This document shows positions 1-64,000 of a DNA stretch of 64,000 nucleotides, in pieces (position 1 is the stretch's first letter; each line of letters begins with the position of its first letter). Origin of the DNA: Berberis thunbergii (Eukaryota > Streptophyta > Magnoliopsida > Ranunculales > Berberidaceae); NCBI GenBank assembly GCA_003290165.1, contig QNQO01000684.1, positions 434,001 to 498,000 on the forward strand. The letters are read 5' to 3'. The position numbers and the translations under genes are program-made. The notes under the pieces were generated by a model. That model was not told the origin of the DNA and made no database searches. It was given only the letters and a program-made list of their open reading frames with translations.

Positions 1-199
1 CTAAGATTCTTAAAAATTATACTTTAAACTATCTAAAATTTAAAAAAAAAATCAATCTTTTCACCAATAAGAAAAACACTACGTTACTTTGATTTTTTTC
101 GTCAAACAAAATGAATAAGAAATTTCTCTGTAATAAATAAAATATAGTTAGATAAAATAACCTAAATTTCTACAAACAATAATTAATAACTTATTGTTT

Positions 200-483
200 C
201 TTTGGTTGACTTTGGCTTTGAATTTAATTGGTGCGTGACTCAATTTCTTCATCTTGCTTCGTCATATTCGGTTGAGTCTTCGTGGTCATATTTGAATGAT
301 ATGATTTCATCGATCTTTCACACCCAGTATGCATGACATTATAATTTAATCGACATATTTTTACAAAAAAACTCCGCTCAACCTATATTGGGTTTACATG
401 CTTAATCAATATTCTTTTTGTACTAATTCACAAATAAAAATTTTAGTTCGCAATACATCATTTTCAAAGGCATGTATAACAAT
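200..483 (+). repeat. Direct repeat, left copy
   Basis: This stretch is repeated in the same orientation at 2896-3183. Both copies start near a TTGGTTGACTTTG word and both contain TTTTTGTACTAATTCACAAATAA followed by a run ending in TTTCAAAGGCAT. The copies have diverged by many substitutions and small indels. The 2.4 kb between them has no coding frame. They could be old LTRs of a decayed element or a simple dispersed repeat; no primer site was recognised next to the left copy. Confidence 0.7.
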
Positions 484-2895
484 TAGAATTTCTCTATGAA
501 ACGCTTAATAAAGAGTCTAGTATCAAAGACATATCTAGGTACATTTATGTTTAGACATTTTTCATGGAAGTATCAAAGTCATGAACATGATCAAAATGTT
601 TATTTGAGAAGCCCCTTATGAAGTAATTTCCTATAGCTTAATGTCATCAGCATAGCATTTACAATAGATAGTGTTGAATGTCGTAGGCACTGGCAATATC
701 TAGTATAGATCATAATTAAAGCGGATAATGGACGAGTTTGAGAGGGATTTTTAAAATGAAAATAGTAGAAGGATCAAATTTATAAAACAATGTGGCTTTG
801 TATATGGTTTGCAAATTGTTGATATCAATATTGACTATTATTATTTCTTTAGGGTAGAAAATTTTGATTATTTTGTAGAAAATAAAAAGCACTTAGTATT
901 AAATACATCAAGTATGTATGCACTAATTTTGAGCATGCAACTGAAAAATGATGGAGAGCCATAGATAAAATGGTATGGGGACAAGAAAAAGAGGAGAAAC
1001 AAATAAAATAAAAATGTCAAAGATTTCTTTCTTTTTTTTTCTTCATGAAATTGTCCTTTTAACCCTAGAACCTTTTCCCCTCATTCTTTAAGATAATAAA
1101 TAGTTGAAGCCGATAGCCAACTTCAAGTTCCACCTTCCCTCACACTATTTTTTTTTGTGTTGTCACCCACCATATTTTCTCTAATATGATTTTCATAAGT
1201 CTTCTTCTGTATTATTGTCATATTTTTTCATTAAATCAATCACAACCACATGTTTCACCAAATGAGGCATACAAACAACTTTCATTATGTGCATTTCATA
1301 CAAAATATTATATACGTGAAACTTGTAATGTTTGAAAATTTAATAAATTACTTCAAGACAAATAAAATAAAAATAATGTGCTTCTCCTTTATCATTGAAA
1401 TTTGAGGCAACATAAAACATATTTATAGGTACAACTCAGTTAGCAATTATAGATACAAACACATGGGCTGCACCATTATAGATACATTCACCTTGGCCTC
1501 CTAAGCTGTGTTTTTTGTAGCATTCTTGATGGCAATGAGAGACAACTAGTGCTATGTAATGTCTTTTGGCATCGTTTCTGTGCCATTGTTCCAACTGCGT
1601 GAATAGATCAATAAGCAATTATGTATCAAAAAATTCAAAGATCAACTAAATATTCACAAATCCTATACTACACAAAAATGACAAACCTGAGACAACAAGA
1701 AGAAAAATGTGGGTGAAGGAAAGCTTAGCCATAACGAACATATAGCTTAGAACGTGGAATGCAATCTTGGGTTTGTGAAATTGTGATGTAAAGATTGCAA
1801 ATGTCTTGGCTATTTCTAATGTTTAGGAGCCAGAGACAGACTATTACCATCAAACTTGGCATGAAACAATCTACCTAAAATTAAGTTAAAACCAAATCAA
1901 AGTATAATAAAATATTGTAAATAACTAGCTGCCCCACTTAAACATTATGGAGATCTCAGGATTCAGCTTCTTAAACTTCTTTTTGTCTTTTTTTTTTTCA
2001 TGCATGTCCAAAATGGTGTAGAGATTTGCTACTAGAGATTAAATTTGGGCACAACTTATTAAATCCATCTACTACAAAGACTCGGCCATTTTAAAGAAAA
2101 TTTCGATAAAAAGTGTCACTACTAGTATAATATAAATTTAATAAAAAAACTATTGAAGTTTTCTTACATTGTTAAGCAAAAAATGGTATATATATGTCAA
2201 AATACATCTGATACTTGGTCAGAACGGCTAGTTTCTTAGAATGGTCACTAAACCATCAACCATTTTTTACTATCATCATACTTAATTCCCATTCCAGGAA
2301 CTATAGTCGACTCTTATCATATCTGTATTTCAATTTGGAATGTGGCTACCAATGTACCTTTACACTTCGATCCGAATTTGGCCAATGAACTTTCCACTTT
2401 TGACTAGTTTCATTTCTCCCTTTGTATGGTCCACCATCTTGCATTTTTTTAACCTTCTTTGGACTTTAGTCATCTTATAAATTGACTTTGCTTGACCGAT
2501 TTTTAGTTTTTGGCTTCAATATTCAAATGTTGACTAAGGTTGTCAATTGAATTTAACTTTGACTTGACATTTCTGATATGATCATTTGAATCAAAGCCTT
2601 TAATTTACTTCTTTTTTGCGTTTGAATAATCTAATTTTCATGATTACTCGCAAACCCAATATGTATGGCTTAATAAATTGGTCACACATTTATACACTAT
2701 CACTCAACGATCATCCCATTTTGGTTTTATAAATTTAATCCATAATTGGTTTTGCTTTAATTCACAAATACATTATAACTTTGGGTAGTACTAAATGGGG
2801 TAATATAGTCAACTCACTTATTACTTATCAACACTCTAAACGTGATTTAGCTTGTATTATTAACACAACCATTTTTCATAGTCATTTGGGTTTGG
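484..2895. other. AT-rich spacer, no gene seen
   Basis: No convincing coding frame, RNA gene or transposon end was found. Only short chance frames occur. Several TTGACTT-like words recur around 2380-2600, giving a weakly repetitive texture. Confidence 0.5.
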
Positions 2896-3183
2896 TTTTC
2901 TTTGGTTGACTTTGTCTTTGACTTTAATTCGTGCATGATTTTATTTCTTCTTTTTGCATCATCGCCTTTAGTTGAGTATTCACGATTGCATTTGAGTGAT
3001 CTAACTTCGTCAATCACTCACAACCCAGTATTCTTGACTTTATAACTTAGTCAATACATTTTTATGATAAAACTCTGCTCAATCTATATTGGTTTTACAA
3101 GCTTAACCAATATTATTTTTGTACTAATTCACAAATAACATTTTTAGTTCGGAATACATTAATTTCAAAGGCATATATAACAT
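2896..3183 (+). repeat. Direct repeat, right copy
   Basis: Second copy of the repeat at 200-483, in the same orientation, aligned over nearly its whole length with scattered mismatches. The spacing of about 2.7 kb between copy starts would fit an old LTR pair, but no retroelement coding sequence survives between them. Confidence 0.7.
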
Positions 3184-3385
3184 TTTTAGTCTGTAATATA
3201 ACCTTAAGTCCGTCAAAATTTAGCATTCCAAAAATGGCCTCTCGAAAATAGAAAATTTCATCATGTTTTGTTGGTAATTGAAATAAAAATATATGATTAT
3301 TAGGAAACTTGTAGTTTTTTTTTTTTTTAAGAAACTTGTGGTTATACCATATTAATGCATACTAGTTATACCATGAGTCCTTCTA

Positions 3386-3518
3386 GGCGGTGAGGAAACG
3401 AGCGAGGGAGGGGGGTTTAACACCACAATCCCCCTCAAGATTCACACTGACACGTATCTCGAGGGGTGGAGAGTCACACCCCCTCCCTCGCCCGTTTCCT
3501 CGCCATTTAGAATCACCG
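3386..3518. mobile_element. MITE-like palindromic element, copy 1
   Basis: The outer ends form an inverted repeat: GAGGAAACGAGCGAGGGAGG at 3392-3411 is matched in reverse by CCCTCCCTCGCCCGTTTCCTC at 3481-3501. Inside lies a second hairpin, CTCAAGAT and ATCTCGAG around TCACACTGACACG (about 3434-3463). A second copy with the same ends and the same flanking word CGCCATTTAGAATCACC occurs at 11414-11536. GC content is far above that of the surroundings. The nested hairpin layout and two dispersed copies suggest a short non-autonomous DNA transposon. No clear target duplication was identified. Confidence 0.7.
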
Positions 3519-3534
3519 TTATACTATATTACAC

Positions 3535-3597
3535 CGCCCATTCCCCTTGAGATACCCAACATCACTTATCTCGAGAAGATGAGTCCCTCGCTCCCTA
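3535..3597. repeat. Degenerate third MITE-like copy
   Basis: Immediately after copy 1 there is a weaker version of the inner hairpin: CTTGAGAT, a 13-base loop, then ATCTCGAG, followed by CCCTCGCTCCC. The order of parts matches the right half of the MITE-like element, so this looks like a decayed or partial copy adjacent to it. Confidence 0.45.
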
Positions 3598-3756
3598 AAA
3601 GGGCTCAATTTTTTAACTATTGTCTCCAAATTAATATAATATTTTATTAACAATAGAATCAATACCGAATATACCCCACCTAGGTCCCCCTAGTCTTTTA
3701 TAGTAAAATGAACTAGGTATGATAGACAGCAGCATTAAAAGAATAAAACAGTTGAC

Positions 3757-5991
3757 ATGGTCCTCCGTTGGATCACACCATGTTGGACTTCCCTCCAAAA
3801 TATTCAAAAAACAGTTTTGTACCCACTGGACCGTTGCCAATTTCACAAACTATTCATCCATAAGTCCATCTCTACTCAAGAGGTTTACGCGGGCAATATA
3901 AAGATTGGAGAGCTAGCTCGTGCTGGAAACATCAAAGCTGCTCGCCATCTGTTCGACAAAATGCCTGAGAGAGATGTTGTTTCATGGAACACCATTGTCA
4001 CTGGGTACTGGAAAAATGGGATGTTAGAGGAATCCAAGAGCTTGTTCGAGTTGATGCTTGAAAGGAATGTGGTGTCGTGGAACTCCATGATTGCTGGTTG
4101 CATAGAGAATCATAGAATAGACGAGGGTTATGACTACTTTGATAGGGTGCCCATGAAAAATACTGCATCTTGGAATGCTATGATTTCTGGTCTTGTTAAG
4201 TGTGGGCGCGTTGAGGAAGCTGAAAAGCTCTTTGAAGATATGCCACAAAGGAATGTTATTAGCTATACTGCGCTGATGGATGGGTATGCTCAGATAGGGG
4301 AAATTGAGTGTGCCCGTGCTTTGTTTAATCGGATTCCGGAGAAAAATACTGTTTCTTGGACTGTGATGATTAATGGGTATGTGAACAATGGGGAATTGGA
4401 TGAAGCAAAGCGATTGTTTGATATGATGCCCAAGAAGAATGTGGTGACGATAACTGCTATGATTATGGGGTATTTTAAGGAAGGAATGGTGGAAAGTGCG
4501 AGAAATTTGTTTGAAGAAATTAGTGATAAGGATATTATCTCGTGGAATGCCATGATAGCAGGTATGCTTTACCTTCAAAATCATTTGAATTCCAAGATGC
4601 CTACTATGTTAGAACAAATCACCACACTTTCAACACTGCTTAAACCACTCGAAAGCCTGTGTAGCAGGTGTGCTGGTTCTCCAGCATACGGAGCTAGGTT
4701 TATACAGGTTGTATTTTGGTAACATTTGGTTTTAATTTAGAGAGGCAGCTACAATGTTGACCCTAACTAGTGACCAATTTCCTTTGCTTGGTGAATCGCT
4801 TTAGTTGTGAACTTTTTCAGACTTGATCATATTTATTGATAGCCCAGTTCAAAATGAAATATGTTTCTTCTTCTTTTAGTTATGTGTAAGAAACATTAAT
4901 GAGGAAATTTAAAGAGCGCAACTTTAAAGCCTTAAGATAAAGGGAATATCGTACTTATAAACTCTAGGAAATGAGGATGTGACATATTGACTACATAATG
5001 CCAGGGTTATTCACAAAATTAGTAACAGTGCATTTCATGCTGCACAGGTTATGCACAAAATGGGAATGGTGAGGAAGCATTGAAGTTATATTTAAGAATG
5101 CGTCAAATAGGCATGGATCCAGATCACGCAACTCTTATTTCTGTTCTTACCGCTTGTTCTAGTCTTGCATTTCTAGGTGGAGGAAGACAGAATCATGTAT
5201 TTGTCATCAAGGAAGGGTTTGAGTCAAATATATCTGTATGTAATGCTTTGATAACCATGTACAGCAAATGTGGTAGCATATATGATTCTGAGAGAATTTT
5301 TGGACAACTGAACACTCCAGATCTTGTTTCCTGGAACACCATCATAGCCGTATATGCACTCTATGGTGATTATGTGAGAGCTCTTGATTTGTTTACACAT
5401 ATGGGGTCGGTTGGTATTAAACCAGATGGGTTAACTTTCCTCAGCATCTTATCTTCATGTGGGCGTGCCAGGAAAGTCGAAGAAAGCATGCAGTGGTTTG
5501 GTTCAATGATTAACAATTATGGAATCACACCCAGAGCTGAACACTATGCATGCTTAGTTGATATATTGAGTCGAGCAGGACTATTGCAGAAGGCATATAA
5601 GATAATCTTAGAGATGCCATGTGAAGCAAATGGTGGTGTTTGGGGTGCCATTCTTGCTGCTTGCCAGGTTTATTCAAATGTGCAGTTAGGGGAGTTAGCA
5701 GCCTCAAAACTTGTAAAATTGGAGCCTCAAAATTCTGCAGCTTATATTACGATGTCCAATATATATGCTGCAGTTGGTATGTGGAAGGAGGCTAGGGGAG
5801 TTAGGGAGCTGATGAAAGAGCTAGGAGTTAAGAAGCAACCAGGATATAGTCGGATTGAGTTTGAGAATGAAGTGCACTCATTCCTTGGTGGGGATATGTC
5901 ACATCCCGAAATAGATGTGATTCATTTGGAGCTGGCGCACATCAATTTGCATATGAAGATGTCAGATTATTTTTTAGACCACTTAATTTAG
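3757..5991 (+). CDS. PLS-class PPR protein, E/E+ subgroup, two exons
   Basis: Exon 1 is 3757-4561 and exon 2 is 5048-5991. The intron starts GTATGC and ends CACAG, and splicing joins MIAG to YAQNGNGEEAL, restoring a standard repeat in phase 1. The spliced product is about 582 residues. Short S-type repeats with DVVSWN, NVVSWNSMIAG and KNTVSWT signatures fill the first ~270 residues, followed by longer repeats and a C-terminal E motif (GVWGAILAAC, LEPQNSAAY) and E+ motif (KKQPGYSRIE, SHPE). No DYW domain follows. Such proteins bind organelle transcripts one repeat per base and commonly take part in C-to-U editing with DYW partners, in mitochondria or plastids. The target RNA is unknown. The first ~30 residues are not an obvious presequence, so the start is the least certain part. 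If the intron were retained, the protein would stop at 4722 without its C-terminus. Confidence 0.9.
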
Positions 5992-8112
5992 TGTATTTCA
6001 GAACATTCTCCGTCTATGTCAAATAGAATTATACCATGTTGATTCCCAATCACAGTAGGGCAAAATTTTGGATGAAGTACTTCCATTCTTGTGCAAAAGG
6101 ATGTGTTGGGCCAAAAAAATGTGCATCAAACCATGAAGTGAGGATTGTTTTGCTGACGATACCTAACCATTTTGCTAACAATGACTTAGTGCAACATATG
6201 CTTACATCAGATCTCAACATTTTTGCTTGATCTATGTCACTGCTTGTATACAAGAAGATGTGGCATTTATTCAGGATTACAAGAAGTGGAACATTGACAA
6301 AACAATTCAGCAGGTAGACGGTCAGAAGTGTTTAATGCTGAGATTTGTTGGAAGTTGGCAAGGATGAGATGTCTTCAGAAGTAGAAGGGAAAATCAAACT
6401 TTGTAATCAAGCGACCTCGAAAAATGACGGACTGATGTTGGGAAAAGGTTTGATGGATGTTGAGCATCAATTGTCATTGTCAGAGCAACTGCCCAAGTAT
6501 CAAACACTAGTGGTGGTACACGCTTTAATTTGTTGATCATTTCTATGATGAAATGTTGAGAAATGCACAAGTTTCTTACAAACCCACTGTTAGAAAGGAC
6601 AAAAAGATTGAAATGAGAATAAAATGATGTGGAGAAGGCAATAAAAAAAAAATGCATCAACAGATGCTCCAAGTAATGAAGTGTTGCTTGCAATTGCAGA
6701 TATGATTCATAAGATAGACGTTGGAATGTGCCACATCAGTACCCCATATTGTTTGATATATATATATGACTTGTGCATAACCAACACAGAACATGGTCCC
6801 GTATGTACCCCAAGAAAGAAGAAAAATTCAAAGGTGTTGTGCAACTTTACAGCTCTTTTCCTTGTGTATCATCAATAGTGCTGCTTTGTCAGTAGATTAT
6901 AGAAGTGGTTTATAGAGAGTATTTTTTTTTTTTGAAGCCATTCAGAAAAGTCTTTCTGGAAAATAAAATGAAGGTGAGAATTGTTCCAAACTTGCTTGGT
7001 GCTCACATTGGGATAAGAATTTGTTTATTGTAGTCAAATATTTGGTTCTCATTTATTTATTTGTTTGTTGGCTTTGTCATGCTAGTCATATTTTTGGTTT
7101 ATCCATCTATTTATTTATTTATTTAGTTTCATGGCGATAACTGTCACGGATCAAACCCCTGATTATAGAAAAATCAGTCTCCAAGTAATGTATTAAAAAA
7201 AAAAAGTAGAAATATTTCAAGTAAAAGAGAAATAAAAATTGTGATAATAAAGGATTAAACTAATTTTAAAGAAGATTTGTAAATTAGAAATAATGATTTA
7301 ACTGAAATAACAGTACTAGATAGAGAAAGACCTTCGAACTTCGACTTCATGCACCAGACCATGGTAAAAAGCATTAAAGATAGTAATCAACTCTCATCTA
7401 TGTTTTCAGATGAAATCAATGCTTAGATCATTAAAAATCATGAGGACTGTGTTTAGAACCCCACGTAGGGATGGAAATTTGGCACAGCATGACCTCATCC
7501 TAACTCAAGTCTGGTGCTCTCTAGATGGTCTGCAGGATAGATACGGTATTAGGAAGGCTGATTCGTAATTTGGGCATTGGAGCTCCCAACCCAATCCTGG
7601 TCCGATATCTTGTGTTTACTTATTTTATTATTATTAATTTTAGCTGGTGTCACAAAAATGACTTGGCCTGGTGAAATGTTTGAGTTAGTTGAGATCTTGG
7701 TTTTGAATTATTCGGAAAGATAATACAAAGAAATGAATAAGAAATTAGAACCAGTGCTATTTCTGCAAAGTTTTTTCTAAAGGAGAGTAATCTCCTCATG
7801 ACGATCCTTACAAATGACCCACAAAATACCCACGAGTATATTAATCTATGCCACGAAAATGGTTTCACAATCTTCCTTCTTTGCTTGCTTACTAAGTAAT
7901 TGACCTGACGTGTGTGTGACTTAGACTCTTTCATTGGGCTTGAGCCTTGAATATGCTTCTGGTTTGTACTTTCTTCTGAACTTGCACTTGACCCAGGACT
8001 TTCCACCCTTCTTCAAATAAATACTTCTCAATATTCGTTATGTAATGTACTCTTTGTGGCCCATAAGAGTGTTGCACACAAGGCTTATATGCACCTGCAG
8101 TTTCACAAGGAT
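5992..8112. other. 3' flank of PPR gene and spacer
   Basis: The first few hundred bases are probably PPR 3' UTR. After that only small frames without recognisable similarity are present. T-rich runs occur near 6921-6932, and several TTTATTTATTT stretches lie near 7050-7125. A frame of 118 codons at 7650-8006 (-) has no recognisable domain. Confidence 0.4.
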
Positions 8113-8325
8113 TTATAACATTTTCATTATTTTCCTTTTCATTTCTAATATTTTAAATGCAGTAGGCTTTAAATCTTCTCTCTTATCTTTGACAGCATTC
8201 TCGGTTTCACCATGAACAAAGTTTAACTTGGAAAGATATGTGAATGAGAGAGGAATTCCTCGATGATACTCAGATAGTAACATTATGAAAAACACACAAC
8301 ACAAACAAAATGCATTTTTAGTCAT
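8113..8325 (-). CDS. Possible small secreted peptide
   Basis: A 70-codon frame begins MTKNAFCLCCVFFIMLLSE, which looks like an N-terminal signal peptide with a short basic start and a hydrophobic core. The rest is basic and ends KRKIMKML. Just downstream on the same strand another frame reads NPCETAGAYKPCVQHSYGPQ, with paired cysteines like a processed peptide. An intron or frameshift could join the two. No family was recognised. It lies in the intergenic space downstream of the WEB gene on the same strand, and may equally be a chance frame. Confidence 0.25.
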   Translation of the reverse strand: MTKNAFCLCCVFFIMLLSEYHRGIPLSFTYLSKLNFVHGETENAVKDKREDLKPTAFKILEMKRKIMKML

Positions 8326-8518
8326 GTAAAACCCTCATTCATAATATGTGACAAAGATTATATTCAGTATTAATAATGTACTTTACAATGCGTTTTTTTT
8401 TTTTTTTGGTTGAACAAATTTTAGATTCCATTATCCTAAGAAACTATTCAACTATTGATTCAGGAATATATACATAGAAGCAAAAATGTGCTATGGGTGG
8501 ATATTCAGTTGCAAGTGC

Positions 8519-10510
8519 TCAGCCAACAGATGTTTCCCTTCTGTGGTGGAAGCTTGTTCTCCTCAGAATCTCCCCAAATCTTCGGTACAATGCTTTCTTC
8601 TTTCTCTGGGAGCTTTTCTCACTCTCTGATTCATCAAGATGATTGCCATCATGATCATGCTCGTGCTCATGGTCAAATTCTTCCATGTTTAACGCGTCTC
8701 CATATTCTGTGAATGAGGAAGACATTTTGCGGTGGTGCGTAACTGGTTTTGGACCATCTGGTGAATCCAACACATCAAATATTGACCCTTTGAAAAGCTC
8801 TGCCAATTCAGGGTCGTCAAAATCATCATCCTTATGATCCTTGTGAAATCCATTTGGAAGTTTCAGTTCCTCCAGTTTGAGATGGAGAATTTCTGTTAGT
8901 TTTCTATCATCTTTGTGCTCTTTAATTTGTGAATCTTGTTTTGGTACATGTTCCACATTTGCATCCTCCTCCGTTTTCTTGGTAACATCTGGTGTTGGCG
9001 GTCGTGAGCTTGTGTTCAGTAACCTCTTCAACTCCTTGATAGTTTCAAAAGATGCTGCTTCGTTGATCCTAAGGCGCTCATTCTCTCGGGTTAGATTCTG
9101 TATCATATCATCCTTATCAACTGTGCAATCCTTGAGTTGGGAATTCTCTTCCCTCGCAATCCCTGCAGCTTCCTTCGCAACAGTAGCTTCATTTATTGCT
9201 TGTTTCAGTATATCCCTCAACTTGCAGTTTTCTTCCCTTATGACCTTAGCCATGTCCTCTGCTATCTTCAATGACTCCGCCAACTTGTGGTTCTCTTGTT
9301 TTACAGCACTGCCCTCCTCTTCGGCTCTTCTTATGCAATTGACAAACTCGAGTTCTTTTCCATTCCATGCCAAAATTGCATCTTCAGCTTCGATTTTCAA
9401 TCTGTCTGACGCACACTTAAGCCTCTCAATTTCCTTTCTTGCTTCCTCCAACTGAGGTTGATACCTCTCCTCGGCTGTCTTTGCCAATTGCTTCCAATAT
9501 TGTACTTCCTCCTTTACATTGCTTAGATTAGATTGGGCTAACCGAAGTTTGTCCTGCGCATCAGTGCTTTCCGTTTTGACTTCTATAAGGACTAATGCTA
9601 GATCATCCATGGCTTTCCTGCTCTTTTCTTCTGCATCGGTAGCCAGTTTAAGTTCTGTTTTAAGTGCAATAATCTCCTGGCTTAGACAGCTCACTGTAGA
9701 CGAACCTGCTTGTGCACGTGCTATTTCCTCTTTGGCTATTTGAAGCTCAGCTTTGAGAGTCTGAATGGTTCCTTTCATCGTATCCTTCTCATCTTGCAAC
9801 ATGGATACATTGATATTAGAACTGCTATGTCTTTGCTCAACTGGATGCTCATCCTCCACGCTCTGTATTTTCTTTTGTAGAGAACTTATCTCAGACTTGG
9901 CTTGTAGGAGCAAGAGATTGGTCTCTTCAAGTTGTTTCGTATTGGAACGCAGCGTCTCAGACAACTCTGTCTCAGACTCCTTTGCCTTATACAATTCCAC
10001 CTCAAGTTTTTCAACTCTTGTTTTGCTTTCCGAGAACGAACGCCTAATCTGGGACTCCGATTCCTTCACAACACGGAGCTCCTCCTTCAAGCCGTCTAAC
10101 GAATTAGCATCCTTTTCTGCTTCCTCTACCCCTTCACTAATCCTTTTCGAAACTTGGGATGATTGAAGCTCCTTCAAAGATTGGAGCTCTACATAGAGAT
10201 CTCTAACCCTCTTTGAATTGGCCTCAGCTTCTTTGACAGCTACTTTTTTCGATTCTAAGGCAGACACTAGTTGCTGACGAACGCGTTGCAGCTCTTGGGA
10301 AGACACAGCAAGAGCCTCCACATCTATTGCGTGTTGCTTCTGAACAGCCTCGATTTCAAGCTGCCATGCTCGGTCTTTTGTTGCTCCGACCTTCATCATC
10401 TCTTCAATCTCATCATCCTCATCCATTACTGCTGTCAATTTGGCTCTGGCTTTGTTTATATCCACCGGCTTCCTTCCTTGCATCGTTCTTGATCTTACAA
10501 CTTCTTGTTT
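8519..10510 (-). CDS. WEB-family coiled-coil protein, main exon
   Basis: From the methionine at 10483 the frame gives 654 residues. The frame stays open to 10510, where TGTAG forms a likely acceptor, so the true exon probably begins there with KQEVVRSRT. The segment DRAWQLEIEAVQKQHAIDVE followed by SSQELQRVRQQL closely resembles the core of Arabidopsis WEB-family proteins such as At3g02930 and At5g16730. A long heptad-rich coiled coil spans roughly residues 40-480. It is followed by a Pro/Thr-rich linker (SSRPPTPDV), an acidic patch with DDPELAELFKGSIFDVL, a His/Glu/Asp-rich tract, and a basic tail KKKALYRRFGEILRR that fits the family's C-terminal lysine-rich end. WEB1 and its relatives act in chloroplast movement, but the role of this subgroup is not established. 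The product is shorter than 800-residue relatives because N-terminal exons are missing or broken. Confidence 0.85.
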   Translation of the reverse strand, partial: KQEVVRSRTMQGRKPVDINKARAKLTAVMDEDDEIEEMMKVGATKDRAWQLEIEAVQKQHAIDVEALAVSSQELQRVRQQLVSALESKKVAVKEAEANSKRVRDLYVELQSLKELQSSQVSKRISEGVEEAEKDANSLDGLKEELRVVKESESQIRRSFSESKTRVEKLEVELYKAKESETELSETLRSNTKQLEETNLLLLQAKSEISSLQKKIQSVEDEHPVEQRHSSSNINVSMLQDEKDTMKGTIQTLKAELQIAKEEIARAQAGSSTVSCLSQEIIALKTELKLATDAEEKSRKAMDDLALVLIEVKTESTDAQDKLRLAQSNLSNVKEEVQYWKQLAKTAEERYQPQLEEARKEIERLKCASDRLKIEAEDAILAWNGKELEFVNCIRRAEEEGSAVKQENHKLAESLKIAEDMAKVIREENCKLRDILKQAINEATVAKEAAGIAREENSQLKDCTVDKDDMIQNLTRENERLRINEAASFETIKELKRLLNTSSRPPTPDVTKKTEEDANVEHVPKQDSQIKEHKDDRKLTEILHLKLEELKLPNGFHKDHKDDDFDDPELAELFKGSIFDVLDSPDGPKPVTHHRKMSSSFTEYGDALNMEEFDHEHEHDHDGNHLDESESEKSSQRKKKALYRRFGEILRRTSFHHRRETSVG

Positions 10511-10588
10511 CTACACCCAAACGATTAAAAGAAATTCAACAAAACATTGGCAATGGAAACAACAACATCAACCAAAACAAAAACATAC
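10511..10588 (-). other. Intron of the WEB gene
   Basis: On the minus strand a 78-base segment starts GTATGTTTTTG after ATCTAAG and ends GGGTGTAG before AAACAAGAAG. Both borders are canonical and both flanking frames are in phase 0 (NSNSSK joins KQEVVR). The T-rich composition is typical of short plant introns. Confidence 0.65.
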
Positions 10589-10740
10589 CTTAGATGAATT
10601 TGAATTCGTGAACTTAGCTGAATTAGCTTCGTTTTATAGGAGACCGAGAACCAACCTTAGGTGAAGCAGGGCGCCTTGACGGGTTATTGTTGTTATGTTC
10701 AGAAGAACCATATCTTGAAGAATCCACCAAACCACCAACA
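10589..10740 (-). pseudogene. Upstream WEB exon with apparent frameshift
   Basis: Reading backwards from the donor at 10589, the in-frame codons give EANSAKFTNSNSSK, but this frame meets TAA at about 10635. The frame further upstream reads SSRYGSSEHNNNNPSRRPAS then PKVGSRSPIK, a Ser/Pro/Arg-rich stretch like WEB N-termini. Removing one base from the A-run (T-run on the plus strand, 10632-10635) would connect the two. So the exon is either frameshifted by one base or mis-assembled. The true start codon was not located; the ATG at 10820 opens a hydrophobic frame that does not look like the family. Confidence 0.45.
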
Positions 10741-11135
10741 AATATCAGAAGAAGGCATGAAAGGAGAAGAGTCAATGAAAAATCAAAGAAGCATAAACCA
10801 AGCAGAGTCGATGAAAGCATGCAAGAAAATAAACCAAGTTAAGGAAACAAATCAATATAGGGTTTGACCGAATAAAAAGGAGAAGAGCTTCCACAACCAA
10901 TCAACCGAACCTATTGTTGGGCTTAGAAGATACCACCATTGACGTTGTGTGTGTATTTTGGCTCTTCATAATAAATATCAGAAGCTTGTTTATGGAAGAG
11001 AAAGTTGATGAACCAAACAAAACCGAAATTCGCGGGGCTCCGTCCCTCCTACTCTTTCTCTAATTTATTTTCTACAAATACAAATGAAATTTGTTGGATC
11101 AAACGTAACGTTTCTTGGAGCTTTGTTAGCGGAGT

Positions 11136-11190
11136 TGTGTGGGTGTGGGTGTGGGTGTGGGTGTGGGTGTGGGTGTGGGTGTGGGTGGGT
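11136..11190 (+). repeat. GTGTGG hexanucleotide microsatellite
   Basis: About nine units of GTGTGG lie in a row with nearly no interruption. The strand is strongly G-rich, the complement C/A-rich. A chance open frame runs through it and encodes a Val-Trp repeat, which I attribute to the repeat alone. Confidence 0.95.
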
Positions 11191-11413
11191 TTGTATGAAT
11201 GCCGAGTGTCTAGCTTACGAGCTGATTTTTTTGGAGTTTTGGTCGAGTTGACTAGAGCCGGCTTGACACTTACATTGGGTGGGGGATATTTTTCTATTCA
11301 CACCCTAGGAAATTGGATGGGGATCTATGGTCGTGAACTCCGTTGGTTCGAATACCATAATGGAGATTTTTTATCTACCTTAAACGAGTGATGCTAAGCG
11401 GCTAACAAACAAG

Positions 11414-11536
11414 CCAGGAAACGGGTGAGGGAGGGGTTTGACCCCATCCCCCTCGAGATTCACACTGACACGCATCTCGAGGTGATGGAGGGTCACACCT
11501 CCCTCCCTCACCCATTTCCTCGCCATTTAGAATCAC
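11414..11536. mobile_element. MITE-like palindromic element, copy 2
   Basis: The left end AGGAAACGGGTGAGGGAGGG is mirrored by CCCTCCCTCACCCATTTCCT at the right. The inner hairpin is better preserved than in copy 1: CTCGAGAT and ATCTCGAG flank TCACACTGACACGC. The right flank CGCCATTTAGAATCACC is shared with copy 1, so this word probably belongs to the element. It lies upstream of the WEB gene on the opposite side from the PPR gene. Confidence 0.7.
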
Positions 11537-11639
11537 CCACCTTAAACTGATGGGTTGGGTTATTGACCATAAACTTTCAAATGCTTTCAACTAGACAAAC
11601 AAAAATTTTAAGTTATAAGAATGTAATCATTAGCTATTT

Positions 11640-11985
11640 ATGAGGATAGTGATGAAGTCAACTCAGAATCTGAGCTTGGTCCACAGGCATCGAACAGTTA
11701 TTTGGATTTAGGGGCTATGTCAGACGGAAAGATGAATAAAAGGCGTCACACCAAAGATACCAGCTTTTGTCCCCGAAAATCCAATAGAACTAGGAAAGAA
11801 AACAAAAGATATAAAGACTGAGTCTGTTTTTTGTCTAGGCTTGTATTAGTGAATCCTATTTTTTGTGAGAGTTTGTACGGTTTTTTAGTTAACCCTATAG
11901 GGTCAGTCATGTAGCCTTCGGGCGTGAATTTTTAAATGAATAAAATGGATCAACATTCCAATTTGATTAAAAAAAAATTTATTAT
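11640..11985 (+). mobile_element. Retroposon 3' end, possibly LINE-derived
   Basis: An open stretch reads DSDEVNSESELGPQ and later RKSNRTRKENKRYKD before a stop at about 11819. It is followed by a T-rich segment, the words AACCCTATAGGGTCAGTCAT and GCCTTCGGGCGTGAATT, an AATAAAAT signal-like word and a run of A. The same terminal words recur at 32875-32962 behind a tRNA-like SINE. This suggests a poly(A) retroposon whose 3' end is shared between an autonomous and a non-autonomous family. The coding remnant was not identified further. Confidence 0.5.
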
Positions 11986-12950
11986 TACTTGTCTATGACT
12001 CATTTTCTCTACTAAAAATTATATTATACTTCAAAATTTACCAATGTATTTATCATTTAACATACAAATATTTGCTAAAGTCTCCACCAAAGTTTTGAGT
12101 TATGAAATAATTTTTTTTTCTATATTAAAAGAATTTTTTTTGTTTTAATTTAATTTAAGTTTATGAAAATTTTAGTTATTGGAAACAAAGAAATTCAAAT
12201 AATGCCTTGTGCGTCTATTATAGAAGAGGGTCTCTATTATTAATGTTTATGTTTTTAGAAAATTAAATAAATAAATAATTATTTCTAATGATTCTTTTGC
12301 TCTTATACAAATCCATGGTTCCTAATTGGGATAAGACTATGATGACCTAGTCTAGAGACTAATCAAGGAATTATACGGATTAAATAACATAAAATGTTGT
12401 TGATTCACAAAGTAAACAAGCACAACTCAAACAGTAGAGAAATATAGACAATTCAAGACTAAATTGCAATACTAGGATACTATTCATTTATATAAATGGA
12501 TAACTCAATTATTTCAACCTAATTTAATATCAAGAAATGACTTTTAAGGCTTACTTTTTCATAAAATAGATCATTTAGATATTGTAATTGATGTAGTGAC
12601 TAATTTCTACTTATTTTTATACTTTTATGACAAACAAGAACTATTTTATTAACCCAATTTGACCCATAAAGTTATATAACAATTTAACATTTCCTAAACA
12701 AATAGAAAGCATACTTTTATACTTTCATAAGCAACAAAGACTTTTTTTATTAATGATTCTAATTATAACAAACCAATTGTTTTCACTGGTTGGGTTAAGC
12801 AACATAAAATGATGATTTATGGTTTTTCATTTCTACAATCACTCTCCAAAACATATTTGATGGTATTAGAAGTATCATATTGTTCTAATTATTTATTTAT
12901 ATATTAATTTATTAATATATTTATCTATTTATTTATTTATTTATTATTAT
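11986..12950. other. AT-rich spacer with TTTA microsatellite
   Basis: No gene or element was recognised. Bases 12893-12950 are a TTTA/ATTT simple repeat that abuts the LTR of element A. Confidence 0.6.
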
Positions 12951-13518
12951 TGATTATATATCAAAATAGACCGATCGTCGTGTCATACACATGGCAGAGA
13001 ACATCCATCGCGAGGGATATGGCGTCCCATCTACTGGGTCAGTTCGTAAAACCCAAGAAGAACGAAGCCAACCATAGAGGCCCAGACAATGCCCACTATA
13101 AGAAGATATAATCAAAGGCTGATCCAGGCCCGAACGAATCAAAGCCCAAATATAGGCCTTGACACGAGTTCTATCATAAAGAAGATGAACGTTGTACCAA
13201 AAATAAGTCGTGGAAGGAGTTACACCTCCACGGACGCATCTCCATCAAGGAGGAGACTGTTACGAGAAACATCTCCTTTCGTTGCACCTCACATGTTTAA
13301 GTCACATAGAGAATTAACCGCGATCATTATAAAAAGTAAATGGAACATTTGACACAAGTATGCAACTTTAACTGAGTTTTGTCCAGATTTACTTCTTTTT
13401 TCAAACAGAGTTGTTGACTTAAGCATCAGAGTGCCTTCGGCCACCAAAAAGTTGGTTACTGACAGTCTAACATCTTTTGCAAATCAAACTCACAAGATGA
13501 CGATTTTTGGACGCATCA
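12951..13518 (+). repeat. 5' LTR of element A
   Basis: It begins TGATTATATATCA and ends GGACGCATCA directly before the primer site. A TATA box (TATAAAAA, about 13328) lies ~190 bases from the end. The U5-like segment GACTTAAGCATCAGAGTGCC at about 13414 matches a motif in both LTRs of element B (GACTTAAGCATTAAAGTGCC on the minus strand there). The left boundary is placed by analogy with element B and is uncertain. Confidence 0.7.
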
Positions 13519-13520
13519 GT

Positions 13521-13540
13521 TTGGCGTCGTCCGTGAGGAA
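13521..13540 (+). promoter_or_regulatory. Primer binding site, tRNA-Asp-like
   Basis: TTGGCGTCGTCCGTGAGG follows the LTR end CATCA by two bases. It resembles TGGCGCCGT, the first bases of the tRNA-Asp complementary site used by many plant gypsy elements, with one transition in the core and a diverged 3' half. Confidence 0.7.
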
Positions 13541-13625
13541 CAGCAAGTTTCCTTTCTAAAAAGATGAAACACAGTGGCGTAGTTCACCAAAATCTGATAA
13601 ATGATCGACAAGTTGTCATGAACAA

Positions 13626-15048
13626 ATGACACACCCTATAGATCCTCAACCCGATGAGGATAATAATAACTTTTCTATCGACGACAATGTATCACAAGCA
13701 GCTCTCAAACAAGATGCAACCCAAATAATCGGGCCAATGGCATCCGATAATCAAGAACTACGACATGCAATAGCCCAGACAACTCAGACATCCGGTGATG
13801 TTGCCAAGAACCCTCAGCTAGACCTGCTTATTGTCCAGATGAATTACATGACGAAGATGCTAGAGAAAATCACTCAGGAGCGCATCTAACCAGCTAATCA
13901 TGTCTAGACACCGCCCCAGCAAAACTTCGCCAACCAAACTCAAGGGAGTGACGAAGTTTCAGCAAAACCCCAACAAGGAAACTTCGAGAGCAATGAACTC
14001 CTCTAAGGAAAGACTCCACAATGTGACGAAACGCTTGCTGAAATTCCATTCATAATCGGAGTCACGGATCCCAACGTATTGTAAGGATTAGCTAAGCCGC
14101 CATTCTCTGACACCCTCATGAAAACACCCATGCCGAAAAAATTCACTCCGCCAAAGTTCGAAGTATACGATGGTATCACTGACTCAACAGATCACTTGAG
14201 ACACTTCCACCACATGATGGCCCTGAAGAAAACCACAATGTCGATCTTATGTAGAACATTTTCGACCAGCCTCACATCCTCAGCGATGAATTGGTTCAAC
14301 AGCCTACCACCGAGGTTAATAGGCTTTTTCCAGGTGTTACCCACCGCTTTTATCACCAGATTCATCGGAAGCCAACGGATGAGGAAATGACCACACTACC
14401 TCCTTCATATCAAGCAAAAGCCCGAAGAGACAATAAGAAAATATGTCACTCGTTTCACCAACGAACTGACGGTGATCGATGGATGCACCGATGACACAGC
14501 CTCTGCAACCTTCATTGCCGAACTGAAGAGAGGTCCCTTTTTTATGCTCAGAACCTGAAACCTCCAAAATGCATGGGATAAGGGATGAAAACAGCCCGAA
14601 AACACATTTCTCTCGAGGAGATGAAAGCAGCCAGGAGGAAAAGTAACCAATAAAGAGCAAGTCATTCGAGGAAACGAGAAAGAAATGAAGAAAGAAGATG
14701 GGATCAGGGATTACGATAGGATAGCATCAATTTGAAGAGGCATCAGAATGGCGGAAGAAACCGATTCAAACCAACAAAAGTTTGAGAAGTTGCAGTCAGC
14801 ACAACCTCGACACGAACGAGTAACAAGCGTGATGAAGAAGACATACAAACCATATACAACCTTGAAAATAAGTCGAGCCAATATACTGAAGCACATAGCA
14901 AAATGGGATAACATCAATTGGCCACTCGGGATGAGAAGAGACTCGGAAGGAAGAGACAAAAGAAAATATTGTTCCTTCCATAAGGATCATGGGCACGATA
15001 CTAAAGACTGGTACAAAGGAAACAAAACATTCAACCCAACAGATTAAG
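13626..15048 (+). pseudogene. Gag remnant of element A
   Basis: Frames broken by shifts and stops encode parts of a gypsy Gag. The segment MPKKFTPPKFEVYDGITDS, with TDHLRHFHHMMALKK and AMNWFNSLPPRLIGFF, is the conserved capsid core. Next frame: IKQKPEETIRKYVTRFTNEL, matching the usual end of the Gag core. Near 14960-15010 KYCSFHKDHGHDTKDW resembles the C-F-H-x-GHDT-x-C zinc-binding segment, with its final Cys replaced by Trp. The N-terminal frame at 13626-13889 (QLDLLIVQMNYMTKMLEKIT) is the variable leader. Gag would package element RNA into cytoplasmic particles; this copy cannot make the full protein. Confidence 0.85.
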
Positions 15049-15281
15049 CAGCCAAAAATACCTCCCACTCGAGATGATTTATATCAAAACATGAGTACTA
15101 ACGAAACCAGACAAACCATTTTACCAGTTCATAGAACATGGAGAAGTTTGCACCAATCAATTAACACGATTCAAGGACCCTACCGACGGATGCAAGCTCG
15201 ACCCGAATCACCAGCGACAAAATTGACAGCAACGAACTCTATTGAACCTCAGCAGCTGACACAAAACACAAAGCTAACATA

Positions 15282-15420
15282 AGCATGATTGGACAATTTG
15301 GTGCAGATGTGAGCATGATTGGACAATTTGATGCTGATGTGAGCACGATTGGAAATTTGATGTTGACGTGAACATGATTGGACAGTTCGGCGTTGATGTC
15401 AGCATGATCGGATAAATCAA
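15282..15420 (+). repeat. 30-bp tandem repeat in element A
   Basis: Units like AGCATGATTGGACAATTTGA plus GCTGATGTG follow one another about 4.6 times at a 30-base period, one unit having lost a base. It lies shortly after the gag zinc-knuckle-like segment. Confidence 0.85.
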
Positions 15421-15549
15421 CACTGCTCAGCCATGAGATCAAAAAATAGCCCGAGTCTGTTAGCTACGACAACATATACAGCGAACGAGTAAGGCACAAC
15501 CCATAGCATATACTGCGAAGAAAGGCGTATGGGACAAATGAACAAAAAC

Positions 15550-15667
15550 ATCAGTCTTTAATATGAGGATCGACATCAATCAAGCAAATGAAGACAAAAC
15601 AACAAAACATCAATCTTTAATACGAAGATCGATATCAACCAAGCAAAGGAAGACAAAGCAAATCGTT
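15550..15667 (+). repeat. 59-bp tandem duplication in element A
   Basis: Two adjacent copies begin ATCARTCTTTAATAYGARGA and run through GACATCAATCAAGCAAATGA to a polyadenine-rich end. They differ at about ten positions. This lies between the 30-bp and 70-bp arrays. Confidence 0.75.
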
Positions 15668-15880
15668 CTTCAACCCAGCATAAATGCTTCAAAAGTTAGG
15701 GCTGGTCAGAGCATTCGAAAGGAAATATCAATAAAATTACAAATTTGGAATCCCCATTTTATGCAAGGAAGACAAGATAAATGCGTCGAAAATTAGCCAT
15801 ACAAAGCAATCGGCATACCTAGCCATAAGAAATTAGGACAAAAGTCAGATATATAATAAAAACATCTAGTCTAATCAACC

Positions 15881-16670
15881 ACGAATTAAAAGTTGGACAA
15901 ACAAGTCAACTTAACACATAAAACTTTGAATCGACATAGATGTTGGGTCAACGAAGTAAAAGTTGGACAAACGAGTCAACTTAACACAGTAAACTTCGAG
16001 TCGATTGAGACGTCGAGGCAACGAAGTAAAAGTTGGACGAACAAGTCAACTTAACACAGAAAGATTCGAGTCGGCTGAGATGTCGAGCCAACGAAGTAAA
16101 AGTTGGACAAACGAGTCAACTTAAGACAGTAAACTTAGAGTAGACTGAGACGTCGAACCAACGAAGTAAAAGTTCGACGAACAAGTCAACTTTACACAGT
16201 AAACTTCGAGTCAACTAAGACGTCGAACCAACGAAGTAAAAATTGGACGAACAAGTCAACTTATCACATTAAACTTCGAGTCGATTGAGACGTCGAGCCA
16301 ACAAAGTAAAAGTTAGACGAACAAGTCAACTTAATACAAAAAACTTCGAGTCGTTTGAGTCGTCGAGCAAACGAAGTAAAAGTTTGATGAACAAGTCAAC
16401 TTAATACAAAAAACTTTGAGTTGATTGAGACGTCAAGCCAACGAAGTAAAAGTTGGACAATTGAATCAACTTAACAAAGCAAATTTCGAGTGAACTGAGA
16501 CGTCGAACAAACAAAGTAAAAATTGGACGAACAAGTCAACTTAATACATGAAACTTTGAGTCGACTAATACGTCGAGTTAACGAAGTAAAAGTTGAACAA
16601 ACGAGCCAACATAACACAAAAAACTTTGAATCAGCCTATACGTCGAATTAACAAAGTCATATTAAAGGAA
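15881..16670 (+). repeat. 70-bp satellite-like array in element A
   Basis: The word ACGAAGTAAAAGTTGGAC recurs at 15951, 16021, 16091, 16161, 16231, 16301, 16371, 16441, 16511 and 16581 with a period of exactly 70. A degenerate unit starts near 16651 and another precedes 15951, giving about 11 copies. Each unit also carries CAAGTCAACTTAACACA and GAGTCGATTGAGACGTCGAG. No unit boundary is disturbed by indels, so length is better conserved than sequence. It occupies the place where pol would be expected. Confidence 0.95.
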
Positions 16671-16941
16671 CAAATTGACATGATTCAAGGAACTACGGAT
16701 CGACCGAACCAACAAGGCAAAGGTCGAGACCAAAAGTCAACTTTTTCGCCAAACTCCAACGCATCAAGAAGGACAAAGTCGGCCCATCCCTAGACAATTA
16801 ATGAGCTAAAATGCGAAAGTAGCCATAAACGAATTCAAAGTAAAGCCCAATACAAAAAAATGAGCAAGCAACACACAACGAGTCGACAAGATAAACTACA
16901 AAAATATGCAATACCAAGAAACGTTATTTTCATTAACAACA

Positions 16942-18858
16942 CTATTCTATTACATCTGGAGAAGAAGATGAAGGAGTAGGAAAAGAAATGGAGGCAACCA
17001 CAAGATCATCAGCTATATCATCTACGGGAAAAGGCAAAGGTCTCTTTTCAGAAGGGGGAGGAAGCAATGGTTCTTCTACCACTGGGGTGCTCGAAGGGTG
17101 AGGAAGCAATGACTCTTCAACCACTGGAGCAACTTCTTCACCGTCATCGTTTTCGAAAGCATGATCAACCAAGTGGAGGTACCCGGATAAATTTGCACCG
17201 AGCCCATTGATATAGTCAAGAAGTTCAACCCGTCCATCAACAACTCGCTTCCATTCTTCGACTTCGACAATGTGGAGCCTGTCCTTAGCAGTGGCGAGTT
17301 TATTTTTTGCCGCGATAAGCCGTCCCTCGGAGGTGGTAAGCATAATAGAAGTATATGCTTTGCTCTCGTCGAGCGCATCCATCAACTGTTCCACCCTCCT
17401 TTCAGCAATATCGCGAATAACGGATTGTTCAATCTCAGCACAAGAAGCCTCATCGTAAGCTGCCTTCTCAGCAGACAACTCCTTCTCAACATAACATAAA
17501 CAGACACAAACCCCATCCAACTTAGCTTTCAATGACTCAAGCACAACAACAGATTTATCCCACATACTTTCCGCTTCAATCAACAAAGTCTGAGCAGCCC
17601 TGGCAGTTTTCTCTGACTCTGCACATTGCGTTCTCAACACGTCGAATTGGGAAATAACGTGAGAAAACACTAGCAACAATGTTGCCAACCTTCTCTACAA
17701 AGAAACCACCTGATCACGATCATCTCGATAGACCGAGCCCATCCCCCTTGCATAAGCGAGATGATTCATCTTATCCATTATCTGCTCAAGACCATAATCA
17801 AGGTGATCACATGGTTCCAGTACGGGCATCGAAGGTATTTCCTCTAATCACATGTGTCTTCATTTATCAACCAGCGGGCACCATCTTGCAAGTCAAGCTG
17901 AGTGAACCAATAAAACTTGCCATCCGACTTGATACAAATATCTTTTGGGATAGGCTCAATCCAGCCAACTCGTGGATGAAGAACACGAGGATCCGAAAGC
18001 ACCGAGGAACCACCCCCAACAACCGAAAGGGCAAAAGGAACAACAGTGACAACAAAAAAATTGATTTTACCCTCCCGACGATGAGCAACCATAGTAGGAA
18101 CATGATTAGTAGTGGCAGCGGGAGCAAGAGAATACAGACGACAGGAAATGAAACTAAGAATTCAGGCGCATCACTGACGTCAATAGAAGGATAAGGAGGA
18201 GAGTAAACTTTGAAACTTTGACCACCACCAACAACTTCTTTAGAGTGTTCCACTGCCAACTGAAGCATTTTATCATCAATAACCTAGGGATCATTATTAG
18301 GCACTTCAACAACGTTTGAAACACCATAGGCAGAAAGAAGCCTTTTTTCATTATCATCCAATGGATGAGTAGTCTCTTTTTTGTTCTTATCCAACACCAA
18401 CCCCATCTCCTCAGCCTCTCAAGAGATATGCGATCATCTTTTATGACATCTTCGCAGGAAGGACTTGGACGAGAGGTAGCTTCCATGACATCCTGACTAG
18501 GACTCGGATGAGATGCAGTCTGAGCAGAACCATGAGTAGAAAGTCGTCTCTTCATCGAAATGCCAAATAGAATAGCCCTCAAGTAAGAAAAAACCATTAC
18601 TCACCAACCATTAGGACCCATTTGAGCGGGAGCATTGCCTAAGAAGTCCATATACTCCCAAAATAGCTCTAAAACTAGAAACCGAAGGCCAAAAGAAAAC
18701 ATGCACGGATACATCGCGGTGTACCCAGACCTTGGATGAAAAGAAATGTCGTTCTGTCTATGCAAGATACTCTCGAGGTTGGGCGGCAGATTGTAGTCAG
18801 AACAAAGGTTATCCAACGTCGCCTGAGAAGCTTTCTTGAGTGAAAAAATGAGCCTCAC
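16942..18858 (-). pseudogene. Antisense ORF of element A (gypsy-type transposon protein)
   Basis: The gene runs against the element. Its N-terminal part (18858-18601) reads LDNLCSDYNLPPNLESIL, then PCMFSFGLRFLVLELFWEYM and NAPAQMGPNGW. This resembles the plant 'putative gypsy type transposon' domain (Transposase_28 in Pfam, as I recall). The middle (18600-17690) is broken into several frames with a Pro/Ser-rich character. The C-terminal part (17688-16942, 248 residues) is open and forms a coiled coil, ending in acidic and proline-rich stretches (EEVAPVVEESLLPHPSS) and the terminal SSSSPDVIE. Element B has a recognisable homologue in the same relative place. The function is unknown. This copy is disabled by several frameshifts and has no clear start. 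Confidence 0.75.
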
Positions 18859-18880
18859 AAATAGCTAGCAGATTACAACT

Positions 18881-21017
18881 TAAGAGAAGAAACTAAATGC
18901 TCATTCGATCATTGAATGAGAACTATACATTTCTTCCTTAAAGTAAAATGTGAATTTTTTTTATATTTTAAAAATTGTGAATTATGACTATGACTTGTAT
19001 TTTATTGAAAGTAAATTGCTCACACCAATATTGAAATACCGACTAAAATTGTATTTTATTTGAATAATGATAAATTTATAAATTTCATTTATTTGTTTCT
19101 AAAGTTTCCACACGTTAGACTTGCCATGGACAACCTCACAGCATAAGTTTAAGTATGATAAAACTTATTAGAGGGAAAAGTTTGTCTCGTTGAGAAACTA
19201 CATGTCTTTGAATTGTTGTTTTTTTGTCTATGTAGTTTATGTAACTTATTTAGTTAGTAGAGATGAAAATAATCATACCAACTATATCGTTGACCCAAGT
19301 AAATTTGTGCTTCTTGAGTACGTTCTTATTGAAACATAATCATTTAGCCTTTCTTAGGTTAAAGAGTCTTTGGGGCGGTAGTGTTTGAGTTTTGTTTGGT
19401 GGGTGATCATCATCGAAAAGTTTCATGGTTAACCTATTTTTGTTTACTTCAAATTTATAATAAACCTTATATTTGTTGTATTTGAACTTTGCTATTTTTC
19501 TTGTTGGTTTTAAGAAATGTTTGAATTTTATCTGAAAATCGGAGCGTGACAAGTAGCATCGTAATAGCAGTGGAGTTAGATGGTGGTGGAAGCAGCAATA
19601 TATGACATAGTACTACACATATATTTTTCCCATGAAGATCTAAGACAGGGCAAGTGGGATCCACCCGCCTTCTGGAACTTTCACAAAGCATGCTGAGATG
19701 TATAAGAGCTCAATAAACCAGAAAAATGTTAGGAATGCAATAGAGACACAATTATTAACACCATACACATCAAACAAGCTGTCACAAACATCACTGTTGT
19801 GACAACAATCCCTATAAGACAAACAATGTCTCAGTTCATGGAAAACATACAGCATAGAAATGTATGCCACATATTATAAGCAGATGAAGTTCGTACCATA
19901 AGCATGGCCTATCATGTTGGTGTCTCTTAACCCAATCGTGGCACCTGACTCTCTTTAGTAATCAATGTTTAATTGGACCAAGAGTAGCCTAAATGGGTTT
20001 TGGACTCAATTGGCCCAAGGGTTTGTGCTCTAGCCTTATTGTCCCGAGCCAATTTCTAAGACTTTCATCAAATTGTGTTTTCATCATCTGGGCTTGATCA
20101 CCTGACTTACGGGCTAGATGGGTTTGGTCTGTTATTGCCCTTTTTCATTAGAGTTGATCTATGCCGCATGCTCAAATCGGATGGTTGTTTGATGTCTCAT
20201 CAATTTCAATGAGATTACACAAAGTTGATTTGTTCTATTGTTTTGTTATGTATTTGATCGATGTATTAAAACACCATCTTATTCTAGCAAATAATCACAT
20301 TGTCGTCATTAGATCAACTTGGGGTTTATATTGGCCTTTTTAGCTTTCGATTTCAATGTTGAAGCATTTCAATTGCAACTCAGTACCCAAATCAATGATG
20401 GTGTACGTGCTCTCTATCTATCTCATTATGATACACATGAAAAATTTAGAACCTGATAAAAGTCTAAATTCAAATCAGTGGTTATCGACTACTTCGTAAT
20501 GCAGAATGTATCCTAGGAGAAGGAAACTTGTGTAGAGCTGCGCAAGTAATTGCTTATCCCCAACTTTATAAGTGTGTGAGATGGAAAACTTTTGAAAGTT
20601 GCAAAGTGAGAAAAATAAATGAATTAAACCATATATAAAATTGATCTTCAAACCCCACATTATGCCAATAGTAGCCCAGTTACAAACACAAGCGATGACC
20701 TCTCAATAATCTTCAAAAGAGTTACTTCAATTCTTTTCCATTCCTTATGAAAGTGTTCTTCTTGAATGAATATGCATGCAAATATAATGATGGTTGTAGA
20801 TGTAGTTGATTTCACTGAAATGAAGCTAAAAAGTAGGAGATTGTTTTACGGCTAATATCATCATAATCTTATGGTGCAAGTGTTACTTACTATCGTTGAT
20901 TTCTAAAGCACTTGTTCATAGACATGTTCAAAGTGGTAAGCCTAATTGTGGCTGCGTTGCACTAGAATTATGTTGATTTCAACTACTACAGTAAAAATAG
21001 GGATGATGGTTAACAAA
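18881..21017. other. Unassigned spacer
   Basis: No gene, RNA or element ends were recognised. Several frames of 60-80 codons occur on both strands without similarity to any family I know. Confidence 0.4.
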
Positions 21018-21105
21018 TAATAATAATTATAATTATTATAATTATAATTATTATTATTATTATTTATCATTGTTTTTATTATTATAATAAATAAATAATC
21101 AAAAT
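21018..21105. repeat. ATT/AAT microsatellite
   Basis: An imperfect run of AAT, then ATT trinucleotides, then AATA tetranucleotides. The two halves are complementary, so the tract could fold on itself. A frame through it encodes Asn/Tyr repeats and is not a gene. Confidence 0.9.
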
Positions 21106-22229
21106 AATGTGATACTTTGGGTTCCATTAGATATATTTTGGAGAGTGATTGTAGAAATAAAAGGTCATAAATTATCAACTTATATAGCCTAACCCTACCA
21201 ATTAATACAATTGGTTGGTTATAATTAGAATAATTAATAAAATAGTCATTGTTCGTCATAAAAGTAAGTTTTCTATTTGTTTAGGAAGGTAAAGATGTCT
21301 TGTAGCTTTATGGGTTAACCTGAGTCAATAAAATAGTTCTTGTTGGTCGTAAAAGGTTAAAATAGGCACAAATTAGCCGTTGCATCAACTACAGTATCTA
21401 AATGATCTAATTTGTGAAAAAGTAGGTCTTAAAACTCATTTTTGTTTAATTATTTATCATGTAGAAGTGTCAACGTGCTAAAAAAGATTGTGAAGTTAGG
21501 AAGTATGAATTAGTACAAGTTGTGAAATACGGACAACGTAAAGCTTATCTATTAAATAAGGTTATAGATAGAGTCTGAGTCTAGGAAAGATTGAAAGAAA
21601 TGAGAGAAAAAAAGAAGAAATTACCTTTGACTCGTTCCAAAAGGTTTCACACTAGAAAATTATATAGTTGCATTCATTTAATAAATTTTCTTCATCTTCC
21701 ATTTATGTAGTTTAGTTTTTTAACCCTAAGATAATCTCAACCACTAAAATAAATCATTAATGTTTTAAATTTAATATAATCATAGCTACCTAAAACAAAA
21801 CTGACAAGCACATGTATTTCACATGTCATACATACCTAATAACTGAGACTAAAATTAGTAATGGACAACTAAAAGAGTTGTCCAATATAAATCCAGTTCA
21901 AATAAATTATCCCTAGCTTCAATTGCAATCCATCTACATCTATACAATGTGGAGTCTTCAAAATGTCATGCATGTAGGGTATTCTTTTTCCTCATTAAAT
22001 TTTAATTTAGATTTGGTTATGTCCTTATCACTAACGTAATTCTAAGTTGTTGTACTTTCTTACTCAAAATGAAGAAAATACATTATTATTTCACATAATA
22101 CAAGTCATGGAAAAGCTCGCATATCTTACAAGAAACTTGATAATTGATACACTATAAAAAAAATTTATTTAAGTTTTCTGAATTTTAAACTTTACTATGT
22201 CATTATTGCGTTTAACAATGTTGGTGCCA

Positions 22230-24060
22230 TGAAATTAAGATATATAAACACAATGATTACTTTGTTATAGTTGAATACAAAACTTGATTTTGACTTCAAA
22301 TCGAATGGATTGCGAGTCTCTAATGAACCACCGTGCTAACATCAAATTTTCTAAAACAAATTACAAAAGTCTCCATAAATCTTTGGTTTTTTTTTTAAAC
22401 TACATTGCAAAATTTTATTAATCCAAACTATAAAAGTATTCTTTTACGTACTGCGCCACTCTCTTATATTTTTTTCACACATATCTTCAACTTTTTATCT
22501 CTCATGCACATGTGATATAACCAAATTAACTACGAAAATAATTGCCCATTTTGTAGCATAAACTTCTACTAAAATAAGAAGTGTTTCTACTTTTGATTGC
22601 TAAGCTCCCCCTTAATGTGGTATATTTTTTACTCACCTACTTGCTCTATTAATACCCTCATTCTTCCTTGCACCTTCACACAAAACAAACTACCTCCAAC
22701 CCCTATCACCACACCACCTATCAATCTCCAATTAATCCACTCAAATTATCATGGCTTCCTCACTATCCCAAGTAGCTCACCGGGTTACTAAGAAAATCGA
22801 CCTTTTTTTTAATCCCTCGGTGCTAAAAAAACTACGGACGGTGTTTTTATTGAGTTTTGTTGATCAACTTTGTTAATCATTTTTACACATCCGAGAGTGA
22901 TCTACAAAGGATGGTCCAACAAATCACCAAGCAAGTAATGGAAGGTGTTATTAAACACTTTAATAAAAAAAAAGTGATCGTCGACAGTTTTACAAAAGCC
23001 GATGAGAAGAGGGTGAAGGAATTCACCATAAAGGTGATAGAGGTCATCATAAAGGTGATAGAGGTTATCATAAAGAAATTTTGTGAAACGAAAAAGGAGA
23101 AATAAGATAAAGGTAAGAAAAAGAAAAATTGTGGTTTTGAGAGATAGAGTTGAGGGATGGAAGGAAGAGTTGTTGAAGTTCAAGATTAGTATTGACAATT
23201 ACTATGATGTGTTATCTATGGTCTCAAATTTGGGTTGTTTTATATCGACGCCGCACTCAACACACTTTTATGTATGAAATAAATGTTTTATTATTCGCAA
23301 AGTTACAAAGTATCACCTTGGTGGGCTAGAAGTTAAAGGAGAGTTAAAATTCATATATAATACTTGAGATGTTTAACTATGCAAAATTTTCCTATGTGAT
23401 ATACCCATTGGCGGCAACCAATCGTCACCTTGAGTAAAATTCTTCGTGGCAAACTGAACAATCTCTGACTTAGACAACAAATGAAAATCATGTCATGTAA
23501 CGCGCTAAATCTCTCGTGGTAGGAGTTGATATTTAGTTTCATGGATAGTTGTTGACCAACATTAACCAAACACTACTAAAGCACGGTTGGCACTCCCAAA
23601 AATAAAAGTTATGTTCATAGACCTCACATTATCTAAAGAACCATCTACTATAATCAAGATACAAGCTATTTTGATAGCTTCAAAAGCAACATTTGTAGAA
23701 AGTTACCTTGTCGTATTAAATAGATACGACCACTACATATGTTTTGTTAGAACCAACATCATTTTCAAAAGTTATACCCGCAACCATGAATCCTAAGTTG
23801 TAAACTCCTGCATTACAAAAGTCAAGTTAGCTTAACTTCAATAATTTCTTTTTCAAGTTAAGATATTTTAATAGCAATCAATATCATGATTACATTATAT
23901 ATTATGGTAATATAACTTCATCAATCAAAACACATTTTTTAAATAATATTCAATTGAAATTTCTCAATTACAGATGTGATGTACCTATTGTATATCATAC
24001 AAACAAAAGTAATATAGTTTTGTTGTGGAACAAACCGATAATACAATTGGAATATACTTC
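22230..24060 (+). repeat. Duplicated block, left copy
   Basis: Three stretches recur in the same order and orientation in 24410-25740. One around GAGTCTCTAATGAACCACCG (22313) matches GAGTCTCTAACGAACTACCG (24498). One around AAAGTATCACCTTGGTGGGC (23308) matches AAGGTATCACCTTGGTGGAC. One around GATACGACCACTACAT (23723) matches GATATGACCATTGCAT. The copies are strongly diverged, and the left one holds about 500 extra bases that include the gene-like relic at 22751-23105. Confidence 0.65.
22751..23105 (+). pseudogene. Small unidentified gene-like relic with frameshift
   Basis: A promoter-like segment with TATTAATACCC (about 22649) and a C/A-rich leader precede an ATG at 22751. The first frame reads MASSLSQVAHRVTKKIDLFF and stops at 22874. 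An overlapping frame then continues NHFYTSESDLQRMVQQITKQ, with VKEFTIKVIEVII repeated, to a stop at 23103-23105. A shift of one base near 22860 would join them into about 115 residues. A 21-base internal repeat (AAGGTGATAGAGGTCATCATA) lies near the end. The product would be basic and helical. I recognise no family. It may be a small gene or a chance composition. Confidence 0.3.
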
Positions 24061-24294
24061 TAGCCTATTGGAAAATAAGAATTTCCGTATATGTTTTTAA
24101 GGATGTTGATGGATTGTTACATATCTATAAAGGTTACTTTTATATGCTACAATTCAAAAACTAATTATTATGCATTTGTAAAAGTTATACATATCAATCT
24201 GGAAAAAGAAAAGCAAATATACATATACTACTATGAATTTTAAACTTATACAATGCAATTGTTGTGTTTAACTATGTGATTTGATGATTTGTTT

Positions 24295-24345
24295 TTTAAA
24301 AGACAAGCGTGTCGCCGGTAGGAATAGAACCCAAGACGTGAGGAT
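24295..24345 (-). mobile_element. tRNA-derived SINE fragment
   Basis: On the minus strand CACGTCTTGGGTTCTATTCC followed by TACCGGCGACACGCTTGTC matches the box-B part of the SINE copies at 32217-32305 and 32457-32540. It sits between the two duplicated blocks. Confidence 0.55.
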
Positions 24346-24409
24346 CAAATGGATTATGATGTTAATTAAGCAGATAAACTATAATTTGATGTTAGCAGAT
24401 AAACACTTA

Positions 24410-25740
24410 ATTTGATGATGATTAAGCAAATAAACACTATGATTGTTTTGTTATAGTTAAACCTCAAACTCAGTTGTGACTTCAAATCAAAAGGATTATG
24501 AGTCTCTAACGAACTACCGTGCTAACATCAAATCACCTAAAATAATTACAAAAATCTCTCCTTAAATGTCTCAATGAACCTTTGGTTGACAATTACTATG
24601 ATGCATTATCTATAAACTCATTTTTTTATTGTTTCTTATTGACACCATCCTCAACAAACCTGTAAGTATGAAAGCAATGTGAATTTTTTTTAATTCTTCG
24701 CAACATGACAAGGTATCACCTTGGTGGACTATAAATTAAAATGAAAGTTAAAAATCATAAGAAATAATTGTGACGTTTAGAGTTGTAAAATTTATGTACA
24801 TGGTATATCAGTTGGTGGCTACTATTGATCACGTTGAATAAAGTTCTCTGTGATGAATTGAGTAATCTCCGACTTAAGCAACAAATGAAAATCATGGCAT
24901 CAAACATGCTAGTTTGTTACTAATTTTTCATCGTTTCCAAACTCCCCATCATAATAGTACTTCCGGATATGGCATTCGAAGAAGTCTACCAAGCTTTATT
25001 AATTAACTCATTCTTGCTTGCGTGAACTATCGCCACTTTAGAGTATTCACAAAGTGGTGCATCCAAGTAGATGTTGTCGGGTTTTTGCACAACTTCTTAA
25101 AAGAATTTGATGGTACCTTAAAAAGAAAAAATCTACAGGGATTTCAAGCCTAAATATTTCTTCGAATGTGATAATGTTCTATTTCATGGATACTTGTTGA
25201 CCAACATTAACTAAACATTGCTAAAACACGATTGTTAGGTCTCCATAATAAATAAATAAATAAAAGAAAATTATGTTCCTTAGACCTAAGATACATAAAT
25301 ATTTTTTTACCATGATCAATATAGAAAGTATATTGGTAGTCGCAAAAGTTGCATATGTAAACAACTACATTTTCAGATTGAATCGATATGACCATTGCAT
25401 CTTCTTTGTAAGTCCAACTTCATTTTCAATAGTGATGCCCACAACCATGAATCCTTGGTTGTACACTCGTACATTACAAAATCAGATTGATTAGATTTAA
25501 TAATTTTTTTGCTCCTGCAATATCAAAAACCACACGTTAAGATATTTTAATGGCAATCCATAACATAATTAAATTTTATCATGTTGTCGGTATAACTTCA
25601 ATCAATGTCATGTTTATAATAATATTCAATTGAAATTTCCCTGTTACAGAGATGTACATATTCTATGTCATACAAAGAATGGTAATACAATTTCGTTAAG
25701 TTGCAAACCAAGAGTACAATTGGAATATATTTATAGTATT
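24410..25740 (+). repeat. Duplicated block, right copy
   Basis: Second, diverged copy of 22230-24060 in the same orientation. It lacks the gene-like relic. The two copies keep collinear anchors over more than 1 kb, so this is an old tandem segmental duplication. Confidence 0.65.
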
Positions 25741-26880
25741 TACCAATAAATTACTATCCACTCGATCCATGAAATGATTATTAGTAAGGTAAATTCTAAG
25801 GTAGCTTTAGTTTCGCACAAATGGGAAGTATGCAAAAAGTTAAAAACAATGACTTATTGAACATCATCATCACCTACTTTTTCAGAACTTTGCAAACTTA
25901 GAACTCGATCAAAATCAGAGTAGATTGTTTGTTTTGATCTTTTCGACAGTCCATAAAAACCACTTTATAACGATTCCCATGCACGAGGCCTCATTGTTAG
26001 TCTAACTGATTTTGACAAAAACAAATCTGAAATTTTAGTATCAATATTTAGCTTTTGTTTGTAAATAAATTAAGAGTAGTGAGGGGATGGTGAAAAAAAA
26101 ATAATAGAAGAGAGAATAAGAGTTATGTAGGTGGGTTGGAGAAGAATAAAACTCAGGGAGAGATAGAAAAATTCTAGCTCCCCAAAATCTCAAAATTGAC
26201 ACCGGTATTTTGCATTATCTCTCATGTCCATGCAGTTACATTCCTACCCGTTGGATTGCATAAATCTAAACGCGACAAAGCTTTGTAAAAAAGTAGATAA
26301 GAGAACCTTGTATGTAGATCCTATTCGATCATTTTTTATTCAAATCACCATTTGTTTGAACTAGCGAGTGAACAAAATTTAAAGATGTTGGATTAATTTT
26401 TTTTTATTATAAATATTAAATAATAAAATTTGACGATTGGGTGGATCTTAATCAGAGTTAATTAACATTTCTCAATCAATTTAGGGATCCAATGGCTTAT
26501 GTATCAAATAATTAGTTTTATTTCCAAGTTAAGCAAATTTTGGTTGGGTACACCAAATATTTTTCTTCAAAGTTAAATTTGTAAAGTTTAGTTAGGAATC
26601 GAAGTTAAAATAATAAAAATTCCACTTCAACGAAATGATAGTTTCTTAAATTTTGTCGATTTATATCTGCAATTGGAAATATCTCAATCACAAGTGTCAT
26701 AAGACTTCCTTAAAACTAAATAAATTTTGCCAACTTACAAAATTTTTTATGGTAATTGAAAATTTGAATTTCCTTATTTATAGTTGTAACAAATTTTTTT
26801 ATTAATCAAATGATGCCTAACAAACTACCTTGGGCCGCCACCACCACATCAACATCTGGACTGTATAATGATTGTCCCCC
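25741..26880. other. AT-rich spacer
   Basis: No gene, RNA or element end was recognised. Confidence 0.45.
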
Positions 26881-27285
26881 TTATAAACAGTGAAAATGTG
26901 TCTTCATTTTGATTTTATATTCCAATTTCGCCCTGCCAATTCTACAGCATTTACAAGAGTAAAGGAAGGGCAAAAAGTAACAAGGGTGCTATGTCATTCG
27001 AATGAAAGCACTACTACATCTTTTTACCATTTCATCATCTCAAATTTAAACTATTTACAATCAACATCAACCCCTTATGAACAGGAAAAATGTGTGTCTT
27101 CGTTCTGATTTTACATTTCAATTTTGCCTCTCCCAACTCTATGGTATTTACAAGAAAAAATAAAGGAAAGGCAAAAAGTAACAAGGGTGTTATGTCATTC
27201 GAATGAAAACACTATTACATTTTTTTACCATTTCACCCTCTCAAATTTAAACTATATACAATCAACACCAACCCCCTGTAAACAT
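26881..27285 (+). repeat. Tandem duplication of ~195 bp
   Basis: Two adjacent copies contain GGCAAAAAGTAACAAGGGTG, ATGTCATTCGAATGAAA and CAAATTTAAACTAT in the same order. Copy 1 is about 26881-27075 and copy 2 about 27076-27285. A more distant relative of the following sequence (CCTTCCAAATTCATATT then CCTAAGCCCCTAAC) recurs near 46465-46530. Confidence 0.8.
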
Positions 27286-28100
27286 TTACTAATTATACCT
27301 ATGCCCTATCTATAATTTATTTAAAGCTCTTCAATTATATAAAAATTATAAAAATGTCCTTACATCTAACATTTGGATTTTCAGTTTTGCTCTTCACATT
27401 TCATACTTTTACAACTAAAACCAACATCTCTCAATTTTATCATATTTACAAAAAAACCATAGGTCGGTGAACAATGATCGAGGGGTAATTTTATAATTTT
27501 AAATACCTTCCAAATTCATATTATTTTATGAGCAAAACCGTCCCCAAAAAATATTTAATATTATACCTAAGCCCCTAACTATTTTGTAAAGTATATATAG
27601 GCCCTTAAATTTTTAAATAATTATTTTTTTAAAATTTCAATAATAATTTTACTTATTATTAAAATATTGTAATATAAAAAGTAATGAATATTCATGTAAA
27701 TTGCGTCACACCCTAATCAGCATAAATATTAAGTTTTACATAGCACGGTTGCATGTGAGGAAGGAATAGCATATGTTTTTCGTATTTATTTATTTATTTA
27801 TTTAATTTAAGATCAATTAAGCATTGCCTTCAAAAAAAAAAAAAAAAAAAAATCCCAAATATAGTTGAACTTGATGGTACCTTCTAGAATCCCACCCAGA
27901 GCAGTGTCTGGGTGTTTGGTATTGTGACGACGCAACATAATCTCAACTCAAATGTTTGGCATTCTCTTGGGAGCAGCAGCCGAGCAGTGTCATTTCTAGA
28001 GTCTTATTCACTCACTAACTTGACTCTCTTGCTCGTGGACGTAACCATCCTTCCATCCTCCTCGTCTACTCTTCACTAATAAGGGAACGAAGAATGAATA
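27286..28100. other. Spacer with poly(A) tract
   Basis: A run of about 21 A residues lies at 27832-27852, behind TTTATTTATTTATTTATTT. This could be the tail of a retroposon, but no body was recognised. Nothing else was seen. Confidence 0.45.
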
Positions 28101-28189
28101 GAAGATAAAGAGATTGTCTCCTCTCTCTATATCTCTCTGTCTTTCTCTTCAACCCCAACAAACACACAATCGAAGGAACTCACAAAAAG
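28101..28189 (+). other. Possible 5' leader exon with splice donor
   Basis: A pyrimidine-rich CTCTCTCTATATCTCTCTGT segment is followed by an A/C-rich stretch and CACAAAAAGGTTTGTTTTA, which reads as an exon end AAAAAG before GTTTGT. This is the usual look of a plant 5' UTR exon and intron start. It is upstream of the orphan exon at 35302 and the DnaJ exons, but I cannot connect it to either. Confidence 0.3.
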
Positions 28190-31100
28190 GTTTGTTTTAT
28201 CTCTTAAATTTTACTCCTTTACAGATTTATTCAGCGATTCTTCCAAAACCCTAACAATGGATTTCCTATGTTCAATTGGGTATTAAAGATTGTATTTTGA
28301 ACTTGTATGGGTTTCTCTCTGTTCAATTGGGTATAAAAAATCTCATCTTGAACTTGTTGGAAGGTACAATTGAAGTTTGGTAACATTTGAATTGAATTAA
28401 TAGAGCGAATTGTATGAATGTTTGCGATGTCCCCTTTTTTTTCCTCCTTTGCTTTGTTTCGGTGAGTTGGGGGTTCTGTTGGTATAAAGAAATGTACTTG
28501 CAGTTAGTACCTACATAAATTTTTATCTTGAATTTTGGGGAAAGAATCAAATTGAAACTTGAGAGAATTGTAGAGATTCTTTGAATATACACCATGCTTG
28601 TTGTATATTACCGGTGGCCATAATGAGGGAAAGACATACAAAGGTTCCATGTTATCAATGTTTGCCCCATGCCACATAGAACTGTGTTGAAGGATTGCAA
28701 GCTAAAAAAGACTTGTTTTTGAGTTCGGATATTAGGCTATTCCGTTCCTTTCAGACTATCCATGCGACAACATGGGGTGCCCTAGACCACAACCATGCTC
28801 CAATCGATGTCAGCACTCCATCCTTCCATTTAACAATCCATCCACATTGCAACATCACACATTGACTGTTGACTCCTTGGTGTCCGAAAAGGCGAAAATC
28901 AAAATGATATCTCCAATAGTGGTGTACCCTTTGTACATCTTGATCAAAACGTGTAAGCCATTGTACAAAGTTATATATAGCCTATACATCTTCAATGTGG
29001 GTGGACAACCCCTCAATACATTGGGCAGCCTTTTGTAGGTCGTCCGACCCAATGGCTAATTGCTCCCATTTTTTATATTATTATTATTTTTTAAAATGAT
29101 TTTTTTATATATTCTTCCAATCCTCCATATTTCAATTTAAGTTATCTTTTTATATATTCTCTGGAATTTTCGAGAATGAGAATGGTGAAATTTGTTGCGG
29201 ATGCCCTGTATCGAGTCGCAAAGTAGTTTTGCTTCTTACATGGTTGATAAAATTGAAAGGGTGGACAACATGCCCTAGATTGGAGAAGTTAAAAAGATTG
29301 AAGTTCAAAAGGGGTTTGAATGTTGAAATGCAAAAAATCACAAAAAGCGTAAGCAAGGTGTAAAGCAATGGGCGATTACGTGCACGATTTTAATGTATTA
29401 CCAGCCGTGGTATGTTGTGAAGCATATTCTAACATAGTTTGAATTCCAGGAAAGTAGTTCATAATAACAGCAGTCACAAAAACATAAGAATTTATTCCTA
29501 AATCTGGTTGTGGCTCTAAATGTTGCCAATTTGGCAGTCTCATCCAACTGTGTGGTCAGGTGTGCAACCTCCCTTTCTAATTCTTGGTTGTGTGCTTCCA
29601 ATCTTAGAATGGATTCATATTTGACACATAGAAATCCCTAAAATTTCCCCGAAGTGCTATGGAAGGAGTGCCTCTTGCCATGGGTCATTCTGATGATGGT
29701 AGACAAAACTATCAGGCATTTAAGTAATAGTACAACTAAGTTAAAACTTAGAAAGTTCTCCATGACTAGTGAGTATCAGGCCCAACGCTACAATCACATT
29801 GTTGCTGGTTGAAGGAATGGTATAGGCATAAGCAAACTTATCATATTTCATCATAAGGGGGGGGGGGGGGGGGGGATGGACTTTGATTTCTCCATAGGAA
29901 GTCCAAAAGAACTTGAATAAGAAATGAAAGATGGGCTCAATTTTAAGGTTTGAAACCCAAGGGGAGAAAAGGGTCGGTTGGCTAAATATGCAAGACTTGC
30001 CCTTTAAAAAAAAATCAGGGGGAGGGGGAAGCTTTTGGAGAATAAGAGATTGATTGAGGAGAGGGCAATTGGGTGAGTAGCGAGTTTTTGAATTGGGGGG
30101 TTATATTTGAATGTCCTAAAAATTTGAACATTTTGCAAATTGTCCATGGGAGATGCTTGGATGTCTAAACTTAGACGGTGTCAATCCAATTTATACATTA
30201 TGTTATTTGAAATGCTCTTAGGGTTCTTATTAGTGGTTGCATTGATTTAGACCATGCGACAAATATGGGAAGGACTTGGGTGTGATTACGAATATTTGTG
30301 TAATTACTTAGACTTAAAGATGTGGAAAGCAAGCTTATTGGGGTGAGGTTGAGTGGCTTGAAGGAGGTCAGTGTTGGCCTGAATAACGTTGTATTTTGGT
30401 TGCTTGGAGGGTGGCACTTTTGGTGACTCCCATTTACGGCGAAATGATTGAGAATATGATGGTTCTTTGGCTCAAGAAGAGTTGATTTGTCGTGATGGGA
30501 GTTTTGGGGTGTGCTTATGTTTATTCAGGGGAAAGTTTGGAATTAATTGAGGAGGTTGTAGTGGTTGGTGGAGGACTACTGCAGGAAGTGCGTGGGAACC
30601 ATTATTGCATGGTCATGTCCAAGGTTTGGAGAATGTAGTGGGACCCATCTTCTCTTTGAAAATTTCTATTTTTGGCTTTATGATATTTCAATCTTTGGTT
30701 GTTTTGTCCCTATGCAAGTACAAATCAATGTTGAAAATTGCTTCGTCGAAAATGGAGTTTGGGTTAAGGAGGTTGGAAGGTGTGAAATATAGGAAGTGGA
30801 GAGATGGAGTTAGGTGGATGATACTTTCTAAGGGTTAGAAAATGGTTGAGAATTTTGTTCAATAGTAATTGGTAGTAGTGGGAGTTCCGGCCACGTTACT
30901 CACGTAGTGCCTCTTTGTTAATGATATGAGGACTATGTTGGGTAGATCTCGATCTTCTAGAGAGACAATCTCATCTAAGTATGCAGAGGAAAAATATGAG
31001 GACTATGTCAGGCAAATCTCGACCTTCTAGAGAGATAATAAATGAAGGTGGAAGATAGTAAGTCGGGTGGTAGTAAGAGATGTTATACCTCATCGAACAA

Positions 31101-31586
31101 ATCTAAAAAGATAGAGAGGAACAATTAAAAGGGGAGGTGGAAGATAGTAGTCGGGTGGTCGTAATAGTGATGAAGGCAAAATTGATGAGAACAGATGGGC
31201 TGCCACGATGGACGTGGGAGTTTCAGAGGAGATATTTTGTTTTGTTCCTTTTGGTTGATAATTATAACTCAACTCCATGCATGGTTTAAAAAATCTAAAT
31301 TGGGAGCTGATACCTGAGGCGTAAGCCTAACTCTAGTGATTTGGATACTGATTTAGTCAATTGGTGAAACATCTATGAGGTGCCTTAGGCTCATTAGCCA
31401 TAAGCCTTGCACTATGGTGAGTCTCAAATTGTAGCCTCAACATTTTCTTAAACCAGGACTTGATGGGAGTTTAACAAAAGCTCCACGATCTTGGTGGATG
31501 TTTATGTCTCAGCCCCAACTACTCAAACTAGAGATGCTTTGGATCTGAACATTATGGAGTTGGCATGTCTGCCTTATGTTGGATTC
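28190..31586. other. Unassigned region with poly(G) run
   Basis: No gene was recognised. A run of about 20 G lies at 29855-29875. A minus-strand frame at 29398-29601 begins MEAHNQELEREVAHLTTQL, heptad-like and reminiscent of coiled-coil leaders of retroelement proteins, but too short to call. A CGACCTTCTAGAGAGA-type word recurs at 30949 and 31019, marking a short local duplication. Confidence 0.4.
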
Positions 31587-31690
31587 TAGCTTAGTGGTAC
31601 CATCTCAGCGATAGGCCTGTGGCGGATGAAATCACAGGTCCAAGTTTCGAACCCTGCCAGCAGCATCTGGAATGGTGGGGTTAAGGAAAA
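31587..31690 (+). mobile_element. tRNA-derived SINE, family 1
   Basis: A box-A-like TTAGTGGTACCATCTCAGCG and a box-B-like GGTCCAAGTTTCGAACCCTG are spaced as in a tRNA gene. They are followed by CATCTGGAATGGTGGGGTTA and an A-rich end. Close relatives lie at 32045-32150 and 34247-34358. Confidence 0.7.
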
Positions 31691-32044
31691 TAAATAAAAT
31701 TTTCAAACTTTGACCGAGCTTAGTAACGCGAGCTTGTAACTCGAGTGAGGGTATTAAAGAGTTTGGACATTAGCTTGGGCTAATGGGTTGGATTTGTGGT
31801 GCTATCTACTGGCTTGCCCGATCCAATTGGAGAGTTGTGCCCTGTGGGTTGAGTGAAGGCTTAGACTACATGGCTCCTAGAGTGGAGGACACTGTGCTAG
31901 GCAGGTTTCACAGCGCAGTGATTACCTCCCTCTCTCTACAGTGCATGGATTACGAGTCGGTGCTCTATCGATCCAGTTTGCCCACTAGCCCAGACACCAA
32001 ATGAAAAACTCTTTAAAAAAAGGAATAAACGCATTTTAAGCCAA
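31691..32044. other. Short spacer between SINEs
   Basis: No gene recognised. A 73-codon frame at 31783-32004 has no similarity I know. The segment around 31790-31990 with an A-rich end could itself be retroposon tail sequence. Confidence 0.35.
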
Positions 32045-32150
32045 TGGGGTACTAGCTCAACGGTAGGCCTGTGGCGGATGGAATCACAAGTCCATGATTC
32101 GAACCCTGCTGACGACATCTGGAATGGGTGGGGTTAAGGGAAAAAAATTT
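32045..32150 (+). mobile_element. tRNA-derived SINE, family 1
   Basis: It carries ACTAGCTCAACGGTAGGCC as box A and GTCCATGATTCGAACCCTGC as box B, then CATCTGGAATGGGTGGGGTT and an A-rich end. It differs from the copy at 31587 mainly by single-base changes. Confidence 0.75.
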
Positions 32151-32212
32151 CAAGCTTATATGGAAGGCCTGGAGTTCAAGTTTTACCGCCAACATAGTAA
32201 TTAGGTTTATTT

Positions 32213-32306
32213 TAGCCAATGGTAGCCTGGTTAGTTGGCTAAGGTTGTGGTGGTTTTACCCACACGTCTTGAGTTTTACACCCACCGGCGGCATACTTGC
32301 TTTTTA
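32213..32306 (+). mobile_element. tRNA-derived SINE, family 2
   Basis: It reads AGCCAATGGTAGCCTGGTTA then GTTGGCTAAGG, a box-A-like region, and CACGTCTTGAGTTTTACACC in place of box B. It ends GGCATACTTGC with a T/A-rich tail. A sister copy lies just beyond the 5S pseudogene at 32450-32541. Confidence 0.7.
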
Positions 32307-32316
32307 AAAAAATTTA

Positions 32317-32435
32317 GGATGCGATCATACCAGCGCTAATGCACTGGATGCCATCATAACTCCGCAATTAAGCGTGCATGAGCGAGAGTAGTACTAGGAT
32401 GGGTGATGTCCTGGAAAGTCTTCATGTTGCACCCC
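32317..32435 (+). pseudogene. 5S rRNA pseudogene, full length
   Basis: GGATGCGATCATACCAGCGC at the start, TAATGCACTGGATGCCATCA, AACTCCGCAATTAAGCGTGC, GAGAGTAGTACTAGGATGGG and GTTGCACCCC at the end follow the plant 5S rRNA over its whole ~119 bases. About ten substitutions and a missing G in the CTGGGAAG segment mark it as non-functional. The internal control region words (AAGCGTGC, AGTAGTACTAGGATGGG) are still present. There is no 5S array around it; it stands alone between two copies of SINE family 2, which suggests a retroposed or recombined copy. Confidence 0.88.
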
Positions 32436-32449
32436 TCATCCTTTTAGAA

Positions 32450-32541
32450 ATAGCCAATGGTAGCCTAGTTAGTTGGCTAAGGCTGTAGGATTTTATACCC
32501 ACGTCTTGGGTTCGATTTCCACGCAGCATGCTTGCCTTTCC
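32450..32541 (+). mobile_element. tRNA-derived SINE, family 2
   Basis: It reads GCCAATGGTAGCCTAGTTAG and TTGGCTAAGG, then box B GTCTTGGGTTCGATTTCC and the end GCATGCTTGCC plus an A-run. Box B is better kept than in the copy at 32213. A minus-strand fragment of the same family is at 24295-24345. Confidence 0.75.
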
Positions 32542-32573
32542 AAAAAAAAAACCTGAAAATCTTATTTGTCCAC

Positions 32574-32965
32574 CAATTGTAGCTCAGTTGATCGGACATT
32601 CACTCTCCTTGTGATAGGTCGCGGGTTCGAGACTCACCAGTTTAGATTTGTGAGTTTTTACCTGATTATTAGCCTGGGAGCACATTTTCTCTGCTGTTGA
32701 TAAGCCTTCGGGTATTGAATGTAGCTACTTAGATGGACTAGACCGGAGCTAAGCGAAATCAAGTCTTCATGTAAGGTAGAAGTGATAGATTTGAGCGAAA
32801 ACAAGTCTCCATGCGAGATGGAAGTGATGAAGATATTAAGTAGCAACAATATTGTAGCATTTGGGCTTGGTTTGGTAAACCCTATAGGGTCGATTATGCG
32901 GCCTTCGGGCATGGATTATTAAATAAATAAAAAGTGTCAACGATCTAGTTTATAATTAAAAAAAA
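32574..32965 (+). mobile_element. tRNA-derived SINE, family 3, with shared 3' tail
   Basis: The head has box A TAGCTCAGTTGATCGG and box B GGTCGCGGGTTCGAGACTC. The body includes a doubled segment (GAGCGAAAACAAGTCTCCAT and its near copy AAGCGAAATCAAGTCTTCAT). The end carries AACCCTATAGGGTCGATTAT, GCCTTCGGGCATGGATTATT, an AATAAATAAAA word and a final A-run. The same end words close the retroposon at 11640-11985, as expected when a SINE borrows the 3' end of a LINE. Confidence 0.7.
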
Positions 32966-34051
32966 TGTTGGATTCTAGTCTAGGAAAGCAAAGGATTTGG
33001 GCGTTAGTTAAGGGAAAGGCTTTGGATTTGCTTTCTTTGGAAAAAGACACCCTTAGAGTTAAGTGACAAAGCCATGTATTCCGCTCTTGGTGTCAATGAC
33101 CAAGTGAGAGAAGCTCCCAACCAGATGATTCAGCTAGTGAAGAGTGCAAGGCTGTGATGTGAAGTTGTTAGGCTAAAAGAGTGGCATCATTGTTAATATT
33201 GACAACTTACCTTAACAAGCTTGGTAGGGTATCGTCAGTAGTACCAAGCTCGATGAGGAGAATTTGCTTGTGTTCAATGCTATAAAGATGTGATTTCATT
33301 GGATGCCTTTGTTGAAGGTGTTGACTCAATCTGAATGTGTTGGTAGGACGGGCACAGTTTGCATGAGGTTATAGATATCGAGAAGTTCGGATTGAAGAGG
33401 ATGAGTAGGTGGGTTGATCTCTTAATATGTAAATTGTAATAAGCTTTGGGGATGTGGTTTGGCACCTCTTTATAGGGAGGTGTTGGGATTGTTTGCTGTT
33501 GTTTCTGCTGTTTCATGGGTTCATTGTAACTACCATGGGTTATCAATGAACTTGGACTTAAAAAAAATATCCATGTTCACATTTTACTTTTCACTAGCAA
33601 TTATACTCTTGAAATGCTGCACTCTAAATGAAAAACTTTGAGTTACAATAACGAAAACATCTAAACTAATGCAATATAAAATTTTCAACAACTAAGACTT
33701 ACTAGTTCTATATTAATGTGTTACCCCGTTTGAACAAAAAATAGTTCAATTCTGACAAAAATTTTATGACTGTTTAAAATATATAAATATTTATAACCAA
33801 CTTGAGTAATGGGTGCAAGGCGTGTACTTGCTCGCTGACATGTTGATACATGTCAAAGCTTTATCAAGGGTTTCTGTTAAGTCAAGAATCAAGATACTAG
33901 ATGGTCATTGTTTGGAAAGGGCACTATCTTAGGAGGTAAGTCTAATAACTATTACTTAAGTAAAGGATTTAAATGGAGAATTAAATATTGCCCACCATCT
34001 ATGTGTAACTCTTTGTATAATATTCTATAGAAATGTTCAAACTGTATTATA
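32966..34051. other. Spacer, nothing recognised
   Basis: Frames of 60-90 codons occur on both strands without recognisable similarity. The right end TATTATA is the site next to the Helitron at 34052. Confidence 0.4.
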
Positions 34052-34472
34052 CTAGGGTATTCCTCTTGCCGTTGGCACGATTAAAGCTTAACATGATAAA
34101 TAGAGTTTATTCTACTTTAAATATCAAGATAAATAAATATCAAAATGTTGGGTATGTGAATCAAATTCATGCACTCTTATTGGGGGTTGATTGAAAGTAA
34201 GACATAAAAACTAACTTTAAGTTCCAACCATTAGATAAAACTTAGCCAAAAGTGTACCAGTTGAGTTGGTAGAGGTATGGCGGATGATATCACAGTTCAA
34301 ACCCGGCTGACAGCATGGGGTGGGGAGGGTTAAGGTTAAAAAAGAAAAGAAAAGATGAAACTTATCTTTTGGTGCTTTAAGTTCTATGTGATCCGTTAGA
34401 TTCTTATATTTGGGTAAATCTCAGTTGTCTTTTATCTCCAATTTCAAACACCATTTTGATTTGTAATATAGA
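34052..34472 (-). mobile_element. Non-autonomous Helitron with SINE inserted
   Basis: On the minus strand it starts TCTATATTACAAATCAAAAT and ends with a hairpin-bearing segment and GGAATACCCTAG. The base before TC is A and the base after CTAG is T, the normal A/T Helitron insertion site. The hairpin, perfect as CGTGCC-AAC-GGCACG in sister copies, is slightly decayed here. A SINE lies inside at 34247-34358. Related copies form the array at 46688-51237. Confidence 0.8.
34247..34358 (+). mobile_element. SINE family 1 nested in the Helitron
   Basis: The insert reads AAAAGTGTACCAGTTGAGTT and TGGCGGATGATATCACAGTT, then CAAACCCGGCTGACAGC and an A/G-rich tail. It is flanked by AAACTTA on both sides (before 34247 and after about 34358), and other Helitron copies have a single AAACTTA at this place. 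This gives both the insertion boundaries and the order of events. Confidence 0.75.
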
Positions 34473-35301
34473 TTTTTGAATTGATACAAACACTTCAAAA
34501 AATCTTTAGTGTACCATATTTAAATGCAAAATGAAACTACTATATAAATTTCGACTTATATGCAAATTTTGTTTTTTTTTTTTGATAAATTTTTAATTAC
34601 ACAGTAAGCAGAAGTGAATTGAATGTTATTATGTTTTAATATATGATTTTCTTTATATTTTTATTGTTATTTTATATAATAGAAAGGGAAAACAACATAT
34701 GAGCAAAGAGGCCTCCAACAACACTAACAAGGACTCATTGGATCATAAAGATGGTGTTTTCCCAATATAAAAAATATATATATATATATAGCCCCTAAAC
34801 TATTTAGGGATGGGACCCAAGGCAAAGGACTTTTGACACGCAAGTTACATGCACCTATTTCATCATGTAGAAATTTCATAATAAGTTGATACTTTGTTGG
34901 GATGATCACTTAATCTTGACCATGTAAATCACTCTTAGAAAAAGTAATTCTTCCGGAGCTCCATAAAAACACTACACAAGTTAGAGAGTTGTCAATCATT
35001 CAATTTCACCATGAATCTGATAGAGTTAGAAAATTTAAAAACTTGTGATTTACATGGCAAGGACACCATCCCCGCAAAAAAAAGGAATTTCTAGGTGGGT
35101 GAAAAAGGCGCGTGTAACTTTCTTTGTCAAATTTTTTTTGTTCTCAGAACCCATCTTATCATATATATATATATGAACTTTGAATCTTTCTTCATAAACA
35201 ACAATCAGAAATTTATAACTTGTAGGGGATGTTCTTTTTCTTTTCATTTTCCCCTTGAAAATGGGCCACTATGCATGATGTTATGATATTTGATCTTCCA
35301 G
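34473..35301. other. AT-rich spacer
   Basis: TA-dinucleotide tracts lie at 34768-34790 and 35160-35173. No gene was recognised. Confidence 0.4.
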
Positions 35302-35466
35302 GTGCAGAAGGCCATCAAAGGAGGATTTGTTCTTCAGCCTGGACTCCACAACAAAAGGTTTCGGAATGGCGATCGTACCAAGTGGAAGGATACCCCCATG
35401 GGCCTTTCATCCTCGAGTTACTTCAAGCCCACCTATCACAAGAACGATGGCCATGTGTCAACATGG
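35302..35466 (+). CDS. Orphan exon-like segment of unknown protein
   Basis: The segment lies between an acceptor-like TTGATCTTCCAG and a donor-like GTGAGC. It is exactly 55 codons long, open, in phase 0 on both sides, and richer in GC than its surroundings. It encodes VQKAIKGGFVLQPGLHNKRF, then RNGDRTKWKDTPMGLSSSSY and FKPTYHKNDGHVSTW, a basic, well-mixed sequence unlike a chance frame. I do not recognise the family and found no partner exons with confidence. The leader-like exon at 28101 and the DnaJ gene at 36929 are the nearest candidates on this strand. It may be one exon of a gene otherwise lost, or a captured fragment. Confidence 0.4.
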
Positions 35467-36928
35467 GTGAGCATTTCTGTATGACTATTTTCTAGTAATC
35501 TGCATAACCATTTAACTGAAGCGGATTACACTTTTTGCAGTTTTTTTTAAAGCTAGAAACAGATCTAGTGTTTCATGTTCATTCTTACTTTTCCATACCA
35601 AAGGAAGTACTTGAACATTAGTTTTATAAAAGTTCTAAAAATGAAATGAGCTTCTGAGTTGCAGGGATTGTGCCAGTCAAGGATGGAAACAAAAACTTTC
35701 AAGAAAATAATTGAAGGTTGAGGAATATGTGGACATAGTTACAGTGATTTTGAACAATTTAACACCAAAACTAAATTTTCAGCTTCAAACAGAGTTTCTA
35801 ATTATTGTTCCCACAGGCCCATAAAGAAAATCAGTTTCCTAGGCTATTTTAAACTTGGTGAATCTTTTCTGAATTAGCATAAAAGTAAGTTTAGTTTGTA
35901 AACTATGAGTAGTAAGACTAAAGTTTCATGTTTCCCGACATTGTGAGGCAATGGTGGTGAAGTTTATAAAGAATCGTCGCTTTTGTTAGAAGGATTTTCT
36001 CTTCAACTTTGTTTAAAAAATATAGTTAGCATGGAAGTCAAAAAAGTTCATGTCCTTTGCATGTGCATCAGGATGGCCAGTTATGAGGAACCTTCTCCCT
36101 CCTTTTGTTCCCTTCATTTGTTGATCTTGTGTGAAGCCATATTTTAGTTTAATCTTTAATTTTTTTAGATAATATTCAATTAGTCTTCAAAACTCTTTTC
36201 TCTCACCTGTATAGAGAAAAAGTATAAATAAATATATAAACAAGAAAAAACGCATAAATACATGTTTAGTACCTATTTTGAAATCATTGCGTGTAACCTT
36301 TCTTCTTCCCTTTTTCATCTTCTTTGCCTTCTTTTGCCTTCTTTCTCCTTCACCACCACCCCAACCTATTTCTCACCTGCAGTCACCCAACCCCTAAATC
36401 CATCACCAACGGCCACCACCACCCCTGTCACCCATCACCCTTTATTAAGCCACCACAACCTCCCACCACTGACGGCCATCACCACCCCTAATCCCTTAGT
36501 AAGCTAGGTCCACATCGACAAACCACCTCCGGCGATTACTACCACCATCTCTCTACAAAAATTCTAGGTCTGTTGAGTTTTGGGGTGGCACATTAGGATA
36601 TGTGAATAGGTACTAGACAAACAACATGTTTTTTTTGTGGCTTTTTAAGTTTCATGAAGGGAGCATTTAGACATTGCCCTCGTTTTAAATAATTGTTTAA
36701 TCTTGTTGTTGTGCTGGTTTAGAAGAATATAAATTTTTTTTGGCTATGTTTTTTTTACTTCGGTCAAGTAACTAATTACTCAAGTTATTCAGTTAAATGA
36801 AGGAATTACGAGAAATACATTACAAAATTTTACAAATTGTGAATAGTTGAATTATTGCACATTTATACTAATTAATTAAGTGATATTTCTTTATTGTTAT
36901 GATCTTCCCTTCATCATTCTTCCTGCAG
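35467..36928. other. Spacer or 5' intron upstream of DnaJ exon
   Basis: No coding exon was found here although the DnaJ transit peptide must start upstream of 36929. An open frame at 36262-36507 is Pro/Thr/His-rich and arises from a CCACCACC-type composition. The segment just before 36929 (TTCCCTTCATCATTCTTCCTGCAG) is a good acceptor tract. Confidence 0.5.
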
Positions 36929-37317
36929 AGTTTCTAGCAAGACATGGCATTTGGGCTCAGTTAGTTCGAACTTGCTTTCTCCTGATACCTGTCACGCATT
37001 TTTTAGTACAAGATCATCCAGAAATGCCTATTCCCACAGGGGTGCACGGCTAGTTGTTAGAGCTGATAGTGTGAGTATAGCTTTTGAGCTATTATGTGTT
37101 GTGTCCTTGCACTAGCACGCTTTTGGCAATCTCTCTTTATTAATGCTCTAGCTTTCTAGGTCCTTGGACAAAGCTGTCTTGTCCGTCAACCTGAATTTCG
37201 TCCATCGAGCATTTACCAAGCGATCTATTGTTTCAAATGATCACTTTTTCCATGTGCAGGATTACTACTCAGTTCTTGGTGTATCCAAAGGTGCAAGTAA
37301 ATCTGATATCAAGAGTG

Positions 37318-38864
37318 GTAAGCCCACTAACCAGATCTTTTCATGTGTTTCTTTCAAATAATTTTTTCAATGGAATTCCTCTCCTGAATTTCTGATTTCC
37401 TCCGACTCAGCTTTAATGATGATGTGCTTATGTTTTTTTAATCAAGATACACGTAATTAGATGGCAACAGTTTGTCGATGTAATAATTATACATCAGTTT
37501 GAGCTTCAGTTATTACAGCAGTGCAAAAGAAGCCAAGCACACTATTTTGATCTCAATTAAACCCAATCATACAGAGTGGAAGGTCTAATAACAATTACTT
37601 ATGTAGTCGGGGTTGGCTATTAAGAATTAGAAGCTGACACATGGCACCCAAGGATGACTGTACCACAGTATTATTGGCTACGGGATTTGGTTGTAAGTTT
37701 ATTATAGGCTTCGCATAAGCCCCGCCTGCAATAAGGCATGCGTCAAGCTTTATCCCTCAAGCCTTGTGGATCAGGAAGGCTGGTCAACACATGTTTCTTT
37801 ATAAAATGTTTTGGAATCTCATACTTGGTAAGGAGGCGTTCATAATATGAAACATGGCACCCATTCAAGGTGACACTTACCATACACGTGTAACATGATT
37901 AGCTTAGAGATACAACCATAATCCATACAAGGTATATGATCGTAGCTATGATTCATCCACCAATCTATAAAATTATGTAATGGTTAAGCTCAAATGCTAA
38001 AGAAATTGTTCACTATTTATTGGAGATCGAGATTGTTAAGAATGACAAGTACTAATCAAATGAGACTTGATGTGAATCTCAAGAAAAAACTATGTGGCCA
38101 AGTTATTGAAACAAGATTTCACCTAGTTCTTCCACTGGTTGCTGATAAGTAATAATGTATCTCTGATAAGTAATAATCCAGTTATAGTCCCTCGAGAGTA
38201 TGTTTCTTCGTGTGGTCTTTAGTACGGGGCATTTATGCTTCTTCGTGTGGTCTTCAGTACGGGGCATGATGTACCGCTTGTGTGCTTCATCTCCGGAGGC
38301 CTCTACTCACTCCTTCGCCGTAGAGCTATGTGCCAATGACACCCTATTTCTACCCTCTACCACCCAAAAAAATGTTTGGCATGTATCCTGTCGGATACTC
38401 GTGTTGACACTCACAGTTACTCTCATCGGACACTTCATACTTAATGGTATAAGCATATTATGGCAAGTTAGTAGTACACAAGTAATGGTATTGACCTAGA
38501 AGTTAATGCAAATAACTAATAATTTAAAACTTATTTGATGAAAAAAGTAAATAATATACTAAAATGTACAGGCGTGTCTTTAGTATCCCTTATTATATAT
38601 TTTTCTAGAATGTCTCTGATGCTACGTATCAGTGTCGTTGTTACATAGTCGTAGAGTAAGCCTTTGAAGCATTTGTAGTGAAGCCTCGCCTCGAGGCGTA
38701 AGCCTCCCTAGGAATAGGTTTACTTGCTTGCTAAGGCTTGGTTCGCCTATTTAAAGTCTTTTATAAGAATCTCTTCTTATGAGTGTTTAATCTATTGTTT
38801 ACCATAGTCCATAGACTGTATCTAATGATTATTGCTTCACTGATAACTATCTTTCATTTTGCAG
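37318..38864 (+). other. DnaJ intron 2
   Basis: Starts GTAAGC and ends TTTTGCAG. It holds an inverted or duplicated-looking region around 38165-38265 where GTTTCTTCGTGTGGTCTTTAGTACGGGGCAT-like words occur twice within 50 bases. Nothing coding was seen. Confidence 0.6.
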
Positions 38865-40189
38865 CTTATCGGAAACTTGCTAGAACTTATCATCCAGATG
38901 TGAACAAGTGAGTTAAATCTTTGCATGTTTTGTTGTTGAGTTTCTCTATTTAGAATTGTCACAGACTCTTTGACTTTTCATACTACTGCTATGAATGATT
39001 TTCCCAGTTCACTGATCAATCGTTATGACGGTACCACAAGTTTCCTGTAGTGATTATGCTTTAATGCTTACTAAGTGCTTTAACAGCTACACTTTTTGTT
39101 TGTGAACAATTGTATTCAATTTTTAATCCTTACAAATGATGAAATGACTTCCCTATGTTTGCACGTTTACAGATTTGTACGGTTTTTGGTGTTAGCAAAA
39201 TTCTATCATTAGATCACAAAAGCTATATCTGTAGCTTTGATTTTTCATCATGAAAGCTATATTCATAGCTTTAATTTGGTTTGCTTGAACCTAAAAATCT
39301 AATTGAAAAGTAAGTTAGTGATTCATGCAATGCTGCACTTTTCTTGAGACTGCAAGTAAAATTCATGCTCAGATGGACGAATCTCTACCTTGCCTATCAA
39401 GACATTGTAGGTCCTACTTTGGCCTTTTCAATCTTAAGGTGATGACTCAGCTCGAGTTCGTCTTTTTGAACTTAGTAGAGAAGTGCAAATTCTATGCAAT
39501 GCAAATGTTTTGTATTTGCAACTACCAAAAATTATTTGTTTAAGTATTTTGTTATTCTATAACTGGATGTGAATTCATTAATACGAGTCATGGGGAAATT
39601 AAAGATTTTTTACCCACATTTTTCACAATTTTTCAAGGGTGGAATGAAGAGTTGATTGGTGCTGATGTTCCCCCGTTACAGAGATGATGCTCACAATAAG
39701 TTAACTATATCATCTAAAGAAAAGACAAACATCAAACTGAAAGAATGTTACCATTTTCTGCTATCCAGGTTATTCAAATATCAACATATAGGTTATCATG
39801 TAAAAAACAAACTAATTTCTATATGAGCAAAATTTTCATTATTGGAAGATTTTTGTCGCAAAAATAATCCCTAAACTCTGCAGTGTACTCTAATTGATGT
39901 AGACCTATGCAAGTGTGTAATAAGTACTATGAAAATGGTAAGAATATCAGGTCCTATTTCTTTTTTCTTTTCCAAGATTAAGCCCACAAAAATTTTACCT
40001 GGGGATATGGGTCTGCTGCCACCAGTTGAACGTAATGGTTGTTTGTTAGACCCACACCTTTCAACAAAGATCAAGGGAAATCAAAGGCAGATTCATTTCA
40101 TAACATCATTTGCATGCTATTGGGTTTCATAAGCCTACTTGTCTCTTACATGATTTTTGTTTATTTCTCACACCAATTAAGAACAATTC

Positions 40190-42327
40190 TGAACACTCTT
40201 AAATTTTCGTTTGACTAATTTGCTTAATTTCAGAGTTTTTGGAATTTATTTCAGTAATGTAAATTTATTTGGATTTAAATTTTGGTTTTCGAGATATTTT
40301 GGTGTCTCAGAAATCTTGGCATGACAGTATGGTATCAGAGCCATGGTTACACTAAGCAGTGAAGTTTAGCTTGCATTCGGACGTGGGATTGGGTCGAGAA
40401 GCTAGAAGTGTTAGTGTGTTGTTTCATCTTTGAGTCGACTTGAGTTTTTCTCTTTGAATGTGGAGGACACCCGCATTAATGTTTTGGCAGGGATACTAGT
40501 GAGAGAATAGCAAAGAGGAGAGCCGAGCAGGTAAAAGTGACAACTAGGATTTATCTTCACTAAAGAGGAAGATGAAAACCAGAAGCGGAAACAAGAAGTC
40601 TTGGAAGGGTGATCATTTGAGGGATATATTTTGGGGCAACAAAGATCTATAGAGTGGTGAAACACAAGAAGCGGATGGAACACCTGAGAGAGACTCACTC
40701 ACCCATTGGTTACTGGTACATGAAGGAGACTAAGAAGGTTTGGTGTAGGTGTTATTTTGATAACTCAACCTAGTCATAGCGTTGGTTACCATTAAGTAAT
40801 GATACTCAACGCTTCCTCAGATGTGGTGGTAGAGTTAAGAACTTTGATTGTTTTGTGAATGTATGTTTTGTTTGATTTATTTTCGTGGAGTGGTGATGTG
40901 TGTAGAAAAATGTCGAAGGTGTGATGTCTGTTTTCTTTAAGTTACACTAAATATGTGTGGATACAATATTTTCGGTGTAGATAATGTATACTAATTGTGT
41001 GTTGGTTCAAAATTGGTATTGTTGTCTGTTAGTTTATAGCATCGTGGAGAATGAATTGTGCGGTTTGATTTGAACGTGTTATCACCCTTTGCTTGTTGCT
41101 CAGATTGTCAACCCTCTTTGCATATGGTCCTCCTGATTATTTTTCTTTACAGATGCATGAATGGCGGCAATGTGTAGTTCAGGATTGGCAGGGTTGTAGT
41201 AATTGGTACTGCACTTAAGGTGCATTTTGTTTACTTGTGCCATTTTTGGTAGGAAACTACCCTTGTAGTTGTATATTGCTTGATGCATTTTGTTCAGTTG
41301 TACCATGAAATGTGTTGAATAGAGATAGTGAATTCCAAATGGTTGAATCTATTTATTGAGGGTTTGGGATCCTTTCAGTTTAATCGCATAGATTGAATTG
41401 ACCTTGGGCTGGGCACTTGGGTTGTTCATAGTTTAAGTCGTGTATTGTTTGTTCCAGTTGTTCATGTTAGTTTTAGCCCTGCCAATGGATGTTTTTTCCG
41501 TGTTATGTGAATAAAGTTTTGTCTTAGTGATGCTTAGGTTCCAATGAAGGTGAAGTTATTTGATGATTTCTGACAGCCTACAGAAATGGTTGTAGTTTGC
41601 TTGGAACAAACGTGTTGTTTTATATTCTGGGTGAATGGATTTTTGTGTGAATTTTCCTTTACAAAACATCAAGAATATTTTGGTTCAATGGTGTTTACGT
41701 GGGCAAAAGTGCCTACCCGAGTGACAATCTCTCGTCCCAACAAATTTAACAATCTCTAAGCAGTTTTAACATGAATCTAGTGGTGATTGTAGTTCATAGG
41801 GACATGATCTTTACGAAATTTGTACTTAGGTTTCAGAGCTTTTGTGTGTCCTAATTTAATGTTTTCTTCATAGAAATGTCAACCTTCCAAGAGTTTTGTG
41901 ACATGCAATTCTATTACATTTGCGTGATGTATACCCATTCCACCAAAGGTCAAGAGTGCTCTTGAGTTTTTTAGGCCATTGACATAGACCGAAGTTAGGG
42001 GGTGTTTATTTCGTTAGGACGAACACGTGAAAGAAGAAAGATTCAAGCCTAGCTTTATGTTTATAGTAATAGAGATATAACATCAATCCTTTTGAGGTGT
42101 GTATGGTGTCGGTGGATAGATTTGTTGTCTTAATGGTCATCTATATCGAGTTTAATCTCAAGAACAAGATTTATTTTTGAGGTGTGTGATGTAACACCTG
42201 TAAATTTTCTTTTGACTAATTTGCTTAATTTTGGAGTTCTTGGAATTTATTTTAGTAATGTAATTTTATTTGAGTTTAAATTTCAGTTTTCAAGATATTC
42301 CGGTGCCTCGGAAGTCAGGGCATGACA
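40190..42327 (+). mobile_element. Small non-autonomous LTR element in DnaJ intron
   Basis: Two LTRs of about 137 bases (40190-40326 and 42190-42327) share TTTGACTAATTTGCTTAATT, GTAATGTAA and the end GGCATGACA. Four bases after the left LTR comes TGGTATCAGAGCCATGG (40330), the classic initiator tRNA-Met primer site. The 1.86-kb interior has no gag or pol frame. The flanks AATTC and ACTTC may be a decayed 5-base target duplication. Total length is about 2.1 kb. The short LTRs and lack of coding sequence put it among TRIM/LARD-like derivatives. Confidence 0.85.
40330..40346 (+). promoter_or_regulatory. Primer binding site, initiator tRNA-Met
   Basis: TGGTATCAGAGCCATGG, complementary to the 3' end of plant initiator tRNA-Met, begins four bases after the left LTR. 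Confidence 0.85.
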
Positions 42328-44076
42328 ACTTCCCACCCTTTCTTCCTTCTCGCTCTCTAAGCGCAACAACTCCCGTCTTTATTTATTCTACTTCTGCGAA
42401 GTTTACCTCTTTGTTACAATGTAGCTCTTTTTTGTACTACATCACATTCTTCAACACATGGTGTCACCTTCAGATCTGGGAAGTCATTGTAAACATTATG
42501 TGACACATTTGAGCACGCCATCAGATTTGTAATGGATCTCCATCTATTTCTTCCTCTTTTTTCTTATACTATCCTTGTTTCTTCTTTATCACTCTTCCCT
42601 TTTCTTTGCTTCTCTCTCCAATGTGTATCTTTCTTCAGCCATATCCCAATGACATACAGATGTCCACTTACTATATTGTGTTTAGGTATGGTGTGTGTAA
42701 CAACTCTACTATTACCACTACTTTTATATGTTTGGCAACTTGATTAATACATTTCCATTAATTCTTGTCTTCCACTTCGTCCATCTCTTTACCCTCTTCG
42801 TCTATTTCTTGTTCTTTCTAGTATCGTTTCCCATCTCTTTTATTTGTGTTGTGCTAACACTTGTGGACATGGGAGTTTCTTAGTGAACTGGCGTGTTTTA
42901 AGTAGATTAATGCGCTAGGAGCCCAGAGTTTGGCTTTCTTTTCTTCTCTCTAGATATCTATCATCCATGGAAAAGTCATGTACGTGAAGCTTTCAAAAAC
43001 ATTATGACACACGTACTGCGACAAGGCTGCAACACAAATAAAATCATCAATCACCTTTTTTATGGTAATGATGATGATTGTGGAGTCAATTAAAACGAAT
43101 CGGATCCTACTTAAACTTCTAGCCACGTTCCGTGTGGGGTTAAGTTTTATGGAAAAATGGAGAAGTCTAGAAAGTTATGACATAGTTTTCTAGTTATCTA
43201 CTGATAATGCCAACGAGATATCTTTGGAGGATTCTCCTCCTGATAAAGATACTTTACATGAAATGGATATCTAATTATATGTTGGTAGTATCAAATTGTT
43301 TCATGTGTTGATAGATACTTCAATGAAATTTTTAGCGAAGCTGACCTGACCTCAAGACTCGGAAAAAATCAACTCTTCTTAGACTTTGTGATCTAATTGT
43401 CAAACTGATGATCCATATGTTGTACATTGCTCCATAACTACTAACACAATAGATATTATGTGACACCAAGGATGCATGGACACGACACGGCGATTCGGGA
43501 ATTTTCAAAAAATTAGGACTTGGTGACACGGCGAAACGGTCAAACTTTACTTTTTATTAATTTTTATTTTTTTATAACTCATGAATATAAACAAACTAAA
43601 GCTTAAAATTGTTTAAAATTTTTACTTTTAAAGCTGGAAGATGAGAGCTTAACAATTCGGATGGTCAAAATTTACAGAGATGTTCAGATAGTCAAAATTT
43701 ACTGGGGAGTGTATCTAATTTACAAATTGTTTCAAAATAGTGTGTAAATGTGTATCTAAGAGCAAATTAATCATCAGAAATAGATAAATCAAATTACTGA
43801 GAAATTATATAGCAAAATATCTTTTTTTTGTGTATTGTATCTAATTTAGAGTGAGGGAAGAAACGATCTTGATGATGCCTGATGTACCATCAAATGAAAA
43901 TGTCATTCAAGAATTTCAGAACCCTCAGATTGAGTACGGCGTGAAGAGGTGCTCTAATTAAAGCAACCCCTCTCCCCGACTGAAGGAATCGAAAAATTGG
44001 CGATTGCAATTGAGTGCAGTAGAACTTGGTGTTTCTTCAAGAACTACTTCTGAAAACCAGCAGAGAAAAACACTGG

Positions 44077-44140
44077 CCGTGTCGGAGCCGAGTCGGGGCC
44101 GTGTTTGAGCCGAGTCGAAGCCGTGTCGGAGCCGAGACGT
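44077..44140 (+). repeat. GTGTCGGAGCCGAGTCG short tandem repeat
   Basis: About four units of CCGTGTCGGAGCCGAGTC with variants lie in a row. They sit inside a locally GC-rich segment. CGTGTCC/GTGTCGG words recur at 43480-43530 and 44150-44200, suggesting that 43470-44230 is one inserted element with related ends. Confidence 0.7.
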
Positions 44141-45633
44141 TCTCAGTTAACGTGTCTTGACCGTTGACCGCGTGTCAGATACGTGTCGGGCGCGAGTCCG
44201 TATCCGACTCTCGAAACAGGGATTTTCTAAAGAGTCCGTGTATCAGAGTGACACTAACACCGAAGTGGTGAACCAAGTTTAATGGAGCACAGCTCAATTT
44301 GTTTCTGCAGCCCTTGGGAATTATCATGCCTGCTGTTTAGTTGGTGGGATGTGCCTCAAATTTAAAATGTAGCATAATACTTATCTTTCTTGCTTGTTAG
44401 CATTTCTAGTCAACATAAAGATATTTCAATTAATGGACATCTCAATATTTTGCAGAGAACCAGGGGCAGAGAAAAAGTTCAAGGAGATTAGTAATGCCTA
44501 TGAGGTAACCCGCATTCAAGAGTACACTGTTATACTTTTTATGATTAGGCCATGGAAGGATCACCAAGTAGGCTGGGTAGTAGGTATACTAACAGAAGTT
44601 TCTTGTCAGGTGTTGTCAGATGATGAGAAACGATCATTGTATGACAAATATGGGGAGGCAGGGCTTAAAGGTGCTGGTATGGGTACAGGGGTGAGTTCCT
44701 GACTAGTTGTATGCTCTCAATAATTTAGTTTTTCGTGAATTGTATTCTTAGTGTGATTTTGAACTTACTGCAGGATTTCAGTAACCCGTTTGATCTCTTT
44801 GAATCATTATTTGAGGGCATGGGCGGTATGGGCGGAATGGGCATGGGCGGTGGAAGAGGTTCTATAAATAGAGCAATGGAAGGTGAGGATGAGATTTATA
44901 ATCTCGTCTTAAATTTCAAAGAAGCAGTTTTGGGGTAGAGAAAGATATCGAGGTTACCCGGGCTGAGAGCTGTGGCACTTGCAATGGGTCTGGTGCTAAA
45001 CCAGGGACCACACCGTCCAAGTGTAGTACATGTGGGGGGCAAGGCCAGGTTGTCTCATCAGCAAGGACTCCGTTGGGTGTTTTCCAGCAGGTAATGACCT
45101 GCTCAGCTTGTAATGGCAGTGGAGAACTGTCCACCCCTTGCAACACATGTTCAGGGGAGGGACGAGTAAGGAAGACAAAGCGGATTGCTCTCAAAGTTCC
45201 AGCGGGTGTGGATTCTGGTAGCCGCTTAAGGGTACGATCAGAAGGTAGTGCTGGAAGACGAGGTGGCCCACCAGGAGACCTTTTTGTTATTATTGAAGTT
45301 CTCCCGGATCCTGTGCTCAAACGTGATGAAACCAATATCCTATATACTTGCAAAGTGTCGTATGTTGATGCAATTCTAGGGACAACAGTCAAGGTCCCTA
45401 CAGTGGATGGCTCAGTCGATCTGAAGATCCCAGCTGGGACACAGCCAGGTACAACACTGGTGATGGCGAAGAAAGGTGTGCCTTTGCTTAATAAAAAGAA
45501 CTTGAGGGGTGATCAGTTGGTACGTGTACAAGTCGAAATTCCCAAAAGGCTGAGCGCTGAAGAAAGGAAGCTAATTGAAGAGCTTGCCAACCTCAACAAG
45601 GCTGATAAAACTACAGCAAATGCAAGAAGATAG

Positions 45634-46687
45634 TCATTATGGGGATGGACAACGCTCTGTGTTTTGTTTGTTGAATCCCATCCTCTCTGTTTGGATTTTC
45701 CTTTTTTTCCTGATGGGTTTGCAAAGGGTTGGCAACTCTGGACTCCTCATCCAGGTTTATTTACAGCGGTAATAATTGTCTTATAAGATGTCTTCAAGAA
45801 AATGAAATTCACAAACAAATTTTTTCGTGAGAATGGTCAACCTGTTCTCATGTTAATTTTTTGTCATACGGTTAAATAGAGAGGACTGAATTGATTACCG
45901 CAGTTTGTAGGTATGTACGAGTGCCAAAGTTTTAGTGCATCTAACATATCTGAAAACATGATTCCTCTGTGCAATGAACTGCATTGAGATAAAGAGTTGC
46001 ATTATCATTAGTGGTTGTTGTCATCTTCATTATCATCATTTCTTTGAAGGGTTAGCAGGGTTTTATTGATCTCATAAGTTGTTATTACTAGTACTATGCA
46101 GCGTGCATGAATAATTAAAGAAAATATGCATATATAATCTTTATATTTTTAAATTTCTAAGATGATTCACAATACATATTTAATTTTTCTCGAGTATATG
46201 AAATCGTTGAAGAACTAAGCGTATAACAGGGCAATTGACCAAAAAACTCTTTAATATATACTAGAGATAATCTAAACTTTACAATCAGATCTTGGGCATA
46301 GGAACAGTGTTTGTGTGTCTTCTTCAACCTAATTTTTGGGTTGTCTAAAATGGCATTTTAATTCTATCATGTTTACAAGAAATTTCAATAGTAAGGTGAA
46401 TAATGTTCAGTGGTATTTTTGTCATTTTAAAATGAAAAACTATTACACATGTACCATTTTACCCTTCCAAATTCATATTTTTTATGATAAAAAATTGCCC
46501 CTTTCAAATATGGTTAATTATACTTAAGCCCTTACCATAAGTTATTTGAAGCTCATAATTCTTTATAAACTATACATAGGCCCTCAAAATAAGGGCCCTC
46601 AAATGACATTTTTAAGCTCATGATAAGCCATAATTTATCATGTTAAACTTTTATCGTGCCAATGACACAGGGAATACACTATTATTA
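45634..46687. other. DnaJ 3' flank and spacer
   Basis: Probable 3' UTR followed by sequence weakly related to 27380-27600 (shared CCTTCCAAATTCATATT and CTAAGCCC/TTAAGCCC words). A decayed Helitron 3' end with TTATCGTGCCAATGACAC lies at 46650-46680. Confidence 0.5.
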
Positions 46688-47027
46688 TATATACAAAATA
46701 GGATGGTGTTAGGGTGGGAGATAAAAGACAGCTGAGATTTAATCAATTATAAGAATCTAACAGATCACATAGAATTTAAAACACCAAGAGATAAGTTTCA
46801 TCTAGTGATTGGGACTTAAAGTTAGTCTTTGTGTCTTACCTTCAATCATCCCTCATAAGAGTGCATGAGTTTGATCCCAGACCCTACATTTTGATATTTA
46901 TTTATTTTTCTTTAATTTTTTTGATGGTGATTAGGCATGTAAGTATGAATGATGAAAACTTAAAGGTGATTATGTTTTGACAAGTTTACAACTTTTATCG
47001 TGCCAACGGTAAAGGGAATACACCAAT
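46688..47027 (+). mobile_element. Helitron copy in plus orientation, decayed
   Basis: It begins TATATACAAAATAGGATGGT and ends ATCGTGCCAACGGTAAAGGG followed by AATACAC. These are mutated versions of the 5' and 3' ends of the family seen on the minus strand downstream. It is the only copy of the group in this orientation. Confidence 0.6.
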
Positions 47028-47162
47028 GATGTGGTTTACATTATGACAATATGCATTTTGTGTGATTTGTTGGGTTCTTTGGAACTTTTCTAGAACCCTA
47101 TATATCACTAGCATTTATACAGGCCAAGAAGAGTCAACGAAAAAACAAGAAGTTTGTTTTGT

Positions 47163-47396
47163 ATATATATAGGGTATTTCTCGTGCCATTGGCACAATAA
47201 AAGTTTAACATGATAAATATAGTTTAGTCTACTTTAAATATCAAGATAAATAAATATCAAAATGTTGTGTATGGGAATCGAACCCATGCATTCTTGTTGC
47301 TTTAAGTTCTATGTCATCCGTTAAATTCTTACATTTGGATAAATTTCAACCATCTTTTATCTCCAACCTCCAACACTATCCTAATTTGTAATAAAA
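47163..47396 (-). mobile_element. Helitron copy 1 of the array
   Basis: The hairpin end reads CGTGCCATTGGCAC on the plus strand (about 47179). The terminal CTAG has decayed to CTAT. The body holds GGGAATCGAACCCATGCA, a box-B-like word in reverse. Confidence 0.65.
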
Positions 47397-47610
47397 CTAG
47401 GTATTCCCCGTGCCATTGGCACGATAAAAGTTTAACATGATAAATAGAGTTTATCAAGATAAATAAATATGAAAATGTTGGGTATGAGAATAAAACCCAT
47501 ACAATCTTGGTGTTTTAAGTTCTATGTGATCCGTTAAATCTTCATGTTTGGGTAAATCTTAGCCGTCTTTTATCTCCAACCCAAAACACCATTTTAATTT
47601 GTAATATAGA
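47397..47610 (-). mobile_element. Helitron copy 2 of the array
   Basis: CTAG at 47397-47400, hairpin CGTGCCATTGGCACG, and right end TTTGTAATATAGA (minus-strand TCTATATTACAAA). The next copy starts at the following base. It is shorter than its neighbours because the middle is deleted. Confidence 0.8.
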
Positions 47611-47968
47611 CTAAGGTATTCTCGTGCCGTTGGCACAATAGAAGTTTAAAACTTTTTAAAACATAATCAACTATATGTTTTCATACTTGCATGTTTAATC
47701 ACCACAATCAACAATTGAAGAAAAATAAATATATATCAAAATGTTGGGTATGAGATCGAACTTGTGCACTCTTATGGGGATTAATTGAAGGTAAAACACA
47801 AATACTAACTTTAAGTCCCAACTGTTAGATGAAACGAATTTCAACCATTAGATGGAACTCATCTCTTGCTGTTTTAAGTTCTATGTGATCCATTAGATTC
47901 ATATATTTGGGTAAATCTTAACCGTATTTTATCTCCAAACTCAAACACCCTTATGATTTGTAATATAA
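47611..47968 (-). mobile_element. Helitron copy 3 of the array
   Basis: Starts CTAAGGTATTCTCGTGCCGT and ends TTTGTAATATAA. It carries the long-arm variant of the body with TTTAATCACCACAATCAACA. The 3' end is CTTAG rather than CTAG. Confidence 0.75.
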
Positions 47969-49099
47969 CTAAAGTATGCCTCGTGTCGTTGGCATTCCAC
48001 ATAATATTAGTTTTGCTAAATATTGTTGGGGCAAATTTTGAAACATTGAGAATGAGCTCACTTTCAATCTTTTAATTCGCCAAAACATGAAGTTTATGAC
48101 TTTTGTTTAAATGTGCATTAAGATACCCAACTCATTTTTTTCTGGTATGATCGGCCCGTCTCATTGCTTTGAAAAGCATTAAAGACGTGAAATACGTTAT
48201 ACGATTTTTTAATTATAAAATAAATATTTTTAAAATTTTAGCGCTTGTATTGATTATTGATTTTGTTGGAAAGATCTTCAAGAATGCATTTCAGTGATAC
48301 TAAGTTTACCAAAATCAGACAACAATATAGATAATTATGATAAATTTTCATTTTGCTAAAAATGAACACACAATATTTTCTCTCTCCGCCACATGTACAT
48401 TCTACCAACTTTTTACCACCGTCACTATCCTCATTTTAGCTCTCAATCAGTATTGAATTGTAAGTCAATTCTAAGTGTAAGCCTATTCGGTCAAATTTGA
48501 ATCAGTTGGGGAAAATTTTTAAATGCCGAAAATGAGTTCTCCCCCAATATTTGAATTCGCAAAAACATGAAATTTAGGATTTTTGTTTAAATGTGCATTA
48601 ATATGCCCGACTCATTTTTCTAGTATGATCGGTCATTCTCATTGCTTTTATAAATATTGAAAAATATTTAAAAATGTATTACATTATACGTTTTTTAATT
48701 ATGAAATATATATTTTTAATATTTTGGCCCTTGTATTGATCATTGATTTTGTTCGAAAGATCTTCAAAAATGCATTTCAATGATACTCAGTTTATCAAAA
48801 TCCGACAACAATGTAGACAACTATGATAATTTTCATTTTGCTAAAAGGAAAACACAATATTTTCTCTTTCTGCCACATGTACAATCCACCAACTTTTTTA
48901 AAAAGTTTTTTCATTATTTTTGCTCTTCTACATGTTTTATATTTACAAATATGTCATCATAGGAAATGAATCTCAACCCTCAAATTAAATACATTTCCCA
49001 ACTTTTTATCCTGGTCATATTTTATCTTTAATCCTTTCGATTTGACTTTGTCCCAGTCAGCAATGAATAGTAAAACCCAACTCTGAATTGTAATATAGA
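47969..49099 (-). mobile_element. Helitron copy 4, larger variant with internal duplication
   Basis: It shares the ends CTAAAGTATGCCTCGTGTCG and ATTGTAATATAGA with the family but has another interior. The interior is present twice: GCTCACTTTCAATCTTTTAATTCGCC (48057) corresponds to TTCTCCCCCAATATTTGAATTCGC (48537), and CAATATTTTCTCTCTCCGCC (48371) to CAATATTTTCTCTTTCTGCC. Copy 5 has the same interior once. No helicase or Rep frame was seen. Confidence 0.7.
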
Positions 49100-49845
49100 C
49101 TAGAATATGCCCCGTGCCGTTGGCACTCCACATAATTTTAATTTTGCTAATTATTTAGTACTGGGCATCTACGTCACTATCCTCATTTTCACTTTCAATC
49201 AGCATTGAAGTGTAAGCCGATTATAAGTGTAAGTTTGTTTAGTCAAATTTGAATCAGTTTGGGGAAAATTTTAAACACCGAGAATGAGTTCTCCCTCAAT
49301 CTTTGAATTCGCCAAAACATGAAATTTAAGGTTTTTGTTTAAATGTGCATTAAGATGTACGACTTATTTTTTCATGTATAATCGACATGTCTCATTGCTT
49401 TTAAAAATATTGAAAAATATTAAAGGCATGTAATACATTATTTTTTATTATGAAATATATATTTTTAATATTTTGGCCCTATATTGATCATTATTTTGTT
49501 CGAAAGATCTTCAAAAATGCATTTCAACGATACTAAGTTTATCAAAATCCGACAACGATGTAGATAGATATGATAATTTTCATTTTGTTAAAATGAAAAC
49601 ACAATATTTTCTCTCTCCGCCACATGTGCATTCCATCAATGTTTTTCAAATGTTTTTTCATTATTTTTGCCCTTCTACATATTTTATATTTACAAATATG
49701 CCATCATAGGAAATGAATCCCGACCCTCAAATTCAATACATTTCCAACTTTTAATCCTAACCATCTTTTATCTCTAATCTTTTCGATTTGACTTTGTCCC
49801 AGTCAGCAATGAATAGTAAAACACCACTCTGAATTGTATTATAGA
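49100..49845 (-). mobile_element. Helitron copy 5, same interior as copy 4
   Basis: CTAGAATATGCCCCGTGCCG at the start and AATTGTATTATAGA at the end. The interior follows the second half of copy 4 closely (CACCGAGAATGAGTTCTCCC, CACATGTGCATTCCATCAA). Confidence 0.75.
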
Positions 49846-49847
49846 TA

Positions 49848-50168
49848 ATAGGGTATTCTCCGTGTCGTTGGCACGATAAAAGTTTAACATGATAAATAGA
49901 GTTTATTCTACTTTAAATATCAAGATAAATAAATATTAAATGTTAGATATGAGAGTCAAACCCATGCACTCTTATTGGGGATTGATTGAAAGTAAGACAT
50001 AAATGCTAACTTTAAGTCACAACCATTAGTTTAAACGAATCTCAACCATTAGATGAAATTTATCTCTTGGTTTTTTAAGTTTTATGTGATCCGCTAGATT
50101 CTTATATTTGGTAAATCTCAACATTTTTTATCTCCAACCTCAAACACCATTCTGATTTGTAATATATA
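49848..50168 (-). mobile_element. Helitron copy 6 of the array
   Basis: Starts AGGGTATTCTCCGTGTCGTT and ends TTTGTAATATATA. Body as in copy 1 with CCCATGCACTCTTATTGGGG. Confidence 0.75.
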
Positions 50169-50535
50169 CTAAGGTATTTCCCATGTCGTTAGCATGATAA
50201 AAGTTTTAAACTTGTTAAAACATAACCACCTTTAAATTTTCATCATTCATACTTACATGCCTAATCACCACCATCAACAATTGAAGAAAAATAAATAAAT
50301 ATTACAATGTTGGGTATGGGAATCGAACTCGTGCATTCTTATGAGGATTGATTGAAGGTAAGACACAAAGACTAACCTTAAGTCCCAACCATTAGATGAA
50401 ACGAATTTGAACAATTAAATGGAACTTATCTCTTGGTGCTTTAAGTTGTATGTGAGCTATTAGATTAATATATTTGGGTAAATCTCAGTCGTCTTTTATC
50501 TCTAGCCTCAAACACCTTTATGATTTGTAATATAA
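50169..50535 (-). mobile_element. Helitron copy 7 of the array
   Basis: Starts CTAAGGTATTTCCCATGTCG, ends GATTTGTAATATAA. It has the long-arm variant with ATGCCTAATCACCACCATCA. Confidence 0.75.
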
Positions 50536-50542
50536 TTAATAA

Positions 50543-50840
50543 TATGGTATTCCCCGTGTCGTTGGCACGATAAAAGTGTAAGATCATAAATATAGTTTAT
50601 TCTACTTTAAATATCAAGACAAACAAATATTAAAATGTTGGTTGTGAGAATTGAATCCATGCACTCTTATTGGGGATTGATTGAAGGTAAGACAAATGCT
50701 AACTTTAAGTCACAACTATTAGATGAAACTTATTTCTTGGTGCTTTAAGATCTATGTGATCCCTTAGATTCTTATATTTTGGTAAATCTCAGCAGTCTTT
50801 TATCTCCAACCTCAAACACCATTCTTATTTGTGATATAGA
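50543..50840 (-). mobile_element. Helitron copy 8 of the array
   Basis: Starts TGGTATTCCCCGTGTCGTTG and ends TTTGTGATATAGA. A 26-base spacer separates it from copy 9. Confidence 0.75.
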
Positions 50841-50866
50841 TGTAAGAATTGGGTTCATGTTTGAAA

Positions 50867-51237
50867 CTAGGGTATTCCCCCGTGCCGTTGGCACGATAAA
50901 AGTTTAAAACTTGTCAAAACATGATCACTTTTAAGTTTTCATCCTTCATACTTACATGTCTACTCACCACCATCAACAATTGAAGAAAAATAAATAAATA
51001 TAAAAATGTTGGGTGTGGGAGTCGAACCCATGCACTCTTATTTGGGATTGATTGAAGGTAAGACTTAAAGACTAACTTTAAGTCTCTACCATTAGATGAA
51101 ACGAACCTCGACCATTAGATAAAATTTATCTTTTGGTACTTTAAGTTCTATGTGATCCGTTAGATTCATATATTTGGGTAAATCTCAGATGTCTTTTATA
51201 TCCAACCCCAAACACCATTCTGATTTGTAATATATAT
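50867..51237 (-). mobile_element. Helitron copy 9 of the array
   Basis: CTAG at 50867-50870, the perfect hairpin CGTGCCGTTGGCACG (about 50881) and right end GATTTGTAATATATA. It has the long-arm variant and the box-B-like GGGAGTCGAACCCATGCA. Confidence 0.8.
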
Positions 51238-51634
51238 TTCATTTCTTCTATCCCGAAATATTATTATTAGAGTTAATAAAAAGGCTTAATGTTATGTCAA
51301 GATGAAGAACTTGTTGGTTTCAGCTATAAAGAAGATTGAAATGAAGGAGTTCAATCATTTGAGATATAAACGAGAAGTCTTTTATTGTTATCTTGGGTAC
51401 GTGTTAAAACAAGGGAGATGCAATCTGTGTCTAGACTAGAAATGTGGATGGTTCTAACATATGAGATATCGTAGATAAAATAAATTTTGCTATCAGGTCT
51501 GCCAAATTCCCAAGACTATGCCATGAGATGTTTACGGCCAAAAGTCCATATTTAATATCTAATTTTAGAAATAAAAAATATTGGAGCACGCATCTCCACG
51601 TAGCATCGAAGATTGTGTTTTAAGCTGGTCCAAA

Positions 51635-52759
51635 ATTAGTTTATAGGCATATATTACTTTAGCCTCAAAGTTTAGCCTTATATCATTATAACTTCCAAAA
51701 TGGATGGAAACTATCAAGTCATGGACATTGACTGGTCCAGACCAATTTGAAGACAAAAATACCATTTGCCTTCTCTTTCTTTTTATTTGCACTTTTGATC
51801 CATTTGTTTATAGGTATATATCACTTGACCCCCAAAGTTTAGCCTAATATTAGTTTAACCCCCAAATTTAACTGAAATCGTTCAATCGTGAACATTGATT
51901 GGTCATGACCAATTTGAAGACAAAAATACCTTATACCCTTTATGCTCTATCTCCTTGCAAATAAACTCCACAACTTCCCAAATTCATCTCTGGAAACAAT
52001 CTCATCTCCATCTCGGTGGTGGTTGAAAATGGAGGTTGGAGTGTGGCTATAAGTTGTGGTGGTTGTTGGGTTGAGACGGTGGTTGGCGGTGGTCTCTAGC
52101 ATAAATCAGATAGAAAAAATGACAATTAAGGGGTGATGATAATGGCTAAAAGGTAATGATGGGTCAGGGAGAGTGATTGCTGGCGGAGGTGATGATGGGT
52201 AGAGATTGTCAAAGGGATCGAATATGGATGATGGTAGGAAGTTCAGGGGAAATTAACTAATGCGGGTTGATGTTGTAGGTAAAGGTGATAATAGTGGTGG
52301 TGACAAAGGGAGGTTGAGGGTTGGGTTTTACAGTGAATAGAAAGGGGAAATGAAGATGGAGAAGTTGTTGTTTTAGTTTATAAGAAGATGCGACTTTCTA
52401 TTTTTTAGTTTAAAAAAATTAAATTAAAATCAATAGATCTCTTAGAAAATACGAGATTTTAGATATTTAGGTAGTGTATGAGGGCTCCCACGTGCCTTAT
52501 GCCAACCGTTCATATGAAAGCATTTTCATCCTCGATCGGACGGTTTCATTCAAATTTGGGAGCTAAATTGATACTAGGCTAAACTTGGGGGGGGGGGGGG
52601 GGGGGCAAAGTGAAATTGAGAGGAAAGAAATGGAGGAACATGTTTTCGTCTTCAAATTGGTCTTGACCAGTTAATGTCCACGACTTGATGGTTTTCCATC
52701 CATTTTGGGACTTAGACTGATATTAGGCTAAACTTTGGTGACCAAAGTGATATACCTAC
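51635..52759. mobile_element. Long inverted-repeat (foldback) element
   Basis: The left arm (about 51635-51945) and the right arm (about 52480-52759) are inverted copies. CCAAAATGGATGGAAACTAT and GACCAATTTGAAGACAAAAA on the left match the reverse of CATCCATTTTGG and TTTTCGTCTTCAAATTGGTC on the right. Each arm itself contains two tandem versions of the CAAAGTTTAGCCTAATAT motif. The centre is GGTGGT-rich without a real frame. A run of about 20 G lies at 52588-52605. The right arm recurs at 60480-60670. No transposase was found. Confidence 0.6.
52755..52759 (+). repeat. Left target duplication of element B (CCTAC)
   Basis: CCTAC here and at 59125-59129 flank element B. The paralogous empty site near 60664 has one TCTAT-like copy between GATATA and AAACCAATGG. 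Confidence 0.8.
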
Positions 52760-53427
52760 TGATGTAGTCGAATTTTGTTCTCCTTGACCTTGACTTGCAC
52801 AGGGAACACACATGAGCCAATGACCACCATTGTAGCGCCGATGACACTCCGATGCTTAAGTCAGACAAGGCTTGAAAGGCGTAATGTTGTAAATTGGGTT
52901 TTGTAGCGTCCATTTGTTCATCAACCCTCTGTCCTATTTATAATGCGAGAGTCCTTGTTGGGATAGGCCTTTTGTGGCATAGTTTAGGGAAATATATCTT
53001 GTTGGGGATCATTTCCCTGTTGGGAGTCGTCCATGTAAGAGAGTTTTCCTACACGACTTGTGCTCTTAAATCTGAGGGGATTATTCCCTTGTGGAGTGTT
53101 GTCCATGCAGGAGAGTTTTTATGCACGACTTATACTCCAGTATTTGTTTCCTAGTCGGAATCAATGTATTGTTGGCCTACATGTCCTAGGTCGATCCCCA
53201 GATACTTGCCGTATTAGGTCTTACAGAGTATTGGGATTGACCATGTGATGTATGTGCTTAACAGGGCGCTGCAATTGGGGTCCAACCTCTTGGACCTTGC
53301 CAAAATAGGCTTAGTATTTTCTGGACTTTGCCAGATTGGGCGGTCAATTAGGCCTGCTTTGCTCTGTTGACGAGATTATCGCGACACGTGTACTGAGCGG
53401 ATTAATGGACGGTATGGTGTATCATGA
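52760..53427 (-). repeat. 3' LTR of element B
   Basis: Matches 58469-59124 over its length, including AATATATCTTG, TTGGGAGTCGTCCATG and CATGCACGACTTATACT. The TATA-like TTATAAATAG (minus) lies at 52934-52945. On the minus strand the preceding TTCGAGGGGAGTAGC is a candidate polypurine tract. Confidence 0.88.
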
Positions 53428-53571
53428 GCTACTCCCCTCGAATTAGTGGACCAGCCCGTCAGCATACAAAGTCATGAAGGAACCGGGCGGTCATGATGAT
53501 TGAGTTTGAATCATCTCCTCAAGAGGTGCGCATTGGGCGTGTGACTCCTTAGAAAAAGCCAGGAATTATGT

Positions 53572-53707
53572 TTTCTATATAAATCTCCTTCTCTGTAGAG
53601 TTTAGTTCCTTTAATCTCTCGATCTGAGAGACTCTGTTTTGTTGTTTCGCTTCTAGCGTTTTTGACTTTGTTCAACTTCCGTAATAAAATATTTGTACGT
53701 TCTTCTA
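53572..53707 (+). promoter_or_regulatory. Candidate promoter and leader of the antisense gene
   Basis: TATATAAAT at 53576-53584 is followed by a CT-rich leader (CTCCTTCTCTG, ATCTCTCGATCTGAGAGACT) and then ATGGCAGG at 53708. This is a normal plant core-promoter layout on the strand opposite to the retroelement. Confidence 0.5.
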
Positions 53708-56265
53708 TGGCAGGCCAAAATCAGCTTTATGATAAATTGTTCGCTAAAGGTCGTAAGTTTTTTTAGGAGAGTTTGATCTCTGAGTTGAATTTGGAAGGCC
53801 TTTGCGAGAAGTATGGGATCCCTGATGATCTGGTATTTTTTCACATTGGGTGCTGGTCAGAAGCCATTATCTCATCCAAAAAGATTTATTTGTTTGTATC
53901 GAGGTATGCTTCAATCAGGCATCCATTTTCCCGTGAACAAAGAAATTTGGAGCTTCATGGTGTACCTTGATGTTCCACCCGCTCAGCTGGTGCCAAACGG
54001 GTACAGGATGAAGATCGTCATTCTGATTAGGGCGAAGGACACTAGTGTTCGAGTGTTTCTGAGGGTGATCCAACTGCTCACTTCACGAATAAATGAGCAT
54101 GTTATGTGCATGTTGACGTCGCTGACTTATTTTGGAAAGTTGCCCGATGCTTTCAAGTTCTGGCAGAAGTATTGCTTCATGGCTTCTGCGGACTCAAAGT
54201 ATTTTGAACTTGATGGTTGTCCGATTGAGCGGGAGTTCAAGCAACTAAGTAAGTTTGATTATGTTTTCGATCCTGCTAGTGTTGATTGCATATTGAATTG
54301 TTATCCGTGCTTTATTTAGGGAACTTTCCAACTATGCCCCTTTCTTTTGAGGATGAAGCAACCATGGATAAATTTCGTGAGATGCCTCAGATGCGGGTGG
54401 AAGATGTCGTCCAACCTTCTAATATCAAACGCAACGGATTATGGGCTTACTAGCACGAGGCTCGCACTCTTTTTAGAGTTTCAAAACCGAAATCTGAAGG
54501 CGAACCCTTTTCAAAGAAGAGGAAACTCCCAAAGGTTAAGATTTTGCGCCCGTCAAGGAAAGTGGAGTTGAATGAGGCACTTTCTTGTTTTGAGTGTTCA
54601 AAGAAGCCCCGTGTTGCGATTAAGCCTACTCCTGAGTGTTCAGCCTCTTCAGAGGGAGGACACAAAGTTGTGGGGAAAGATCTTAATTCTCCGCTGGGGC
54701 GAAAGTTATTGTGTCTAACGGGCATGGTGTTTGGGAAAATGCCCCATATTTCCCTTCCTTACTTAGAGAAGGCATATCCGCAAATGGTGGGGGTTGAAGA
54801 TGAAACAAAGCTGAGCATTGAGCAAGCAAAGGTTATGAACAACATGTTGTTGTAGGCGGGTTTGGAAACTTCGTCTGTTGCTGGTCAGAATTCATCCTTT
54901 TTCGTTGGAAGATTTCGAGTACAACCCTCATTGGATCGCGAGTCTTCTCAGCTTGCTGAAGAGTTCGCCTGACTATCGTTCTTATGGAGAAAAGTCTCTT
55001 CCACGTCATTTGTACTATCCTCCGTTCCGATCTCGACCAAACATTGAAGTGATGATGGGTCTGAGACATAACTCGCTTCCTTCTTCCCCATCAATTGTTT
55101 CTGAATTGGCTCATGAGTGAAAGTCGATCGTTATGAGTAAGAAGAAATTGGTGGAGGAGGGCCCTGATGCGGTGCTAGAGTGATTCTGGTCCTAGAAGAC
55201 CCCCATCCGGATGCGCGGATTAGTCTATTCACCCCAGATGTGGTAAAGATGAGCAACCAAGCCTGGCACTAGGAGGTTGATATTTCTTATGCCTCTAGGA
55301 AGCATATTAGTAAATGGAATGACTAGCTCGCGAATTATGTTCCAAAACCAGAAGGCAATACGTTGGGAAAGCGTATGGACAAGGGGTAGAAATATCTCGT
55401 GCTAGGGATGTCATATTTGAACCAAGTTGTCGTCGCTGGGATGAAAGTTGAGGCCGCTTGTGAGAGAGTGTATACCATGGAATGAGTATTTTCCCGTACT
55501 CTGATGCTCTTCACAAAATTGTATCATTGAAGAAGTGGCTTGAAGAATGGAGGTTTGCCCAATCGGCTGTTGATTTGGAAGCCTGGCAGAAAAGATTGGA
55601 GGCTTAGAGGGTTCACTTGGAAACGCTCGAGTCTGATTTGGCAGAAGCACTGTCCGCAAGGGACAGGTCTGAAAAAGAACTGAACCTTGTCTATTGTGAC
55701 TTACAATTTGCTCGGGAGACTGCAGCTAAGGCGCAGGCTGATGTAGGCTCAGATTGCAGAGAAGTCTAAGAAGGAGTTCGAGTGGATTGTCTGATCTCAA
55801 CAATTAGAGGCTGATGTTCACTTCAATGCCAAGAGTGTGAGGACAATAGAAGAACAACTTCTTCTGGCATAAAATGAACTTAGTACGGTCAAGGACAACT
55901 TGAGTACCGAGCAATCCAAAACTGATGCGCTGTCAGGTAAACTGGAGCAGCTGAAGCTAGAGCTCACTGAATCAAGAGTATGCAAGGAGAAACTCCTTAA
56001 GGCCTAGGGCACGTTTGAGTTCAGCAGAGTTGTGCAAGGAAGACTGAAGCTCTTGCAGCTGATAAAGAAAGAGCATGCTGATTGGGACATCTCTTACTAC
56101 AGGGAGGTATCTTTTGCAGAGTTTGGAGAAACCTCGAATTAATCAGAAGAAAAAGGTGACCCAAATCAGGGTGACCGAGCGGCAATGAGTGTGGACGTGT
56201 CCCCTGCTCTTTCTTCTACCATGTCAGGCTCCACTATATCTAAACCTCCTCCTGACGACGAGTAA
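53708..56265 (+). pseudogene. Antisense ORF of element B (gypsy-type transposon protein)
   Basis: It starts MAGQNQLYDKLFAKGRKFF and then meets TAG. The next codons read LISELNLEGLCEKYGIPDDL, and after a frame change GMLQSGIHFPVNKEIWSFMV and PPAQLVPNGYRMKIVILI. This is the 'putative gypsy type transposon' N-terminal domain, parallel to that of element A (LDNLCSDYNLPPNL, NAPAQMGPNGW). A middle part (54320-54855) carries KKRKLPKV and SKKPRVAIKPTPE, basic linkers. From about 55410 a coiled coil (LKKWLEEWRFAQSAVDLEAW, LESDLAEALSARDRSEKELN) leads to a tail ending ISKPPPDDE and TAA at 56263. Several stops and frame changes make it non-functional. The role of this protein family is not known. Confidence 0.8.
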
Positions 56266-56689
56266 ACTCTATATTTTTCAGATTCTTAATGAAAGATGAT
56301 ATGTTAAAGGAACACTTTGTATTTGTGTATTCCTGCTAGCTATTTTTTTGCTTTGTCTTATCTTGGTATTAGCCTTTAGACAATAGATTTTGCTAAGTCA
56401 AGAAATCGTAGGGTTGATTGCTGACGAGAGTTCTAAGCGTTTATGTTGCTAAGCAATCCCGTTATGTACTCTTTAGAGATCGAGAAGTTATCTCAGCCAA
56501 GTCTTGTGAGTTGGCTTAACTTCTTGCGAGGGGATAGTCTTGGTGGGTGATAAATTCAGACCAAGTCATAATCTGCCCTTATAATTCACCATTGTTATCT
56601 GTCTTTGGAGGACCACACTAAAGATCAGACCCACAATTGTCATTGCTTGTATAAGTGATCTGGCCAGACTATGGTAAAACGTGTTCATC
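56266..56689. other. 3' flank of antisense ORF in element B
   Basis: The 400 bases after the antisense stop have no frame of note and grade into the tandem array. Confidence 0.5.
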
Positions 56690-57590
56690 GCTGTAAGTGG
56701 TCGGGTAGTAATCATTGTGAGTTGTCCGAGTTAGCTTTCTTTGCTCTGACTGAACTTTCAAACCATTTTTGTTCGCCTCTAGTGGACTAGATTTAAGGTC
56801 GGACCAAGAGTTATCGCCATTAGTCGTAACTGACTAAACTTAGGTCAAGTCTGGCGACCATTTTATGTGGTTGGGCAATGATCCTTGGCGAGTCATCGTT
56901 ATCAGGAGTTGAGAGCACTGGCTAGATTCCCATTTTTTAAGCTATTTTCATCCGCGCTCGGCGGACTAAGGTCTTAGAGCGGACAAGAAGTTATAGCCAT
57001 CAGTCATCACTGACTAAAATTTGGTCGGGTTCGGTGATCATTGTCTATAATTGGACAATGATATATGGCAAGTCATCGTGATCAGGCGTTGTGAGCGCTG
57101 ACTAGAGTCCCACTTTCTAAGCTATCTTCATCCGCGCTCGGCGAACTACGGTCTTAGAGCGGACCAAAAGCTATCGTCATCAGTCCAAACTGACTAAGCT
57201 TTGATCGAGTTCGGTGACCATTAATGATCCCTGGAAAGTCATCATGACCAGGCGTTGACTAGACTCTCACTTTCTAAGCCATCTTTATCCGCGTTCGGCA
57301 AACTATGGTCTTAAAAGGGACCAGAAGCTATCGCCATCAGTCAAAATTGACTAAGTTTTGATTGGGTTCATCGACCATTATCAGTAGTTGGACAATGATC
57401 CCTGGCAAGTCATCATGATCAGGCATTGAGAACGCTGACTAGACTCCCGCTTTCTAAGCCATCTTCATCCTCGCTCGGTGAACTATGGCCTTAGAGTGGA
57501 CTAGAATCTATCATCATTGGTCGAAACTGACTAAGCTTTTATCGGGTTTGGCTGATGACTAAGCTATTGTCATCATTCGAAACTAACCAA
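56690..57590 (-). repeat. ~180-bp satellite-like array in element B
   Basis: CATCCGCGCTCGGCG-like words recur at about 56949, 57129, 57286 and 57466, with a weaker one near 56769. Spacings are 180, 180, 157 and 180. Each unit also has TAGAGCGGACCARAAGCTAT, CATCAGTCRAAACTGACTAA and TGGACAATGATCCCTGGCAA. The 157-base unit has a deletion of the GAACGCTG region. The array begins directly where gag breaks off, with the last unit running into the gag sequence. Confidence 0.9.
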
Positions 57591-58258
57591 GTTTTGAAGC
57601 GTGTAACGTACTCCCTCAATATCTCGTTCGGCTTCTATTTGAGGGTGAGCAGATAATGCGAGCCCTTTCTGATTCGTTGACTGCTGACAAAACAGGTGAG
57701 AAATGTTTTGGCTAGCATCCGGAATGAGTCAATGGACTTCTAAGAGAGGTTGTCGAACTAGGTCAGCGCTAACTTTTTCAGGCTGGTAGGGAATGACCAG
57801 TACATTACTGCTTTCGATCCTTCTTTGAACGCGATTACATGCTGGAAGTGGCTTAAGTGGTCTAACGGGTCTGTTGTCCAGTCATAAAATTCCAGCTTTG
57901 GCGAGATGAATTTCTTCGGTAGTGGCTTGTTCATGATGTAATCTATAAACGGGAGGACAGAGAGTTTGAACAACACGTTTGGATTGTTGGCCCAAAGCCA
58001 AAGGGGGTTCTGCGAGGCGAGTTTGTTGGCCCTAGACGTTGGGTCTTTGTTGGGCGCTCCTCCTTCTCCAGTCTACTGAGAGCCGATAGGGCCAAAGTGG
58101 CTCTCATGAACGTGTTTTCTAGTGTCTTCTAGAGACGAGGCTTTACACGTCTCCATCTCTTTTTCTGTGGATGGAAGGTTCTGTTGAGTAAGTATTTCCA
58201 CCACTCGTGCGATTTGTTGCACCTGGGTTGATCGTAGATCCACCCTAGGGTCCGTCAT
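57585..58258 (-). pseudogene. Gag remnant of element B
   Basis: On the minus strand MTDPRVDLRSTQVQQIARVV begins at 58258. A later frame from 57976 reads LPKKFISPKLEFYDWTTDPL then DHLSHFQHVIAFKEG, the capsid core. Further on, with several stops, come IDSFRMLAKTFLTCFVSSQR and KPNEILREYVTRF, the usual end of the Gag core. Gag ends there: no zinc knuckle and no protease follow, because the 180-bp array begins. The same core occurs in element A. Confidence 0.85.
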
Positions 58259-58446
58259 GGCTGCTGCCAGTGCGGGGGTCCGAGGTTATTGCCCCGCGGT
58301 GCCGGTGTCGCTGGAATTGGTGGCGCTCCGCCGATTCGAGCTTTCGAGGGCTTTGTGATGTCTCCATTATTGTGAGATCTCGTGGTCACCATTTTTGTAG
58401 ACTGTAATGAATGGTGATATCACTGTTTTTTTAAGGAACTTCATCA

Positions 58447-58466
58447 TTCCCAATGGACGGGGCCAA
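58447..58466 (-). promoter_or_regulatory. Primer binding site of element B
   Basis: On the minus strand TTGGCCCCGTCCATTGGGAA follows the LTR end CTACATCA by two bases. It is a changed tRNA-Asp-like site, in the same position as TTGGCGTCGTCCGTGAGG of element A. Confidence 0.7.
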
Positions 58467-58468
58467 GC

Positions 58469-59124
58469 TGATGTAGTTGAAACATGTTCTCATTTACCTT
58501 GACCTGCATAAAAAACACACGTGAGCCAAAGACCACCGTTGTGGAGGTTGATGGCACTTTAATGCTTAAGTCAGATAAGGTTTGAGAAAGGCGTAATGTT
58601 GTAAATTGGGTTATGTAGTGTCCCTTTGTTCTATTTATAATGCAAGAGTCCTTGTTCGACTAGGCATTTGGTGTCGTAGTTTAGGGAAATATATCTTGCT
58701 GGAGATCCTTTCCCTGTTGGGAGTCGTCCATGTAGGAGAGTTTCCCTACATGATTTGTGCTCCTAGATTTGCGGGGATTATTCCCTTGTGGAGTGTTGTC
58801 CATGCAGGGGAGTTTTCATGCACGACTTATACTTCGGTATTTGTTTTCTAGTCAGAATCAATGTATTGCTGGTCTGCCTATCCCAGGTCGATCCCCCAGA
58901 TACTAGCCTTATTAGGTCTTACGGGTATTGGGCTTAATCATGTGACGTATGGGCTTAATAAGAAGCTGCAATTTGGGTCCAACCTCTTGGACCTTGCCAA
59001 AATTGGCTTAGTGTTGTCTGGGCTTTGCTAGATTGGGCGGGCAACCAGACCTGCTTTGCTTTGTTGACGAGATTACCAGGACACATGTACAACTTGAATT
59101 AATGGACGGTTTGGTATATCACCA
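58469..59124 (-). repeat. 5' LTR of element B
   Basis: On the minus strand it starts TGGTGATATACC and ends CAACTACATCA. It carries TTATAAATAG (TATA box, 58631-58642) and further on GACTTAAGCATTAAAGTGCC, shared with element A's LTR. Confidence 0.88.
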
Positions 59125-59129
59125 CCTAC
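59125..59129 (+). repeat. Right target duplication of element B (CCTAC)
   Basis: CCTAC immediately after the LTR end ATATCACCA. The following AAACCAATGGGG continues the host sequence that is uninterrupted at 60670. Confidence 0.8.
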
Positions 59130-60060
59130 AAACCAATGGGGCCAAAATGCAGCCTAGAAAGAAGCTTGATATCTAACATTCATTGACGCCCAACTCATAG
59201 GCCCAACCCTGGGCATGTGCAGCTGGGTCGACCACACAAGGCCCAAAAATGTCAAAGTTTTAAGTAATTTCAAAAACTTTGAAGCCCCCAAACATAGGTC
59301 TTTTCATTTTCTTCTCTCAAGTCCAAAGCCAAAAAATGAATCTTCCTAATCATTCTCAACTCTCAAGATAAGGTCCCCAAAATCAGTCTTGGCCCCTCTT
59401 CTTATCCTCTTAAGCCCAAATTCTACAATAAATTCTCCTTCTCAATCTAAGATTTCAAGGGACCCATTTGGGTCTCTTAATCCTTGGTAATTAAACAAAA
59501 AATATCATTTCCATTTTATTATATTTGTTATATTATGAGTGTTTACCTCATTGTGTTCAAGAATGTTAAAAATGTTTACGGTGAGAATTGTTTGGGTTTT
59601 TTGCGTAGTCCCCATGGGTTTGCATTAGAGTTTTGTGGAAAAAATATTATTTGTTAAGTTTACAATTAAAAAAAAAGGATCCTTAATAGTTTTCAAAAAT
59701 TAAGACTTTTGAAAGGAATTATAAATAATTCCTCTCTGTTGGAATTTTCTTTCTGATAATTCCTCTATGTTTTGGGAGTTGATTTTGTAGGATCTAATGC
59801 CTTTGCTCCATTTGGAATTTTATCCGTGTTGATCTGTTTTTTATTCCTGAGTGAGGTGCATCCCAAATGCTATGAAGATCTTGATATTGGGGGGATTACT
59901 TAAGTTTGTAGCAAAGGGAATTGTAGGTGTCAAAGACGATGAGACTAAGGAAGTCGATTGATTTTGTCTTTGCAATTCGTGTATAAGTATTTTGAGTGGG
60001 TATGGTGGTTTATGGTTAGGGGAGGTAGAAATGGAAAAATAGGGGTTAGGTTGGGGTTGA
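59130..60060 (+). repeat. Tandem block copy 1, right half
   Basis: Together with 52140-52759 this forms one copy of a ~1.5-kb block split by element B. Key words: CAACTCTCAAGATAAGGTCC, GAGTGTTTACCTCATTGTGT, AGACGATGAGACTAAGGA. The chance frame at 59958-60179 is Gly/Asp-rich and repeats the composition of 52100-52300; it is not called a gene. Confidence 0.75.
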
Positions 60061-61354
60061 AAATTGCAGGTGATGGTAATGATGGGTCAGGGAGAGTGAT
60101 TGTTGGTGGAGGTGATGATGGGTGGAGATTGTCACAGGGATCAAGTGTGAATGATGGTGGAAAGTTGTGGGGGAATTAACTAATGTGGGTTGATGTTGTA
60201 GGTAAAAGTGATAATAGTGGTGGTGAGAAAGGGAGGTTGAGGGCTGGGTTTTACAATGAATAGAAAGGAAGATAGAAAAGTTGCAATTTTAGTTTAGAAG
60301 AAGACGAGATTTTCTAATTTTTAGTTTAAAGAAATTAAATTGAAATCAATAGATCTATTAGAAAAGTATCTAATATGAGACTTTAGATATTTAGGTAGTG
60401 TATTAGGGCTCCCACCTTCCTTATGCCAGCCGTTAATATGAAAGCATTTTGATCCTCGACCGGATAGTTTCAATCAAATTTGGGAGTTAAACTAATATTA
60501 GGCTAAACTTTGGGGGCCAAAGTGAAAATGAGAGGAAAGAAAGGCTGGAGAGTGTTTTCATCTTCATATTGGTTTTGACGAGTCAATGTCCATGATTTGA
60601 GGATTTTCCATCCATTTTGGAGCTTATTTGATATTAGGCTAAACTTTGGTGGCCAAAGTGATATATCTATAAACCAATGGGGGCCAAAGTGCAACCTAGG
60701 AAGAAACTTGATTAACATTCACAGACACCCAACTCACAGGCCCGACATTGGGCATGTGCAGCTGGGTTGACCACACATGGCCCAATTTAACTAAAGGGCC
60801 CAAAAATGTCAAAGCTTTAAGTAATTTCAAAAACTTTGAAGGTCACCAAACTTAGTCTTGGGCCACTCATTTTCTCCTCTTAAGTCCAAAGCCAAAAACA
60901 AATTTTCCTAATCAATCTCAACTCTCAAGATAAGGTCCCCTAAATTAGTCTTTGGCCCCTCCTCTTATCCTCTTAAGCTCAAATTCTAAAACAAATTCCC
61001 CTTCTCAATCTAAGATCTTAAGGGACCCTCTTGGGCCTCTTAATCCTTGGTAATTAACCGGAAAATATCATCTCCATTTTATCTATTTATAATATTAGGA
61101 GTGTTTACCTAATTGTGTTCAAGAATGTTAAAGATGTTCGCATTGAAAATTGTTTGGGTTTTTTGTGTAGTCCATATGGGTTTGTATTAGAGTTTTTGTG
61201 GCAAAAAATATTATTTGTTAAGTTTTCAATTAAAAAAAGGATTCTTACTAGTTTTTGAAAATAAAGACTTTTGAAAGGACTTGTAAATAATTCATGTCTG
61301 TTGGAATTTTCTTTCTGATTATTCCTCTTATTTTTGGGTGTTGATTGTGGGATG
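60061..61354 (+). repeat. Tandem block copy 2
   Basis: It begins with GATGGTAATGATGGGTCAGG as at 52140 and contains the right arm of the inverted-repeat element, here without element B. It then follows copy 1 to the TTTTTGGGTGTTGATT word and is interrupted at 61360 by the solo LTR; it resumes at 62841. Confidence 0.75.
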
Positions 61355-61359
61355 TAATG

Positions 61360-62835
61360 TGATTGATGCAAAAAAATCGACATACAATGTCGTTGCATGA
61401 TTTTTGAAATCAATCAAAAAATTACTATTTGTTTGTTTATTCTTTTTATTTTTCCTTCAACCTACAATACATTTCAACAATGCATAGTGGAAGTAAGGGT
61501 ATCGACTACTTCACTTGGATTAAAAGACAATGTTTGAATTTCATTTTAAAGTAAAGAAAAGAACAAAATAATGGATGGTGAAATGTTGAGAGGTGATATG
61601 ATTTCTAAACAAAATAATAACTTGTTACAAAAAATGAAATATAGAAAAATCTCAAGGGTATGAGAATCGTCTCATTCCAACATAACGATTGTAGAATGTA
61701 ATTTCAATTTCTTCCAAAATACTCAAATCACATGGTTTTTCAACCTACATGACTTGAGTTGTGGGATTAAAGAAATAAAAATATTTTCAATTTCCTCAAA
61801 CTTTAATCAAATCCATTGTTTTATTTATAAAACATCATTGAATTTTGATTATGTTTTTCATTGGAAAACTCTAAAATACATGAAAATAATTTTTTTTCGA
61901 ATCAAAATCATTATCCATTTAACAAATGAAGCATTCTTTCGAAGTACTTTTTACAATTCATTGTTCTACTTTACTTTATAATTGAAATACAATCTAACTA
62001 TCATTATATCTTCATGAGGCTTAATCTCTTCCCCTTGAGAGAGGAGATTAGCTCTCCATGAATAATGAAAGTAAACTAAAAATTGAAGGAGATAATTGAG
62101 AAAGAGAAACAATTGCTAAAAAATGGATAAAATGAAAGACAATAAATCTTTGAATGGAAGAAAACTTACTTCTACTTTAAGAGAAAATTAAAATGTAGGA
62201 AACAAAGTAGTACATGCACTTCTCTATACTTTCTTCTCCACCAAGCAAAAATCTAAAGCTAAGAACACTAACAAAAAAAATCTCTAAAACAAGAACCACC
62301 TCCCTTATGAACTCTACATATGAGGTTTTTATAGGTAAAAAGGGGTTGAGTGAAATAAGAAAACATGTTTGAGTGGAATAAGAAAACATGGTTGAGTGAA
62401 ATAAGAAAATATGTTGGAGTGAAATGGAGAAACATGGTTGATTGAAATAAGAAAATGCGTTGGAGCTGAATTTGGAAACATGGTTGAGTGAAATAAGGAA
62501 ATGTGTTAGAGTTGAATAATGCAACATGTCTTGTAGATATATTTTTTTATATGATAAAGTTGGTCATGTGGATGTCCAAATCTTAATGTTGATTTATTCG
62601 TAATCCGTAGTTACCGATGCTTTATGGGTCTTGCCCTTGAAATTCTTTAGTCTTTATCAATGCATGTGAAATCCCAATGGGTTTTCTAGTTGTTGAATTT
62701 AGCCTTATGATGCTACTTTGTGTATGATTTGAGATTAATGTTTTAATTCCTACAAAATATACATAATGAGATTTTTTATTGGACTTAACAATTGTATATT
62801 TAGGGGTGTAAAAATCAATTTTTGGGTGCTTATCA
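61360..62835 (-). mobile_element. Probable solo LTR, 1476 bp
   Basis: The insert begins TGATTGATGC and ends GTGCTTATCA, that is TG..CA with TGAT/ATCA inverted ends. It is flanked on both sides by TAATG (61355-61359 and 62836-62840). Block copy 1 lacks the insert, which proves the boundaries. On the minus strand a TATA box (CCTATAAAAACC, about 62330) lies in mid-element, so it is probably oriented minus. There is no coding frame and no primer site inside, so it is best read as one LTR left after recombination. Confidence 0.7.
62340..62530. repeat. ~31-bp minisatellite in the solo LTR
   Basis: The unit TTGAGTGAAATAAGAAAACATG plus a short variable spacer recurs about seven times with substitutions. 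A minus-strand frame through it encodes repeated Phe/Leu/Ser/Asn-rich segments, reflecting the repeat. It lies next to the predicted TATA box. Confidence 0.8.
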
Positions 62836-62840
62836 TAATG

Positions 62841-63660
62841 TTTTTGCTCCATTTGGAATCTTATCCATGTTGATCTGTTTTTTTATTCATGAGTGAGGTG
62901 CGTCCCAAATGATACGAATGTGTTGATATTGGGGGGATTACTTAAGTTTTTGGCAAAATGAGCTATATGTGTCGAAGACGATGAGACTAAGGAGGTCGAT
63001 TGGTTTTGTCTTTGCAATTCGGGTTGAAGTATTTTGAGTGGATATGGTGGTTTATGGCTGGGGGAGGTAGAAATGAAAAAATGGGGTTAGGTTGGGGTTG
63101 AAAATTGCATGTGATAGTAATGGTGGGTTAGGGAGAGTGATTACCTAATTAGATGGAAAATATCATATTCATTTTATTGTATCTATAATATTATGAGTGT
63201 TTACCTAATTGTGTTTAAAAATGTTAAAGATGTTTACGGTGAGAATTGTTAGGATTTTTTGCGTAGTCCCTATGGGTTTGCATTAGAGCTTTGTGGAAAA
63301 AATATTATTTGTTAAGTTTTCAATTAAAAAAGGATTCTTAATAGTTTTCAAAAATTATAACTTTTGAAAGGAATTGTAAATAATTCTTCTCTGTTGGGAT
63401 TTTCTTTTTGATTATTCCTCTTTGTTTTGGGTGTTGATTTTGTGGGATCTAATGCCTTTGCTCCATTTGGAATCTTATCCATGTTGATCGATTTTTTAAT
63501 TTTTAAGTGAGGTGTATCCAAATGATATGAAGATCTTGATACTGTGGAGATTACTTAAATTTGTGGCAAAATGATTTGTAGGTGTCGAAGACAATGAGAC
63601 TAAGGAGGTCGATTGATTTTGTCTTTGCAATTCGGGTTGTAGTTGTCTTTTATATTTTGA
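62841..63660 (+). repeat. Block copy 2 remainder and copy 3
   Basis: 62841-63140 continues copy 2 (CTCCATTTGGAATCTTATCC, ATTGGGGGGATTACTTAAGT). From about 63141 a shortened copy 3 begins at ATTACCTAATTAGATGG, having lost the GC-richer half, and runs to about 63650 with the same AGACAATGAGACTAAGGAGG end. Confidence 0.7.
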
Positions 63661-64000
63661 GGGTTCAGGTTTAGAGGAAAAAAAATGGAGGGATGGAAAC
63701 ATGGAGGGAGAAAAAAATAAGGGGAGGATGAACAAAAAATGGGCAAATATGGGCGAGGGAGAGAAGAAAGTTCATCCATTGGTTATCACGTCAAAAGAGC
63801 TGAAGAAGATGGCTAGTTTGTAGAGTGGAGAATTGGATGAAGCATCGGTTCGTTTGCTTGCTAGAGAATCTTCTTGTGAGAGGGATATTGATGGAGAAGG
63901 AGAAGTGTGTCTGTGAGATAGATGAACAACAATTCTAGGGAGTCATGTTTGGAATAATTTTTTGACACTTCTACTCTTTCTATGAATGATGTTTGTGATT
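63661..64000. other. Window end, purine-rich, no gene
   Basis: A GGAGGGA/AAAAAA-rich stretch is followed by GAATTGGATGAAGCATCGGT and CTAGAGAATCTTCTTGTGAG, which could be coding in frame but is cut by the window end. Nothing was recognised. Confidence 0.35.

What the first reader, a model, noticed from the sequence alone, without database searches (positions are those of the whole stretch)
52760..59124. Complete retroelement in which an opposite-strand gene and a satellite array replace pol
Seen: LTRs, CCTAC target duplications, primer site and gag on the minus strand, then a ~180-bp tandem array, then a long plus-strand reading frame with its own TATA and leader beside the 3' LTR. Known: Tat-lineage plant gypsy elements can carry extra, sometimes antisense, frames and tandem repeats near the 3' end. 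Inference: this is a pol-less derivative whose spread depends on a partner, and which keeps a cis-encoded antisense gene.
Basis: partly seen in the sequence, partly recalled or inferred. Interest (0 to 1): 0.75.

Follow-up and report, generated by a model that had tools for sequence, protein, structure and literature searches.

The report
Old pol-less plant retrotransposon with antisense gene
This is a decayed, non-self-sufficient copy of a known kind of plant jumping gene (Retand-like); the tandem repeats and the backwards gene are normal parts of that kind, and what makes it odd is that it seems to come from a branch that lost its copying enzymes and then lost still more in a deletion of its own.

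Summary
The anatomy is real: LTRs 52760-53427 and 58469-59124 (87% identical), CCTAC duplications, gag on the minus strand, a ~180-bp array, and an antisense gene region on the plus strand beside the 3' LTR. But the antisense 'long frame' is a pseudogene (longest open stretch 176 codons), and gag is a fragment with 4 stops.

Pol-bearing relatives in the host genome with similar LTRs carry the array and/or an antisense gene too, downstream of pol. So these parts do not replace pol; they are the remains of a Retand-type 3' end. A pol-less subfamily exists: 4 fetched insertions keep gag and protease sequence, then share a ~1.5-kb noncoding block where RT-integrase should be. The window copy's 3' half matches that subfamily, not the pol-bearing kin examined. 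Its own gag-to-array junction (4-bp microhomology) is private: 0 of 38 other scored places span it; only the window and its allele do.

So: a fossil, probably of a non-autonomous Retand-like subfamily, with a further one-off deletion. Antisense TRP28 genes and arrays are published Retand features. New here is mainly the RT-to-INT-replaced subfamily with its own version of the antisense gene, a kind that the published RT-based survey could not see. No firm sign of selection on that gene within the subfamily.

The parts
52755..52759 (.). target-site duplication CCTAC, left
52760..53427 (-). 3' LTR (element reads on the minus strand)
   Evidence: 86.7% identical to the 5' LTR; inner end set by eye against the other LTR
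53428..53440 (-). purine tract (PPT-like) next to the 3' LTR
   Evidence: sequence shown; by eye
53576..53584 (+). TATATAAAT, possible antisense promoter box, 131 bp before the ATG at 53707
   Evidence: 6 such words in the window, so weak
53707..56265 (+). antisense gene region, pseudogene: TRP28-like N-terminal part, coiled-coil-like C-terminal part (by eye); many stops and frame changes
56266..56799 (.). non-coding spacer; 56267-56690 has DNA matches in pol-less L018, L025, L030 and none in pol-bearing L011, L022, L028
56800..57593 (.). tandem array, ~180-bp unit, about 4 units of decreasing identity, one short 157-bp unit
   Evidence: matching array in pol-bearing L011 and L028
57594..57597 (-). 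private gag/array deletion junction, TCAA microhomology
57597..58258 (-). gag, N-terminal part only, 4 TAG stops
58447..58468 (-). PBS-like site next to the 5' LTR
   Evidence: sequence, by eye; primer tRNA not identified
58469..59124 (-). 5' LTR with TATAAATA on the minus strand at 58639
59125..59129 (.). target-site duplication CCTAC, right

Best explanation
A fossil of a non-autonomous Ty3/gypsy element of the Tat clade, Retand-like. Shown: LTR ends, target duplication, gag fragment, array and antisense pseudogene; pol-bearing relatives with similar LTRs in the same genome; a pol-less subfamily in which RT-RNase H-integrase is replaced by a shared ~1.5-kb noncoding block; a gag/array junction found only in this insertion and its allele among the places scored. 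Inferred: the sense RNA was made from the 5' LTR on the minus strand and copied and integrated by a pol-bearing relative's enzymes; the window copy descends from the pol-less subfamily (its spacer and antisense gene are of that type) and then lost the rest of gag, protease, block and part of the array in one microhomology deletion (template switch during reverse transcription, or later DNA deletion; not separable here). The antisense gene presumably acted, while alive, as in other Retand elements; its role is unknown in the literature.
For: LTRs/TSD. Gag PF03732. No pol domain in 6 frames. Pol-bearing kin: L022 with RVT_1, RT_RNaseH, RVT_3, Integrase_H2C2 above cut-off and rve below it; L011 by tblastn with pieces from L022 and L028 that include those domains; L028 with rve above cut-off, RVT_3 and H2C2 below; L038 with RT and RNase H pieces, integrase outside the stretch held. 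In L022 the second RNase H lies between RH and INT, the Ogre/Retand order of PMC6317226. Pol-less subfamily: L014/L031, L018, L025, L026/L030 share gag, protease end and block; the block query has 40 scored places of 7167 candidates, 30 of them over at least 1400 of 1494 bases, 77-81% identical apart from L025 and its allele. Link to this subfamily: spacer and antisense gene align as DNA (69-79%) with L025 and L030, spacer with L018; pol-bearing L011 and L022 match it only as protein (42-45%) plus 42 bases in L022, L028 not at all. Private junction. LTR tree mixing pol-bearing and pol-less copies, mostly unresolved.
Against: No intermediate before the private deletion was found; descent from the pol-less subfamily is inferred from the 3' half alone, and gag and LTR trees do not resolve it. 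L043, with a pol-type 3' half, still has a 67% DNA match of about 260 bases to the window's antisense gene, so the two 3' types are not wholly unlike. The window antisense pieces give no Pfam hit; only L022's gives PF04195, below cut-off. Two of the four block-bearing copies (L018/L029, L014/L031) show no window-type antisense gene in the stretch held. L014 has an RT match on the opposite strand inside a 6-kb insert between its gag parts, taken as a nested element. Partner use was not observed.
Confidence: 0.83

Rival explanations
1. The window copy is a direct one-step deletion derivative of a pol-bearing element, unrelated to the pol-less subfamily.
For: The junction is private; pol-bearing kin have similar LTRs and gag, and L011 and L028 the array.
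Against: Spacer and antisense gene match pol-less copies as DNA and the pol-bearing L011, L022 and L028 hardly or not at all (only 3 pol-bearing copies examined over that part).
Confidence: 0.13
2. A non-autonomous form that spread as such, with gag, array and antisense gene but nothing between gag and array.
For: Intact ends and target duplications.
Against: Of 40 scored places for a junction-spanning query only the window and its allele cross the junction; the other 38 stop at or within 13 bases of it (3536 first-look candidates, only the best 40 scored).
Confidence: 0.04
3. The plus-strand frame is a host gene inserted by chance.
For: Its own TATA-like box.
Against: 40 scored places of 6684 candidates, 38 of them other than the window and its allele, 77-82% identical over most or all of the query; on the antisense strand beside the 3' LTR in L023 and L025; a different family in the window has a homologous antisense piece.
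Confidence: 0.01
4. The antisense region acts mainly as an antisense RNA (source of double-stranded RNA) and not through a protein. (A question of function, compatible with the best explanation of what the element is.)
For: Discussed for aORFs in PMC7264820; frames are broken here and within-subfamily codon-position bias is weak.
Against: Between lineages differences gather at third codon positions (64/42/83 against L022, 39/27/55 for the longer piece of L011), as for a protein kept by selection.
Confidence: 0.1

Closest known systems
Retand lineage (Ty3/gypsy, Tat clade), e.g. Silene Retand, rice RIRE2, maize Grande (PMC11963269, PMC7264820, PMC6317226)
   Same: Antisense ORF of TRP28 type between pol and 3' LTR, tandem array in that region, LTRs near 650 bp, 5-bp target duplication; in pol-bearing L022 a second RNase H between RH and INT.
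   Different: This copy and its subfamily have no RT, RNase H or integrase. In the 63 clusters of PMC11963269 ten are defective, lacking GAG, AP or RH/INT; that survey mined by intact RT domains, so RT-less lines could not appear. Array unit ~180 bp; the survey gives 8-100 bp.
TR-GAG elements (terminal repeats with only a gag gene)
   Same: LTRs, PBS/PPT-like sites, gag, no pol, presumed dependence on a partner.
   Different: The subfamily keeps protease sequence, a noncoding block, an array and (in some copies) an antisense gene; gag is broken here. TR-GAG definition recalled; only search listings seen.
RIRE2 / Dasheng pair of rice
   Same: Autonomous and non-autonomous partners with matching LTRs within one Retand-type family (recalled).
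   Different: Dasheng is recalled as non-coding inside; here gag-protease and antisense sequence remain. Only a listing was seen.
Ogre/Tat elements with 3' tandem arrays as satellite source (PMC7004042, passages)
   Same: Tandem array downstream of gag-pol, before the 3' LTR.
   Different: Whether this array also spread as a satellite was not tested.

Membership tests
Retand lineage | RT falls in the Retand clade | not tested
   No RT in the window copy; RT of pol-bearing kin was not put on a reference tree.
Retand lineage | second RNase H (aRH) between RH and INT (Ogre/Retand order) | tested here: met
   In kin L022: RVT_1, RT_RNaseH, RVT_3, Integrase_H2C2, rve in that order (rve below cut-off; criterion). 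Met for that relative, not testable in the window copy; does not part Retand from Ogre.
Retand lineage | antisense ORF with TRP28 (PF04195) between pol and 3' LTR | tested here: inconclusive
   Kin L022 216-aa antisense ORF has PF04195 as its only hit, E 0.067, 13.9 bits against a cut-off of 26.2; window pieces no hit; window, L022, L025 and others align over this part.
Retand lineage | tandem array in the region between pol and 3' LTR (about half of clusters) | tested here: met
   also in pol-bearing L011, L028
Retand lineage | LTR-flanked with target duplication of 4 or 5 bp | tested here: met
   (CCTAC; L010/L011 TCTAC; none recognised for L028 and L022)
TR-GAG | LTRs and gag present, pol absent | tested here: met
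TR-GAG | intact gag ORF | tested here: not met
   gag truncated, 4 stops
TR-GAG | no other coding region | tested here: not met
   antisense gene region, broken
LARD (large derivative without coding sequence) | no coding remnants inside | tested here: not met
   gag and antisense gene remnants

The most novel reading that the evidence does not exclude
The pol-less subfamily is a long-lived parasite lineage of a Retand family that gave up RT to integrase but evolved its own version of the antisense TRP28 gene (42-47% protein identity to that of the pol-bearing L022 and L011), so that the antisense protein, not pol, is the part a parasite cannot borrow; it would act in cis or only on its own kind.
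Probability: 0.12. Interest if true: 0.6.

Novelty: new variant of a known kind. Interest (0 to 1): 0.3.

Why it matters
The role of the antisense TRP28 gene, present in 97% of the recently active Retand clusters of PMC11963269, is unknown. A family that split into pol-bearing and pol-less lines, apparently each with its own version of that gene, gives a natural contrast for asking whether the protein must be encoded by the element it serves. It also shows that a survey that starts from intact RT misses such lines. As to the window copy itself, it is an ordinary fossil.

Tried and rejected
Protein search for the antisense region (P0001 residues 31-206: 167 candidates, none at E 0.001) and gag (55 candidates, none) gave nothing; viral contigs neither (3 stretches matched a pattern, none confirmed). 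Rfam: 2 hits, both away from the element; no tRNA gene. AlphaFold of the TRP28-like domain (L022 first, 9 rows): mean pLDDT 40.6, too poor for a fold search. The 1.5-kb block was considered a captured gene: no codon-position bias in 6 windows, no Pfam hit to it in the sense frames of L018, L025 and L026 (antisense frames of the block not scanned except, by mistake, those of L025, also without hit), so rejected for now. Purifying selection within the pol-less subfamily: Nei-Gojobori dN/dS of 0.19-0.36 for the tblastn-matched pieces of L025, L030 and L023 looked promising, but those pieces were chosen by protein similarity and transitions dominate; over the whole gene codon positions differ little (p 0.65, 0.004, 0.13 for L025, L030, L023) and transversions not at all (p 0.88, 0.99, 0.85), so I do not claim it. 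The same count on gag: p 0.013 for L014, 0.00005 for L022, 0.057-0.90 for the other six. Gag and LTR trees to separate pol-bearing from pol-less copies: unresolved. One search scanned the wrong strand of L025; one search repeated it on the right one. The genome-wide count of pol (query L011:2001-3900) was asked 14 times and never answered.
Full report
OBSERVATION. The ends at 52760 and 59124 are right. The element reads on the minus strand: 5' LTR 58469-59124, 3' LTR 52760-53427, 86.7% identical over 645 sites, 60 transitions to 26 transversions, K2P 0.149, CCTAC on both sides. With a recalled plant rate of 1.3e-8 per site and year that is near 6 million years; slower rates make it older. Gag is an N-terminal part with PF03732 and four stops, all TAG. 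The array follows gag directly. The plus-strand region 53707-56265 is open only in pieces; the frame of the longest piece has 34 stops. No RT, RNase H or integrase was found in six frames by Pfam, nor by tblastn with pol pieces of two relatives.

WHAT THE ANTISENSE REGION IS. Its 176-codon piece matches the antisense strand of a second element of another family in the same window (18574-18738; E 3.9e-5; local score 78 against a shuffled mean of 26.8, maximum 48, 0 of 2000 reaching it). Relatives in the genome carry it in the same place and direction (L023, L025, L030; at protein level L011 and L022). In pol-bearing L022 a 216-aa antisense ORF has Transposase_28 (PF04195) as its only Pfam hit, E 0.067, below cut-off. 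The conserved G, P, P-N spacing given for TRP28 in PMC11963269 fits the window piece by eye. The C-terminal part reads as a coiled coil by eye. TRP28 is therefore likely, not proven.

RELATIVES. The host assembly is 2.24 Gb in 11,732 contigs and holds alleles as separate contigs. The LTR query gave 42 matches from 40 scored of 13,862 candidates, on 36 contigs with the window's own. Stretches were fetched around 17 of the 35 others. Setting aside the window's allele C8751 and collapsing four pairs that are 99.6-99.8% identical over the stretches compared leaves 12 other insertions. Typed as pol-bearing: 3 (C6397 = L010/L011; C20/C4999 = L028/L032, RT not found; C94 = L038, RT and RNase H seen, integrase outside the stretch). 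Typed as pol-less with the shared block: 4 (C786, C65, C5476/C62, C126/C6110). Not typed: 5 (C7004/C255, cut gag with a caulimovirid-like frame downstream; C155; C970's LTR at L022 242-900, whose element has a window-type antisense gene but another element's gag upstream; C857, gag only; C175, pol-type 3' half only). The LTR places on the other 18 contigs were not fetched. C970 also holds L022, a pol-bearing, more distant relative (LTRs 74-77% to the query).

THE POL-LESS SUBFAMILY. After the protease end, L018, L025, L026 and L014/L031 share a block of about 1.5 kb, pairwise 77-84% identical, without codon-position bias; in L026 and L031 it is followed by sequence matching the last part of pol just before the array. 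In pol-bearing L011 the same interval holds RT, RNase H and integrase. In L014/L031 the gap between protease end and block is a few hundred bases, and pol pieces match neither L029, L030 nor L031; L014 has an RT match on the opposite strand, but inside a 6-kb insert within gag. The block query gave 40 scored places of 7167 candidates. Comparing the 38-40 places each by script, gag lies upstream of the block at 5 places (C203, C2442, C40, C55, C6689) and a window-type antisense gene downstream of it at 4 (C46, C5308, C639, C762; C46 and C5308 have the same spacing and may be alleles), all in the same sense and order. The lists are capped, so these are lower bounds.

THE WINDOW COPY. Spacer and antisense gene match L025 and L030 as DNA (69-79%), the spacer also L018; pol-bearing L011 and L022 match only at protein level (42-45%) apart from 42 bases in L022, L028 not at all. 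Against a clean split, L043, with a pol-type 3' half, has one 67% DNA match of about 260 bases. So its 3' half is nearest the pol-less type. Its gag runs straight into the array at TCAA, shared by gag kin and array units. A 331-base query across this point matched end to end only the window and its allele C8751; of the other 38 scored places 34 begin at query base 165, two at 168 and two at 152, so at most 13 bases beyond the point (3536 candidates, best 40 scored). The deletion is therefore private to this insertion as far as scored, and older than the split of the two alleles. The allele also lacks about 70 bp in the antisense region.

HOW IT WORKED. LTR and gag trees are mostly unresolved and do not separate pol-bearing from pol-less copies. 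LTR pairs of pol-bearing L010/L011 (K2P 0.168), L028 (0.189) and L022 (0.154) are about as diverged as the window's (0.149). That fits joint spread, pol-less copies using a partner's enzymes through similar LTRs. This is inference. Nothing here shows what the antisense protein does. Between lineages its differences gather at third positions; within the pol-less subfamily such bias is weak and absent for transversions, so most change there looks like decay after insertion.

LITERATURE. PMC11963269 (abstract, mining method, Results and Discussion read): 2,735 young Retand copies in 122 clusters found from intact RT domains, 97% of clusters with antisense TRP28 ORFs, about half with arrays; ten of 63 clusters defective. 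PMC7264820 (abstract to origin, function and transcription sections read): antisense ORFs in Grande, RIRE2, Retand, PvRetro13; antisense promoter reported for Grande. PMC6317226 (passages and one section): aRH position, TRP28 in 23% of Retand. PMC7004042 (passages): arrays after gag-pol in Ogre/Tat elements. I saw no report of a Retand subfamily with RT to INT replaced by a shared block while gag-protease and the antisense gene stay; the searches were made, of which, apart from the four papers named, only listings were seen.

VERDICT. Observation partly confirmed, interpretation partly supported, kind known; the pol-replaced subfamily is a new variant. On checking I lowered the best explanation from 0.85 to 0.83 and raised its first rival by 0.01, because of the L043 match.

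Noticed in passing
window 13500-18870: A second Tat/Retand-like element, another family, on the plus strand: PBS-like site near 13520 (by eye), gag (PF03732, E 7.5e-12) with a knuckle-like YCSFH..GH motif, 30-, 59- and 70-bp arrays, antisense frames incl. a 250-codon coiled-coil-like stretch (16945-17694) and a TRP28-like piece; no RT/RH/INT by Pfam in 13501-18400 and no 3' LTR found by direct repeats. So two pol-less elements of different families in one window.
   Followed up: partly
L012 1831-2535 and 3003-3590 (minus strand): Caulimovirid-like frame (DUF7746 E 1.6e-27; Caulimovirus coat domain E 0.021, below cut-off; DUF7588 in the second) beside a cut copy of this family: a likely endogenous pararetrovirus piece.
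   Followed up: partly
L025 3607-5200, L018 4364-5830, L026 3161-4670, L031 1-1530: The ~1.5-kb block that stands where RT-integrase should be: noncoding by codon-position test, origin unknown.
   Followed up: partly
window 31713-32015 and 32317-32435: Plant SRP RNA (198 bits) and a 5S rRNA match (67 bits) 300 bp apart.
   Followed up: no
window 8522-10510 (minus): 663-codon open frame resembling WEMBL (weak chloroplast movement under blue light) proteins, E 2.9e-8, 33.3 bits against a cut-off of 35.
   Followed up: no
L009 (C8751) against window 55290-55359: The other allele lacks about 70 bp in the antisense region: a small insertion or deletion since the two haplotypes parted.
   Followed up: no
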